A model generated the notes under the pieces. The model did not search any database. It saw nothing but the letters and a program-made list of their open reading frames with translations, and had not been told where the DNA came from. A stretch of DNA of 40,622 bases from Clostridia bacterium (GTDB taxonomy: Bacteria; Bacillota; Clostridia; Christensenellales; Aristaeellaceae), in contig JAFRBK010000006.1 of NCBI GenBank assembly GCA_017404985.1, forward strand, positions 1 through 40,622. The letters run 5' to 3'. This document shows, piece by piece, positions 1 to 40,622 of this stretch (the first letter of the stretch is position 1; every line of letters begins with the position of its first letter). The position numbers and the translations under genes were made by a program.

Positions 1-15
1 CCTTGTTTCGATAGA

Positions 16-225
16 GAAATCGGTATGGATACCGGTTTCAGAAATAAATGTCAACGAGATTTCAGATTTCAAGGTTCGATGCTAATGGAATCGGGAATCT
101 CAGAGCGTCTGTTGGATACCCCTTCTGACGCTCACATCATACTATATATAGTGTTTGAGACTCAAACTTTTCAACGTAAAAGGGGTCTCATCCTAAACGG
201 CAGCCTATGCGCAGGGCTGCCGTTT
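16..225. other. Cluster of inverted repeats upstream of an integrase remnant
   Basis: Several hairpin-capable inverted repeats lie in a row: 16-26 with 29-39 (one G:T pair), 56-61 with 96-101, 103-109 with 127-133, a 7-bp palindrome around 151-165, and an 11-bp perfect stem 195-205 with 215-225 around a 9-nt loop. None has a proper T-run, so only the last resembles a terminator. The stretch lies just before a degraded integrase and could be the regulatory or attachment end of an old mobile element, or a structured RNA. I see no credible protein gene here. Confidence 0.4.
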
Positions 226-283
226 CGTATCTAATTCAAAGAAAGGGGTAAATCACAATGTCAACAACCAAGGTATCAAGTGA

Positions 284-553
284 CCCAAGAATGACTCTTC
301 TATCCGCAAGGTTCCTGTTCTTGAACCAATCAAGAAGTACTTTACCGATAAGAATCAGGCTGGTTATGTCGTAACCTCTGCCGATGGGCTGCTATGCACT
401 CAATCTGCCTGGGATAGAGGATGGGAATCCTACATCAGTGAACTTGAAACCGCTCTGAATGGCTGTCGTAAGCGCTGGTATCATTTGACCAGAGAGTGGA
501 AGACGGAGCATCCAGACGAATACGACCATTCTATTTTGAATGTGATCGGATGA
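284..553 (+). pseudogene. Tyrosine-type site-specific integrase remnant (middle part only)
   Basis: Read in the frame of 302-553, this encodes a peptide beginning PKNDSSIRKVPVLEPIKKYF and ending at a TGA at 551-553. The opening (a lysine/aspartate loop, then IRKVPVLEP) and the following Y-V-V-T stretch look like the region just before the catalytic box I of phage and ICE tyrosine recombinases of clostridia. The frame is closed upstream by TGA at 281-283, so there is no N-terminal arm or core-binding domain. The protein stops before the conserved R...HxxR...Y residues. A good ribosome binding site and ATG at 258 lie in a different frame that ends soon after, which fits decay by frameshift and deletion. 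Family assignment is from memory of motifs, not from a search. Confidence 0.5.
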
Positions 554-794
554 ACGGCGGCATCGTCCGGCACGAAGACATTATAATAGGAAGAAACGGG
601 TGCGAGTACAAGAAAATTTATTATGCTTTACACACATAATACATACATTTTACGCTCTGAAATGCTGTGCCCGGCTCTGACGAATACAATCGCCTACCCT
701 GCGTATGGGCAAATAGTCATCCAAGAGTCCAGACACCAGAAAACCAGGCTCCAACTTTCAAAAAATCTGAAAAGAAATGAAAGGAGCACGTTCC

Positions 795-845
795 ATGAAT
801 TCAGACCAAGCCGGATCACCGAATCCCATTTCTCCGTTGCGGTAA
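795..845 (+). CDS. Possible 16-codon leader or relic ORF
   Basis: A short frame from ATG 795 to TAA 843-845 (start MNSDQAGSPN) has an AAAGGAG Shine-Dalgarno at 780-786 at good spacing. Its end overlaps the likely promoter of the next gene (837-865), so a leader-peptide role is unlikely. It is more easily read as the surviving start of a deleted gene. No similarity is recognised. Confidence 0.2.
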   Translation: MNSDQAGSPNPISPLR

Positions 846-865
846 GCTTCCCATTGTGATAAAAT
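837..865 (+). promoter_or_regulatory. Probable sigma-A promoter for the zinc-ribbon gene
   Basis: TTGCGG at 837-842 and TAAAAT at 860-865 are 17 bp apart. This places transcription start around 872, about 28 nt before the chosen start codon at 900, with the CGGAGG ribosome binding site in between. Confidence 0.5.
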
Positions 866-899
866 ACAAAAAATGAATTTCATACGGAGGAATGGCCCC

Positions 900-2432
900 A
901 TGAAAAGATTGACTGCTTTCCTGGCAATCCTGGCGCTGCTTTTCTGCGTCTTTTCTTTCGCTTCTGCGGATGGGGATGCATGGACCTGCCCCGGCTGTGG
1001 CAGAGAGGGCAACACTGGCAATTTCTGCCCCTCCTGCGGGAAACCCAGACCGCAGGTGATCGTATGTCCGGGTTGCGGTACAGAATACGCCGCTGACACA
1101 GATTTCGCTTTCTGCCCCAACTGCGGTACTTCCCTGAAAGCTAATGAGACTGTGTCGGAAGCCCCAACCATTGAAACGCCCCTGCCGGAAGCTCCCGCAA
1201 CTGAGGAACCCACGCCTGAAGGACCATCCATTAAAGCGCCCATAACTGAGGCTCCCGCAACTGGGGCTCCCGCAACTGGGGCTCCCGCAACTGAGACTCC
1301 CGCAACTGAGGAACCCACGCCTGAAGGACCATCCATTAAAGCGCCCACACAGGAAGCTCCCGCAACAGAAGAACCCGTGCCTGAACAGTCACCGACACCC
1401 GAATCCCCCGCCCGACGGGATCTGGTGCAAGTCAGTGACGGAACCTACTTGCTGGATCAGGTGCTGACACATGAGAGCTTCTCTGAAATCTGGCTGACAG
1501 ATGCAGACGTCACCGATGATGTCCGTTCCGGAAAACAGGCCACTTATGACTACCTGGCCTTCTCGCCGGCACCTGACGCCTATATCAGCGAGATCTCAGA
1601 CCACGCCTGGAAGACGCACGACCCAGTGCACAAGATTCAGGTACACTACAATCTCCTGAAAGACGGCAAGTTCGACCATTGGTTCAAGGGTTGCCGGGAT
1701 ATGGGTAATGTAAACGGTTCCCAGCGCTATATGGACGTCAGCGAGCATGAAGTCTATCTGGTGTTTATGCTCGAGGAATATGTAAATCCGCAGTACAGAC
1801 TGGTTGTCAAAATAATTCCCGAGCTCTCCAAGGACACACCCGTCAAAGATGTTACGAACGCCCTGAACGCGGCGGCTGACGCTGAAAACGAACGGATTTT
1901 GGCAACAGCACGAAAAGAGACACGGGGTCCCCTCTGGACCAATGAGTTTTTCTCAGGCGTAGATCTGCTTTGCCTGGATTTCTTCGATAATGTCCGCACA
2001 CGCTTCGACTTTTCCCCCATCAGCATGGAAGCTCTCAGACCCGGTCTGGAGACCTCCGGCTTTACAATGCTCAAACTATCTTACCAGGGTGTGGAAGGAT
2101 TCTATGTCTTAAACAAAGGTTACTCGTTGCAAGTGAACCTGTACCACGCCGAAAGAGAAAACTTTCTACCCTCTATGAAAAAGGGAAAAACCGGTGCCTC
2201 ATTTAACTATACGACGGTAGCCGGCAATACGTATGAATGCTTTGCCGAAGACCATAAAGATGGCGGATACAAATACATCTATCTGTGCCGCGTGGTAGAC
2301 CAGACCAAATCTGGCACCCAGCATATGGAAATATGGATCATCGCACCTTTTGAAACAAATATTCAGAGCCAGGAAGCCGTGCAGGCGCTCATTGAAGAGC
2401 TGGACGGACACATTACCGTCACGCTGCAATAG
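900..2432 (+). CDS. Exported protein with two N-terminal zinc ribbons and a Pro/Thr-rich repeat linker
   Basis: The predicted 510-residue protein starts with a signal peptide (MKR, hydrophobic core, likely cleavage after the ASA at 21-23). Two CxxC...CxxC zinc ribbons follow, with cysteines at 30/33/43/46 and 56/59/72/75. Residues about 85-180 form a low-complexity linker of P, T, E and A with duplicated units. The C-terminal 330 residues look globular and I do not recognise them. I chose ATG 900 over the in-frame ATG at 873 because CGGAGG (885-890) is correctly spaced for 900 and the signal peptide then starts with MKR. A promoter lies upstream and a terminator at 2556. Zinc ribbons are usually cytoplasmic, so an exported pair is unusual. 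Codon use looks less GC-rich than the genes to the right, which may mean acquisition. Function unknown; surface or envelope role inferred only. Confidence 0.75.
   Translation: MKRLTAFLAILALLFCVFSFASADGDAWTCPGCGREGNTGNFCPSCGKPRPQVIVCPGCGTEYAADTDFAFCPNCGTSLKANETVSEAPTIETPLPEAPATEEPTPEGPSIKAPITEAPATGAPATGAPATETPATEEPTPEGPSIKAPTQEAPATEEPVPEQSPTPESPARRDLVQVSDGTYLLDQVLTHESFSEIWLTDADVTDDVRSGKQATYDYLAFSPAPDAYISEISDHAWKTHDPVHKIQVHYNLLKDGKFDHWFKGCRDMGNVNGSQRYMDVSEHEVYLVFMLEEYVNPQYRLVVKIIPELSKDTPVKDVTNALNAAADAENERILATARKETRGPLWTNEFFSGVDLLCLDFFDNVRTRFDFSPISMEALRPGLETSGFTMLKLSYQGVEGFYVLNKGYSLQVNLYHAERENFLPSMKKGKTGASFNYTTVAGNTYECFAEDHKDGGYKYIYLCRVVDQTKSGTQHMEIWIIAPFETNIQSQEAVQALIEELDGHITVTLQ
1192..1347 (+). 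repeat. Duplicated linker repeat inside the exported zinc-ribbon gene
   Basis: A 51-nt segment at 1192-1242 is repeated identically at 1297-1347, offset 105 nt (35 codons). Between them are four in-frame 15-nt units (about 1251-1310) encoding APATG/APATE/TPATE variants. The perfect identity suggests recent slippage or recombination, so linker length probably varies between strains. Confidence 0.9.
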
Positions 2433-2555
2433 TCCGGCACCCGGCACTCTTTCCCAATTTCGACAGAAAAGCCGCATATTGAAGACTCCACGGCATACCA
2501 ATTGCACCGTTTCCCGTCAAGTAGACAGGAAATTAAAAAAGCAAGACGGGAACAA

Positions 2556-2597
2556 GAAAACTCTGGTAACCAGCAAAGGTTGCCAGAGTTTTTCTTT
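2556..2597 (+). terminator. Rho-independent terminator after the zinc-ribbon gene
   Basis: A 12-nt arm at 2560-2571 (ACTCTGGTAACC) pairs with 2578-2589 around a 6-nt loop, with one mismatch, followed by TTTTTCTTT. It ends transcription of the gene that stops at 2432. Confidence 0.85.
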
Positions 2598-2606
2598 ATA
2601 AACGGC

Positions 2607-2720
2607 AATACATACATTTTGCACCCAGAAACCCTGCAGTATCCCGGATCGCAATATTGTATCCAAAACCCAGTTAGGTTATTTATTAGGTTATTCGTCT
2701 CAAAAGGGGTTTTTGAAACA
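2607..2720. other. Spacer between terminators; carries a copy of a 14-nt repeat
   Basis: The stretch from the gene stop (2432) to the tRNA (2770) has no credible gene. Besides the two terminators it holds the sequence AATACATACATTTT at 2607-2620, also present at 638-651 on the other side of the zinc-ribbon gene, with weaker similarity continuing about 16 nt further. This could mark the ends of an inserted cassette. I see nothing else. Confidence 0.4.
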
Positions 2721-2723
2721 GAT

Positions 2724-2766
2724 AAAGAAAAACTCTGGAAGCCTTGATTTTCTTAGCTTCCAGAGT
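2724..2766 (-). terminator. Terminator of the tRNA-Ala gene (minus strand)
   Basis: On the minus strand, 2766-2756 pairs perfectly with 2742-2732 (11 bp, ACTCTGGAAGC type) around a 13-nt loop and is followed by TTTTCTTT. It begins directly after the tRNA 3' end. The stem shares the CTCTGG/CCAGAG core with the plus-strand terminator at 2556. Confidence 0.85.
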
Positions 2767-2769
2767 CTG

Positions 2770-2842
2770 TGGAGCATAGGAGATTCGAACTCCTGACCCC
2801 AACACTGCCAGTGTTGTGCGCTACCAACTGCGCTAATGCCCC
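2770..2842 (-). tRNA. tRNA-Ala (anticodon GGC)
   Basis: Read on the minus strand, the 7-bp acceptor pairs GGGGCAT (2842-2836) with ATGCTCC (2777-2771) with one G:T pair. There is a standard D arm, an anticodon stem CAACA/TGTTG with loop CTGGCAG giving anticodon GGC, and a T arm with GTTCGAATC. The discriminator is A and CCA is not encoded. It stands alone, followed by its own terminator. Confidence 0.93.
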
Positions 2843-2899
2843 GAACAGCAGATATATTAACACAGCGGCAGACATTTGTAAAGGGTTTTTCTGTTTTTT

Positions 2900-2922
2900 T
2901 TCAGATAAATCCTGTGTATAAT
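2900..2922 (+). promoter_or_regulatory. Probable promoter for the GH105 gene
   Basis: A perfect TATAAT lies at 2917-2922, preceded by TGTG. The -35 region is only a T-rich run near 2894-2899, so it may depend on the -10 and on upstream T-tracts. Transcription would start near 2929, about 36 nt before the ATG at 2965. Confidence 0.45.
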
Positions 2923-2964
2923 AGGATATCAGGACGAAAAGATTGAAGGGGGAACTGATTCCAG

Positions 2965-4053
2965 ATGGAAGTCACACGTGATCAGCTGATAAAACTTGCG
3001 GAGGAAGCCTGCCAGACCCTGATGAAGAAGTTTGAGCCGGAACATCTGCCGCCGGAACACCATTTTCATTATCACCAGGGCGTTTTTCTTTCCGGTGTGC
3101 ATCATACCTGGAAGCTGAACGGAGACCCGTCCTATCTGGATTACATCCGGCGGTGGGTGGACAGCTGCATAGAAGAGGACGGGAATATTTTCGGCTTCAA
3201 TCCGGGGAATCTGGATGACCTGCAGCCGGGGATCCTGCTTTTCCCGCTGTATGATCAGACGGGAGAGGAAAAATATAAGCTGGCCATGGATACGATCGCC
3301 TGGTATTATGCCCATACCCCGACGAATCCGGAAGGCGGATTCTGGCATGGGTGTACCAGGCGGAATCAGATGTGGCTGGACGGGCTTTACATGGCCGGCC
3401 CGTTTATGACGGAGTACGGCGTGCGGTATGGCAGGCAGGATTTGGTCGACCAGGTGGTTTTTCAGGCGTCCCTGATGCGGGAAAAGACGCAGGACCGGGA
3501 AACGGGGCTCTGGCGTCATGCCTGGGACTGGGAGCGCAGGGAACCCTGGGCAGATCCCGTCACGGGGAAGTCGCCGGAATTCTGGGGCCGGTCGATGGGC
3601 TGGGTTCCGGTGGCGCTTCTGCAGGATGCGGAGCTCCTGCCGGAGGGAAGTCCGGAGAGGGAGAAGCTTACGGATATAGCCTGCGGGCTGCTGAAGGCGC
3701 TGCTGCCCTGGCAGGATGCGTCGTCCGGCCTCTGGTATCAGGTGACGGATAAAGGCGGCAGGCCGGATAACTGGCCGGAATCCTCCTGTACCTGCCTCTA
3801 TGCGGCAGCGCTGTCCATGGCGATCCGGCTGGGGCTGATTGATGCCGGGCTGAAAGAGGTCGTCCAAAAGGCGATTCAGGGTGTGATGCGTTATGTGGAC
3901 AGGGATGAGAAAGGCCTTCTGATCGGCAATATCTGTATCGGAACCGGCGTCGGCGATTATCCCTTCTACTGTGCGCGGCCGACCAGCGTGAATGATCTGC
4001 ACGGGGTCGGGGCCTTCCTGCTGATGTGTACGGAAGCCGCCGCGATTTTCTGA
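2965..4053 (+). CDS. GH105 unsaturated rhamnogalacturonyl/glucuronyl hydrolase (YteR/YesR-like)
   Basis: The 362-residue protein matches the length and features of GH105 enzymes, which remove the 4,5-unsaturated uronic acid from oligosaccharides left by pectate or rhamnogalacturonan lyases. The motif WLDGLYMAGPF places the catalytic aspartate at residue 139, close to Asp143 of Bacillus YteR, and the GLWRHAWDW motif supplies His185. WGRSMGWV follows at about 207-213. There is no signal peptide, so it acts in the cytoplasm on imported oligosaccharides. A GGGGG ribosome binding site precedes ATG 2965 at a rather long distance. It stands alone with its own promoter and no transporter next to it. 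Family assignment is strong; the exact substrate is not settled. Confidence 0.88.
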   Translation: MEVTRDQLIKLAEEACQTLMKKFEPEHLPPEHHFHYHQGVFLSGVHHTWKLNGDPSYLDYIRRWVDSCIEEDGNIFGFNPGNLDDLQPGILLFPLYDQTGEEKYKLAMDTIAWYYAHTPTNPEGGFWHGCTRRNQMWLDGLYMAGPFMTEYGVRYGRQDLVDQVVFQASLMREKTQDRETGLWRHAWDWERREPWADPVTGKSPEFWGRSMGWVPVALLQDAELLPEGSPEREKLTDIACGLLKALLPWQDASSGLWYQVTDKGGRPDNWPESSCTCLYAAALSMAIRLGLIDAGLKEVVQKAIQGVMRYVDRDEKGLLIGNICIGTGVGDYPFYCARPTSVNDLHGVGAFLLMCTEAAAIF

Positions 4054-4181
4054 GACCCCTTGGCCTTTCTCCGGTCCCGGGATTTTCCTGCTCCCCGGTT
4101 TCGCTGCAACCCAAATTGATACACAAAAAAACTGATGCACAAACCCAGTCTCGAGACACAAAAAATTCGAGTCACAAGCCG

Positions 4182-4209
4182 AAGGAACCATTGGGGATGG
4201 TTCCTTTTG
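4182..4209 (+). terminator. Likely terminator downstream of GH105, inside the repeat region
   Basis: A perfect 9-bp stem AAGGAACCA (4182-4190) / TGGTTCCTT (4198-4206) encloses a 7-nt loop and is followed by a short T-run. It lies about 130 nt after the GH105 stop codon and between doublets D2 and D3. Confidence 0.6.
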
Positions 4210-4262
4210 GTTTCCTCCGTTCCCGTTTTAGTAACACTGATTTTTAGTATCACCTGCAACCC

Positions 4263-4441
4263 GCACCGTCGCCGGGCGTTTTGAGTTTCACTTTTTTTGA
4301 GTTTCATCGATAACCCGCACCGTCGCTGGGCAGTTTGAGTTTCACTTTTTTTGAGTTTCATCGACCTCCTGCACCGTTGCCGGGCAGTTTGAGTTTCATT
4401 TTTTTTGAGTTTCATCGACCGCCGTCGCCGGGCGTCCGTTT
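4263..4441. repeat. 54-bp tandem repeat, three full copies plus a partial
   Basis: Units start at 4263, 4317 and 4371, each 54 nt, beginning GCACCGT(C/T)GC(C/T)GGGC and containing one TTTGAGTTTCA doublet. A fourth degenerate unit starts near 4421. Copies differ by point changes only. The minus strand is open across several units and would encode a repeated MKLKKSETQ-like peptide, but I regard that as a by-product of the repeat. Confidence 0.88.
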
Positions 4442-4524
4442 CAATTTTAGTAACACTTTTCTTTAGTATCACCGGCGAAAAAAGTATGCAACGCATGTTT
4501 CTGAGTTAGCCGGCACTAATCCTT

Positions 4525-4775
4525 TTCGCCAATTCGCCAACCCCCGGCGAATAGACTTTCCTTATTTTTCAAGGCCTGGAGGTCCCAATTCGCCAATTCG
4601 CCATTTCGCCGATGAATCGCGTGACCGTTTCACCGCCATGAACCCTATTCGCCGCCTATTCGCCTATTCGCCAATTCGCCAAAAATCGGCGAATAGACTT
4701 TCCTTATTTTTCAAGGCCTGGAGGCCTCTATTCGCCTATTCGCCAATTCGCCGACGTTACACACCCCCCGGCGAA
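4525..4775. repeat. 8-nt TTCGCC iteron clusters with a duplicated 38-nt block
   Basis: The hexamer TTCGCC occurs 12 times in the plus orientation: 4525, 4533, 4589, 4597, 4605, 4648, 4659, 4667, 4675, 4731, 4739, 4747. It is mostly in runs of two or three at an 8-nt period (AATTCGCC or TATTCGCC). It occurs inverted as GGCGAA at 4546, 4688 and 4770 (and 4474). A 38-nt block starting CGGCGAATAGACTTTCC is identical at 4545-4582 and 4687-4724, 142 nt apart. CTATTCGCC at 4657/4665 can pair with GGCGAATAG at 4688-4696. The array ends about 140 nt before the parA -35 box. No known repeat family is recognised. Confidence 0.88.
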
Positions 4776-4911
4776 ACGGCAAAACGGCCCGCTTTCATAC
4801 CCACCATTCTCCTCTCCAATGCTGAACACATCCCCTCCGCAGAGCGGTCCTTTTCCCAAAGGGTTTGTCCCCGTGACGGATAACCGTGGCAGACGAGCCC
4901 GGCGGACGACC
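4776..4911. other. Non-coding spacer between the repeat arrays and the parA promoter
   Basis: After the last inverted GGCGAA there is about 135 nt with no convincing gene and no repeat of the two families to the left. I saw no canonical parS palindrome in it. Confidence 0.5.
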
Positions 4912-4940
4912 TTTACAAGCTGAAGGGAAACCCGTATAAT
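4912..4940 (+). promoter_or_regulatory. Strong sigma-A promoter for the parAB operon
   Basis: TTTACA at 4912-4917 and a perfect TATAAT at 4935-4940 are separated by 17 bp. Transcription would start near 4947. The short leader contains a small stem TGCCC/GGGCA (4956-4970) just before the AAGGAG ribosome binding site at 4978-4983. Confidence 0.8.
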
Positions 4941-4988
4941 ATATAAGTATTTTTATGCCCGTTCGGGGCAGAGGACCAAGGAGCAAGC

Positions 4989-5756
4989 ATGGCAAAGATC
5001 ATTGCAATCGCGAACCAGAAGGGCGGCGTCGGGAAGACGACGACCGCCGTGAACCTTGCAGCCGCAATGGCGGAAAACGGGAAAAAAGTGCTGATGGTGG
5101 ATCTGGATCCGCAGGGGAACTCCACCAGCGGCCTGGGCTGTTCCGTGAATGAGCGGAATTCCATTTATGACGTGCTGATGGCCCGGGCGAAGCTGGAGGA
5201 CTGCATCCAGAAAACTGATACGAAAAAACTGAGGCTGATCGGTTCCGACATCCGGCTCGCCGGCGCGGAAGTGGAGCTGGTGAGCGTGGATGAACGGGAG
5301 TTTTATCTGAAAAAGGTGCTGGGGCCGATCCGGGACGAGTATGAATATATTTTCATTGACTGCCCGCCGAGCCTGAGCCTCTTGACGCTGAACGCGATGG
5401 CGGCGGCGGATTCCGTCCTGATTCCGATCCAGTGCGAGTACTACGCGCTGGAAGGTGTCACGAGCCTGATGAATACCATCAGCCGGGTGAAGAAGACGAT
5501 CAATCCGCAGCTGGAAATCGAGGGAATCCTGCTGACGATGCTGGACGGCCGGACCAATCTGGGCCTCCAGGTCGTGGACCAGGTGAAGAAGCATTTCAAA
5601 AAGATGGTGTTTTCCACGGTCATTCCCCGGAATGTGCGCTTGGGCGAAGCCCCCAGCCACGGGAAGCCCATCACCCGGTATGATCCGAAGAGCTCCGGGT
5701 CCCTGGCGTACCAGGCCCTGGCCAAAGAAGTGGCGTCCCGGAACAAAAAGAAGTAA
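4989..5756 (+). CDS. parA: ParA/Soj chromosome-partitioning ATPase
   Basis: The 255-residue protein is a full-length ParA-family ATPase that works with ParB to segregate the replication origin and, in Bacillus, to control DnaA. The deviant Walker A box KGGVGKTT sits at residues 11-18, the DLDPQGN switch region at 38-44 and the Walker B/IDCPPS motif at 123-128. There is no extra N-terminal DNA-binding domain, so it is of the chromosomal (type Ib-like) size. AAGGAG lies 5 nt before ATG 4989. It is the first gene of a long run, 21 nt before parB, and follows a repeat-rich non-coding region that could be its control or partition site (inference). Confidence 0.96.
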
Positions 5757-5777
5757 CAGACAGGAGAAATCAGACCG

Positions 5778-6632
5778 ATGGCGACAAAATCACACGGACT
5801 GGGCCGGGGGCTGGATTCCCTGTTCCAGATGGCGGAAGACGACAGTACGACGATTCGGGAAATTGACCTGGGGGAACTGGACCCCAATCCGGACCAGCCC
5901 CGGAAGAGCTTTGATGAGGAAAGCATCACCCAGCTTGCGGACAGCATCCGTGAACAGGGCGTGCTGCAGCCGCTGCTGGTGGTGGCTTCCGGAAGCGGCA
6001 GGTACCGGATCGTGGCGGGGGAGCGCAGGTTCCGTGCCTCCCGCGCGGCAGGGCTGAAGACGGTTCCCTGCATTATCAAGGATCTGGACGTGATCCATGA
6101 AATGGAAATTGCCCTGATTGAAAACCTCCAGCGGGAGGACCTGAACCCGATGGATGCAGCCAAAGGCATCAGGGCATTGATGAACCAGTGCGGATATACC
6201 CAGGAGAAGGTCGGGCTCCGGCTGGGAAAGAGCCGGGTGGCGGTGACGAACCTTCTGCGCCTCCTGTCCCTTCCGGACGAGGTGACGGAGATGGTCCGGG
6301 ACGGTCGCCTCAGCGCGGGCCACGCCCGGGCGCTGGCCGGAATCAAAGCGCCGGAGGAGCAGATTCGGCTGGCCCATAAGGCGGTGGACGAGGGGCTGAG
6401 CGTGCGCCAGCTGGAGCAGCTGGCGGCGCGGGCCAGGACGGCCCCGGCGAAACCGAGGACGCCCGCCGCGAGGCCCGCGGAAATGGAGGAGCTGCAGGAA
6501 AAAATCCTTCGGAAGACGGGGCTGAAGAGCAGCCTGACCGGAAACATCTCCCGGGGGAAGATCGTGCTGCAGTATTCGAGCAGGGAGGAACTGGAACACT
6601 TTAACACGCTGCTGGACAGCCTGCAGGAATGA
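5778..6632 (+). CDS. parB: ParB/Spo0J partition protein
   Basis: The 284-residue protein is the DNA-binding CTPase partner of ParA. It loads at parS sites and spreads as a sliding clamp. The ParB/Srx-type domain spans about 27-120 with the GERRFR box at 81-86 and ENLQRE at 115-120. A helix-turn-helix follows at about 141-163 (TQEKVGLRLGKS), then the LSAGHARAL motif at about 178-186 and a C-terminal dimerisation region. The opening KSHGLGRGLDSLF is the typical ParA-contacting N-terminus. A GACAGGAGA ribosome binding site precedes ATG 5778. No canonical parS palindrome was seen in this window. Confidence 0.96.
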   Translation: MATKSHGLGRGLDSLFQMAEDDSTTIREIDLGELDPNPDQPRKSFDEESITQLADSIREQGVLQPLLVVASGSGRYRIVAGERRFRASRAAGLKTVPCIIKDLDVIHEMEIALIENLQREDLNPMDAAKGIRALMNQCGYTQEKVGLRLGKSRVAVTNLLRLLSLPDEVTEMVRDGRLSAGHARALAGIKAPEEQIRLAHKAVDEGLSVRQLEQLAARARTAPAKPRTPAARPAEMEELQEKILRKTGLKSSLTGNISRGKIVLQYSSREELEHFNTLLDSLQE

Positions 6633-6642
6633 CGGGAGATAC

Positions 6643-7335
6643 ATGATGAGCAAAAACGGACTGCCCGAAATGCCCTATTGGGACGGGCCCCTGAGCCATC
6701 CCTTTTACAGCAAGGTGGTGAAGCGGGCGTTGGATCTGGTGCTGGCGCTGGTGCTGCTGGTTCCGGGCCTGGTGCTGATGGTTCCGCTGGGCCTGTGGGT
6801 GAAGCTGGATTCGCCCGGACCGGTCTTTTATCGGGCGGTTCGGGGCGGCTACCATAACCAGCCGTTTCGGATTTTCAAGTTCAGGAGCATGGTGGTGGAC
6901 GCGGACAAAACCGGCGGCTGCACGGCGAAAAATGACGACAGGGTCACCCGGGCCGGGCGGGTCATGCGCCGGCTGAAGCTGGATGAGCTCCCCCAGCTCT
7001 TCAATATTATCAAGGGCGATATGAGCTTCGTCGGCCCCCGGCCGGAGCTGCTGCTGTATACCACCCAGTATACGAAGGAACAGGAATGCATCATGTGGGT
7101 CCGCCCCGGCATTACCGACCGGAGCAGCATCGTCTATATTGCCCAGGATGAAATTGTCGGCGAGGAGGATCCTGTCGCGAATTTTGAGAAGCTGATCCTG
7201 CCGGAAAAGAACCGGCTGCGGGTGGAATATGCCCGGAACCAGAGCTTTCCGCTGGACGCTCAGCTTTTCTGGGAAACGATCCGGGGGGTTTTCGGCAAGG
7301 CTGAGGATATGGCGAGGGAGAAGAAGAGGACGTAA
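6643..7335 (+). CDS. Polyprenyl-phosphate sugar-1-phosphate transferase (minimal phosphoglycosyl transferase)
   Basis: The protein (229-230 residues) has only the catalytic domain of the WcaJ/PglC-type monotopic phosphoglycosyl transferases (PF02397). These start surface-glycan synthesis by moving a sugar phosphate from a nucleotide sugar to undecaprenyl phosphate. A re-entrant hydrophobic helix lies at about 30-58, followed by SPGPVFYRAVRGG, the basic FKFRSM motif, the LDELPQLFN catalytic motif and MSFVGPRPEL. The multi-pass N-terminal part of long family members is absent, as in PglC. Two adjacent ATGs (6643, 6646) can serve as start; GGGAG at 6634-6638 fits either. It follows parB by 10 nt and precedes the transketolase pair by 2 nt. 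Sugar specificity cannot be read. Confidence 0.88.
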   Translation: MMSKNGLPEMPYWDGPLSHPFYSKVVKRALDLVLALVLLVPGLVLMVPLGLWVKLDSPGPVFYRAVRGGYHNQPFRIFKFRSMVVDADKTGGCTAKNDDRVTRAGRVMRRLKLDELPQLFNIIKGDMSFVGPRPELLLYTTQYTKEQECIMWVRPGITDRSSIVYIAQDEIVGEEDPVANFEKLILPEKNRLRVEYARNQSFPLDAQLFWETIRGVFGKAEDMAREKKRT

Positions 7336-7337
7336 GC

Positions 7338-8213
7338 ATGGAAAACTATGTGGCACTGGTGCACCGCGCTTTCGGCGGGGAAACGCCGGATGTGAAGAAT
7401 CCGAAGGTGCTGGCCTGGCTGATTCGGCGGAATGGGCTGGAGATGGCCCATCTGAGCAGGGGAAGCCATATCGGCAGCGTGCTCAGCGTGGCGGAGATTA
7501 TTGCCGTGCTGTATACCCGGATCCTGCGCGTGGACCCGAAAAACCCCGCCTGGCCGGACCGGGACCGGCTGATCCTGAGCAAGGGTCATGCGGGCAGCGC
7601 GGTCTATGCGGCGCTGGCGGAAACGGGCTTTTTTCCCGTGGAGCAGCTGAAAACCCATTATGCCAACGGGTCGATTCTCAGCGGCCATGTCAGCCATAAG
7701 GGCGTGCCCGGCGTGGAGGTGTCCACCGGCAGCCTGGGCCACGGCCTGGGCATCGGCGTCGGCATGGCGCTGGGGGCCAGGATGGATCAGGCGCCCTGGC
7801 GGACCTATGTGGTTCTGGGCGACGGGGAGTGTGACGAGGGCTCCGTCTGGGAGTCGGCGCTCCAGGCGGCCCAGTACGGGCTGGACCGGCTGACGGCGAT
7901 CGTGGATTATAACCATATGCAGAGCCTGACGACGGTGGAAAAAACGCTGCGGCTGGAGCCCTTTGAAGAAAAATGGCGGGATTTCGGCTGGGATGTGCAG
8001 AGCGTGGACGGCCATGACACGGACGCGCTGGAAACCGCGATGAAAAAGGCGCAGGCGGCGGAGGGAAGCGGAAAGCCGCAGATGATCCTGGCCCATACGG
8101 TGAAGGGCAAGGGCGTTTCGTTTATGGAAAACAACATCCTGTGGCATTACCGGACGCCTCAGGGAGAGGAATATGAAGCGGCGCTGAAGGAACTGGAGGC
8201 ACATCGGCCGTGA
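7338..8213 (+). CDS. Transketolase, N-terminal (thiamine diphosphate-binding) subunit
   Basis: The 291-residue protein corresponds to the N-terminal half of transketolase. It carries SKGHAGSAVYA, the TGSLGHGLG loop, and the thiamine-diphosphate/Mg motif GDGECDEGSVWE followed about 25 residues later by DYN. The enzyme moves two-carbon ketol units between sugar phosphates. The split form, with a separate C-terminal subunit, is common in clostridia and archaea. The stop codon overlaps the GTG start of the C-terminal subunit, so the two chains are probably translationally coupled. Its place between a phosphoglycosyl transferase and licD suggests it may make a sugar precursor for a surface glycan rather than serve only the pentose phosphate pathway (inference). 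Confidence 0.92.
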   Translation: MENYVALVHRAFGGETPDVKNPKVLAWLIRRNGLEMAHLSRGSHIGSVLSVAEIIAVLYTRILRVDPKNPAWPDRDRLILSKGHAGSAVYAALAETGFFPVEQLKTHYANGSILSGHVSHKGVPGVEVSTGSLGHGLGIGVGMALGARMDQAPWRTYVVLGDGECDEGSVWESALQAAQYGLDRLTAIVDYNHMQSLTTVEKTLRLEPFEEKWRDFGWDVQSVDGHDTDALETAMKKAQAAEGSGKPQMILAHTVKGKGVSFMENNILWHYRTPQGEEYEAALKELEAHRP

Positions 8214-9133
8214 GAGATGCATTTGTCAAAATCCTGCTGGAGGAAATGGCCCGGAACAGCCGGATCGTGCTGCTGACCGGCGATCTGGGCTTCGGGGTGC
8301 TCCGCCCGGTATGGGACCGGTTCCCGGAGCAGATTCTGAATGCGGGAATCGCTGAGCAGGGAATGGTCAGCATGGCGGCCGGCCTGGCGGCGACGGGCCG
8401 CACCGTGCTGGTGTATTCCATCGGGAATTTCCCCAGCCTGCGGCCGCTGGAACAGATCCGGAACGACTGCGCCTATCACGAAGCGGACGTCAAAATCGTC
8501 TGTGTGGGCGGCGGGTTTGTGTACGGCAGCCTGGGAATGAGCCACCATGCGACGGAGGATTTGTCGATTATGCGGGCGCTGCCGGGTGTGCGCTGCTTTG
8601 CGCCCGGGGACCCGGCGGAGGCGGAGCTGGTAACCCGGGAGGCCATCCGGACGCCGGGAACCTGTTATCTTCGGCTGGGCCGGGGCAGTGAGCCGCATGT
8701 GCATCAGGCGGTTCCTGCCGGCTGGAAGGCCCCGGAAAGCCTGACCCTGAGGAAGGGGACGGATGTGGCTATTCTCAGCACCGGCGGAATTCTGACCCAG
8801 GCGGTGGACGCCGCCGAACGGCTGGCGGCGAAGGGAATCAGTGCGGAAGTGGTCAGCTTTCCCTGCCTGAAGCCCCTGGACGGGGCCAAGGTTCGTGAAC
8901 TGCTGGGCCGGTTCCGCGGGATCGTGACCCTGGAGGAAAACACGGTCGTGGGCGGTTTCGGCAGCGCGGTGTGCGAGATCGCGGCGGAAGCGGGAAGCGG
9001 ATGCCGGATCAGGCGGATCGGGCTGGAGGATGCGTTTTCAACGGTGGTGGGATCCCAGCAGTACCTGCGGAAAGTATATGGAATGGACGGAGAGGCCGTC
9101 GCTGAAAAGGCGGAGGCCCTGATGCATGAGTAA
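8210..9133 (+). CDS. Transketolase, C-terminal (pyrimidine-binding) subunit
   Basis: The 307-residue partner supplies the pyrimidine-binding domain and the C-terminal domain of transketolase. The motif NAGIAEQGMVSMAAGLA holds the conserved glutamate that activates the cofactor, and the domain near the end (GRFRGIVTLEENTVVGGFG) is the usual transketolase C-terminal fold. Translation starts at GTG 8210, which overlaps the TGA of the N-subunit, with TGGAGG about 10 nt upstream. The 3' end overlaps licD by 8 nt. Together with the preceding gene it makes one complete enzyme; no domain appears to be missing. Confidence 0.92.
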   Translation: MRDAFVKILLEEMARNSRIVLLTGDLGFGVLRPVWDRFPEQILNAGIAEQGMVSMAAGLAATGRTVLVYSIGNFPSLRPLEQIRNDCAYHEADVKIVCVGGGFVYGSLGMSHHATEDLSIMRALPGVRCFAPGDPAEAELVTREAIRTPGTCYLRLGRGSEPHVHQAVPAGWKAPESLTLRKGTDVAILSTGGILTQAVDAAERLAAKGISAEVVSFPCLKPLDGAKVRELLGRFRGIVTLEENTVVGGFGSAVCEIAAEAGSGCRIRRIGLEDAFSTVVGSQQYLRKVYGMDGEAVAEKAEALMHE

Positions 9134-9869
9134 GGAACTGACGCTGGACGAGATTCACGAGGAGCTGCTGTGCCAGCTTCGGGATATTACGGCGGTGTGC
9201 GACCGCCACGGGATCGAATATAACCTGATGTGCGGAACCCTGCTGGGCGCCGTGCGCCATAAGGGGTTTATTCCCTGGGATGACGATGTGGACCTCTTGA
9301 TGACCCGGGGCGAATTCACAAAGTTCCGGGAAGTCTATCCTCGGGAGTGTGATCAGCGCTTTGAGCTGACCTATCTGGATACCTGGACCCCCCGGGTCAT
9401 GAACCGGGATCCGGAGAAGGCGGCGGCTTTCACGGATTTCTTTATTCTGGATCCCCTTCCGCCGGAAGGCCTTCCGCGGAAGCTGCATCTGCTCCATCTG
9501 CACCTCCTGCAGGGCATGATGAAGAAAAAAGTGGATTACAGCCGCTTTGGGCTGAAAAACCGGATTCTGCTGCATGTGACCCACTGGATGGGCCTGCCCT
9601 TCAGCTACAGCTGGAAGGCGAAACGGTATGAGCAGGTCTCGACCCGGGTCAAAGAGGGAAACGACCTGCATATGTCCAACGGGGCCTTTGAGCTGATGAC
9701 GCATGTCTGGCATCCGGACCAGTTCCGGGAGAAAATCCGGGCGCCCTTTGAGGATCTGCAGTGCCTGATTCCGAAGCGGTATGACGAGGTGCTGACGGTG
9801 CTCTTCGGGCCGGATTATATGACGCCGCCGCCGGAAAATGAACGGGTGGCGAAGCACCTGGATCTTTGA
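9126..9869 (+). CDS. LicD family phosphotransferase
   Basis: The 247-residue protein has the LicD/fukutin nucleotidyltransferase-like core: CGTLLGAVRHKG followed by IPWDDDVDLLM at about 49-59, where the aspartates bind metal. LicD proteins attach phosphocholine or other phospho-polyols to teichoic acids, capsules or other surface glycans. The gene overlaps the transketolase C-subunit by 8 nt and ends 17 nt before the WalJ-like gene, so it is in the same transcript. No choline uptake or CTP:phosphocholine cytidylyltransferase gene is in the window, so the donor is unknown. With the phosphoglycosyl transferase and transketolase it forms a small glycan-modification module. Confidence 0.88.
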   Translation: MSKELTLDEIHEELLCQLRDITAVCDRHGIEYNLMCGTLLGAVRHKGFIPWDDDVDLLMTRGEFTKFREVYPRECDQRFELTYLDTWTPRVMNRDPEKAAAFTDFFILDPLPPEGLPRKLHLLHLHLLQGMMKKKVDYSRFGLKNRILLHVTHWMGLPFSYSWKAKRYEQVSTRVKEGNDLHMSNGAFELMTHVWHPDQFREKIRAPFEDLQCLIPKRYDEVLTVLFGPDYMTPPPENERVAKHLDL

Positions 9870-9886
9870 AAGGAATCCGGAAAAGC

Positions 9887-10693
9887 ATGGAATTGTTTTT
9901 TTGCCCCCTGTTTTCCGGCTCCAGCGGGAACGCGCTGTTTGTTCAGTATGGAAACACGCGGCTGCTGATCGATGCCGGCAAGCCGGGGCGCCAGATTGAG
10001 GATGCGCTCCGGCTGATTGGCGTTTCGGCGGAGTCGCTCAGCGCCGTTCTGATTACCCATGAGCACAGCGACCATATCCACGGTGCCGGGATTCTGGCCC
10101 GGAAGTATCGCCTGCCGGTGTATGCCACCGCGGAAACCTGGAAGGCGATGGAGGGCAAGCTGGGAAAAATCCCGCCGGGCGTGAGGCATGAGTTCTTCGT
10201 GGGGCAGGAGTTCTGCCTCGGGGAGCTGGGGGTTTCGCCCTTCTCCATTCCCCATGATGCCGCGGACCCGGTGGGCTACCGGCTGTGGGGCGGCCCGGTC
10301 AGCATCGCCACGGCGACGGACCTGGGCCATTTTTCCCGGGATGTGTTCGACCGGATCCGGGGCAGCGACCTGGTGCTGCTGGAAAGCAATCATGATCCGG
10401 ACCTGCTGCGGGCCAATCCGCATTACAGCCAGGCGCTGAAGAGCCGGATCCTCGGCAGTAAAGGGCATCTGAGTAACGAAGCCTGCAGCGAGGCCCTGCT
10501 GCATCTGATTGCCGCCGGAACCCGGAATGTGATCCTGGGCCATCTGAGCGGGGAAAACAATAATCCGGCCCTGGCGCGCCGGGTGTCCGTCAGCGCCCTG
10601 GAGCGGGAGGGAATCCGCCCGGATGCCGATGTGCGCCTGAAGGTCGCGCTGCGGGATGAAGTCGGGGAAGTCTTTACATTGAGCCATTTGTGA
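9887..10693 (+). CDS. WalJ/YycJ-like metallo-beta-lactamase-fold hydrolase
   Basis: The 268-residue protein has the HxHxDH metal motif at residues 58-63 (THEHSDHIHG), preceded by FSGSSGN at 9-15, which is diagnostic of the YycJ/WalJ group. A later His and the GHLSGENN motif near residue 220 complete the site. In Bacillus and Streptococcus the homologue lies in the WalKR operon and affects cell-wall or DNA-repair functions. Here no WalKR genes are nearby. I chose ATG 9887 rather than a TTG at 9866 because MELFFCPLFSGSSGN is the normal family start. It overlaps the ABC-F reading frame region only slightly. Confidence 0.85.
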   Translation: MELFFCPLFSGSSGNALFVQYGNTRLLIDAGKPGRQIEDALRLIGVSAESLSAVLITHEHSDHIHGAGILARKYRLPVYATAETWKAMEGKLGKIPPGVRHEFFVGQEFCLGELGVSPFSIPHDAADPVGYRLWGGPVSIATATDLGHFSRDVFDRIRGSDLVLLESNHDPDLLRANPHYSQALKSRILGSKGHLSNEACSEALLHLIAAGTRNVILGHLSGENNNPALARRVSVSALEREGIRPDADVRLKVALRDEVGEVFTLSHL

Positions 10694-10701
10694 GGGAAAC
10701 C

Positions 10702-12609
10702 ATGATTATTCTGTCTGTGCAGGAAGTGAAGAAGAGCTTCGGCACCCATGAGGTGCTGAAGAAGGTTTCGTTTACCCTGCAGGACGGGGAGCGGATGGGC
10801 CTGGTCGGGGTTAACGGCTGTGGAAAGAGCACGCTGCTGAAGATTATCGCCGGCGAGGAAACCGCGGATGAAGGCCAGGTCAGCCTGCAGAAAGGCCTGC
10901 GGCTGGGCTATCTGGCCCAGCAAAGCGAGCTGTCCGGAGAGGAAACGGTGCAGGAGGCGCTGGAAAGCGTGTTCGCGCCGCTGGTCCGGATGGACGAGGA
11001 GCTGCGCGCGCTGGAGGCGGAAATAGCCTCCTGCGGGGAGGATCCGGAGGCGCTGCGGCGGCTGGGGAGCCGCTATGATGCCCTGACCCGCGCCTTTGAG
11101 CAGGGAAACGGCTACGGCTGGCGCAGTTCGGTGCAGGGCGTTCTGGCAGGGCTGAAGCTGCGCCCTTTCCGGGATATGCCGACGAAGCGCCTTTCCGGCG
11201 GGGAAAGGACTCGGCTGTGCCTGGGGCGGCTTTTGCTCACGGAGCCGGATCTGCTCCTGCTGGATGAGCCGACCAACCATCTGGACCTGAAGAGCATCGC
11301 CTGGCTGGAGGATTATCTGGGCGCCTATCGCGGCGCGGTGCTGGTCATCAGCCATGACCGGTATTTCCTGGACCATGTCTGCGGCCGGATGGCGGAGATG
11401 CTGATGGGCGTTGTGGAAACCTATACGGGCAACTACACGGAATATCTGGAAAAGCGCACAGCCGTTTTCGAAACCCGCATGAAAGCCTGGGAGCTTCAGC
11501 AGAAGGAGATTGCCCGGGAGGAAGCGATTATCGCCACCTACCGCCGCTTCAACCGGGAAAAGAGCATCAAGGCGGCGGAAAGCCGGGAAAAGCGCCTGGA
11601 GAAAATTGAACGCCTGGAAAGGCCGCAGGAGGAAGGAACCGTCCGGTTCCGTTTTGAAACCCGGCGGCGCACCGGCGAGGACGTGCTGGTCCTGCAGGAC
11701 CTGAAAAAAAGCTTCGGCGGCCGGGTTCTCTTCGACCATTTGCAGCAGAAGGTCAAGGCCGGCGACCGGATTGCCCTGATCGGGGATAACGGCACGGGCA
11801 AATCCACCCTGCTGAAATGCCTCACCGGGGAGGAAAGGCCGGACAGCGGTTCCATCCGGTGGGGAACCGGCGTGGATCTGGGGTATTATGACCAGCACCA
11901 GGCCGGCCTGCATGAGGAGAAAACCGTGCTGGACGAGGTCTGGGACCGGTTTCCGCGCCTGGAGCAGTATGAGGTCCGCGGGGCCCTGGGCCTGTTTCTG
12001 TTTACCGGGGATGATGTTTTCGCGCCGATTCATACGCTGAGCGGCGGGGAAAAGGGCCGGGTCTGCCTGACGGAGCTGATGTTGCGGAAGGATAATGTCC
12101 TGCTGCTGGATGAGCCGACCAACCATCTGGATATGGACAGCCGGGAAGTGCTGGAGGCGGCGCTGGCGGATTTTGAGGGAACCATCATCGCTGTCAGCCA
12201 TGACCGGTATTTTATTAATCGGTTTGCCGACAAGGTCTGGGTGCTGGAAGGGGAAACCCTGAAGGAATACCTGGGCAATTACGACAGCTATTATGCCAGG
12301 GTCAGCCGGGACCAGGAGCCGGACGGGGACACAGCCGGCATGACCCGGACCGCGGTCGATAAGGAAAAGAAGCGGAGCCGGGACGAGCAGCGCCGTCTCC
12401 GGGAAGCGAAGGAGCAGCTGAAAGCCGCGGAGAAGCGCGTGGCGGAAGCGGAGGAGGAACTGGCCGGGCTGGAGGCGCGGCTGGCGGACCCGGAAACCTA
12501 CCGGGATCCGGAGCAGGGAGCGGCGCTGACAAAGCAGTATAACGCCCTGAAGGAGACCGTGGACCGCCTCTATGCGGAATGGGAAGCCTTGGAGGAAGCG
12601 GCACAGTAG
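10702..12609 (+). CDS. ABC-F ATPase, YdiF/Uup-like
   Basis: A 635-residue protein with two ABC domains and no membrane segments. ABC-F proteins bind the ribosomal E site and help translation or confer antibiotic tolerance. NBD1 has GVNGCGKST at about 36-44, LSGGER and LLLDEPTNHLD. NBD2 has GDNGTGKST, LSGGEK and LLLDEPTNHLD. Both end in SHDRYF, so both ATP sites look intact. A charged linker lies between them (about 250-310) and the last 90 residues form a coiled coil, as in Uup/YdiF. I start at ATG 10702 (MIILSVQEVKKSFG); an upstream GTG at 10690 is possible. It ends the run that begins with parA and is followed by a terminator. Confidence 0.92.
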   Translation: MIILSVQEVKKSFGTHEVLKKVSFTLQDGERMGLVGVNGCGKSTLLKIIAGEETADEGQVSLQKGLRLGYLAQQSELSGEETVQEALESVFAPLVRMDEELRALEAEIASCGEDPEALRRLGSRYDALTRAFEQGNGYGWRSSVQGVLAGLKLRPFRDMPTKRLSGGERTRLCLGRLLLTEPDLLLLDEPTNHLDLKSIAWLEDYLGAYRGAVLVISHDRYFLDHVCGRMAEMLMGVVETYTGNYTEYLEKRTAVFETRMKAWELQQKEIAREEAIIATYRRFNREKSIKAAESREKRLEKIERLERPQEEGTVRFRFETRRRTGEDVLVLQDLKKSFGGRVLFDHLQQKVKAGDRIALIGDNGTGKSTLLKCLTGEERPDSGSIRWGTGVDLGYYDQHQAGLHEEKTVLDEVWDRFPRLEQYEVRGALGLFLFTGDDVFAPIHTLSGGEKGRVCLTELMLRKDNVLLLDEPTNHLDMDSREVLEAALADFEGTIIAVSHDRYFINRFADKVWVLEGETLKEYLGNYDSYYARVSRDQEPDGDTAGMTRTAVDKEKKRSRDEQRRLREAKEQLKAAEKRVAEAEEELAGLEARLADPETYRDPEQGAALTKQYNALKETVDRLYAEWEALEEAAQ

Positions 12610-12642
12610 GGGCTGTGGAAAAGACGAACACAAGATATGGGT

Positions 12643-12675
12643 ATGGGCACGCCGGAAGGCGTGTCCATAATTTTT
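12643..12675 (+). terminator. Terminator of the parA-to-ABC-F run
   Basis: ATGGGCACGCC (12643-12653) pairs with GGCGTGTCCAT (12658-12668) around a GGAA tetraloop, followed by AATTTTT. It lies 34 nt after the ABC-F stop codon. Confidence 0.85.
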
Positions 12676-12886
12676 GGCGCAAAGGCAGGAAATATATAGG
12701 TTTTGCAGGCAACCAAACCAGAAATGTCGAAAAAGGTCGGAAGAAAGACCGAATTTTTGGCCAAGTTAGGGCACACCTGATAGCGTGTTAATATACAGAG
12801 CCCCAAAACACTGAAATCACAGGGGCTTCCGGGTAGGGGAAGATGAAAAATCTCAAAAAAAATTTCAAAAGCAGGCCCAAAACCTC
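12676..12886. other. Non-coding spacer upstream of the S10 promoter
   Basis: No credible gene. Two weaker inverted repeats are visible: GGTC/GACC near 12735-12750 followed by ATTTTT, and AGCCCC (12799-12804) with GGGGCT (12832-12837). Either may act as a back-up terminator. Nothing else is recognised. Confidence 0.4.
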
Positions 12887-12915
12887 TTGAAATGAAATCG
12901 GGGTTCATGTATAAT
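12887..12915 (+). promoter_or_regulatory. Strong promoter for the S10-spc ribosomal operon
   Basis: TTGAAA at 12887-12892 and a perfect TATAAT at 12910-12915 have a 17-bp spacer. The predicted start near 12922 leaves an untranslated leader of about 165 nt before rpsJ. Confidence 0.85.
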
Positions 12916-12921
12916 TCTGCT

Positions 12922-13073
12922 GTTGTCTGTTTAGGGATGAAGTGGTAAGTTGCCGTCCGGCCAGACGGGTAATTATCGCGGACCAGCCCGCTGATCGGGC
13001 GACGGACTCGAAGGCGCCAGGGGATCTGCACCTGCAGTGGGTTCCTGGGAAGCGCACAAGAGAACGAAAAAAT
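12922..13073 (+). promoter_or_regulatory. Long 5' leader of the ribosomal operon, possibly structured
   Basis: The leader contains short GC-rich stems: CCGTC/GACGG around 12954-12969 and CCCG/CGGG around 12988-13000. It has no reading frame with a ribosome binding site. Leaders of ribosomal-protein operons often bind one of the encoded proteins, but I do not recognise a specific leader family, so autoregulation here is inference. Confidence 0.35.
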
Positions 13074-13088
13074 AGGAGGTTAACAGGA

Positions 13089-13397
13089 ATGGCCAACCAG
13101 AAAATCCGTATCAAGCTGAAGAGCTACGAGCACAAACTGATCGACCAGAGCGCGGAGCGGATCGTGGAAACCGCAAAGCGTACCGGCGCTCGTGTCTCCG
13201 GCCCCATCCCGCTCCCCACGGAAAGGGAGATCGTCACCATCCTTCGCGCTGTGCATAAGTATAAGGACAGCCGCGAACAGTTCGAGCGCCGCACCCATAA
13301 GCGGCTGATCGACATCCTGAACCCCAATCCCAAGACGGTGGACGCCATGATGAAGCTTGATCTTCCTGCTGGTGTCGAAATCGAAATGAAACTGTGA
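13089..13397 (+). CDS. rpsJ: Ribosomal protein uS10
   Basis: The 102-residue protein begins [18 protein letters not shown] and contains the GPIPLPTE and [10 protein letters not shown] motifs typical of S10, a 30S head protein that, as NusE, also joins antitermination complexes. AGGAGG at 13074-13079 sets the start at ATG 13089. A longer upstream frame exists but lacks similarity. It is the first gene of the operon. The str-operon genes (rpsL, rpsG, fusA, tuf), often found before it, are not here; an ABC-F gene and an intergenic gap take their place. Confidence 0.97.
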
Positions 13398-13416
13398 GGC
13401 AGGAGGAACGATAGAC

Positions 13417-14058
13417 ATGAAGAAAGCGATCGTGGGCAAAAAGATCGGCATGACGCAGGTCTTCACCGAAGACGGGCGCCTCGTACCGGTTACCGTGATT
13501 GAAGCGGGCCCCTGCACTGTGGTGCAGACCAAGACGAAGGAAAGCGACGGCTACGAAGCCGTGCAGGTCGGTTTCGGCGACATGACCGAAAACCGTGCCA
13601 AGAAGCTGCTGAACAAGCCTGAGCTCGGCCATTTCAAGAAGGCGGGCGTGGAAGCCAAGCGGACCCTGCGCGAGTTCCGGTTCGATGACTGCAGCGGTTA
13701 CAAAGTGGGCGACGTGCTCAAGTGTGACCAGTTCGCCCAGGGCGACAAGATCGACATTACCGGCACCAGCAAGGGCCATGGTTACACCGGTCCCATTCAG
13801 CGTTGGAACCAGCACACCGGCCCCATGGCTCACGGCTCCAAGTATCACCGCGGCGTCGGTTCCATGAGCGCGAACTCTGACCCGAGCCGGGTGTTCAAGA
13901 ACAAGCACATGGCCGGTCACTACGGTGTGGACCGGGTGACGGTGCAGAACCTGGAAGTTGTCCAGGTGGACGCGGAACGCAACCTGCTGCTGGTCAAGGG
14001 CGCTGTGCCCGGCCCCAACGAAGGCCTGCTGATCATCCGTGACACCTGCAAGGCCTGA
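13417..14058 (+). CDS. rplC: Ribosomal protein uL3
   Basis: The 213-residue protein starts [16 protein letters not shown], the standard bacterial L3 N-terminus, and contains the extended loop [22 protein letters not shown], cited here only by its ends, that reaches the peptidyl-transferase centre. L3 is one of the first proteins to bind 23S rRNA during 50S assembly. AGGAGG at 13401-13406 lies 10 nt before the ATG. The gap to rpsJ is 19 nt. Length and motifs are normal for the family. Confidence 0.97.
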
Positions 14059-14077
14059 GCAAGGAGGAAAATGAAAG

Positions 14078-14701
14078 ATGCCTAAGACTGCTCTGTATAA
14101 TATGGAAGGAAAGGCTATCGGAGAGGTGGAGCTGAGCGAGGAAATCTTCGCGGCCCCCATCAACGAAGCAGCGATGCACCTGGTAGTCCGTTCCTATCTG
14201 GCAGCTCAGCGCCAGGGCACCCAGAGCGCCCTGACCCGCGGTGAGGTTCGCGGGGGCGGCCGGAAGATCTATCGCCAGAAGGGCACCGGTAATGCCCGGC
14301 ACCATGGCAACCGCGCTCCCCAGTTCAAACACGGCGGCGTGGTCTTCGCTCCCAAGCCCCGGGATTACGCCCTGGCTGTGAACAAGAAGGTTCGTCGCCT
14401 GGCCTTCAGAAGCGCCATGACCGCGAAGCTGAACGCCGGCGAGATCATCGTTGTCGATGCGCTGAACCTGAAGGAAGCCAAGACGAAGATGATGGCGGAA
14501 ACGCTGAAGAAGCTGAACGCTGAAAAGAAGGCCCTCGTGGTTCTGCCCGAACGGGAAGAAAACGTGATCCGCGCCACGGCCAACCTGGCCGAAGCGAAGG
14601 TCAGCTACGTGAACACCCTGAACGTTTATGACATCCTGAACGCCGGCAAGCTGGTGCTGACCAAGGCGGCCAAGGAATCCGTCGAGGAGGTGTACGCATA
14701 A
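14078..14701 (+). CDS. rplD: Ribosomal protein uL4
   Basis: The 207-residue protein carries the L4 signature [17 protein letters not shown] in its extended exit-tunnel loop and a normal C-terminal domain. L4 binds 23S rRNA early in 50S assembly, and in some bacteria represses its own operon. AAGGAGG at 14061-14067 is well spaced for ATG 14078; a nearer ATG at 14071 would give only MKDA before a stop and is ignored. The stop codon overlaps the start of rplW by one base, which suggests coupling. Confidence 0.97.
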
Positions 14702-15006
14702 TGAAAGATCCTCATGATATCATTAAACGCCCCATTCTGACGGAAAAGGCGTACGAGGGCATTGAAGAGAAGCGCTATGTCTTCGAAGTGGATATCCGGG
14801 CCAATAAGGCTGAGATCAAGGAAGCTGTTGAAGCGGTCTTCAAGGATGACGGCGTGAAGGTTGCCAAGGTGAACACCCTCCGGACCATCGGTAAGATGAA
14901 GCGCCAGGGACGCACCCAGGGCATGACCCCCGAAACCAAGAAGGCCTATGTGATCCTGAAGAAGGACTCCAAGCCCATCAAGTTCTTCGAAGGCATGGCT
15001 CAGTAA
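14701..15006 (+). CDS. rplW: Ribosomal protein uL23
   Basis: The 101-residue protein opens with [16 protein letters not shown]-type sequence and has the [15 protein letters not shown] loop typical of L23. L23 sits at the exit of the ribosomal tunnel and docks trigger factor, signal recognition particle and SecYEG. ATG 14701 overlaps the TAA of rplD (TAATG), so it relies on the GAGGAGG sequence inside the end of rplD for initiation. Size is normal. Confidence 0.96.
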
Positions 15007-15027
15007 CAGCAGGGAGGAGACGAAAAA

Positions 15028-15861
15028 ATGGCTATTCGAGTTTACAAGCCGACTTCGCCCGCCCGGCGGTTTATGTCGGTTCTGACCTATGAAGAGGTCA
15101 CTAAGAAGACGCCCGAAAAGAGTCTGACGGAGGTTCTGAAGAAGAACTCCGGCCGGAACAAGCAGGGCAAGATCACCGTTCGCCATCAGGGCGGCGGCAA
15201 CAAGATCAAGTATCGGATCATCGATTTCAAGCGCGACAAGGTGGACATTCCCGCCAAGGTCAGTGCCATTGAGTACGATCCCAACCGCAGCGCTTTCATC
15301 GCCCTGCTGTTCTACGCGGACGGCGAGAAGCGGTACATCCTGGCTCCTCTGGGCCTGAAGGTCGGGGACACCGTGATCTCCAGCGACACCGCGGACATTA
15401 AGCCCGGCAACGCGCTGCCGCTCAGCAACATCCCGGTCGGCACGCTGATCCACAACCTGGAGCTGAAGCCCGGCCGCGGCGGCCAGCTGGTTCGCAGCGC
15501 CGGCATGAGCGCTCAGCTGATGGCCAAGGAAAACGGATACGCTCAGGTGCGTCTGCCCAGCGGTGAAATGCGCAAGCTGCCCCTGAACGCGAAAGCGACC
15601 ATCGGTACCGTCGGCAACACCGATCACGAGAACGTGAGACTGGGCAAAGCCGGCCGGGTTCGCCACATGGGCATCCGTCCCACCGTTCGCGGCGTGGTCA
15701 TGAATCCCTGCGATCACCCCCATGGCGGCGGTGAAGGCAAGAGCCCCGTTGGTATGCCCGCTCCTGTGACTCCGTGGGGCAAGCCCGCGCTGGGCCTGAA
15801 GACCAGGAAGCACAAGAAGTACAGCAACAAGATGATCGTCAAGCGCGCCGGAAACAAGTAA
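15028..15861 (+). CDS. rplB: Ribosomal protein uL2
   Basis: The 277-residue protein has the L2 opening ([15 protein letters not shown]), the RNA-binding core with [12 protein letters not shown], and the highly conserved C-terminal [18 protein letters not shown] region whose histidine is near the peptidyl-transferase centre. L2 helps subunit joining. GGAGG precedes ATG 15028. The gap to rpsS is 50 nt, the widest in this part of the operon, with no terminator. Confidence 0.97.
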
Positions 15862-15911
15862 GCGCTTTTGAGAAGAACCTGTAATCAGCAGGAAGGAGGC
15901 AGCGACAACAA

Positions 15912-16190
15912 ATGAGTCGTTCCATTAAAAAGGGCCCTTATGTTGAGGGCGCGCTGATGAAGCGCATTACGGAAATGAACGCTTCCGGCAAGAAGGCTGT
16001 AGTGAAGACCTGGAGCCGCTCCAGCACGATCTTCCCGGAATTCGTAGGACACACCGTGGCCGTGCATGACGGACGGAAACATGTTCCGGTCTATGTGACA
16101 GAAGACATGGTAGGACACAAGCTGGGCGAGTTTGCCCCCACCCGCACTTTCCGCGGACATGCGGGCGACAAGAACAGCAACCGCAAATAA
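15912..16190 (+). CDS. rpsS: Ribosomal protein uS19
   Basis: The 92-residue protein starts [19 protein letters not shown] and has the [19 protein letters not shown] and [12 protein letters not shown] motifs of S19, a 30S head protein that forms a complex with S13 near the A site. AAGGAGG precedes ATG 15912 at about 13 nt. Its partner gene rpsM is not in the window, unlike the usual arrangement in which it follows rpmJ. Confidence 0.96.
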
Positions 16191-16211
16191 GCGAGAGGAG
16201 TTGAGACAAAG

Positions 16212-16595
16212 ATGGCTACCCGTACCAAGGAAAAAGCGGCCGCCCGCAAAGCCAACGCTGACAAGCGGCCCCAGGCTCACGCCAGGTATGTCCGCATCTC
16301 TCCTCGCAAGGTGAAGATCGTGGTCGATCTGATCCGCGGAAAGAGCGTGGATGAAGCTCTGGCAATTCTGCAGTACACCCCCAAGGCTGCCAGCCCGCTG
16401 GTGATGAAAGTGCTGAACAGCGCGATCGCCAACGCGGTGAACAACCAGGAACTGAACCGTCAGAACCTCTATGTTGCCGAAGTGTACGCCAATCCCGGAC
16501 CCACACTGAAGCGCTATGTTGCCCGCAGCCGCGGCAGCGCGTCACCGATGCTCAAGCGCACCAGTCACATCAGCGTGGTGCTGGACCAGAAGTAA
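16212..16595 (+). CDS. rplV: Ribosomal protein uL22
   Basis: The 127-residue protein has the L22 core [20 protein letters not shown] and the C-terminal [20 protein letters not shown] hairpin that lines the exit tunnel, where macrolide-resistance changes arise in other species. It carries about 24 extra N-terminal residues rich in K, A and R ([13 protein letters not shown]...) compared with short L22 forms. AGAGGAG lies about 11 nt before ATG 16212 and supports the longer start. Confidence 0.96.
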
Positions 16596-16613
16596 GGCGA
16601 AGGAGGAGAAGAC

Positions 16614-17282
16614 ATGGGTCAGAAAGTTAATCCCCACGGCGCTCGCGTCGGCGTGATCTACGACTGGAGCACCCGCTGGTACGCCGGGAAAAAGGATTTT
16701 GCCAACAACCTGGTGGAGGACTATAAGCTTCGCAAAATGCTGAAGGAAAAGTATTTCGCCACCGGAATCAGCCACATTGACATCGAGCGGACCGCTCAGA
16801 CCATGACGGTGAACGTCTTCACGGCGAAGCCCGGCATGATCATCGGCCGCGGCGGCGCCGGCATCGAGGAACTGAAGAAGAACATCACTGAGTTCCTGGG
16901 CCGTCCCTGCCACATCAATGTGATGGAGATCAAGCAGCCTGATGCGGATGCCCAGCTGGTCGCCGAGAATATCGCCCAGCAGCTGGAAAAGCGCATCAGC
17001 TTCCGCCGGGCCCTGAAGCAGGCCCAGCAGCGCAGCATGAAGGTTCCCGGCGTCAAGGGAATCAAGACCGCGGTCAGCGGCCGTCTCGGCGGCGCGGACA
17101 TCGCCCGCAGCGAGCACTATCATGATGGCAGCATTCCGCTGCAGACCCTGCGCGCCAACATCGATTACGGTTTCGCCGAAGCGAAGACCACCTATGGCCG
17201 CCTGGGCGTCAAGGTCTGGATCTACAAGGGACAGATCCTGCCCAAGGCCAAGAAGAGCCCCGCCGGGAAGGAGGGAAAATAA
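16614..17282 (+). CDS. rpsC: Ribosomal protein uS3
   Basis: The 222-residue protein starts [19 protein letters not shown] and contains the KH-domain motif [16 protein letters not shown] at about residues 77-92, then the C-terminal S3 domain with [21 protein letters not shown]3 lies at the mRNA entry channel of the 30S subunit and takes part in mRNA unwinding. AAGGAGG precedes the ATG. The gene is followed after 3 nt by rplP. Length is normal. Confidence 0.97.
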
Positions 17283-17285
17283 GCC

Positions 17286-17729
17286 ATGTTAATGCCGAAG
17301 AGAGTGAAACACCGCAAGCAGTTCCGCGGCCGCATGAAGGGTAAGGCCCAGCGGGGCAACACCCTGGCTTACGGTGAGTTCGGGCTGCAGGCGATGGAAC
17401 CCCACTGGGTAACCAGCCAGCAGATTGAAGCAGCCCGTATTGCCCTGACCCGTTACACCAAGCGTGGCGGCCAGGTATGGATCAAGATTTTCCCCGATAA
17501 ACCGGTGACGGCCAAGCCTGCCGAGACCCGCATGGGTTCCGGTAAAGGTGCTCCGGAATACTGGGTAGCCGTGGTCAAGCCCGGCCGGGTGCTGTTCGAA
17601 ATCGCCGGTGTCTCCGAAGACATCGCCCGCGAAGCGCTCCGTCTGGCCGGCCACAAGCTGCCTCTGAAGACCAAGCTCATCATGAAGAGTGAAGAGCCCA
17701 AGACAGAAGCGGGTGGTGAAGAAGCATGA
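17286..17729 (+). CDS. rplP: Ribosomal protein uL16
   Basis: The 147-residue protein begins [19 protein letters not shown], the classical L16 start, and includes [20 protein letters not shown] and [12 protein letters not shown]16 binds near the A site and helps position tRNA. Its ribosome binding site (GAGGGA) lies in the end of rpsC. The end overlaps the start of rpmC by 4 nt (ATGA), and the last residues ([13 protein letters not shown]) are a short acidic tail. Confidence 0.96.
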
Positions 17730-17917
17730 AAGCGAACGAATTGACCGCTATGAGCAAAGAACAGCTGCAGGAAAAGGTGAAGGATCTGAAGAACGAGCTG
17801 TTCGGGCTTCGCTTCCAGCTTGCCACGGGCCAGCTGCAGAACACCATGCAGATCAGTCAACTGAAGCGCGACATCGCACGCTGCAAGACCATCCTTCGTC
17901 AGAAGGATGAGGCCTGA
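17726..17917 (+). CDS. rpmC: Ribosomal protein uL29
   Basis: The 63-residue helical protein ([20 protein letters not shown]... ending with an [12 protein letters not shown] motif) is a normal-length L29, which lies beside L23 at the tunnel exit. ATG 17726 overlaps the TGA of rplP, so translation is probably coupled. rpsQ follows after 26 nt. Confidence 0.95.
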
Positions 17918-17943
17918 GAATGGGAAAGGAGGCAGCTGGAACC

Positions 17944-18201
17944 ATGGAAGAAAGAGGACTGCGTAAAACCCGGATCGGCGTGGTTGTGAGCGACAAGATG
18001 GATAAAACCTGCGTCATTCAGATCAAGACCCGCGTCCGTCATCCGCTGTACGGAAAAATCATGAATCAGACCAGCAAGCTGAAGGTTCATGACGAAAACA
18101 ATGAATGCGGCATCGGCGATACCATCAAAGTGATGGAAACCCGTCCGCTGAGCAAGGATAAGCGCTGGCGTCTGGTGGAAATCATCGAGAAGGCCAAGTA
18201 A
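17944..18201 (+). CDS. rpsQ: Ribosomal protein uS17
   Basis: The 85-residue protein has the S17 sequence [19 protein letters not shown] and the [20 protein letters not shown] loop; it binds 16S rRNA early. An in-frame ATG at 17920 would add eight residues (MGKEAAGT), but the AAAGGAGG box at 17925-17932 lies inside that extension and points to ATG 17944, which also gives the usual family length. Confidence 0.95.
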
Positions 18202-18221
18202 GAATAAGGAGGAACCTGAAT

Positions 18222-18590
18222 ATGATTCAGCCGCAAACCCGGCTTAAGGTTGCCGACAACTCCGGCGCCAAGGAAATCATGTGCATCCGTGTTCTGGGCG
18301 GTTCTTTCCGTCGCGACGGCAGCATCGGTGATGTCATCGTAGCCAGCGTCAAGACCGCGACCCCCGGCGGCACGGTGAAGAAGGGCGAAGTCGTGAAGGC
18401 GGTTATCGTCCGGATGCGCAAGAACAAGCGCCGCCCCGACGGCAGTTACATCAAGTTCGATGATAACGCCGCCGTCATCATCAATGATCAGAAAATGCCC
18501 CGCGGGACCCGTATCTTTGGGCCTGTGGCTCGCGAGCTGCGTGAGAAGGACTTCATGAAGATCGTCTCCCTGGCTCCCGAAGTACTGTAA
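18222..18590 (+). CDS. rplN: Ribosomal protein uL14
   Basis: The 122-residue protein starts [19 protein letters not shown] and contains [13 protein letters not shown]-like sequence ([17 protein letters not shown]) and the [10 protein letters not shown] end of L14. L14 lies at the subunit interface and is the target of the silencing factor RsfS. AAGGAGG precedes ATG 18222. Length is exactly that of most bacterial L14 proteins. Confidence 0.97.
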
Positions 18591-18605
18591 GGAGGCGGAA
18601 CGGTT

Positions 18606-18941
18606 ATGCATGTAAAAACCAAAGATACCGTCATCGTGATCAGCGGCAAGGACAAGGGCAAGAAGGGTAAGATTTCCGCCGCGTTCCCCAAGCTCGGTCG
18701 TGTGACCGTTGAGGGCGTGAATGTGGTCACCAAGCATCAGAAAGCCCGCAATGCCATGCAGCCCGGCGGCATCATCCATAAGGAAATGCCCATCGACGCC
18801 AGCAACGTGATGCTGGTTTGCCCCAAGTGCGGCAAAGCGACCCGGGTGTCCCACAAAGTCGACCGCGCTGCCGATGACAACGGCAAGATGAAGCGCAAGA
18901 TGATTCGCGTTTGCAAGAAGTGCGGCGCCGAAATTGACTGA
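18606..18941 (+). CDS. rplX: Ribosomal protein uL24 (zinc-finger C-terminus)
   Basis: The 111-residue protein has the KOW motif [19 protein letters not shown] and the [10 protein letters not shown] segment of L24, an initiator of 50S assembly. The C-terminus carries CPKCGK and CKKCGA, a four-cysteine zinc site found in the C+ form of L24. An acidic/basic insertion ([13 protein letters not shown]) between the two cysteine pairs makes it slightly longer than the common ~103 residues. AAGGAGG precedes ATG 18606. Confidence 0.96.
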
Positions 18942-18958
18942 TAAAGGAGGAAAGCCCT

Positions 18959-19504
18959 ATGGCAACCAGAATTAAGGAAAAATATCTGGCCGAGGCTGTT
19001 CCTGCTCTGAAACAGAAGTTCGGCTACAAAAACGTGATGGAAATTCCCAAGCTGGCGAAAATCGTGATCAACATGGGCCTGGGCGATTGCAAGGACAATG
19101 CCAAGGCGATGGAGATGGCGGTGAATGAGCTGACGCAGATCGCCGGCCAGAAGCCCCTGGTGACCAAGGCCAAGAAGAGCATCGCGAACTTCAAAGTCCG
19201 CGAGGGCATGAACGTCGGCGCGAAGGTTACCCTGCGCGGTGAGCGCATGGAAGAGTTCATGGACAAGCTGGTATCCGTGGCCCTGCCCCGGGTACGTGAC
19301 TTCCGCGGTGTAAGCACGAAGGCCTTTGACGGCCGCGGCAACTACGCTCTGGGTATTCGCGAACAGCTGCTGTTCCCCGAAATCGAGTATGACAAGGTGG
19401 AAAAGATCCGTGGTATGGAAATCGTCTTCGTGACCACCGCGAAAACCGATGAGGAATGCAAGGAACTGCTGACGCTGCTCGGCATGCCCTTCGCACAGGC
19501 GTAA
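18959..19504 (+). CDS. rplE: Ribosomal protein uL5
   Basis: The 181-residue protein has the L5 features [14 protein letters not shown], the [22 protein letters not shown] stretch (ends only cited) and [18 protein letters not shown]5 binds 5S rRNA and contacts P-site tRNA. AAAGGAGG lies 9 nt before ATG 18959. Length is typical. Confidence 0.97.
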
Positions 19505-19523
19505 TTGAAGGAGGAAGAAAAAA

Positions 19524-19709
19524 GTGGCTAAGCTGAGCATGAAACTCAAGCAGCAGAGAGAACCGAAGTTCTCCACTCGCGCTTATACGCGCTGCCGCAT
19601 CTGCGGCCGGCCGCACAGTGTTCTGCGCAAGTACGGCGTATGCCGCATCTGCTTCAGAGAGCTGGCCTATAAGGGCCAAATCCCCGGTGTCCGCAAGGCC
19701 AGCTGGTAA
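19524..19709 (+). CDS. rpsN: Ribosomal protein uS14, zinc-binding short form (type Z)
   Basis: The 61-residue protein is the C+ or type Z form of S14, with CRICGRPH and CRICFRE giving a four-cysteine zinc site. Translation starts at GTG 19524 behind GAAGGAGG. The short zinc form is the usual housekeeping S14 in Bacillota; the longer zinc-free paralogue, if present, is elsewhere. It stands in its usual place between rplE and rpsH. Confidence 0.96.
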
Positions 19710-19739
19710 GCGGGGAAGAAACGGAAGGAGGTTTACAAC

Positions 19740-20141
19740 ATGGTAGTGAACGATCCCATCGCCGATATGCTCACCCGCATCCGGAACGGACAGGTTGCGC
19801 GGCATGATGCCGTGACCATGCCCGCCAGCAACACGAAGAAGGCGATCGCCAAGATCCTTCTGAACGAAGGCTACATCAAGGCGGTGGACTTCATTGATGA
19901 CGGTCTGCAGGGCGAAATCAAAATCACCCTTAAGTATCTGAACGGCAAACAGACTCCCGTGATCGCGGGTCTGAAGCGCATCTCCAAGCCCGGCCTGCGG
20001 GTCTATGCCCGCAGCGAGGAACTGCCCAAGGTTCTGGGCGGTCTGGGAATCGCCATCATCAGCACCAGCAAGGGCCTGATGACGGATAAGGAAGCGCGGA
20101 AGAACGCCATCGGCGGCGAAGTGCTTGCCTACATCTGGTAA
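19740..20141 (+). CDS. rpsH: Ribosomal protein uS8
   Basis: The 133-residue protein starts [18 protein letters not shown] and ends with [14 protein letters not shown] and GGEVLAYIW, both diagnostic of S8. S8 binds 16S rRNA helix 21 and, in E. coli, represses the spc operon by binding near rplE; whether that holds here is unknown. AAGGAGG lies 10 nt before ATG 19740. Confidence 0.97.
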
Positions 20142-20170
20142 TCGACACGCTTGTAAGGAGGAATGAGAAA

Positions 20171-20710
20171 ATGTCTCGAATCGGAAAACTCCCGATTACA
20201 GTACCCGCGGGCGTGACGGTTACAGTGGACGCGGATAACCTGGTAACGGTGAAGGGCCCTAAGGGCACCATGAGCCAGCAGGTGAATCCGGCCATCACTG
20301 TGAAGCAGGAGGGCAATATCCTGACCCTCGAACGCCCCACAGACTCCAAGCCCCACAAGGCCATGCACGGACTGTACCGCAGCCTGGTGCACAACATGGT
20401 CGTGGGCGTGACCGACGGCTTCACCAGGACCCTGGAAATGGTCGGTACCGGTTATCGTGCCAGCGTTGAAGGAAAGACGCTGACCATCAATATCGGTTTC
20501 AGCCATCCCGTGGTGCTGGAAGCGCCCGAAGGCATCACCTATGAAACCCCCAACCAGACCACCATCGTGGTGAAGGGGAGCAACAAACAGCAGGTTGGCA
20601 ATCTTGCCGCGGACATCCGTGCGATCCGGAAGCCTGAACCCTATCTGGGCAAGGGCATCAAGTACCAGAATGAGCACATCCGCCGCAAGGAAGGCAAGAC
20701 CGGTAAGTAA
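20171..20710 (+). CDS. rplF: Ribosomal protein uL6
   Basis: The 179-residue protein starts MSRIGKLPITVPAGVTV and ends with EPYLGKGIKYQNEHIRRKEG, the L6 signature. It consists of two related domains and lies near the factor-binding centre of the 50S subunit. AAGGAGG precedes ATG 20171; rplR follows after 18 nt. Confidence 0.97.
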   Translation: MSRIGKLPITVPAGVTVTVDADNLVTVKGPKGTMSQQVNPAITVKQEGNILTLERPTDSKPHKAMHGLYRSLVHNMVVGVTDGFTRTLEMVGTGYRASVEGKTLTINIGFSHPVVLEAPEGITYETPNQTTIVVKGSNKQQVGNLAADIRAIRKPEPYLGKGIKYQNEHIRRKEGKTGK

Positions 20711-20728
20711 GAGAGGGAGTGACTGCAA

Positions 20729-21097
20729 ATGTTCAAAAAACGTGACCGGAATGAGATTCGCGTGATTCGTCACGAGCGGGTACGTAAAAAGATCAGCGGC
20801 ACTTCCGAAACGCCGCGTCTGAGCGTATATCGCAGCAACAGGCACATCCAGGCCCAGATCATTGACGATGGCAAGGGCGTGACGCTGGTGAGCGCCAGCA
20901 CCATGGATCCCGCGCTGAAGGGCCAGCTGGATGAGGTAGACAAGAAGGGTGCTGCCAAACTGGTGGGCAAGCTCATCGCTGAGCGCGCTGTCCAGGCCGG
21001 CATCAAGACCGTGGTTTTCGACCGCGGCGGGTATATGTATACCGGCCGTGTGGCGAGTGTTGCCGACGGTGCCCGTGAAGCCGGACTTGAATTCTGA
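20729..21097 (+). CDS. rplR: Ribosomal protein uL18
   Basis: The 122-residue protein has the L18 motifs [20 protein letters not shown] and [20 protein letters not shown], which bind 5S rRNA together with L5. AGAGGGAG precedes ATG 20729. Size and order in the operon are normal. Confidence 0.97.
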
Positions 21098-21115
21098 TGA
21101 AGGAGGACAACGCAA

Positions 21116-21613
21116 ATGCAACGCTTTGAACAGGTCAGCGAATTCAAAGAGCGCCTGGTGGCTGTAAACCGCGTTTCCAAAACCGTGAAGGGCGGCCGCA
21201 ACATGCGGTTCAGCGCCCTGGTGGTTGTCGGTGACGAAAACGGCCGCGTCGGCGCGGGCATGGGAAAGGCTGCCGAAATTCCGGAAGCCATCCGCAAGGC
21301 CAATGAAGACGCGAAAAAGCATATGGTGACCGTGCCCCTGGCCGGCACCACGATTCCCCATGAAATGACCGGGTATTACTCCACAGCCAAGTCTGTGCTG
21401 ATTCCCGCTCCCGAAGGTACCGGCGTTATCGCCGGCGGTGCGGCCCGTGCCGTGCTGGAACTGGCGGGTGTGCGTGATATCCGCACCAAGAGCTTTGGAA
21501 CCAACAATCCCATTAACATGGTCAAAGCCACGCTGGAAGCCCTCAAGCAGGTGCGCAGCGCCGAACAGGTTGCCGCGATGCGTGGCAAGACCGTGGAAGA
21601 GCTGCTGGGATAA
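21116..21613 (+). CDS. rpsE: Ribosomal protein uS5
   Basis: The 165-residue protein has the double-stranded-RNA-binding S5 N-terminal domain ([20 protein letters not shown]) and the conserved [19 protein letters not shown]5 lies at the mRNA entry channel and affects decoding accuracy and spectinomycin binding. AAGGAGG precedes ATG 21116. Confidence 0.97.
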
Positions 21614-21628
21614 GGAGGATGAAGAGAG

Positions 21629-21811
21629 ATGAAGCTGAAGATTACGCTGGTTAAGTCTCCCATCGCCAGCCTGCCCAAGCATAAGGCCACTGTGGCGGCC
21701 CTGGGCCTGAGGAAGGTCGGACAGACCAAGATTCAGCCGGATAATCCTGCCATCCGCGGCCAGATCTTCGCCGTGAAGCATATGGTGAAGGTCGAGGAAG
21801 TTGACGAATAA
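21629..21811 (+). CDS. rpmD: Ribosomal protein uL30
   Basis: The 60-residue protein ([20 protein letters not shown], then LGLRKVGQT and [16 protein letters not shown]) is a normal bacterial L30. AAGGAGG lies about 9 nt before ATG 21629; rplO follows after 14 nt. Confidence 0.95.
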
Positions 21812-21825
21812 AGGAGGAATACCCC

Positions 21826-22266
21826 ATGAAACTGCATGAATTGCATCCTGCTGAAGGGTCCACCGCCGCGCAGAAGCGGCTGGGCCGTGGCAGCGGTTCC
21901 GGTCTGGGCAAGACCTCCGGCAAGGGCCACAAGGGTGCCAAAGCCCGCAGCGGCGGCGGCAAGCGGCCCGGTTTCGAAGGCGGCCAGATGCCTCTGTATC
22001 GCCGCGTTCCGAAGCGCGGTTTCAACAATGTGTTCAGAACCGAGTTTGCCGAAGTGAATGTCGAACGCCTGGATGCCTTTGAAGACGGCGCGACCGTGAC
22101 CATCGACATGCTGCTGGATGCCGGTATTATCAAAAAGACCCTTGACGGCGTGAAAATTCTCGGGAACGGCGATCTGACCAAGAAACTGACCGTGCAGGCG
22201 AACAAGTTCACTGCCGGCGCGAAGGAAAAGATCGAAAAAGCCGGCGGGAAGGCCGAGGTGATCTGA
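21826..22266 (+). CDS. rplO: Ribosomal protein uL15
   Basis: The 146-residue protein has the glycine-rich L15 N-terminus ([21 protein letters not shown] region) and [18 protein letters not shown]. It joins the 50S subunit late in assembly. AAAGGAGG precedes ATG 21826. The stop is 1 nt before the secY start, with the secY ribosome binding site inside the end of rplO. Confidence 0.97.
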
Positions 22267-22267
22267 T

Positions 22268-23551
22268 ATGATTGAAAACATCCGCAAGATGTGGAAAATC
22301 ACAGAGCTCCGCAAGAAGATTCTGTACACGTTCATGATGCTGGTCATCTTCCGCCTGGTGGGCGTGATTCCCGCCCCCGGCGTCGACGTGGCCAAGGTTG
22401 CGAGCGCGAATAACACTTCTTCCCTGCCGCTTCTTGAACTGGTAAACATGATGACCGGTAACGCCTTCAGCCAGATGACGCTGATGGCGATGGGCATCAC
22501 CCCCTACATCAATGCCAGCATTATTATGCAGCTGCTGACCATTGCCATCCCCGCCCTCGAGCGCATGAGCAAGGACGAGGAAGGCGGACGGGAAAAGATC
22601 AACCGGATCACCCGGTATGTGACCGTCGGTCTGGCAGCCCTGCAGGCGATCGGCCTGGTTCGCGGCCTCGGCTATATTAAGGCCGGCTGGCTGAACTACG
22701 TTCTGGTTGGCGTGAGCATGGCCGGCGGTACCGCCCTGGCGATGTGGATCGGCGAACGGATTACCGAAAAGGGCATCGGCAACGGCGTCAGCCTGCTGAT
22801 CTTTGTCGGTATCATCTCCAACCTGTTTAACGGCATCGTGAGCGGCTTCAACACCGCTTCCACCACGGGAACGACCAGCGGCTGGATCAACCTGCTGGTG
22901 ATCATCGTGACCACGATCCTGATGACTGTTGTCGTGACCTTCGTGGAATTGGGCGAACGCCGGATTCCGTTGCAGATCGCGAAGCAGGTCAAGGGACGCC
23001 GGGTTTACGGCGGCCAGAGCACCCACATGAGCCTGAAAGTGGTCTCCGTCGGCGTGCTGCCCCTGATCTTCGCCTATTCGTTCCTGGCTTTCCCGGGCAC
23101 CATTGCCCAGCTGATTGACCCCAACGCCAACGGCTGGTTCACCCGCTGGTGGATGACGAACATGTATACCGGCAGCGTCTGGTACATGATCATCTCCGCC
23201 CTGCTGATCATCGCCTTCACCTTCTTCTACTCCAGCATCAGCTTCGATCCCAAGCAGCAGGCTGAGCAGCTGCAGCAGCAGGGTGCGGTGATCCCCGGAC
23301 AGCGTGGCAAGAACATCCGGCAGTATCTGCAGAACATCGTGGGCAGGCTGAACCTGTTCGCGGCGCTCTTCCTGGCAGTGCTGGCGGCTGTCCCGACCCT
23401 GCTGCTCCGCCTGGCCGGCGTTCAGGTTCCCTTCGCCGCCAGTTCCATCCTGATCGCTGTCAGCGTGTCGCTTGAAACCATCCGCACCATCCAGGGCGAG
23501 ATGAGCATCCGCGGCATCGACATGGATATGGAAAACGTTGGATTTATGTAA
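22268..23551 (+). CDS. secY: Preprotein translocase subunit SecY
   Basis: The 427-residue protein has about ten membrane segments and the SecY hallmarks MGITPYINASIIMQLLTIA (plug and TM2 region) and ERRIPLQIAKQVKGRR (cytoplasmic loop that contacts ribosome and SecA). It forms the channel for protein export with SecE and SecG, neither of which is in this window. GAGGTGAT lies 7-8 nt before ATG 22268, inside the end of rplO, so it is probably coupled to it. Confidence 0.97.
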   Translation: MIENIRKMWKITELRKKILYTFMMLVIFRLVGVIPAPGVDVAKVASANNTSSLPLLELVNMMTGNAFSQMTLMAMGITPYINASIIMQLLTIAIPALERMSKDEEGGREKINRITRYVTVGLAALQAIGLVRGLGYIKAGWLNYVLVGVSMAGGTALAMWIGERITEKGIGNGVSLLIFVGIISNLFNGIVSGFNTASTTGTTSGWINLLVIIVTTILMTVVVTFVELGERRIPLQIAKQVKGRRVYGGQSTHMSLKVVSVGVLPLIFAYSFLAFPGTIAQLIDPNANGWFTRWWMTNMYTGSVWYMIISALLIIAFTFFYSSISFDPKQQAEQLQQQGAVIPGQRGKNIRQYLQNIVGRLNLFAALFLAVLAAVPTLLLRLAGVQVPFAASSILIAVSVSLETIRTIQGEMSIRGIDMDMENVGFM

Positions 23552-23573
23552 TTTTCAGGAAAGGAGACCCGTC

Positions 23574-24203
23574 ATGAATATCATCTTTCTCGGACCTCCC
23601 GGAGCCGGCAAAGGCACCCAGGCGCAGAAGATCTGCGCCGCGCTGAAGATTCCCCAGATTTCCACGGGAGACATTCTTCGCCGTGCGATGAAAGAAGGCA
23701 CCGAAACCGGCCTGAAAGCCAAGAGCTTCATTGATCTGGGCCAGCTGGTGCCCGACGATGTGATCATTGACATTGTGAAGGAACGCCTGGCCATGGATGA
23801 CTGCAAGAACGGTTATATTCTGGACGGGTTCCCCCGCACTGTTCCTCAGGCGGAAGCGCTGGACACCTTCGCGACCATTGACAGCGTCATTGACCTGGAA
23901 GTGGATGACCAGGTGCTGGTGGACCGCCTGAGCGGGCGGCGGGTGTGCGTCAAGTGCGGCGCCACCTACCATCTGAGCATGCTGAACGGTGCCGTTTCCT
24001 GCACGGTTTGCGGGGAAGAGCTGATTCAGCGCAACGATGATAAGGCCGAAACGGTGCTGAACCGCCTCAAGGTCTATCACGCTCAGACTGCTCCGCTGAT
24101 CGGCTATTATGAGAAAAAAGGTCTTCTGCATAAGGTGGATGGCGCCCAGGGACTGGACAACACCTACCAGGCGATCCTGAAGACCCTGGGAGCTCAGGCA
24201 TGA
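23574..24203 (+). CDS. adk: Adenylate kinase (zinc LID form)
   Basis: The 209-residue enzyme converts ATP + AMP to 2 ADP. The P-loop GPPGAGKGT lies at residues 7-15, the AMP-binding region includes STGDILR, and the LID domain holds CVKCG and CTVCG, a four-cysteine zinc site common in Gram-positive adenylate kinases. I start at ATG 23574, behind AAAGGAG, rather than at an in-frame upstream ATG (23538) inside secY. The TGA overlaps map (ATGA). Confidence 0.96.
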   Translation: MNIIFLGPPGAGKGTQAQKICAALKIPQISTGDILRRAMKEGTETGLKAKSFIDLGQLVPDDVIIDIVKERLAMDDCKNGYILDGFPRTVPQAEALDTFATIDSVIDLEVDDQVLVDRLSGRRVCVKCGATYHLSMLNGAVSCTVCGEELIQRNDDKAETVLNRLKVYHAQTAPLIGYYEKKGLLHKVDGAQGLDNTYQAILKTLGAQA

Positions 24204-24976
24204 TCAGTCTGAAAAATGCCTCGCAGATCGCGAAAATGCGGGAAGCGGGCAAAATCCTTCGGGAAGTGGAAGACGAAGTGAGGCTGGCAGTGAAGCCCGG
24301 GGTAACCACCGCGGAGCTCGATGTGCTGGCGGAAAGGCTGATCCGGAAACATCATGCCATTCCCACTTCCCTTCACTACGAAGGGTATCCCTGTACCATC
24401 TGTGCCAGTGTGAACGATGAAGTCGTTCACGGCATCCCCAGCGACCGGCGCGTGCTTCAGGAAGGAGATATTCTTTCCGTGGACTGCACCCTGATGCTGG
24501 ATGGCTGGCAGGCGGATTCGGCGTTTACCGTCGGCGTGGGGGAAATCACCCCGGAAGCCCAAAAGCTGATCGACGTAACGGAGGAATGTTTCTGGCTCGG
24601 CGTGAAACAGTGCCTGGTCGGAAACCGGCTCGGGGATGTCGGCCACGCGATTGAGGCCCATGCCAGGGCGAACGGGTTCTCTGCGGTCCGGGAGTTTACC
24701 GGCCACGGAATCGGCCGGGAAATGCATGAGGATCCCGCGGTCTATAACTACGGCGATCCGGGACGGGGGCTTCGCCTCCGGGCGGGCATGACCCTGGCGG
24801 TGGAACCCATGATCTGCCAGAAGGACTGGCACCTTTCCGTCGATGAGGACGGCTGGTGTGCCAGGACCGTGGACCACGGGCTGTGCGCGCATTATGAGCA
24901 TACGGTCGCGGTCCGGGAGGATGGATATCCGGAAATTCTGACGCTGCCCGGTTTCACATGGGAGGCAGGGGTATGA
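24200..24976 (+). CDS. map: Methionine aminopeptidase, type I
   Basis: The 258-residue enzyme removes the initiator methionine from new proteins. The five metal ligands are visible: D95, D106 (ADSA), H169 (FTGHGIG), E202 (VEPM) and E233 (HYEHT); H77 and H176 complete the active site. There is no N-terminal zinc-finger extension. ATG 24200 overlaps the adk stop, and the TGA overlaps the next start (ATGA), so adk-map-KOW are probably coupled. Confidence 0.96.
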   Translation: MISLKNASQIAKMREAGKILREVEDEVRLAVKPGVTTAELDVLAERLIRKHHAIPTSLHYEGYPCTICASVNDEVVHGIPSDRRVLQEGDILSVDCTLMLDGWQADSAFTVGVGEITPEAQKLIDVTEECFWLGVKQCLVGNRLGDVGHAIEAHARANGFSAVREFTGHGIGREMHEDPAVYNYGDPGRGLRLRAGMTLAVEPMICQKDWHLSVDEDGWCARTVDHGLCAHYEHTVAVREDGYPEILTLPGFTWEAGV

Positions 24977-25275
24977 AAGAACCTTTCTCCATGGAAACCG
25001 GCCGGGTGGTGCAAAGCCTGCAGGGACGGGATAAAGGAGACTTTTTCCTGGTGCTGGAGGCACGGGGAGACGGCTTTGTGATGATGGCTGACGGCCGGAC
25101 CCGCAAGCTGGAACACCCCAAGAAAAAGAAGACGAAACATCTGTGTGCGAAGCCGGTTCTGATCGATTTCAGCACGCTCCGTCCGGAGGGTGGAAAGATT
25201 CAGAACAGTGACCTGAGAAAAGCGCTCGAGTCCCACGGGTTCGCCGGGAAACGCTCGCTGTGCAAGGAGGGCTGA
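24973..25275 (+). CDS. KOW-domain RNA-binding protein (L14e-like)
   Basis: The 100-residue protein has an N-terminal KOW/SH3-like part ([20 protein letters not shown], then [19 protein letters not shown]) resembling the small L14e/L6e-like proteins found between map and infA in many Bacillota. A basic stretch (KKKKTKH) and a helical tail follow. RNA binding is inferred from the fold; the exact role is not known. ATG 24973 overlaps the map stop by 4 nt and has GGGAGGCAGG upstream; ATG 24958 is a possible alternative start. Confidence 0.75.
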
Positions 25276-25279
25276 TCTT

Positions 25280-25501
25280 TTGTCCAAGAGCGACGTGATC
25301 GAAATGGAAGGGAAAGTGGTTGAAGCTTTGCCCAATGCCATGTTTCAGGTGGAGCTTCAGAATGGCCACCAGATTCTGGCGCACATCTCCGGAAAAATGC
25401 GGATGAATTTCATCCGGATTTATCCCGGTGACAAGGTAACGATTGAACTGTCGCCCTATGATCTGACCAGAGGCCGGATCACCTGGCGCAGCAAGAACTA
25501 A
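25280..25501 (+). CDS. infA: Translation initiation factor IF-1
   Basis: The 73-residue protein is a full-length S1-like OB-fold IF-1 ([49 protein letters not shown]). It blocks the 30S A site during initiation. The start is TTG 25280, 9 nt after AAGGAGG (25264-25270); no in-frame ATG gives the normal N-terminus. A TTG start behind a perfect ribosome binding site may hold expression down. Confidence 0.95.
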
Positions 25502-25523
25502 ACTCGAGAAGAGGGGGCACTGA

Positions 25524-25640
<117 letters not shown>

Positions 25641-25651
25641 CCGAATGTGAT

Positions 25652-25681
25652 AAACCCGCGGCGAGTATGCCGCGGGTTTTC
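25652..25681 (+). terminator. Strong terminator closing the ribosomal operon
   Basis: AAACCCGCGGC (25652-25662) pairs perfectly with GCCGCGGGTTT (25669-25679) around a 6-nt loop. The T-run is short (part of the stem), but the stem is very stable. Confidence 0.85.
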
Positions 25682-25711
25682 ACGTATCGCCGGAAGCTGT
25701 TTTCCGCGAAT

Positions 25712-25740
25712 TTGCAGAAGAAAAACAATTATGATAAAAT
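25712..25740 (+). promoter_or_regulatory. Probable promoter for the small membrane protein gene
   Basis: TTGCAG at 25712-25717 and TAAAAT at 25735-25740 have a 17-bp spacer. It is the first promoter after the ribosomal operon terminator and lies 33 nt before the GTG start. Confidence 0.55.
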
Positions 25741-25773
25741 GGCGTCGGAAAAGAGCTGAAAGGGGGCTGTACC

Positions 25774-26250
25774 GTGTACAGACGCTATTCCCAGGGCACC
25801 GACGGCATACAGCCCAGGTCCCAGGTCCGGATTAACAGGATCAAGAATATTCTGATCGTTCTGCTGGCAGCCGCGGTGGTGACGCTGGCGTTTATCGCGA
25901 TTCCCGGCATGCAGAATAAGCAGAGCGAACGGGCCCTGTATATCCAGAAGATGCAGTCGGAATGTGATGAGGCAGTCCGGCAGACGGCTATGCTCAGCCG
26001 GAACGCGGGCGCGGATTCTGCCGCGATCCTTTCCCGGGTCCGCAGCGGTATTTACGCGGTCCGTACCCTGAATACCCTGGCGGGGCAAAGCGGTAGGACG
26101 CCGGTGAATGACGAGCAGCTGCTGACGCTGCAGAATACGGTGGACCGCTATCTGTCCTTTCTGACGACGGGCATGGATACGGGGGAATACCAGACCAATC
26201 TTCAGAACGGGCTGACGGATCTGCAGACGCTGGTGAACGGGCTGGAATAA
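25774..26250 (+). CDS. Unknown single-pass membrane protein
   Basis: A 158-residue protein starting at GTG 25774 behind AAAGGGGG. It has a short basic cytoplasmic tail (about 1-24, MYRRYSQG...RINRIKN), one membrane helix at about 25-45 (ILIVLLAAAVVTLAFIAI), and an external helical domain of about 110 residues rich in Q, L, S and T. I do not recognise the family. It has its own promoter and a terminator directly after it, so it is monocistronic and sits between the ribosomal operon and uvrC. Confidence 0.75.
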   Translation: MYRRYSQGTDGIQPRSQVRINRIKNILIVLLAAAVVTLAFIAIPGMQNKQSERALYIQKMQSECDEAVRQTAMLSRNAGADSAAILSRVRSGIYAVRTLNTLAGQSGRTPVNDEQLLTLQNTVDRYLSFLTTGMDTGEYQTNLQNGLTDLQTLVNGLE

Positions 26251-26268
26251 CGGAAAGAATCGGGAAAC

Positions 26269-26309
26269 GGCGGAGCGTTCGTTTGGAAAGCGTCCGCTTC
26301 TTTTTTTCG
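26269..26309 (+). terminator. Terminator between the membrane protein gene and uvrC
   Basis: GCGGAGCG near 26270 can pair with CGTCCGC near 26291 (one bulged base) around a 13-nt loop, followed by TTCTTTTTTT. Confidence 0.7.
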
Positions 26310-26347
26310 CCGGAAGAAAAGAGAACGGAACAGGAAGGAAGGCCGGA

Positions 26348-28222
26348 ATGATCGACTGGGGAGAAAAGCTGGAAGAGAAGATTGCGATGCTGCCGGATTC
26401 CCCCGGCTGTTATCTGATGAAGGATGATACCGGAACCATTATTTACGTGGGCAAGGCGGTGAATCTGAAGAATCGGGTCAGGAGCTATTTCAGGGACACG
26501 GCGCATACGCCCAAAGTGGCGGCCATGATTTCGCATATTGATGATTTCGATATCCTGCTTTGCGAAACCAATCTTGAGGCGCTGATTCTGGAATGCAATC
26601 TCATCAAACAGCACCGTCCCTATTACAACATCCTTCTGAAGGATGACAAACACTATCCGTATCTGAAGGTGGACCTTCGGGAGCCGTATCCCCGGCTGGA
26701 GCTGTGCCGCCGGATGGAGAAGGACGGGGCAAAATACTTCGGGCCCTATATTGGCGCGGGAGCTGTCCGCCAGGTGATTGAAACCGTCCGGGGCGTGTTT
26801 CCGCTGCGCACCTGCCGCCAGGCGCTGCCGGCAAAAACCCCGAAGCGCCCCTGTGTGAATTACGATATCGGGCGCTGCATGGCGCCCTGCGCCGGAAAAT
26901 GCTCTCAGGAGGCCTACGGGGAAATGATCCGGGGCGTCCTGAATTTCCTGGAGGGGGATTATGCTGCGGTGATCCGGCATCTGAAAGGCGAGATGAACGC
27001 CGCGGCGGAAGCAATGCGCTATGAGCAGGCTGCCCGGATCAGGGACAGGATTCGGGATGTGGAGGGCCTGATGGAGCGCCAGATCGCCATGAGAACCGAC
27101 AACAGCGAACAGGACCTGATCGCCGTCAGCATGGATGGGCTGGATGCGATGGTGCAGCTGCTGTATGTGCGGGGCGGCCGCATGATCGGCGGAGACCATT
27201 TTCCGCTGCCCGGCGAGGGCGGGGAGGACCCCGGCGAGGTGATTGCCGGATTCATGACCCAGTATTACGAGAATGATGGAATGATCCCGCGGAATATTCT
27301 TTGCCAGACCCTGAGCGAAGAATCCCGGGAGGAACTGGAAGCCTGGCTTCGGGGGAAAAAGGGCAGCGCGGTCACGGTGGCCGTTCCCCGGCGGGGCGAA
27401 AAGCATGAGCTCGTCCTGCTGGCGGAAAAGAACGCGCGGGACGCGCTGGAAAAGAGGAACGCCCGCAGGACAGTGCATGAGGAACGGACGGTCGGGGCGG
27501 CTGCGAATCTGGGAAAAATCCTCGGCATGGACCGCTATCCGAGAAGGATTGAAGGCTATGACATCTCCAATACCCAGGGAGACCAGAGCGTGTCCTCCAT
27601 GGTCGTCTTTATTGACGGCGAACCGGCCAAAAAGGAATACCGGCATTTCCGGATTAAAACGGTGGTCGGCGCCAACGATTTTGCGTCCCATTATGAAACC
27701 CTGCAGCGGCGCTACGCCCACGCGATAAAGGAAAAGGAAGAAATGAAGGAAAAAGGGGAAGGAACGGCGGAAGGGAAGTTCACGGACCTGCCGGACCTGA
27801 TCCTGATCGACGGCGGGCCGCAGCAGCTGCGGTTCGCGCGCCAGGCCCTGCTGGACCTGGGGGTCACGCCGCCGGCGATGTTTGGCCTGGCGGAGCGGCT
27901 GGAGGAAATCTGGCTCCCGGATGCGGAGGAACCGATCGTCCTGGACCACCATACGCCGGAGCTGCAGCTGGTTCAGCGGGTCCGGGATGAGGCGCACCGG
28001 TTCGGCATTATCCATCACCGGGTGCTTCGGGCGCGGGCCTTTACCCATTCCCAGCTGGAGGATATCCCGGGAATCGGCCCGAAGCGGCGGAAAGCGCTGC
28101 TGAAAGCCTTCGGCAGCCTGAAGGCCGTCCGCGCGGCGGAAAAGGAGGAGCTGCTCAGGGTTCCGGGAATGACGGAACCGGCGGCGGAGGCGGTACTCGC
28201 CTGGGCAAAGGCGGACAAATAA
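26348..28222 (+). CDS. uvrC: UvrABC excinuclease subunit C
   Basis: The 624-residue protein makes both incisions in nucleotide excision repair. The GIY-YIG nuclease domain is at about 16-95 (GCY at 20-22, YVGKA at 33-37), a cluster of cysteines at about 160-190 resembles the iron-sulfur-type CX6CX... site seen in UvrC, the UVR domain is at about 215-245 (YEQAARIRDRI), the RNase H-like nuclease domain follows (YDISNTQG, LILIDGGPQQL), and a double helix-hairpin-helix ends it (IPGIGPKRRKALL). AGGAAGG precedes ATG 26348. uvrA and uvrB are not in the window. Confidence 0.96.
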   Translation: MIDWGEKLEEKIAMLPDSPGCYLMKDDTGTIIYVGKAVNLKNRVRSYFRDTAHTPKVAAMISHIDDFDILLCETNLEALILECNLIKQHRPYYNILLKDDKHYPYLKVDLREPYPRLELCRRMEKDGAKYFGPYIGAGAVRQVIETVRGVFPLRTCRQALPAKTPKRPCVNYDIGRCMAPCAGKCSQEAYGEMIRGVLNFLEGDYAAVIRHLKGEMNAAAEAMRYEQAARIRDRIRDVEGLMERQIAMRTDNSEQDLIAVSMDGLDAMVQLLYVRGGRMIGGDHFPLPGEGGEDPGEVIAGFMTQYYENDGMIPRNILCQTLSEESREELEAWLRGKKGSAVTVAVPRRGEKHELVLLAEKNARDALEKRNARRTVHEERTVGAAANLGKILGMDRYPRRIEGYDISNTQGDQSVSSMVVFIDGEPAKKEYRHFRIKTVVGANDFASHYETLQRRYAHAIKEKEEMKEKGEGTAEGKFTDLPDLILIDGGPQQLRFARQALLDLGVTPPAMFGLAERLEEIWLPDAEEPIVLDHHTPELQLVQRVRDEAHRFGIIHHRVLRARAFTHSQLEDIPGIGPKRRKALLKAFGSLKAVRAAEKEELLRVPGMTEPAAEAVLAWAKADK

Positions 28223-28225
28223 TCC

Positions 28226-28254
28226 TTGCCAGGAAACAGTCTTCATGCCATAAT
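28226..28254 (+). promoter_or_regulatory. Possible promoter for the small unknown and pepV genes
   Basis: TTGCCA (28226-28231) and CATAAT (28249-28254) have a 17-bp spacer and lie 41 nt before the ATG at 28295. No terminator is seen after uvrC, so read-through is also possible. Confidence 0.4.
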
Positions 28255-28294
28255 AAATTAGTTATGGGTTTATCGGGAAAGGACGGGGAAGAAG

Positions 28295-28588
28295 ATGGCG
28301 GCTGCGCTTTGGGTGAAAACGATCCAGCATCACAGGACAGGCCGGCAGGTCACGGTGCCCTGCGAGCGGGGGGATGCGCACGCCGCGCTGCTGGAAGCAT
28401 GCCATGAGCTGGACCTGCCGGAACCGATCTGGCTGGAAAAGAACGAACGGGAATGGGAAGAGTTTGGAATGACGCGGTTCTTTCCGGACGCTTTCTTTGA
28501 AACCGTTCCCTTTGAACGGCTGGAAATCGAGTATATTGATCCGGATGCTCCGAAGAAAAAGAGCCGGGATCCGAGAAATGCATTTTAA
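28295..28588 (+). CDS. Small conserved-looking protein of unknown function
   Basis: A 97-residue acidic protein with no signal peptide or membrane helix. It opens with LWVKTIQHHRTGRQVTVPC and has a mixed alpha/beta look, with a run of charged residues (EKNEREWEEF) and a basic tail (KKKSRDPRN). I do not recognise it. GACGGGGAAG lies before ATG 28295. It is 23 nt upstream of the dipeptidase gene and probably co-transcribed with it and with the following ABC-F gene. Confidence 0.7.
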   Translation: MAAALWVKTIQHHRTGRQVTVPCERGDAHAALLEACHELDLPEPIWLEKNEREWEEFGMTRFFPDAFFETVPFERLEIEYIDPDAPKKKSRDPRNAF

Positions 28589-28611
28589 TCAGGAAGGATG
28601 GAAAAAACCAG

Positions 28612-29979
28612 ATGAATCAGGAAGCGGCACGGTTGATTGACAGTTGGAAGGAAGAATTTACGGAGATGCTGCAGCGGTGGATCCGGATTCCGTCGGTGAA
28701 GGCCCCTGCGGAGGAAAACGCGCCCTTCGGGCCTGAAATCCGGAGGATGCTGGATACCGCGATGGCCGATGCGCGGGGCATGGGATTCGCGGTCCGCGAT
28801 TTTGACGGCTATGCCTGTGATATTACCCTCGGGGATGCGGAGGAGAAAATCGGCGTGCTGTCCCACCTGGATGTGGTGCCGGTCGGGGACGGATGGACCC
28901 GTCCGCCCTTTGGCGGGGTCATTGAAAACGGCCGGATCTACGGGCGGGGAACCAACGATGATAAGGGCCCGGCCCTGGCCGCGCTGTTTGCCATGCGTGC
29001 GGTCCGGGATGCCGGGATTCCGCTGAAAAAGAGTATTCGCCTGATCCTCGGCTGCGATGAGGAGGAAGGCTGGGCGGATATGAAGTATTACGGCGCCCAT
29101 GAGGCGATCCCGGAGATCGGGTTCAGCCCGGACTCCGCCTTCCCGCTGATCAATACCGAAAAGGGCATTCTGGGGCTTACCCTGCGGGCGCCGGCGGCCA
29201 AAACGGGCCTGAAGGTGCTGGAAATGGCTACTGGCAACCGGACAAACGTGATTCCGGGAGAATGCAGGGCGCTGGTGGAAGGCGGCGAAGAGCTGGTCGA
29301 AAAGGTGCAGGCCTATGCGAAGAAAACCGGTCTTCCGTATTCGGCGCAGGTGGTGGAAAACGGTGTTCAGCTGACAGCGACAGGGATCCCCGGCCACAGC
29401 GCCTATCCGGACGGAAAGCGGAATGCCATCGGGATGATGCTTCTGCTGCTCCGGGAGCTGGGCGCGGAGGGGCCGGTGGCTACCCTTGCGGAGACCGTCG
29501 GGTTGGAGAACGACGGCGGCAGTCTGGGCTGCGCTTTCAGCGATGAGGTATCGGGAAGACTGACCTGCAATATGGGCATCCTGCGGCTGGAGGACGGCGC
29601 CTGGTATGGTACGCTGGATATGCGCTGCCCGGTCACTGCGGATCAGGAAAAACTGCGTGATGCGGCGATGGCCCGCCTGCCGGGCTTTGAGGTGAAGGTT
29701 TCAACGATGAAGCCCCCGCACCATGTGCCGGCGGAAAGCGAACTGGTCCGGAGCCTGCTGGCAGCTTATGAAGAGGAAACCGGCCTGCCCGGAAAGCCGA
29801 TGGCGACCGGCGGCGGCACCTATGCCAAGGTGCTCAGACAGGGCGTGGCCTTCGGCGCGCTGTTCCCGGATGAGGAAGACCTTGCGCATCAGGCGGACGA
29901 GTTTGAAACCCTGGACAGGCTCCTGCTGGCTTCGAAAATTTATGCCAATGCGCTGATCCGCCTGGCAGGCAAAGAATAA
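28612..29979 (+). CDS. PepV-like M20 family dipeptidase
   Basis: The 455-residue protein is a zinc-dependent M20 peptidase of the PepV/Sapep type, which cleaves dipeptides in the cytoplasm. SHLDVVPVGDGW gives metal ligand H85 and D87; GRGTNDDKGP (111-120) gives the bridging aspartate; GCDEEEGW (147-154) gives the catalytic glutamate and a metal ligand. A GTYAK motif near residue 400 and the final HQADEF supply the last histidine. AGGAAGG precedes ATG 28612. It ends 36 nt before the ABC-F gene. Confidence 0.93.
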   Translation: MNQEAARLIDSWKEEFTEMLQRWIRIPSVKAPAEENAPFGPEIRRMLDTAMADARGMGFAVRDFDGYACDITLGDAEEKIGVLSHLDVVPVGDGWTRPPFGGVIENGRIYGRGTNDDKGPALAALFAMRAVRDAGIPLKKSIRLILGCDEEEGWADMKYYGAHEAIPEIGFSPDSAFPLINTEKGILGLTLRAPAAKTGLKVLEMATGNRTNVIPGECRALVEGGEELVEKVQAYAKKTGLPYSAQVVENGVQLTATGIPGHSAYPDGKRNAIGMMLLLLRELGAEGPVATLAETVGLENDGGSLGCAFSDEVSGRLTCNMGILRLEDGAWYGTLDMRCPVTADQEKLRDAAMARLPGFEVKVSTMKPPHHVPAESELVRSLLAAYEEETGLPGKPMATGGGTYAKVLRQGVAFGALFPDEEDLAHQADEFETLDRLLLASKIYANALIRLAGKE

Positions 29980-30015
29980 CGACAGGGAAAAAAGAAATAC
30001 AGGAGAAAAAAAGAA

Positions 30016-31620
30016 ATGATTACAGTCAGCAACGTATCCCTGACCTTTGGTGGCCAGAAGCTCTTTTCCGGCGCGGATCTGAAATTTCTCCCCGGTAACT
30101 GCTACGGGATTATCGGCGCCAACGGAGCCGGCAAGTCCACCTTTCTGAAAATTCTGAGCGGGGAGCTGGAACCCACGACCGGCACGGTGACCATTCCGCC
30201 CACGGAGCGGATGAGCACCCTGAAGCAGGACCAGTTCATGTATGACGAATACCCCGTCATGGATACGGTAATCATGGGCAACCAGCGCCTGTATGACATT
30301 ATGAAGGAGAAGGACGCCCTGTATGCCAAGCCGAACTTCAGCGAGGCGGACGGGGAAAAGGCCGCGGAGCTGGAAGGCGAGTTCGCGGAAATGGACGGCT
30401 GGAATGCGGAAAGCGACGCGGCGACCCTGCTGACCGGCCTGGGCATTCCCGCGGAGGAGCATTATATGCTGATGAAGGACCTGCAGGCCGGGGATAAGTT
30501 CAAGGTCCTGCTGGCCCAGGCGCTTTTCGGCAATCCGGATATCCTGCTGCTGGACGAGCCGACCAACAACCTGGATAACCGGTCTGTGGACTGGCTGGAA
30601 AACTTCCTGATGGATTTCCTCGGCACCCTGATCGTGGTCAGCCATGACCGCTGGTTCCTGAACAATATCTGTACCCATATCGTGGATATTGATTACAACC
30701 AGGTCAAAATGTATGTCGGCAACTACGATTTCTGGTATGAATCCAGCAAGATGATGCAGGCGCTGATGAACGACCAGAAGAAGCGCCGGGAGGATAAGAT
30801 TAAGGAGCTGCAGGCCTTTGTCCAGCGGTTCTCCAGCAATAAGAGCAAGGCCAAGCAGGCCACCAGCCGCCGGAAACTGCTGGACCAGCTGAAGGTCGAG
30901 GAAATGCCCGCGTCCAGCCGCCGCTATCCCTGGGTATGCTTTACCCCGGACCGGGAAGCCGGCAAGGATATCCTGCAGGTAACGGGCCTGAATTATACGC
31001 AGGATGGGACGCAGCTCCTGAAGGATGTCAGCTTCCTGGTCACCAGGGGCCAGAAGATCGCCCTGGTGGGCAATGAGCAGGCGGCGACCGCCCTGTTCAG
31101 GATTCTCGCGGAGGAAATTCAGCCGGACAGCGGCACGGTGAAGTGGGGCGTCACCATTTCCACGAACTATTTCCCGAAGGACAACAGCGCCTTTTTTGAC
31201 GGCTGCGACCTGACGATGATGCAGTGGTTTGCCCAGTATTCACCGGAACAGCTGGAAACCTATATGCGCGGTTTCCTGGGAAGAATGCTGTTCAGCGGGG
31301 ATGATGTGTATAAGCCCGTCAGCGTGCTCTCCGGCGGCGAGAAGGTTCGCTGCATGCTGAGCCGGATGATGCTCTCCGGGGCGAACTTCCTGATGCTGGA
31401 CCAGCCGACCAACCACCTCGACCTGGAATCCATCACGGCGGTTAACAACGCCCTGATCAGTTTCCCGGGCAATGTGATTTTCACCAGCCAGGATCACCAG
31501 TTCATTTCCACCGTGGCGGACAGGATCATCGAAATCCATGCGGACGGCACGATTTCCGACTACCTGTGCAACTATGAGGAATACCTGGAGAAAACGAAGG
31601 AAAACGTTTGCAAGGAGTAA
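30016..31620 (+). CDS. ABC-F ATPase (YbiT/YkpA-like) with one degenerate ATP site
   Basis: The 534-residue protein has two ABC domains and no membrane segment. NBD1 has an intact Walker A (GANGAGKST, 34-42), Walker B (LLLDEPTNNLD) and SHDRW, but its signature reads LQAGD in place of LSGGE (156-160). NBD2 has a good signature (LSGGE, 438-442), but Walker A reads GNEQAATA (352-359, no GKS/T), Walker B LDQPTNHLD (Q replaces the catalytic E, 463) and the switch SQD (Q replaces H, 492). In ABC dimers each site pairs Walker motifs of one NBD with the signature of the other. So one site is complete and the other has lost every key element. AGGAG lies before ATG 30016. Confidence 0.92.
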   Translation: MITVSNVSLTFGGQKLFSGADLKFLPGNCYGIIGANGAGKSTFLKILSGELEPTTGTVTIPPTERMSTLKQDQFMYDEYPVMDTVIMGNQRLYDIMKEKDALYAKPNFSEADGEKAAELEGEFAEMDGWNAESDAATLLTGLGIPAEEHYMLMKDLQAGDKFKVLLAQALFGNPDILLLDEPTNNLDNRSVDWLENFLMDFLGTLIVVSHDRWFLNNICTHIVDIDYNQVKMYVGNYDFWYESSKMMQALMNDQKKRREDKIKELQAFVQRFSSNKSKAKQATSRRKLLDQLKVEEMPASSRRYPWVCFTPDREAGKDILQVTGLNYTQDGTQLLKDVSFLVTRGQKIALVGNEQAATALFRILAEEIQPDSGTVKWGVTISTNYFPKDNSAFFDGCDLTMMQWFAQYSPEQLETYMRGFLGRMLFSGDDVYKPVSVLSGGEKVRCMLSRMMLSGANFLMLDQPTNHLDLESITAVNNALISFPGNVIFTSQDHQFISTVADRIIEIHADGTISDYLCNYEEYLEKTKENVCKE

Positions 31621-31636
31621 ATAAGTGTGTTATACT
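31608..31636 (+). promoter_or_regulatory. Extended -10 promoter for cellobiose phosphorylase
   Basis: TTGCAA at 31608-31613 and TATACT at 31631-31636 have a 17-bp spacer, with TG one base before the -10. The -35 lies in the last codons of the ABC-F gene. The leader is about 45 nt. Confidence 0.65.
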
Positions 31637-31686
31637 GACCAAAATCGACCGTTGAAAGACGGAAACATGATCAGGAGGAACAGCTG

Positions 31687-34131
31687 ATGAAGTTCGGTCA
31701 TTTTGACGACAGGGCCCGGGAGTATGTGATTGACACGCCCCGTACCCCCTATCCGTGGATCAATTATCTGGGATGTGAAAAGTTCTTCGGCATTATCAGC
31801 AATACTGCCGGCGGCTATTGCTTCTACCGGGATGCGCGGCTTCGCCGGATCACCCGGTACCGCTACAACAATATGCCGGTGGATAACGGCGGCCGTTATT
31901 TCTACATCAATGATAACGGCACCGTGTGGAATCCCGGGTGGAAGCCGGTCAAGACCGAGCTGGACGAGTATTCCTGCCGCCACGGCATGGGATATACGAT
32001 CATCACCGGCAAGAAAAACGGCCTGAAAGCTTCCCAGAAGAGCTTTGTCCCCATGGGGTTCGATGCCGAAGTGCATCAGATCACCCTCACGAACGAAAGC
32101 GATGCCGCGAAGGATGTCATCCTGACCAGCTTTGTGGAGTTCTGCCTCTGGAACGCGCAGGACGATATGCTGAACTTCCAGCGGAATTACTCCACCGGCG
32201 AGATGGAAGTGGAAGACGGCGTGGTCTACCACAAAACGGAATACCGCGAGCGCCGGAATCATTATGCTTTCTATGCCGTGAATGTGCCGGTGGACGGGTT
32301 TGACACCGATATGGAAACCTTCCTGGGCATGTATAACGGGTTTGAAAATCCCCAGGCGGTGATGTCCGGCAAGATGGGCAACTCCATTGCTTCCGGCTGG
32401 CAGCCCATGGCGGCCCACCAGATCAAAGTCCATCTGGAAAAGGGCGAGGAAAAGAAATTCAATTTCGTCCTCGGCTATGTGGAACTGCCCGTGGAGGAAA
32501 AATGGGAAAAGAAGGGCGTCATCAATAAAAAGCCCGCGAAGGAAATGCTTGCCAAGCTCTCCTCCGATGAGCAGATCGACAAGGCCTTCGCCCTGCTGAA
32601 GGAACACTGGGATAACCTGCTGAGCGCCTATACCCTGACCTCCGGCGAGGAAAAGCTGAACCGGATGGTTAATATCTGGAATCCCTATCAGTGCATGGTC
32701 ACCTTTAACATGAGCCGCAGCACCTCCATGTTTGAAAGCGGCATCGGCCGCGGCATGGGCTTCCGTGATTCCAGCCAGGACCTGCTGGGCTTCGTGCACC
32801 AGATTCCCGGCCGGGCCCGTGAGCGGATTCTGGATATCGCGGCGACCCAGTTCCGGGACGGCGGCTGCTATCATCAGTATCAGCCCCTGACCAAGAAGGG
32901 CAACAATGATATCGGCGGCGGCTTTAATGATGACCCGCTGTGGCTGATTGCCGGCACGGCCGCCTATATCAAGGAGACCGGAGACTTCGGAATCCTGGAT
33001 GAAGCGACGCCTTACGACTGCAATCCGGATGACTGCGGCACCCTGCTGGAGCATCTGGAAGCCAGCTTCATGCATGTTGTCAACAACAAGGGCCCCCACG
33101 GCCTGCCGCTGATCGGCCGGGCGGACTGGAACGACTGCCTGAACCTGAACTGTTACAGCGATACGCCGGATGAAAGCTTCCAGACCTTCTCCAATCCCAA
33201 CGCGCCGGACGAGCGTGTGGCGGAGAGCGTGCTGATTGCCGGCATGTTCGTTTCCATCGGGCCGGAACTGGTCGCGCTGGAAAAGCGGCTGGGCAACACG
33301 GAAAAGGCGGCCGCGTACCAGAAGGAAATCGACGCCATGGTCGCGGCGGTTGAAAAGGACGGCTGGGACGGCGAATGGTTCGTCCGTGCCTATGATGCCA
33401 TGGGCCATAAGGTCGGCAGCAAGGAGTGCGAGGACGGCAAGATCTTCATCGAGTCCCAGGGCTACTGCGTCATGGCCGGCATCGGCGTGGATAACGGCAA
33501 GGCGGAAAAGGCGTTGGAGAGCGTCCATAAGATTCTGGAAACCGAGCACGGCATCGTGCTGCTGCAGCCGGCCTATTCGGAATACCATCTGGAACTGGGC
33601 GAGGTCAGCAGCTATCCGGGCGGCTATAAGGAGAATGCCGGTATCTTCTGCCACAACAATCCCTGGATCATCGCGGCGGAAACCGTGGTGGGCCATGGCG
33701 ACCGGGCCTTTGACCTGTACAGCCGCATCGCGCCGGCCTGGCGGGAGGAGATCTCCGATCTGCATAAGATGGAGCCTTATGTCTACAGCCAGATGATCGC
33801 CGGCAAGGATGCCAAGAACTTCGGCCAGGCCAAGAACAGCTGGCTGACCGGTACCGCGGCCTGGAACTTCTATGTCATCAGCAATTACATTCTGGGCATC
33901 AAACCCGACTGGGACGGCCTGAAGATTGATCCCTGCATTCCCCATACCTGGGATGGATACAAGGTCAGCCGCCGGTTCCGGGGAGCGGTATATGATATCG
34001 AAATCAAGAATCCCGACCATGTATGCCGCGGCGTGAAGCAGGTCACGGTGGACGGAAAGGCCATTTCCGGAAACGTGCTGCCGGTCTTCGGCGACAACGC
34101 GGCCCACAAGGTCGAAGTGGTCTTGGGATAA
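31687..34131 (+). CDS. cbp: Cellobiose phosphorylase (GH94)
   Basis: The 814-residue enzyme splits cellobiose with phosphate into glucose 1-phosphate and glucose in the cytoplasm, saving ATP. The N-terminus (MKFGHFDD...[19 protein letters not shown], ends only) and [10 protein letters not shown] closely match clostridial cellobiose phosphorylases, which are about 811 residues. [11 protein letters not shown] places the general acid at D483 (equivalent to D490 of Cellvibrio gilvus enzyme). [20 protein letters not shown] carries phosphate-binding residues. AGGAGG precedes ATG 31687. It has its own promoter and terminator. No cellobiose transporter is adjacent. A closely related GH94 specificity cannot be ruled out. 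Confidence 0.92.
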
Positions 34132-34149
34132 TCCGGGCAAAATAAATAT

Positions 34150-34181
34150 CAGGGAGAGCGATTGCCGCTCTCCCTGTTTTT
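34150..34181 (+). terminator. Terminator of cellobiose phosphorylase
   Basis: CAGGGAGAGCG (34150-34160) pairs with CGCTCTCCCTG (34166-34176) followed by TTTTT. It also lies just beyond the end of metH on the other strand and could stop transcription from that side, though the minus-strand T-run is weaker. Confidence 0.9.
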
Positions 34182-34190
34182 GGTTCCGTC

Positions 34191-36560
34191 TTATCCGAAT
34201 ACGCTTTCCGCGTACCGGACCGCGTCCATCGCGTCCGCGCCGTACCCGTCCGCGCCGATTTGTTCAGCGTACTCCGGCGTCAGCACCGCGCCGCCGACCA
34301 GGACCTTGACGCCCGGAGCCTTTTCGTGCAGCAGGCGGATTGTCTCCTCCATAGCCGGAACGGTGGTGGTCATCAGCGCGCTGAGCCCGACCAGCGTGAT
34401 CTTCTCCCGCAGGGTGGTCTCCAGGATGGTTTCCGGCGCCACGTCCTTTCCCAGGTCCAGCACTTCGAACCCGTAGTTTTCCAGCAGCATGCGGACGATA
34501 TTCTTGCCGATATCGTGCACGTCGCCCTGCACGGTGGCCAGCACGATCCGGCCCCGGATCCGCGAGGGCACTGCATGCTCCGCGGAAAAATGCCGGATGA
34601 TCTCAAAAGCGGCGGACGCGGCTTCCGCGCTCATCAGCAGCTGCGGAAGGAAAAGCGTCTGCTTTTCAAACCGCTCCCCGACCTCGTTCAGCGCCGGGAT
34701 GATTTCCTCCCGGATGATGTCCAGCGAATCCCGGCTGCCGAGCAGGGCTTCCGTCAGTTCGGAGGCCTGGCGCCGGAAACCTTTGACGATCGCCCGGTTC
34801 AGGGAGGGCGCGGTTTCCTGTACGGGAGCGGCCGGCTGGGCGGATTCGGCGGCAACGCGGATCCATTCTCCGCAGTTCGGATCCTGCTGGTGCAGCACCC
34901 GGAAAGCGCGCCAGGTCTTCATCATGGCGTCGGAGAAGGGATTCATGATCGCGGCGGAAAGGCCGCGCTCCAGGGCCAGGGCAAAGAAAACGGAGTTGAT
35001 CCCGTCCCGGTCCGGCAGGCCGAAGGATACGTTGCTGACGCCGAGGCTGGTATGGCAGCCCAGCTGTGTCCGGATGGCTTCCACCGAGCGCAGGGTGATG
35101 TCCGCTGCCTCCGGCGCGGCGGAAACCGTCATCGCCAGGGGATCGAAAACGATATCCTTTTCGCGAAGGCCGTACTTCGCGGCTTCCTGCAGGATCTTCT
35201 TTGCGATGGCGATCCGGTCCTCCACGGTTTCGGGAATGCCGGCCTCGTCCAGCGTCAGGGCAATGGCTACGCCGCCGTATTTTTTCACCAGCGGGAAGAT
35301 GGCGTCCATGCATTCCTGCTTTCCGTTGACGGAGTTGATCAGCGCCTTGCCGTTGTAGACCCGCAGGGCGGCTTCCATGGCCGCCGGGTCGGATGTGTCG
35401 ATCTGCAGGGGCAGGGAGGTGACGGACTGAAGCTCGCCGATCAGGCCGGAGAGGACCTTGGGCTCGTCCAGGCCGGGGAGCCCCGCGTTGACATCCAGCA
35501 GCTGAACCCCTTTTTCCTCCTGAAGTACCGCCTGCTCCATTACATAGGCCCAGTCCGATGCCATCAGCGCCTGCTTCAGGCGCTTTTTTCCGGTGGGGTT
35601 GATTCTCTCCCCGATGAGCAGCGGCATGCTTCCGAAAAATACTGCTTCGCTGCCGGAGGAAATGACGGTTTCGTTCTTGGGTGTAATCGGGCAGGGGGTC
35701 AGCGCCTGCAGCTTCCGGGAGAGGGCGGAGATGTGTTCCGGGGTCGTTCCGCAGCAGCCGCCCAGAATCCGTACCCCTTCCGCCGCCATGGCGGCTTCGG
35801 TGTCCGCGAATTCCTCCGGGCTGATGTCATAGACCGTTTTCCCGTTCTCAACCCGGGGCATGCCCGCGTTGGCTTTCATCAGTACGGGCACGGAGGCGTG
35901 CGCCAGGTATTCCCGGACCACGGGCATCAGTTCCCGGGGCCCGAAGGAGCAGTTGACGCCGATGGCGTCGGCGCCCATGCCCTCCAGCAGCGCCGTCATC
36001 GCGGCCGGGGAAGCGCCGGTCATCAGGTGGCCGTTTTCGCTGTAGGCGTTGGAAACGAACACCGGCAGCGAACTCCCTTCCCGGGCGCCCAGAAGCGCGG
36101 CCTTGGTTTCCATGGAATCGTTCATGGTTTCGATCAGGATCAGGTCCGCGCCGTAATGCTCTCCCAGGCGGGCCAGAAAGGTGAAGTTCCGTACAGCCTC
36201 TTCGAAATCCAGGTCTCCCAGAGGCTTCAGCAGCTTGCCGGTAGGCCCCAGGTCCAGGGCAATCCAGGCCGGATGGTCGGCCTCGTCCCGGGCCTTGGCC
36301 GCCAGGGACAGGGCGGCGGAGATCAGCTTCTCCGCCTCTTCGGCGGAGTAGTGGAACAGGTTGACCCCGAAGGTGTTGGACGCCACCACATTGGACCCGG
36401 CGGAATAGTAGGAGCGATGCAGGTCCGTGATGGCTTCCGGGCGGGACAGGTTCCATGCTTCCGGCCGTTCCCCGCTTTTCAGGCCTGCCGCCTGCAGCAC
36501 GGTGCCGGTGCCTCCGTCAAGAATCAGGAAATGGTCCCGGAGGTATTCCAGTATGGTCAT
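34191..36560 (-). CDS. metH: Cobalamin-dependent methionine synthase without reactivation domain (MetH-like)
   Basis: The 789-residue protein has three of the four MetH modules. The homocysteine-binding domain (about 1-285) has zinc ligands C204, C269 and C270 (GGCC). The pterin-binding domain (about 310-570) has INPTGKKR and LDVNAG. The B12 cap and cobalamin domain follow (about 590-789), with DVHDIGKN at 680-687 where H682 is the cobalt ligand. The C-terminal AdoMet-binding reactivation domain of E. coli MetH is absent, as in many anaerobes, so a separate activator is needed. It lies 10 nt after metF in the same operon. Final residues end normally, so this is not truncation. Confidence 0.92.
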   Translation of the reverse strand: MTILEYLRDHFLILDGGTGTVLQAAGLKSGERPEAWNLSRPEAITDLHRSYYSAGSNVVASNTFGVNLFHYSAEEAEKLISAALSLAAKARDEADHPAWIALDLGPTGKLLKPLGDLDFEEAVRNFTFLARLGEHYGADLILIETMNDSMETKAALLGAREGSSLPVFVSNAYSENGHLMTGASPAAMTALLEGMGADAIGVNCSFGPRELMPVVREYLAHASVPVLMKANAGMPRVENGKTVYDISPEEFADTEAAMAAEGVRILGGCCGTTPEHISALSRKLQALTPCPITPKNETVISSGSEAVFFGSMPLLIGERINPTGKKRLKQALMASDWAYVMEQAVLQEEKGVQLLDVNAGLPGLDEPKVLSGLIGELQSVTSLPLQIDTSDPAAMEAALRVYNGKALINSVNGKQECMDAIFPLVKKYGGVAIALTLDEAGIPETVEDRIAIAKKILQEAAKYGLREKDIVFDPLAMTVSAAPEAADITLRSVEAIRTQLGCHTSLGVSNVSFGLPDRDGINSVFFALALERGLSAAIMNPFSDAMMKTWRAFRVLHQQDPNCGEWIRVAAESAQPAAPVQETAPSLNRAIVKGFRRQASELTEALLGSRDSLDIIREEIIPALNEVGERFEKQTLFLPQLLMSAEAASAAFEIIRHFSAEHAVPSRIRGRIVLATVQGDVHDIGKNIVRMLLENYGFEVLDLGKDVAPETILETTLREKITLVGLSALMTTTVPAMEETIRLLHEKAPGVKVLVGGAVLTPEYAEQIGADGYGADAMDAVRYAESVFG

Positions 36561-36570
36561 GGCGCTCTCC

Positions 36571-37446
36571 TCATTTCAGAATGTCGGACAGGTTGTTTTT
36601 GATGGCGGCGGCGACGTCGGGCTTGTTCATGGTGTATACGTGCACGTTGCGGACGCCGTTGGCATACAGGTCGATAATCTGGTCGGTGGCATAAATGATG
36701 CCGGCCTGCTTCATCGCCGCGGGATTGGCCCCGAACCGGTCCACCAGGGAACGGAAGCGCGTCGGCATGAAGCTCCCGCTCAGTTTAATGGCCCGATCCA
36801 CCTGGTTGGCATTGGTGATCGGCATAATGCCGGGAATCACGTTTACGTTGATCCCCGCTTCCCGGATCCGGTACAGGTAACGGTACAGCAGGTTGTTGTC
36901 AAAGAACATCTGGGTGACCAGGAATTCGCAGCCGGCCTCCACCTTTTCCTTCAGATGGCGGATGTCTTCAACGGAATCGGGGCTTTCCGGGTGCTTTTCC
37001 GGATAGCACGCGCCGCCGATGCAGAAATCCGCCCCGCATGCTTTCAGCTCCCGCACCAGGTCAATCGCGTACTGGTAATCCAGATGGCTGCGGTCGGAGG
37101 CCGCCAGCTCCGGCGTCAGGTCGCCCCGGAGGGCCATGACGTTTTCAATGCCGGCGTCCCGCATCGCCTGAATCCGTTCCGCGATGCTCTGCCGGGAGGA
37201 AGAGACGCAGGTCAGGTGTGCCAGCGTGGGCACGTTCCGGCTTTTCAGCAGGTTTTCGGCAATTTTCAGGGTATATTCCGAGGTGCCGCCTCCGGCTCCG
37301 TAGGTCACGGAAATAAAGGAGGGGTGCAGGGCCGCGATTTCCTCCGTGGCCTGCCGGACGCTGTCGAACAGGGTGGACATTTTGGGAGGAAACACTTCAA
37401 AGCTCAGATGAAGCCGGTCGCTTCGGAACAGTTCTGTCAGTTTCAT
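36571..37446 (-). CDS. metF: 5,10-methylenetetrahydrofolate reductase
   Basis: The 291-residue TIM-barrel flavoprotein makes 5-methyltetrahydrofolate, the methyl donor used by the downstream MetH. The MetF family features are LSFEVFPPK near the N-terminus, SVTYGAGGG, the HLTCV motif and GGACYPEKHPES. I chose the ATG at 37446 because GAGGTG lies 6 nt upstream; a GTG at 37455 overlaps that box. It is the first gene of a metF-metH operon on the minus strand. No S-box riboswitch or T-box was recognised in front of it. Confidence 0.94.
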   Translation of the reverse strand: MKLTELFRSDRLHLSFEVFPPKMSTLFDSVRQATEEIAALHPSFISVTYGAGGGTSEYTLKIAENLLKSRNVPTLAHLTCVSSSRQSIAERIQAMRDAGIENVMALRGDLTPELAASDRSHLDYQYAIDLVRELKACGADFCIGGACYPEKHPESPDSVEDIRHLKEKVEAGCEFLVTQMFFDNNLLYRYLYRIREAGINVNVIPGIMPITNANQVDRAIKLSGSFMPTRFRSLVDRFGANPAAMKQAGIIYATDQIIDLYANGVRNVHVYTMNKPDVAAAIKNNLSDILK

Positions 37447-37721
37447 GCCAATCACCTCAAGGCTTATTGTGCATCAGAAAGGGGAAAGAAATCAAGGGGA
37501 AACCCGTATTTACAAGGTTTGTTAAAAACGGTTGAAAAAAATAAAAAAAATTACAAGAAAGAAGAAGGAAAATGAAAAGAAGCGTAGAAATATATAATTA
37601 GAAGACAACGGAAGGACGTGGTGCCCATGGCACACGATGATTCACGGAACTGCCGGGAGGGATGACCGGAGGCCGTGAACTGTTCGGCATCCACACATTT
37701 GAAAGGAGCCAATCGGATTAT
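37447..37721 (+). promoter_or_regulatory. Divergent AT-rich region and leader before hpf
   Basis: The 275-nt gap between metF (minus) and hpf (plus) is A-rich on its left part. A perfect TATAAT at 37593-37598 suits hpf, but no convincing -35 is present at 17 bp. The leader contains a small GTGCC/GGCAC hairpin (37621-37633) and a 12-codon frame from ATG 37627 to TGA 37663-37665. I did not find a clear minus-strand promoter for metF. Confidence 0.4.
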
Positions 37722-38264
37722 ATGAGACTGTCCATTCAGGCAAGAAACATGTCGGTAACCCCGGCAATTACCAAGCGGATTGAGAAGAAGACCGAGACGA
37801 TGGGGAAGTACCTGTATCCGGAAACGGAAATGCAGGTTCGCCTGAAGAAGGAAAAGGATGACCGCCGGATCGTGGAAATCACGGTGCCGATGGGCAAAAA
37901 CGTTATCCTCAGAAGTGAAAGCTCCGCGGATGACAACCTGTTCCTGGCGATTGACAAAGCCCTGGCGAAAATGGAACGGCAGATCCGCAAGCATCGGACC
38001 AAGCTGGCGAAGAACCTGAGGGAAGAAGCCTTTACAGAGGTTCCGGAATACATCGAAGAGGAGGATCTGGGGCAGGAAGAGGAAAGGAAGATTGTCAGAA
38101 GGAAGACCTTCCCGGTGCGCCCCATGAGCGTGGAGGACGCCATTATCGAAATGGAACTGCTGGGCCACAACTTCTTCGTGTTTGTGAACATCGATACGGA
38201 GCGGACCAATGTTCTGTATCTGAGAAAGGATGGGGATCTGGGCCTGCTGGAGCCGGAAGCCTGA
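37722..38264 (+). CDS. hpf: Long-form ribosome hibernation-promoting factor
   Basis: The 180-residue protein has the S30AE domain (about 1-100; MRLSIQARNMSVTPAITKRI, ends only) and, after a charged linker, the C-terminal dimerisation domain (KTFPVRPMSVEDAIIEMELLGHNFFVF...). Long HPF dimers join two 70S ribosomes into inactive 100S particles in starvation. AAAGGAG at 37702-37708 lies 13 nt before ATG 37722, a little long. An in-frame ATG at 37662 would add 20 residues but lacks a well-placed ribosome binding site and family support. Confidence 0.94.
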   Translation: MRLSIQARNMSVTPAITKRIEKKTETMGKYLYPETEMQVRLKKEKDDRRIVEITVPMGKNVILRSESSADDNLFLAIDKALAKMERQIRKHRTKLAKNLREEAFTEVPEYIEEEDLGQEEERKIVRRKTFPVRPMSVEDAIIEMELLGHNFFVFVNIDTERTNVLYLRKDGDLGLLEPEA

Positions 38265-38400
38265 ATTTGATTAAACCCCGAATCGGGATCTGAACGCGGA
38301 CACATGCGGTGAAGAACGCAGCCGGAAAATCCGGGCGTTAAGAGAGATGCGCTTAGCAGAATGGCATGACGCGGAACAGAAAACCGGTCGGGCTGACATA
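38265..38400. other. Short spacer after hpf
   Basis: About 140 nt lies between the hpf stop and its terminator. I see no credible gene; a weak inverted repeat CCCCGAATCGGG is present near 38276-38287. Confidence 0.4.
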
Positions 38401-38406
38401 CAACCC

Positions 38407-38435
38407 GGGGCCGCGGAGGCGGCCCCACTTTTTTT
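38407..38435 (+). terminator. Terminator of hpf
   Basis: GGGGCCGC (38407-38414) pairs perfectly with GCGGCCCC (38419-38426) around a GGAG tetraloop, followed by AC and seven T residues. Confidence 0.92.
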
Positions 38436-38470
38436 GCTTTGGAAACCGGCAATGGCGAATTTTCCGGCTC

Positions 38471-38499
38471 TTGAAGGAACGCTTCCTCTTTGCTATAAT
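38471..38499 (+). promoter_or_regulatory. Extended -10 promoter for the cysteine-rich protein/DUF368 pair
   Basis: TTGAAG (38471-38476), a 17-bp spacer and a perfect TATAAT (38494-38499) with TG one base upstream. Transcription would start near 38506, about 26 nt before the start codon. Confidence 0.75.
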
Positions 38500-38531
38500 A
38501 CTCCTGTTGTGTTTTCGGAGGGGTGCGAAGA

Positions 38532-38774
38532 ATGCGTTGCAGCTGCAAGGAATGCGGAACCTACATGGTTCAGGCGGAAAGCGATCATCTGGGGTGTGTC
38601 TGTCCGGATTGCGGATACCGGTGCACCGATTGCCTGGGAACAAATACCGTGGTGCCCCGGGACCAGCTGAAGAATCTTGCATTTGACCCGCGGTTTTCTC
38701 CGGAAAGCCTGGCGGCCTCCTTTGAGGAGCCGGCGGAGGATGACTGGTTTGAGGATGGAGGATACGAACGATGA
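38532..38774 (+). CDS. Small cysteine-rich (zinc-ribbon-like) protein
   Basis: An 80-residue protein with many cysteines in its first 35 residues: CSCKECG, then CVCPDCGYRCTDCLG, enough for one or two zinc sites. The second half is acidic (EEPAEDDWFEDGG). I do not know the family. GGAGG (38517-38521) lies 10 nt before ATG 38532, and an in-frame GTG at 38523 is too close to that box. The TGA overlaps the next start (ATGA), so it is translationally coupled to the DUF368 gene and may act with it (inference). Confidence 0.75.
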   Translation: MRCSCKECGTYMVQAESDHLGCVCPDCGYRCTDCLGTNTVVPRDQLKNLAFDPRFSPESLAASFEEPAEDDWFEDGGYER

Positions 38775-39673
38775 AGTGGTTTCTGGATGTGCTGCGCGGC
38801 ATGGTGATCGGCCTGGCCAACGTGATTCCCGGGGTTTCCGGCGGAACCATGATGGTTTCCATGGGCATTTACGACAAGCTGATTTACAGCATCAACAACC
38901 TGTTTAAAAAATTCAAGGAATGCATCAAAATCCTTCTGCCGTACCTGGTGGGGATGGGAATTGCCATCATTCTGGGTTCCGTGGCGTTGAAGGTGGCTTT
39001 TGAAAAATACCCGCTGCCGACCAACACGCTGTTTATCGGCCTGATTCTGGGAAGCCTTCCGATTATTCTCAAGCAGATCAGGGGCGCCAGGATTAATGCG
39101 GCCTGCATCATTATTTTCGTGGTCTTTGCCGCGCTCGTCATCATTCCGAAGGCAATTGCCAACAAAACCCTGGTGGGGGCGAACGCCAACGGCGGCAGCC
39201 AGGCGCTGACGCTGGATGTCGGTCACATCCTGCTCTATTTCCTGCTGGGCGTGATTGCTTCCGCTTCCATGGTGATTCCCGGCATTTCCGGCTCCATGAT
39301 GCTCAAAATCTTCGGGTATTATGAACCCATCGTAACCCAGGCCCTGGGCGGAACCTTCAAGGACGCGATTCCGTCCGGAAACTGGGATCTGGTGTTGCAT
39401 AACCTCGGTGTCCTGCTTCCCTTTGCCGTCGGCATTGTCGTCGGCATCTTCGGCGTGGCGAAACTGATTGAGTTCTTGCTGAAAAAGTGGAAAGTCTACA
39501 CCTACTGCGGCATCCTGGGCATGGTGATCGCCTCCCCGGTCGTGATCCTGATGGACCGTTCCCTCTACGAAGGATTTAACGCGGTGATCGGAATTGTTTC
39601 CGTGGTTACGCTGGCCCTCGGCGTGTTCGTAGCCTTCAAGCTCGGCGGCGATCCGGAACCCGTGAAAGAATAA
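38771..39673 (+). CDS. DUF368 membrane protein (PopT-type undecaprenyl-phosphate transporter family)
   Basis: The 300-residue protein has about eight hydrophobic segments and the DUF368 motif GLANVIPGVSGGTM near residue 15, repeated in related form near residue 170 (SMVIPGISGSMML). That internal repeat indicates two inverted or tandem halves. Members of this family have been linked to recycling of undecaprenyl phosphate across the membrane (PopT). ATG 38771 overlaps the preceding small gene by 4 nt. A terminator follows. The specific role here is inferred from family. Confidence 0.85.
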   Translation: MKWFLDVLRGMVIGLANVIPGVSGGTMMVSMGIYDKLIYSINNLFKKFKECIKILLPYLVGMGIAIILGSVALKVAFEKYPLPTNTLFIGLILGSLPIILKQIRGARINAACIIIFVVFAALVIIPKAIANKTLVGANANGGSQALTLDVGHILLYFLLGVIASASMVIPGISGSMMLKIFGYYEPIVTQALGGTFKDAIPSGNWDLVLHNLGVLLPFAVGIVVGIFGVAKLIEFLLKKWKVYTYCGILGMVIASPVVILMDRSLYEGFNAVIGIVSVVTLALGVFVAFKLGGDPEPVKE

Positions 39674-39714
39674 ACCCGAAAGCAGATAAATCCAAAAGAA
39701 GATTAGCCCAAAGG

Positions 39715-39752
39715 CAGGCGGCGGAAAAGAAAATTCCGCCGCCTGATTTTTT
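39715..39752 (+). terminator. Terminator after the DUF368 gene
   Basis: CAGGCGGCGGAA (39715-39726) pairs perfectly with TTCCGCCGCCTG (39734-39745) around a 7-nt loop, followed by A and six T residues. Confidence 0.93.
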
Positions 39753-39763
39753 GAAAAAAGTGA

Positions 39764-39792
39764 TTGACAAACCGGAAAAAATCATGTATATT
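39764..39792 (+). promoter_or_regulatory. Strong promoter of the tRNA operon
   Basis: A consensus TTGACA at 39764-39769 and TATATT at 39787-39792 with a 17-bp spacer. Transcription would start near 39799, about 34 nt before tRNA-Pro. Confidence 0.88.
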
Positions 39793-39832
39793 AACAAAGT
39801 CGCCTGCGGGATTGACCGTGGGAAGGATGCAC

Positions 39833-39909
39833 CGGGGTGTAGCGCAGTCTGGTAGCGCACGTGCTTTGGGAGCATGGGGCCGGGGGTTCGAATCCCTTCA
39901 CCCCGACCA
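39833..39909 (+). tRNA. tRNA-Pro (anticodon TGG)
   Basis: Acceptor CGGGGTG pairs with CACCCCG (39899-39905). The anticodon stem CGTGC/GCATG holds loop TTTGGGA, giving TGG. The T loop is GTTCGAATC and CCA is encoded (39907-39909). First gene of a seven-tRNA operon. Confidence 0.95.
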
Positions 39910-39924
39910 GTCCGCCTCGTACGT

Positions 39925-39997
39925 GGCTCCGTGGTCAAGAGGCCTAAGACACCGCCCTTTCACGGCGGCTACCCGGGTTCGAATCCCGGCGGAGTCA
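39925..39997 (+). tRNA. tRNA-Glu (anticodon TTC)
   Basis: Acceptor GGCTCCG pairs with CGGAGTC (39990-39996) with one G:T. Anticodon stem CCGCC/GGCGG with loop CTTTCAC gives TTC. CCA is not encoded. It lies 15 nt after tRNA-Pro. Confidence 0.95.
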
Positions 39998-40016
39998 CTT
40001 TCTTCCTTTCCGATAT

Positions 40017-40090
40017 GGGCCTTTAGCTCAGTTGGTCAGAGCGGCCGGCTCATAACCGGTTGGTCCGGGGTTCAAGTCCCTGAAGGCCCA
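40017..40090 (+). tRNA. tRNA with anticodon CAT (elongator Met, or Ile2 if modified)
   Basis: Acceptor GGGCCTT pairs with AAGGCCC (40083-40089); anticodon loop CTCATAA gives CAT. It lacks the initiator features (no C1:A72 mismatch, no GGG/CCC anticodon stem), so it is elongator tRNA-Met or the lysidine-modified tRNA-Ile2. The extra-loop sequence TTGGTC resembles Ile2 of other bacteria. CCA is not encoded. Confidence 0.88.
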
Positions 40091-40100
40091 CAGCCAATTT

Positions 40101-40177
40101 GGCCCGGTAGCTCAGTTGGTTAGAGCGCCAGCCTGTCACGCTGGAGGTCGAGGGTTCGAGCCCCTTCCGGGTCGCCA
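40101..40177 (+). tRNA. tRNA-Asp (anticodon GTC)
   Basis: Acceptor GGCCCGG pairs with CCGGGTC (40167-40173), with one G:T. Anticodon stem CCAGC/GCTGG with loop CTGTCAC gives GTC. Discriminator G and encoded CCA (40175-40177). Confidence 0.95.
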
Positions 40178-40221
40178 CTTTTCCTGAACGGATCCGCCGG
40201 CTGTGTTTGGGAGAGCTTCGT

Positions 40222-40297
40222 GCTGGCGTAGCTCAATTGGCAGAGCAGCTGATTTGTAATCAGCAGGTTGCGGGTTCGAGTCCCATCGCCAGCTCCA
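40222..40297 (+). tRNA. tRNA-Thr (anticodon TGT)
   Basis: Acceptor GCTGGCG pairs perfectly with CGCCAGC (40287-40293). Anticodon stem GCTGA/TCAGC with loop TTTGTAA gives TGT. CCA is encoded (40295-40297). Confidence 0.95.
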
Positions 40298-40326
40298 CCC
40301 TTTGGGTCAAGAGGGAAACATCATAT

Positions 40327-40411
<85 letters not shown>

Positions 40412-40417
40412 TCTTCT

Positions 40418-40501
40418 GCGGGAATGGCGGAATTGGCAGACGCGCATGATTCAGGTTCATGTGTACGTACGTACTTGCAGGTTCAAGTCCTGTTTCCCGC
40501 A
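40418..40501 (+). tRNA. tRNA-Leu (anticodon CAG)
   Basis: An 84-nt class II tRNA. Acceptor GCGGGAA pairs with TTCCCGC (40494-40500). Anticodon stem CATGA/TCATG with loop TTCAGGT gives CAG. The variable arm includes the palindromic GTACGTAC. CCA is not encoded. It is the last gene of the tRNA operon and a plausible integration target for mobile elements. Confidence 0.94.
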
Positions 40502-40505
40502 CTTT

Positions 40506-40543
40506 CGGAGTCCTTGTAAATCAAGGGCTCCGAGCTTTTTTTC
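40506..40543 (+). terminator. Terminator of the tRNA operon
   Basis: CGGAGTCCTTG (40506-40516) pairs with CAAGGGCTCCG (40522-40532), one G:T, around a 5-nt loop, followed by AGC and seven T residues. Confidence 0.88.
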
Positions 40544-40581
40544 TGTCTCTGTGACCCAACCGTACCACAATTTTACCACAA

Positions 40582-40622
40582 TTAGTTTTCTCCGTTCATT
40601 TCATCGATAAACTTCTGCATGC
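40582..40622 (-). CDS. Possible C-terminus of a recombinase or other gene (partial, runs off the window)
   Basis: On the minus strand the window edge reads in frame MQKFIDEMNGEN followed by TAA at 40584-40582. The frame is open to the edge but only 12-13 codons are visible. Short acidic ends like this, placed just beyond a tRNA gene and pointing at it, are common for tyrosine integrases of islands inserted in tRNA genes. This is inference from position; the visible residues alone do not identify the protein. Confidence 0.3.
   Translation of the reverse strand, partial: MQKFIDEMNGEN

Follow-up and report, generated by a model that had tools for sequence, protein, structure and literature searches.

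Paired words at a 16-nt step in a Clostridia genome: candidate tandem sites for a transposase-related protein encoded beside phage packaging genes

The window analyzed here is a stretch of 40,622 nucleotides from a Clostridia bacterium of the family Aristaeellaceae (contig JAFRBK010000006.1, positions 1 to 40,622, assembly GCA_017404985.1). It contains an intergenic repeat array between two ordinary neighbours, a GH88/GH105-type hydrolase gene on the left (2965..4053, plus strand; PF07470) and a ParA-type gene on the right (4989..5756, plus strand), the latter followed by a ParB-type gene (5778-6632). The array, at positions 4117-4472, consists of seven word pairs, hereinafter doublets, in which the two words are placed at a 16-nt step and share 9 to 12 of 12 letters. 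The leftmost doublet belongs to type C (4117..4143; TTTGTGCATCAGTTTTTTTGTGTATCA on the T-rich strand) and has no known partner protein of the kind described below; it is followed by a type D doublet (4152..4178; CTTGTGACTCGAATTTTTTGTGTCTCG on the minus strand), a type B doublet (4226..4253), three type A doublets (4278..4307, 4333..4361 and 4387..4416) and a second type B doublet (4446..4472). Based on the sense of the conserved core of the words, all of these doublets read on the minus strand, the sense of type C being an uncertain guess from its likeness to type D only. The three type A doublets, each together with a spacer, form three 54-bp tandem units (4257..4419). A perfect 10-bp inverted repeat followed by TTTT (4182..4206, plus strand) is likely the terminator of the upstream hydrolase gene, and companion arrays with an 8-nt step, built of the words TATTCGCC/CAATTCGCC, occupy positions 4521..4752.

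All seven doublets that the earlier note had listed, with their exact 16-nt step, are present. Within positions 4100-4500, seven pairs were detected at lag 16 and, among the other lags from 8 to 40, only lags 35 (one pair) and 38 (two pairs) were represented; 1,000 dinucleotide shuffles of the same segment gave a mean of 0.05 lag-16 pairs and never more than two. When the window was combined with 20 other array loci, 69 exact runs of at least 9 nt were found at lag 16, and no other lag between 9 and 60 yielded more than nine. We agree with the note that the array is neither a CRISPR, given that neither the direct-repeat families nor the sequence has the layout of constant repeats with unique spacers, nor a simple tandem repeat. 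Three of the doublets (4279-4417) also form the 54-bp tandem repeat. An Rfam search of window positions 3500-5500 produced nothing above the threshold and one sub-threshold lncRNA match outside the array. Among eight pieces subjected to RNA folding, the z-scores ranged from -4.1 to +0.6, and only two A-C pieces fell below -3 (-3.1 and -4.1); because only these two fold well, an RNA hairpin role for the doublets was dropped.

The source genome, a draft assembly of 52 contigs and 85% completeness, gave 54 matches in a BLAST search seeded with the window array. A scan of 633,457 bases of this genome listed 96 doublets of several word types at 23 places, a count that we give as about 95 because the doublet at C2:2920 overlaps another one and looks spurious. 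The main types are represented by the words TTTGAGTTTCA (A), TTTTAGTAACA (B), TTTGTGTATCA (C), TTTGTGACTCG (D) and TTTGAGTGTAC (E), and the rarer ones include variants of D along with types F, G and H. Eight of the 23 places are within about 1 kb of contig ends, so the arrays probably break the assembly. No lag-16 excess was found in 400 kb of control stretches picked from the same genome away from the known arrays. The neighbours of the arrays that could be matched to protein families are ordinary genes, for example those for triosephosphate isomerase, PfkB, HAD, GH43 and ParA, and occur in both orientations. Two proteins encoded between arrays on contig C42 were considered as transposases, a candidate assignment that was dropped when they turned out to be Big_2 and RadC proteins. 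Elsewhere, the ends of two array loci (contig C1, at the end of L017, and contig C23, at the end of L019) carry one and the same insertion-sequence-like end, presumably IS3-like, by which a type B doublet is interrupted and next to which a type A doublet directly lies; the two contigs may represent the flanks of a single insertion. At another pair of loci, two unrelated genes, one coding for an AAA_25 protein (L191:4434-5429) and the other for an S24 peptidase (L196:2130-2540), are 75% identical over their last 56 residues and are followed there by an array, as if the array and the gene tail had moved together.

Companion arrays of the kind seen in the window accompany most of the larger doublet arrays and contain hairpin-forming spacers. 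The respective pattern, TTCGCC at an 8-nt step, produced 66 matches in this genome, most of them at doublet places, and none in 44 congeners. Two single matches were obtained in 390 other genomes of the class, and the notion of a wide family of TTCGCC arrays was accordingly dropped. An 8-nt-step form, consisting of GCACTCGA repeats, also adjoins the gene of the protein Y described below at one locus (L264), so the companion arrays are possibly a related kind of site.

The arrays are paralogous mosaics with local tandem copies of 53-63 nt, and their longer matches extend over about 150-310 bases at 75-92% identity; the copying process that the earlier note had offered as one explanation of the doublets is borne out by these features. 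In a comparison of 15 arrays, the shared part was found to start at most 17 nt from the outer doublet in 11 of the 15; the arrays on C12, C2 and C1 have an extra 50 nt in common, and the shared part of the C7a array starts later. The right ends of the shared part vary among the 15 arrays, and a single mobile unit with fixed ends was therefore dropped as an explanation. The homologous loci on contigs C3, C45 and C44 contain four type A, four type A and two type B doublets, respectively, at the same site and with related spacers. The further claim that the two words of a doublet change together applies between types, with a mean identity of 10.1 of 11 positions within a doublet versus 7.2 of 11 between types, but mostly not within a type: the 88 doublets of types A to E show 46 one-sided and 12 two-sided deviations. 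Ten of the 12 two-sided deviations are to the same base, all ten in type D, and type B displays a mostly constant difference between its two words. Coordinated change is thus visible between types and in type D and is not general at present. The predominance of one-sided deviations suggests that a doublet is passed on whole, with its two words then decaying mostly one at a time.

Three of the type A and B doublet loci adjoin a gene for a protein of about 200 amino acids, denoted Y here, which is present in six copies in this genome. All five copies with readable flanks have doublets, namely type A on contigs C45 and C3, type B on C44, type E on C40 and type D on C12; the Y gene on C12 is truncated and the sixth copy (C6) is located at a contig edge. 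Types A, B, D and E are thus each matched by a resident Y copy, whereas no Y is known for type C and types F, G and H have none of their own. The other 18 of the 23 places, including that in the window, are devoid of Y, and such Y-less arrays were seen only in this species among those sampled. At the C40 locus (L185:2287-2960), the type E doublet, whose start falls within the T tract of a terminator-like hairpin, extends to within a few bases of a Y stop codon. Y was found in 14 of the 200 genomes searched, the source genome included, all of one genus and with at most 15 matches each, some of which are fragments. A profile of the Y copies from this genome failed to match the genome and viral collections; a wider Y profile retrieved nine viral contigs, two of them identical near Y, and a search of 50,697 deposited phage records with one Y query found nothing. 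Comparison of Y with Pfam, NCBIfam and PHROGs gave no convincing match (the best Pfam hit, PF08789, has an E-value of 5.7e-4 and occurs in 2 of 18 members), the PDB sequences yielded one chance match only, and none of the 18 members has a Pfam DDE match.

To describe the association between doublets and Y, we compiled 30 Y loci, of which 5 come from this genome, 17 from 10 related species and 8 from viral contigs. Under the looser rule, a lag-16 doublet with lineage-dependent words lies within 170 nt of Y in 26 of the 30; the four loci without a doublet are G012_C32 (with a TerL gene beside Y), G011_C18, G060_C18 and v263. The loci left outside the table are L205 (contig edge), L259 (a copy of L258) and a group of weak, partial or contig-edge cases (L220, L221, L222, L228 and L231-L235); among the left-out loci, TTTTAGTG repeats are present in L228, L232 and L233, and a weak doublet in L234. 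A strict rule that requires a T tract detected a lag-16 doublet within 200 nt at 18 of 32 Y loci, with 30 matches in 11,979 flanking bases that represent 26 distinct sites because four were counted on both strands, and of which 12 come from this genome. The same rule gave no matches at lags 12-15 and 17-20 in these flanks and two lag-16 matches in 1,540,563 bases of 80 other stretches, 20 of which are stretches of the source genome picked away from the arrays. In the reverse test, one doublet pattern run over the viral contigs matched four of them and all four encode Y, two of them being identical near Y; the locus set is likewise not fully independent because the Y proteins of G012_C21 and v262 differ by 1%. 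Tandem words at a 10-nt step were also observed near several Y genes (L258:4895, CCTGACAACC; L208:541, AATGAGCCGA; L227:883, AATGGGGCGA).

The conservation of the pair and of its 16-nt spacing across related species and viral contigs, with the word changing in both members, argues for the suggestion that the pairing itself is selected. It also weighs against the view that the arrays are neutral intergenic mosaic repeats of the BOX/NIME kind that took up phage-derived pieces by chance, the pairing having no present function. This view accounts for the paralogy of the arrays, with their diverged longer matches and short tandem copies, and for the mostly one-sided changes within types, and it may be valid for the Y-less arrays, but it leaves unexplained why pairs of different words with the same 16-nt pitch turn up next to Y in other species and viral contigs; as an account of the doublets in general, we consider it unlikely.

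When oriented along Y, the 26 words, which were copied by hand and aligned on their core with one row one letter off, have the consensus GTTnCnCTCAA, in which the core C and the core T are each present in 25 of 26. This is the conserved part of the words; the terminal CAC or CACA that had been described as constant is found only in some of them. With the core taken as sense, types A, B, E, F, G and H read on the A-rich strand and type D on the T-rich strand, so that A, B, D and E have the same direction; an assignment based on the T-rich strand, in which C and D were opposite to A, B and E, was replaced accordingly. The direction of the doublet is that of Y in all 26 loci, the doublet being located 5' of Y in 17 and 3' in nine, and a pair of doublets flanking Y on both sides was not seen among the Y loci. 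The constant orientation, at distances of up to 170 nt, would be compatible with autoregulation, whereby the doublet is an operator or an mRNA site through which Y controls its own operon and the arrays are titrating or regulatory copies. However, a site that lies 3' of the gene in nine of the 26 loci, the lack of a general RNA folding signal in the eight pieces and the occurrence of array neighbours in both orientations all speak against such a role, which appears improbable.

The window array itself was not matched in any of 24 congeners or in another 16 genomes of the order, and a sister array with more types was likewise unmatched in 44 congeners. The exact type A words were not found in the genome and viral collections, nor the exact types B, C, D and E in the viral contigs, all in scans from which the window's own genome may be missing, and an array vocabulary common to congeners, the genome and viral collections, phages or plasmids was looked for and not found. 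The earlier note held that absence of the array from close relatives would indicate neutral repeat decay; the array is indeed missing from the searched congeners, but the doublet itself is present in 10 of them, mostly with other words, beside Y. The link to parA that the note had implied was dropped: no lag-16 pair is present at the 24 parA loci covered in 23 congeners, and the neighbours inspected at other places are unrelated genes. About 200 kb from each of two congeners with several Y matches (G011 and G004) showed no lag-16 excess. Two other congeners, G022 (L092-L096) and G041 (L098-L106), contain intergenic arrays with a 7-nt step (AATTCATAATTCAC..., GAGTGAA, CTACTTC), several of which form inverted pairs whose members are about 120-390 bp from each other. 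The counts for lags 7 and 14 are 28 and 22 in G022 and 27 and 28 in G041, compared to at most five for other lags not divisible by 3. In the open-access literature searched, no account of the 16-nt doublet element was found.

The distance between words tracks the distance between Y proteins (Mantel r 0.47, reached in 0 of 5,000 permutations; 25 loci), and the correlation is equal for the N-terminal (0.453) and C-terminal (0.446) parts of Y; it could also result from plain co-inheritance. The Y protein of C44, which adjoins word B, differs from that of C45, which adjoins word A, at 13 of 55 positions in the N-terminal part versus 8 of 144 in the rest (p = 5e-4). The two Y copies with word A show no such N-terminal excess (4 of 55 versus 10 of 144, p = 0.57), and neither does the distant pair C45 and C40 (p = 0.17). 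Because the doublets are directly 5' of Y, a single recombination tract could have exchanged the word together with the Y N-terminus in C44.

The N-terminal part also provides the link of Y to transposases. A 579-aa protein from a Butyrivibrio plasmid, annotated as a transposase, aligns at its start with residues 1-70 of Y (43.7% identity, E 6e-9); two other Y queries match this protein as well (E 2e-7 and 2e-3), and it carries a DDE_Tnp_1 domain (E 7.9e-12). About 160 nt 5' of the start of this transposase, TTCCGACTAAAA and TTCCGCCTCAAA are located 16 nt apart, with 10 of 12 letters identical; a further copy of the word directly precedes the gene, and one inverted copy, a single word, forms the downstream end. 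Over the 8.2-kb Butyrivibrio locus, lag 16 is not enriched (3, compared to 35 at lag 12 and 11 at lag 24), so that the weight of the transposase link rests on the fit of the word to the consensus, and this transposase with a similar 16-nt pair is a single example. Separately, the C-terminal half in two Y queries matched a hypothetical protein encoded on a Methylobacterium plasmid (NZ_CP015370.1:545-781; E 2e-3 and 3e-5), and the two halves of Y may therefore have separate relatives.

The scanned neighbours of Y are packaging genes of tailed phages. The portal protein encoded beside Y was identified by PF06381 (E 3e-107), with a match to phrog_146 as well, and the TerL neighbours by phrog_38 (E 5e-60 to 2e-68) in modules G004, G055 and G012, of which the G012 copy is without a doublet; the TerL neighbours had no Pfam match over the cut-off. 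A small protein encoded directly before a doublet and Y, denoted X, was in one case recognized as TerS by phrog_10899 (E 1.8e-5), and three other X copies are without a Pfam match. Terminase genes are next to the doublet in the scanned modules G004, G055, L261 and L286, a part of the 26 loci; at L261 the doublet abuts the TerL frame, and at L286 tail and lysis genes are found further up from Y.

This genomic context raises the possibility that the doublets are packaging-initiation sites resembling pac or cosB that are read by TerS, with Y a mere neighbour and the arrays clusters of pseudo-packaging sites. The proximity of doublets to terminase genes, their direction in all 26 loci, the TerS-like gene X that flanks the doublet at several loci and the abutting TerL frame at L261 are all consistent with such a function. 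For one gut Christensenellales bacterium, packaging that may run from the vicinity of a terminase gene into the chromosome has been reported (PMC12946183), a case that lends interest to the packaging idea but is no evidence for the doublet site itself. On the other side, the arrangement of genes near the doublet differs among loci, with Y never more than 170 nt away, a weak argument, and it is Y rather than TerS that has a domain in common with a transposase bearing a similar pair. Moreover, one site per phage would not alone yield 18 Y-less places. We regard the TerS reading as possible, albeit rather unlikely.

A quite different origin, from the tips of a tyrosine-recombinase element, was suggested by the congener G017, in which an element with several Phage_integrase genes (L147:8300-11905) has TTCGGGATAA pairs at a 17-nt step on both tips, this pair being present at five places in that genome. 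The tips look alike in that they combine a T tract with a word, but the step is 17 and the word is another one. Moreover, none of the five integrase-family genes found in the genome analyzed here is in an array locus, the nearest being about 17 kb from a doublet, so that the origin of the arrays from a trio of recombinases was dropped and tips of this kind are a very improbable explanation of the doublets.

Collectively, these observations lead us to favour, with moderate confidence, the interpretation that the doublets are tandem binding sites for Y-type, transposase-derived proteins and were dispersed in this species in a manner resembling the REP/RAYT systems. Under this scenario, the two 11-12 nt words of the form GTTnCnCTCAA, set at a 16-nt pitch over an A/T tract, would constitute a tandem recognition site to which Y binds via its transposase-derived N-terminal part. 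Two Y protomers would occupy the two words, and the variable half of the word would determine specificity. The 18 Y-less places, that in the window included, would be dispersed sites of several Y lineages that spread and multiplied locally by duplication and recombination, as REPs do around RAYT genes. Given the position of the doublet, its likeliest role in the phage would be the start of packaging or the control thereof; the chromosomal doublets, in turn, might be passive copies, a sink for Y or packaging starts. A far-reaching version of this scenario, which we put forward as a speculation with a low chance of being correct, holds that the host chromosome carries, at 18 places with at least two word types each, packaging-type doublets that match several resident Y/terminase modules. 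Capsids made by these modules would then load chosen regions of the chromosome, and the arrays would either mark intrinsic hot spots of transduction or serve as decoys that lure terminases off phage DNA. In this version, Y would represent a novel class of proteins for packaging or site recognition that derives from a transposase end-binding domain, with specificity and site changing together.

With the interpretation of the doublets as sites of Y, an odd repeat becomes a testable protein-DNA pairing, and the natural set of 26 Y-word pairs, not all of them distinct, opens the change of specificity to direct study. The doublet and Y are also a conserved part of the phage packaging neighbourhood for which no description was found in the literature searched. 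If the chromosomal arrays are packaging starts or sinks, they would be relevant to the ways in which bacteria of the gut and rumen transfer their own DNA.

Among known systems, the closest likeness is to REP/RAYT (TnpA-REP), in which palindromic REPs are read by a HuH tyrosine transposase (PMC8266576). In both cases, a transposase-related gene is accompanied by its own short sites, the letters vary with the protein lineage and copies are dispersed between genes; sites beside the protein gene together with many dispersed copies are found in the genome analyzed here, and dispersal was not seen in the sampled parts of G011 and G004. The site described here, however, is a direct 16-nt pair rather than a palindrome, and the scanned neighbours of Y are phage packaging genes. 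Y also lacks a convincing match to a HuH tyrosine transposase (Y1, IS200/IS605-like), its N-terminal part being related to a DDE_Tnp_1 transposase instead, and without a HuH protein and a palindrome, Y and its doublets are not a REP/RAYT system. Nor does Y show the arrangement of DDE transposons of the IS4 superfamily, a catalytic gene between inverted ends; the Butyrivibrio relative does have the DDE domain. The ends of IS21-type elements contain two direct repeats 23 bp apart, to which a transposase with tandem HTH domains binds (PMC10122671). This arrangement of two tandem words at each end resembles the doublet, but the spacing is 23 bp rather than 16 nt, and the relative found in this analysis is a DDE_Tnp_1 protein. 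The possibility of an IS21 element at the arrays was dropped, the IstB profile having given four partial matches in this genome, two over the cut-off and none at an array place.

Phage pac and cos sites are short and located next to terminase genes, and pseudo-pac copies in the host chromosome can start the packaging of host DNA. The doublets differ in that several word types are clustered per array, and their packaging role is predicted from position. The TAACTGA repeats of Beggiatoaceae are 7-nt tandem copies of one word for which S1, Csp and Csr have been named as candidate binders (PMC4679880). Like the doublets, they are short intergenic direct repeats with a patchy distribution between species, but these candidate binders are unlike Y. 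Short intergenic direct repeats that are patchy between species are also known as the STRRs of cyanobacteria, and pneumococcal BOX and neisserial NIME elements are modular intergenic repeat arrays, as the doublet arrays are; to our knowledge, BOX and NIME have neither a 16-nt doublet nor a Y-like partner. The system described here appears to consist of a putative transposase-derived DNA-binding protein with its own scattered sites, in this case beside phage packaging genes.
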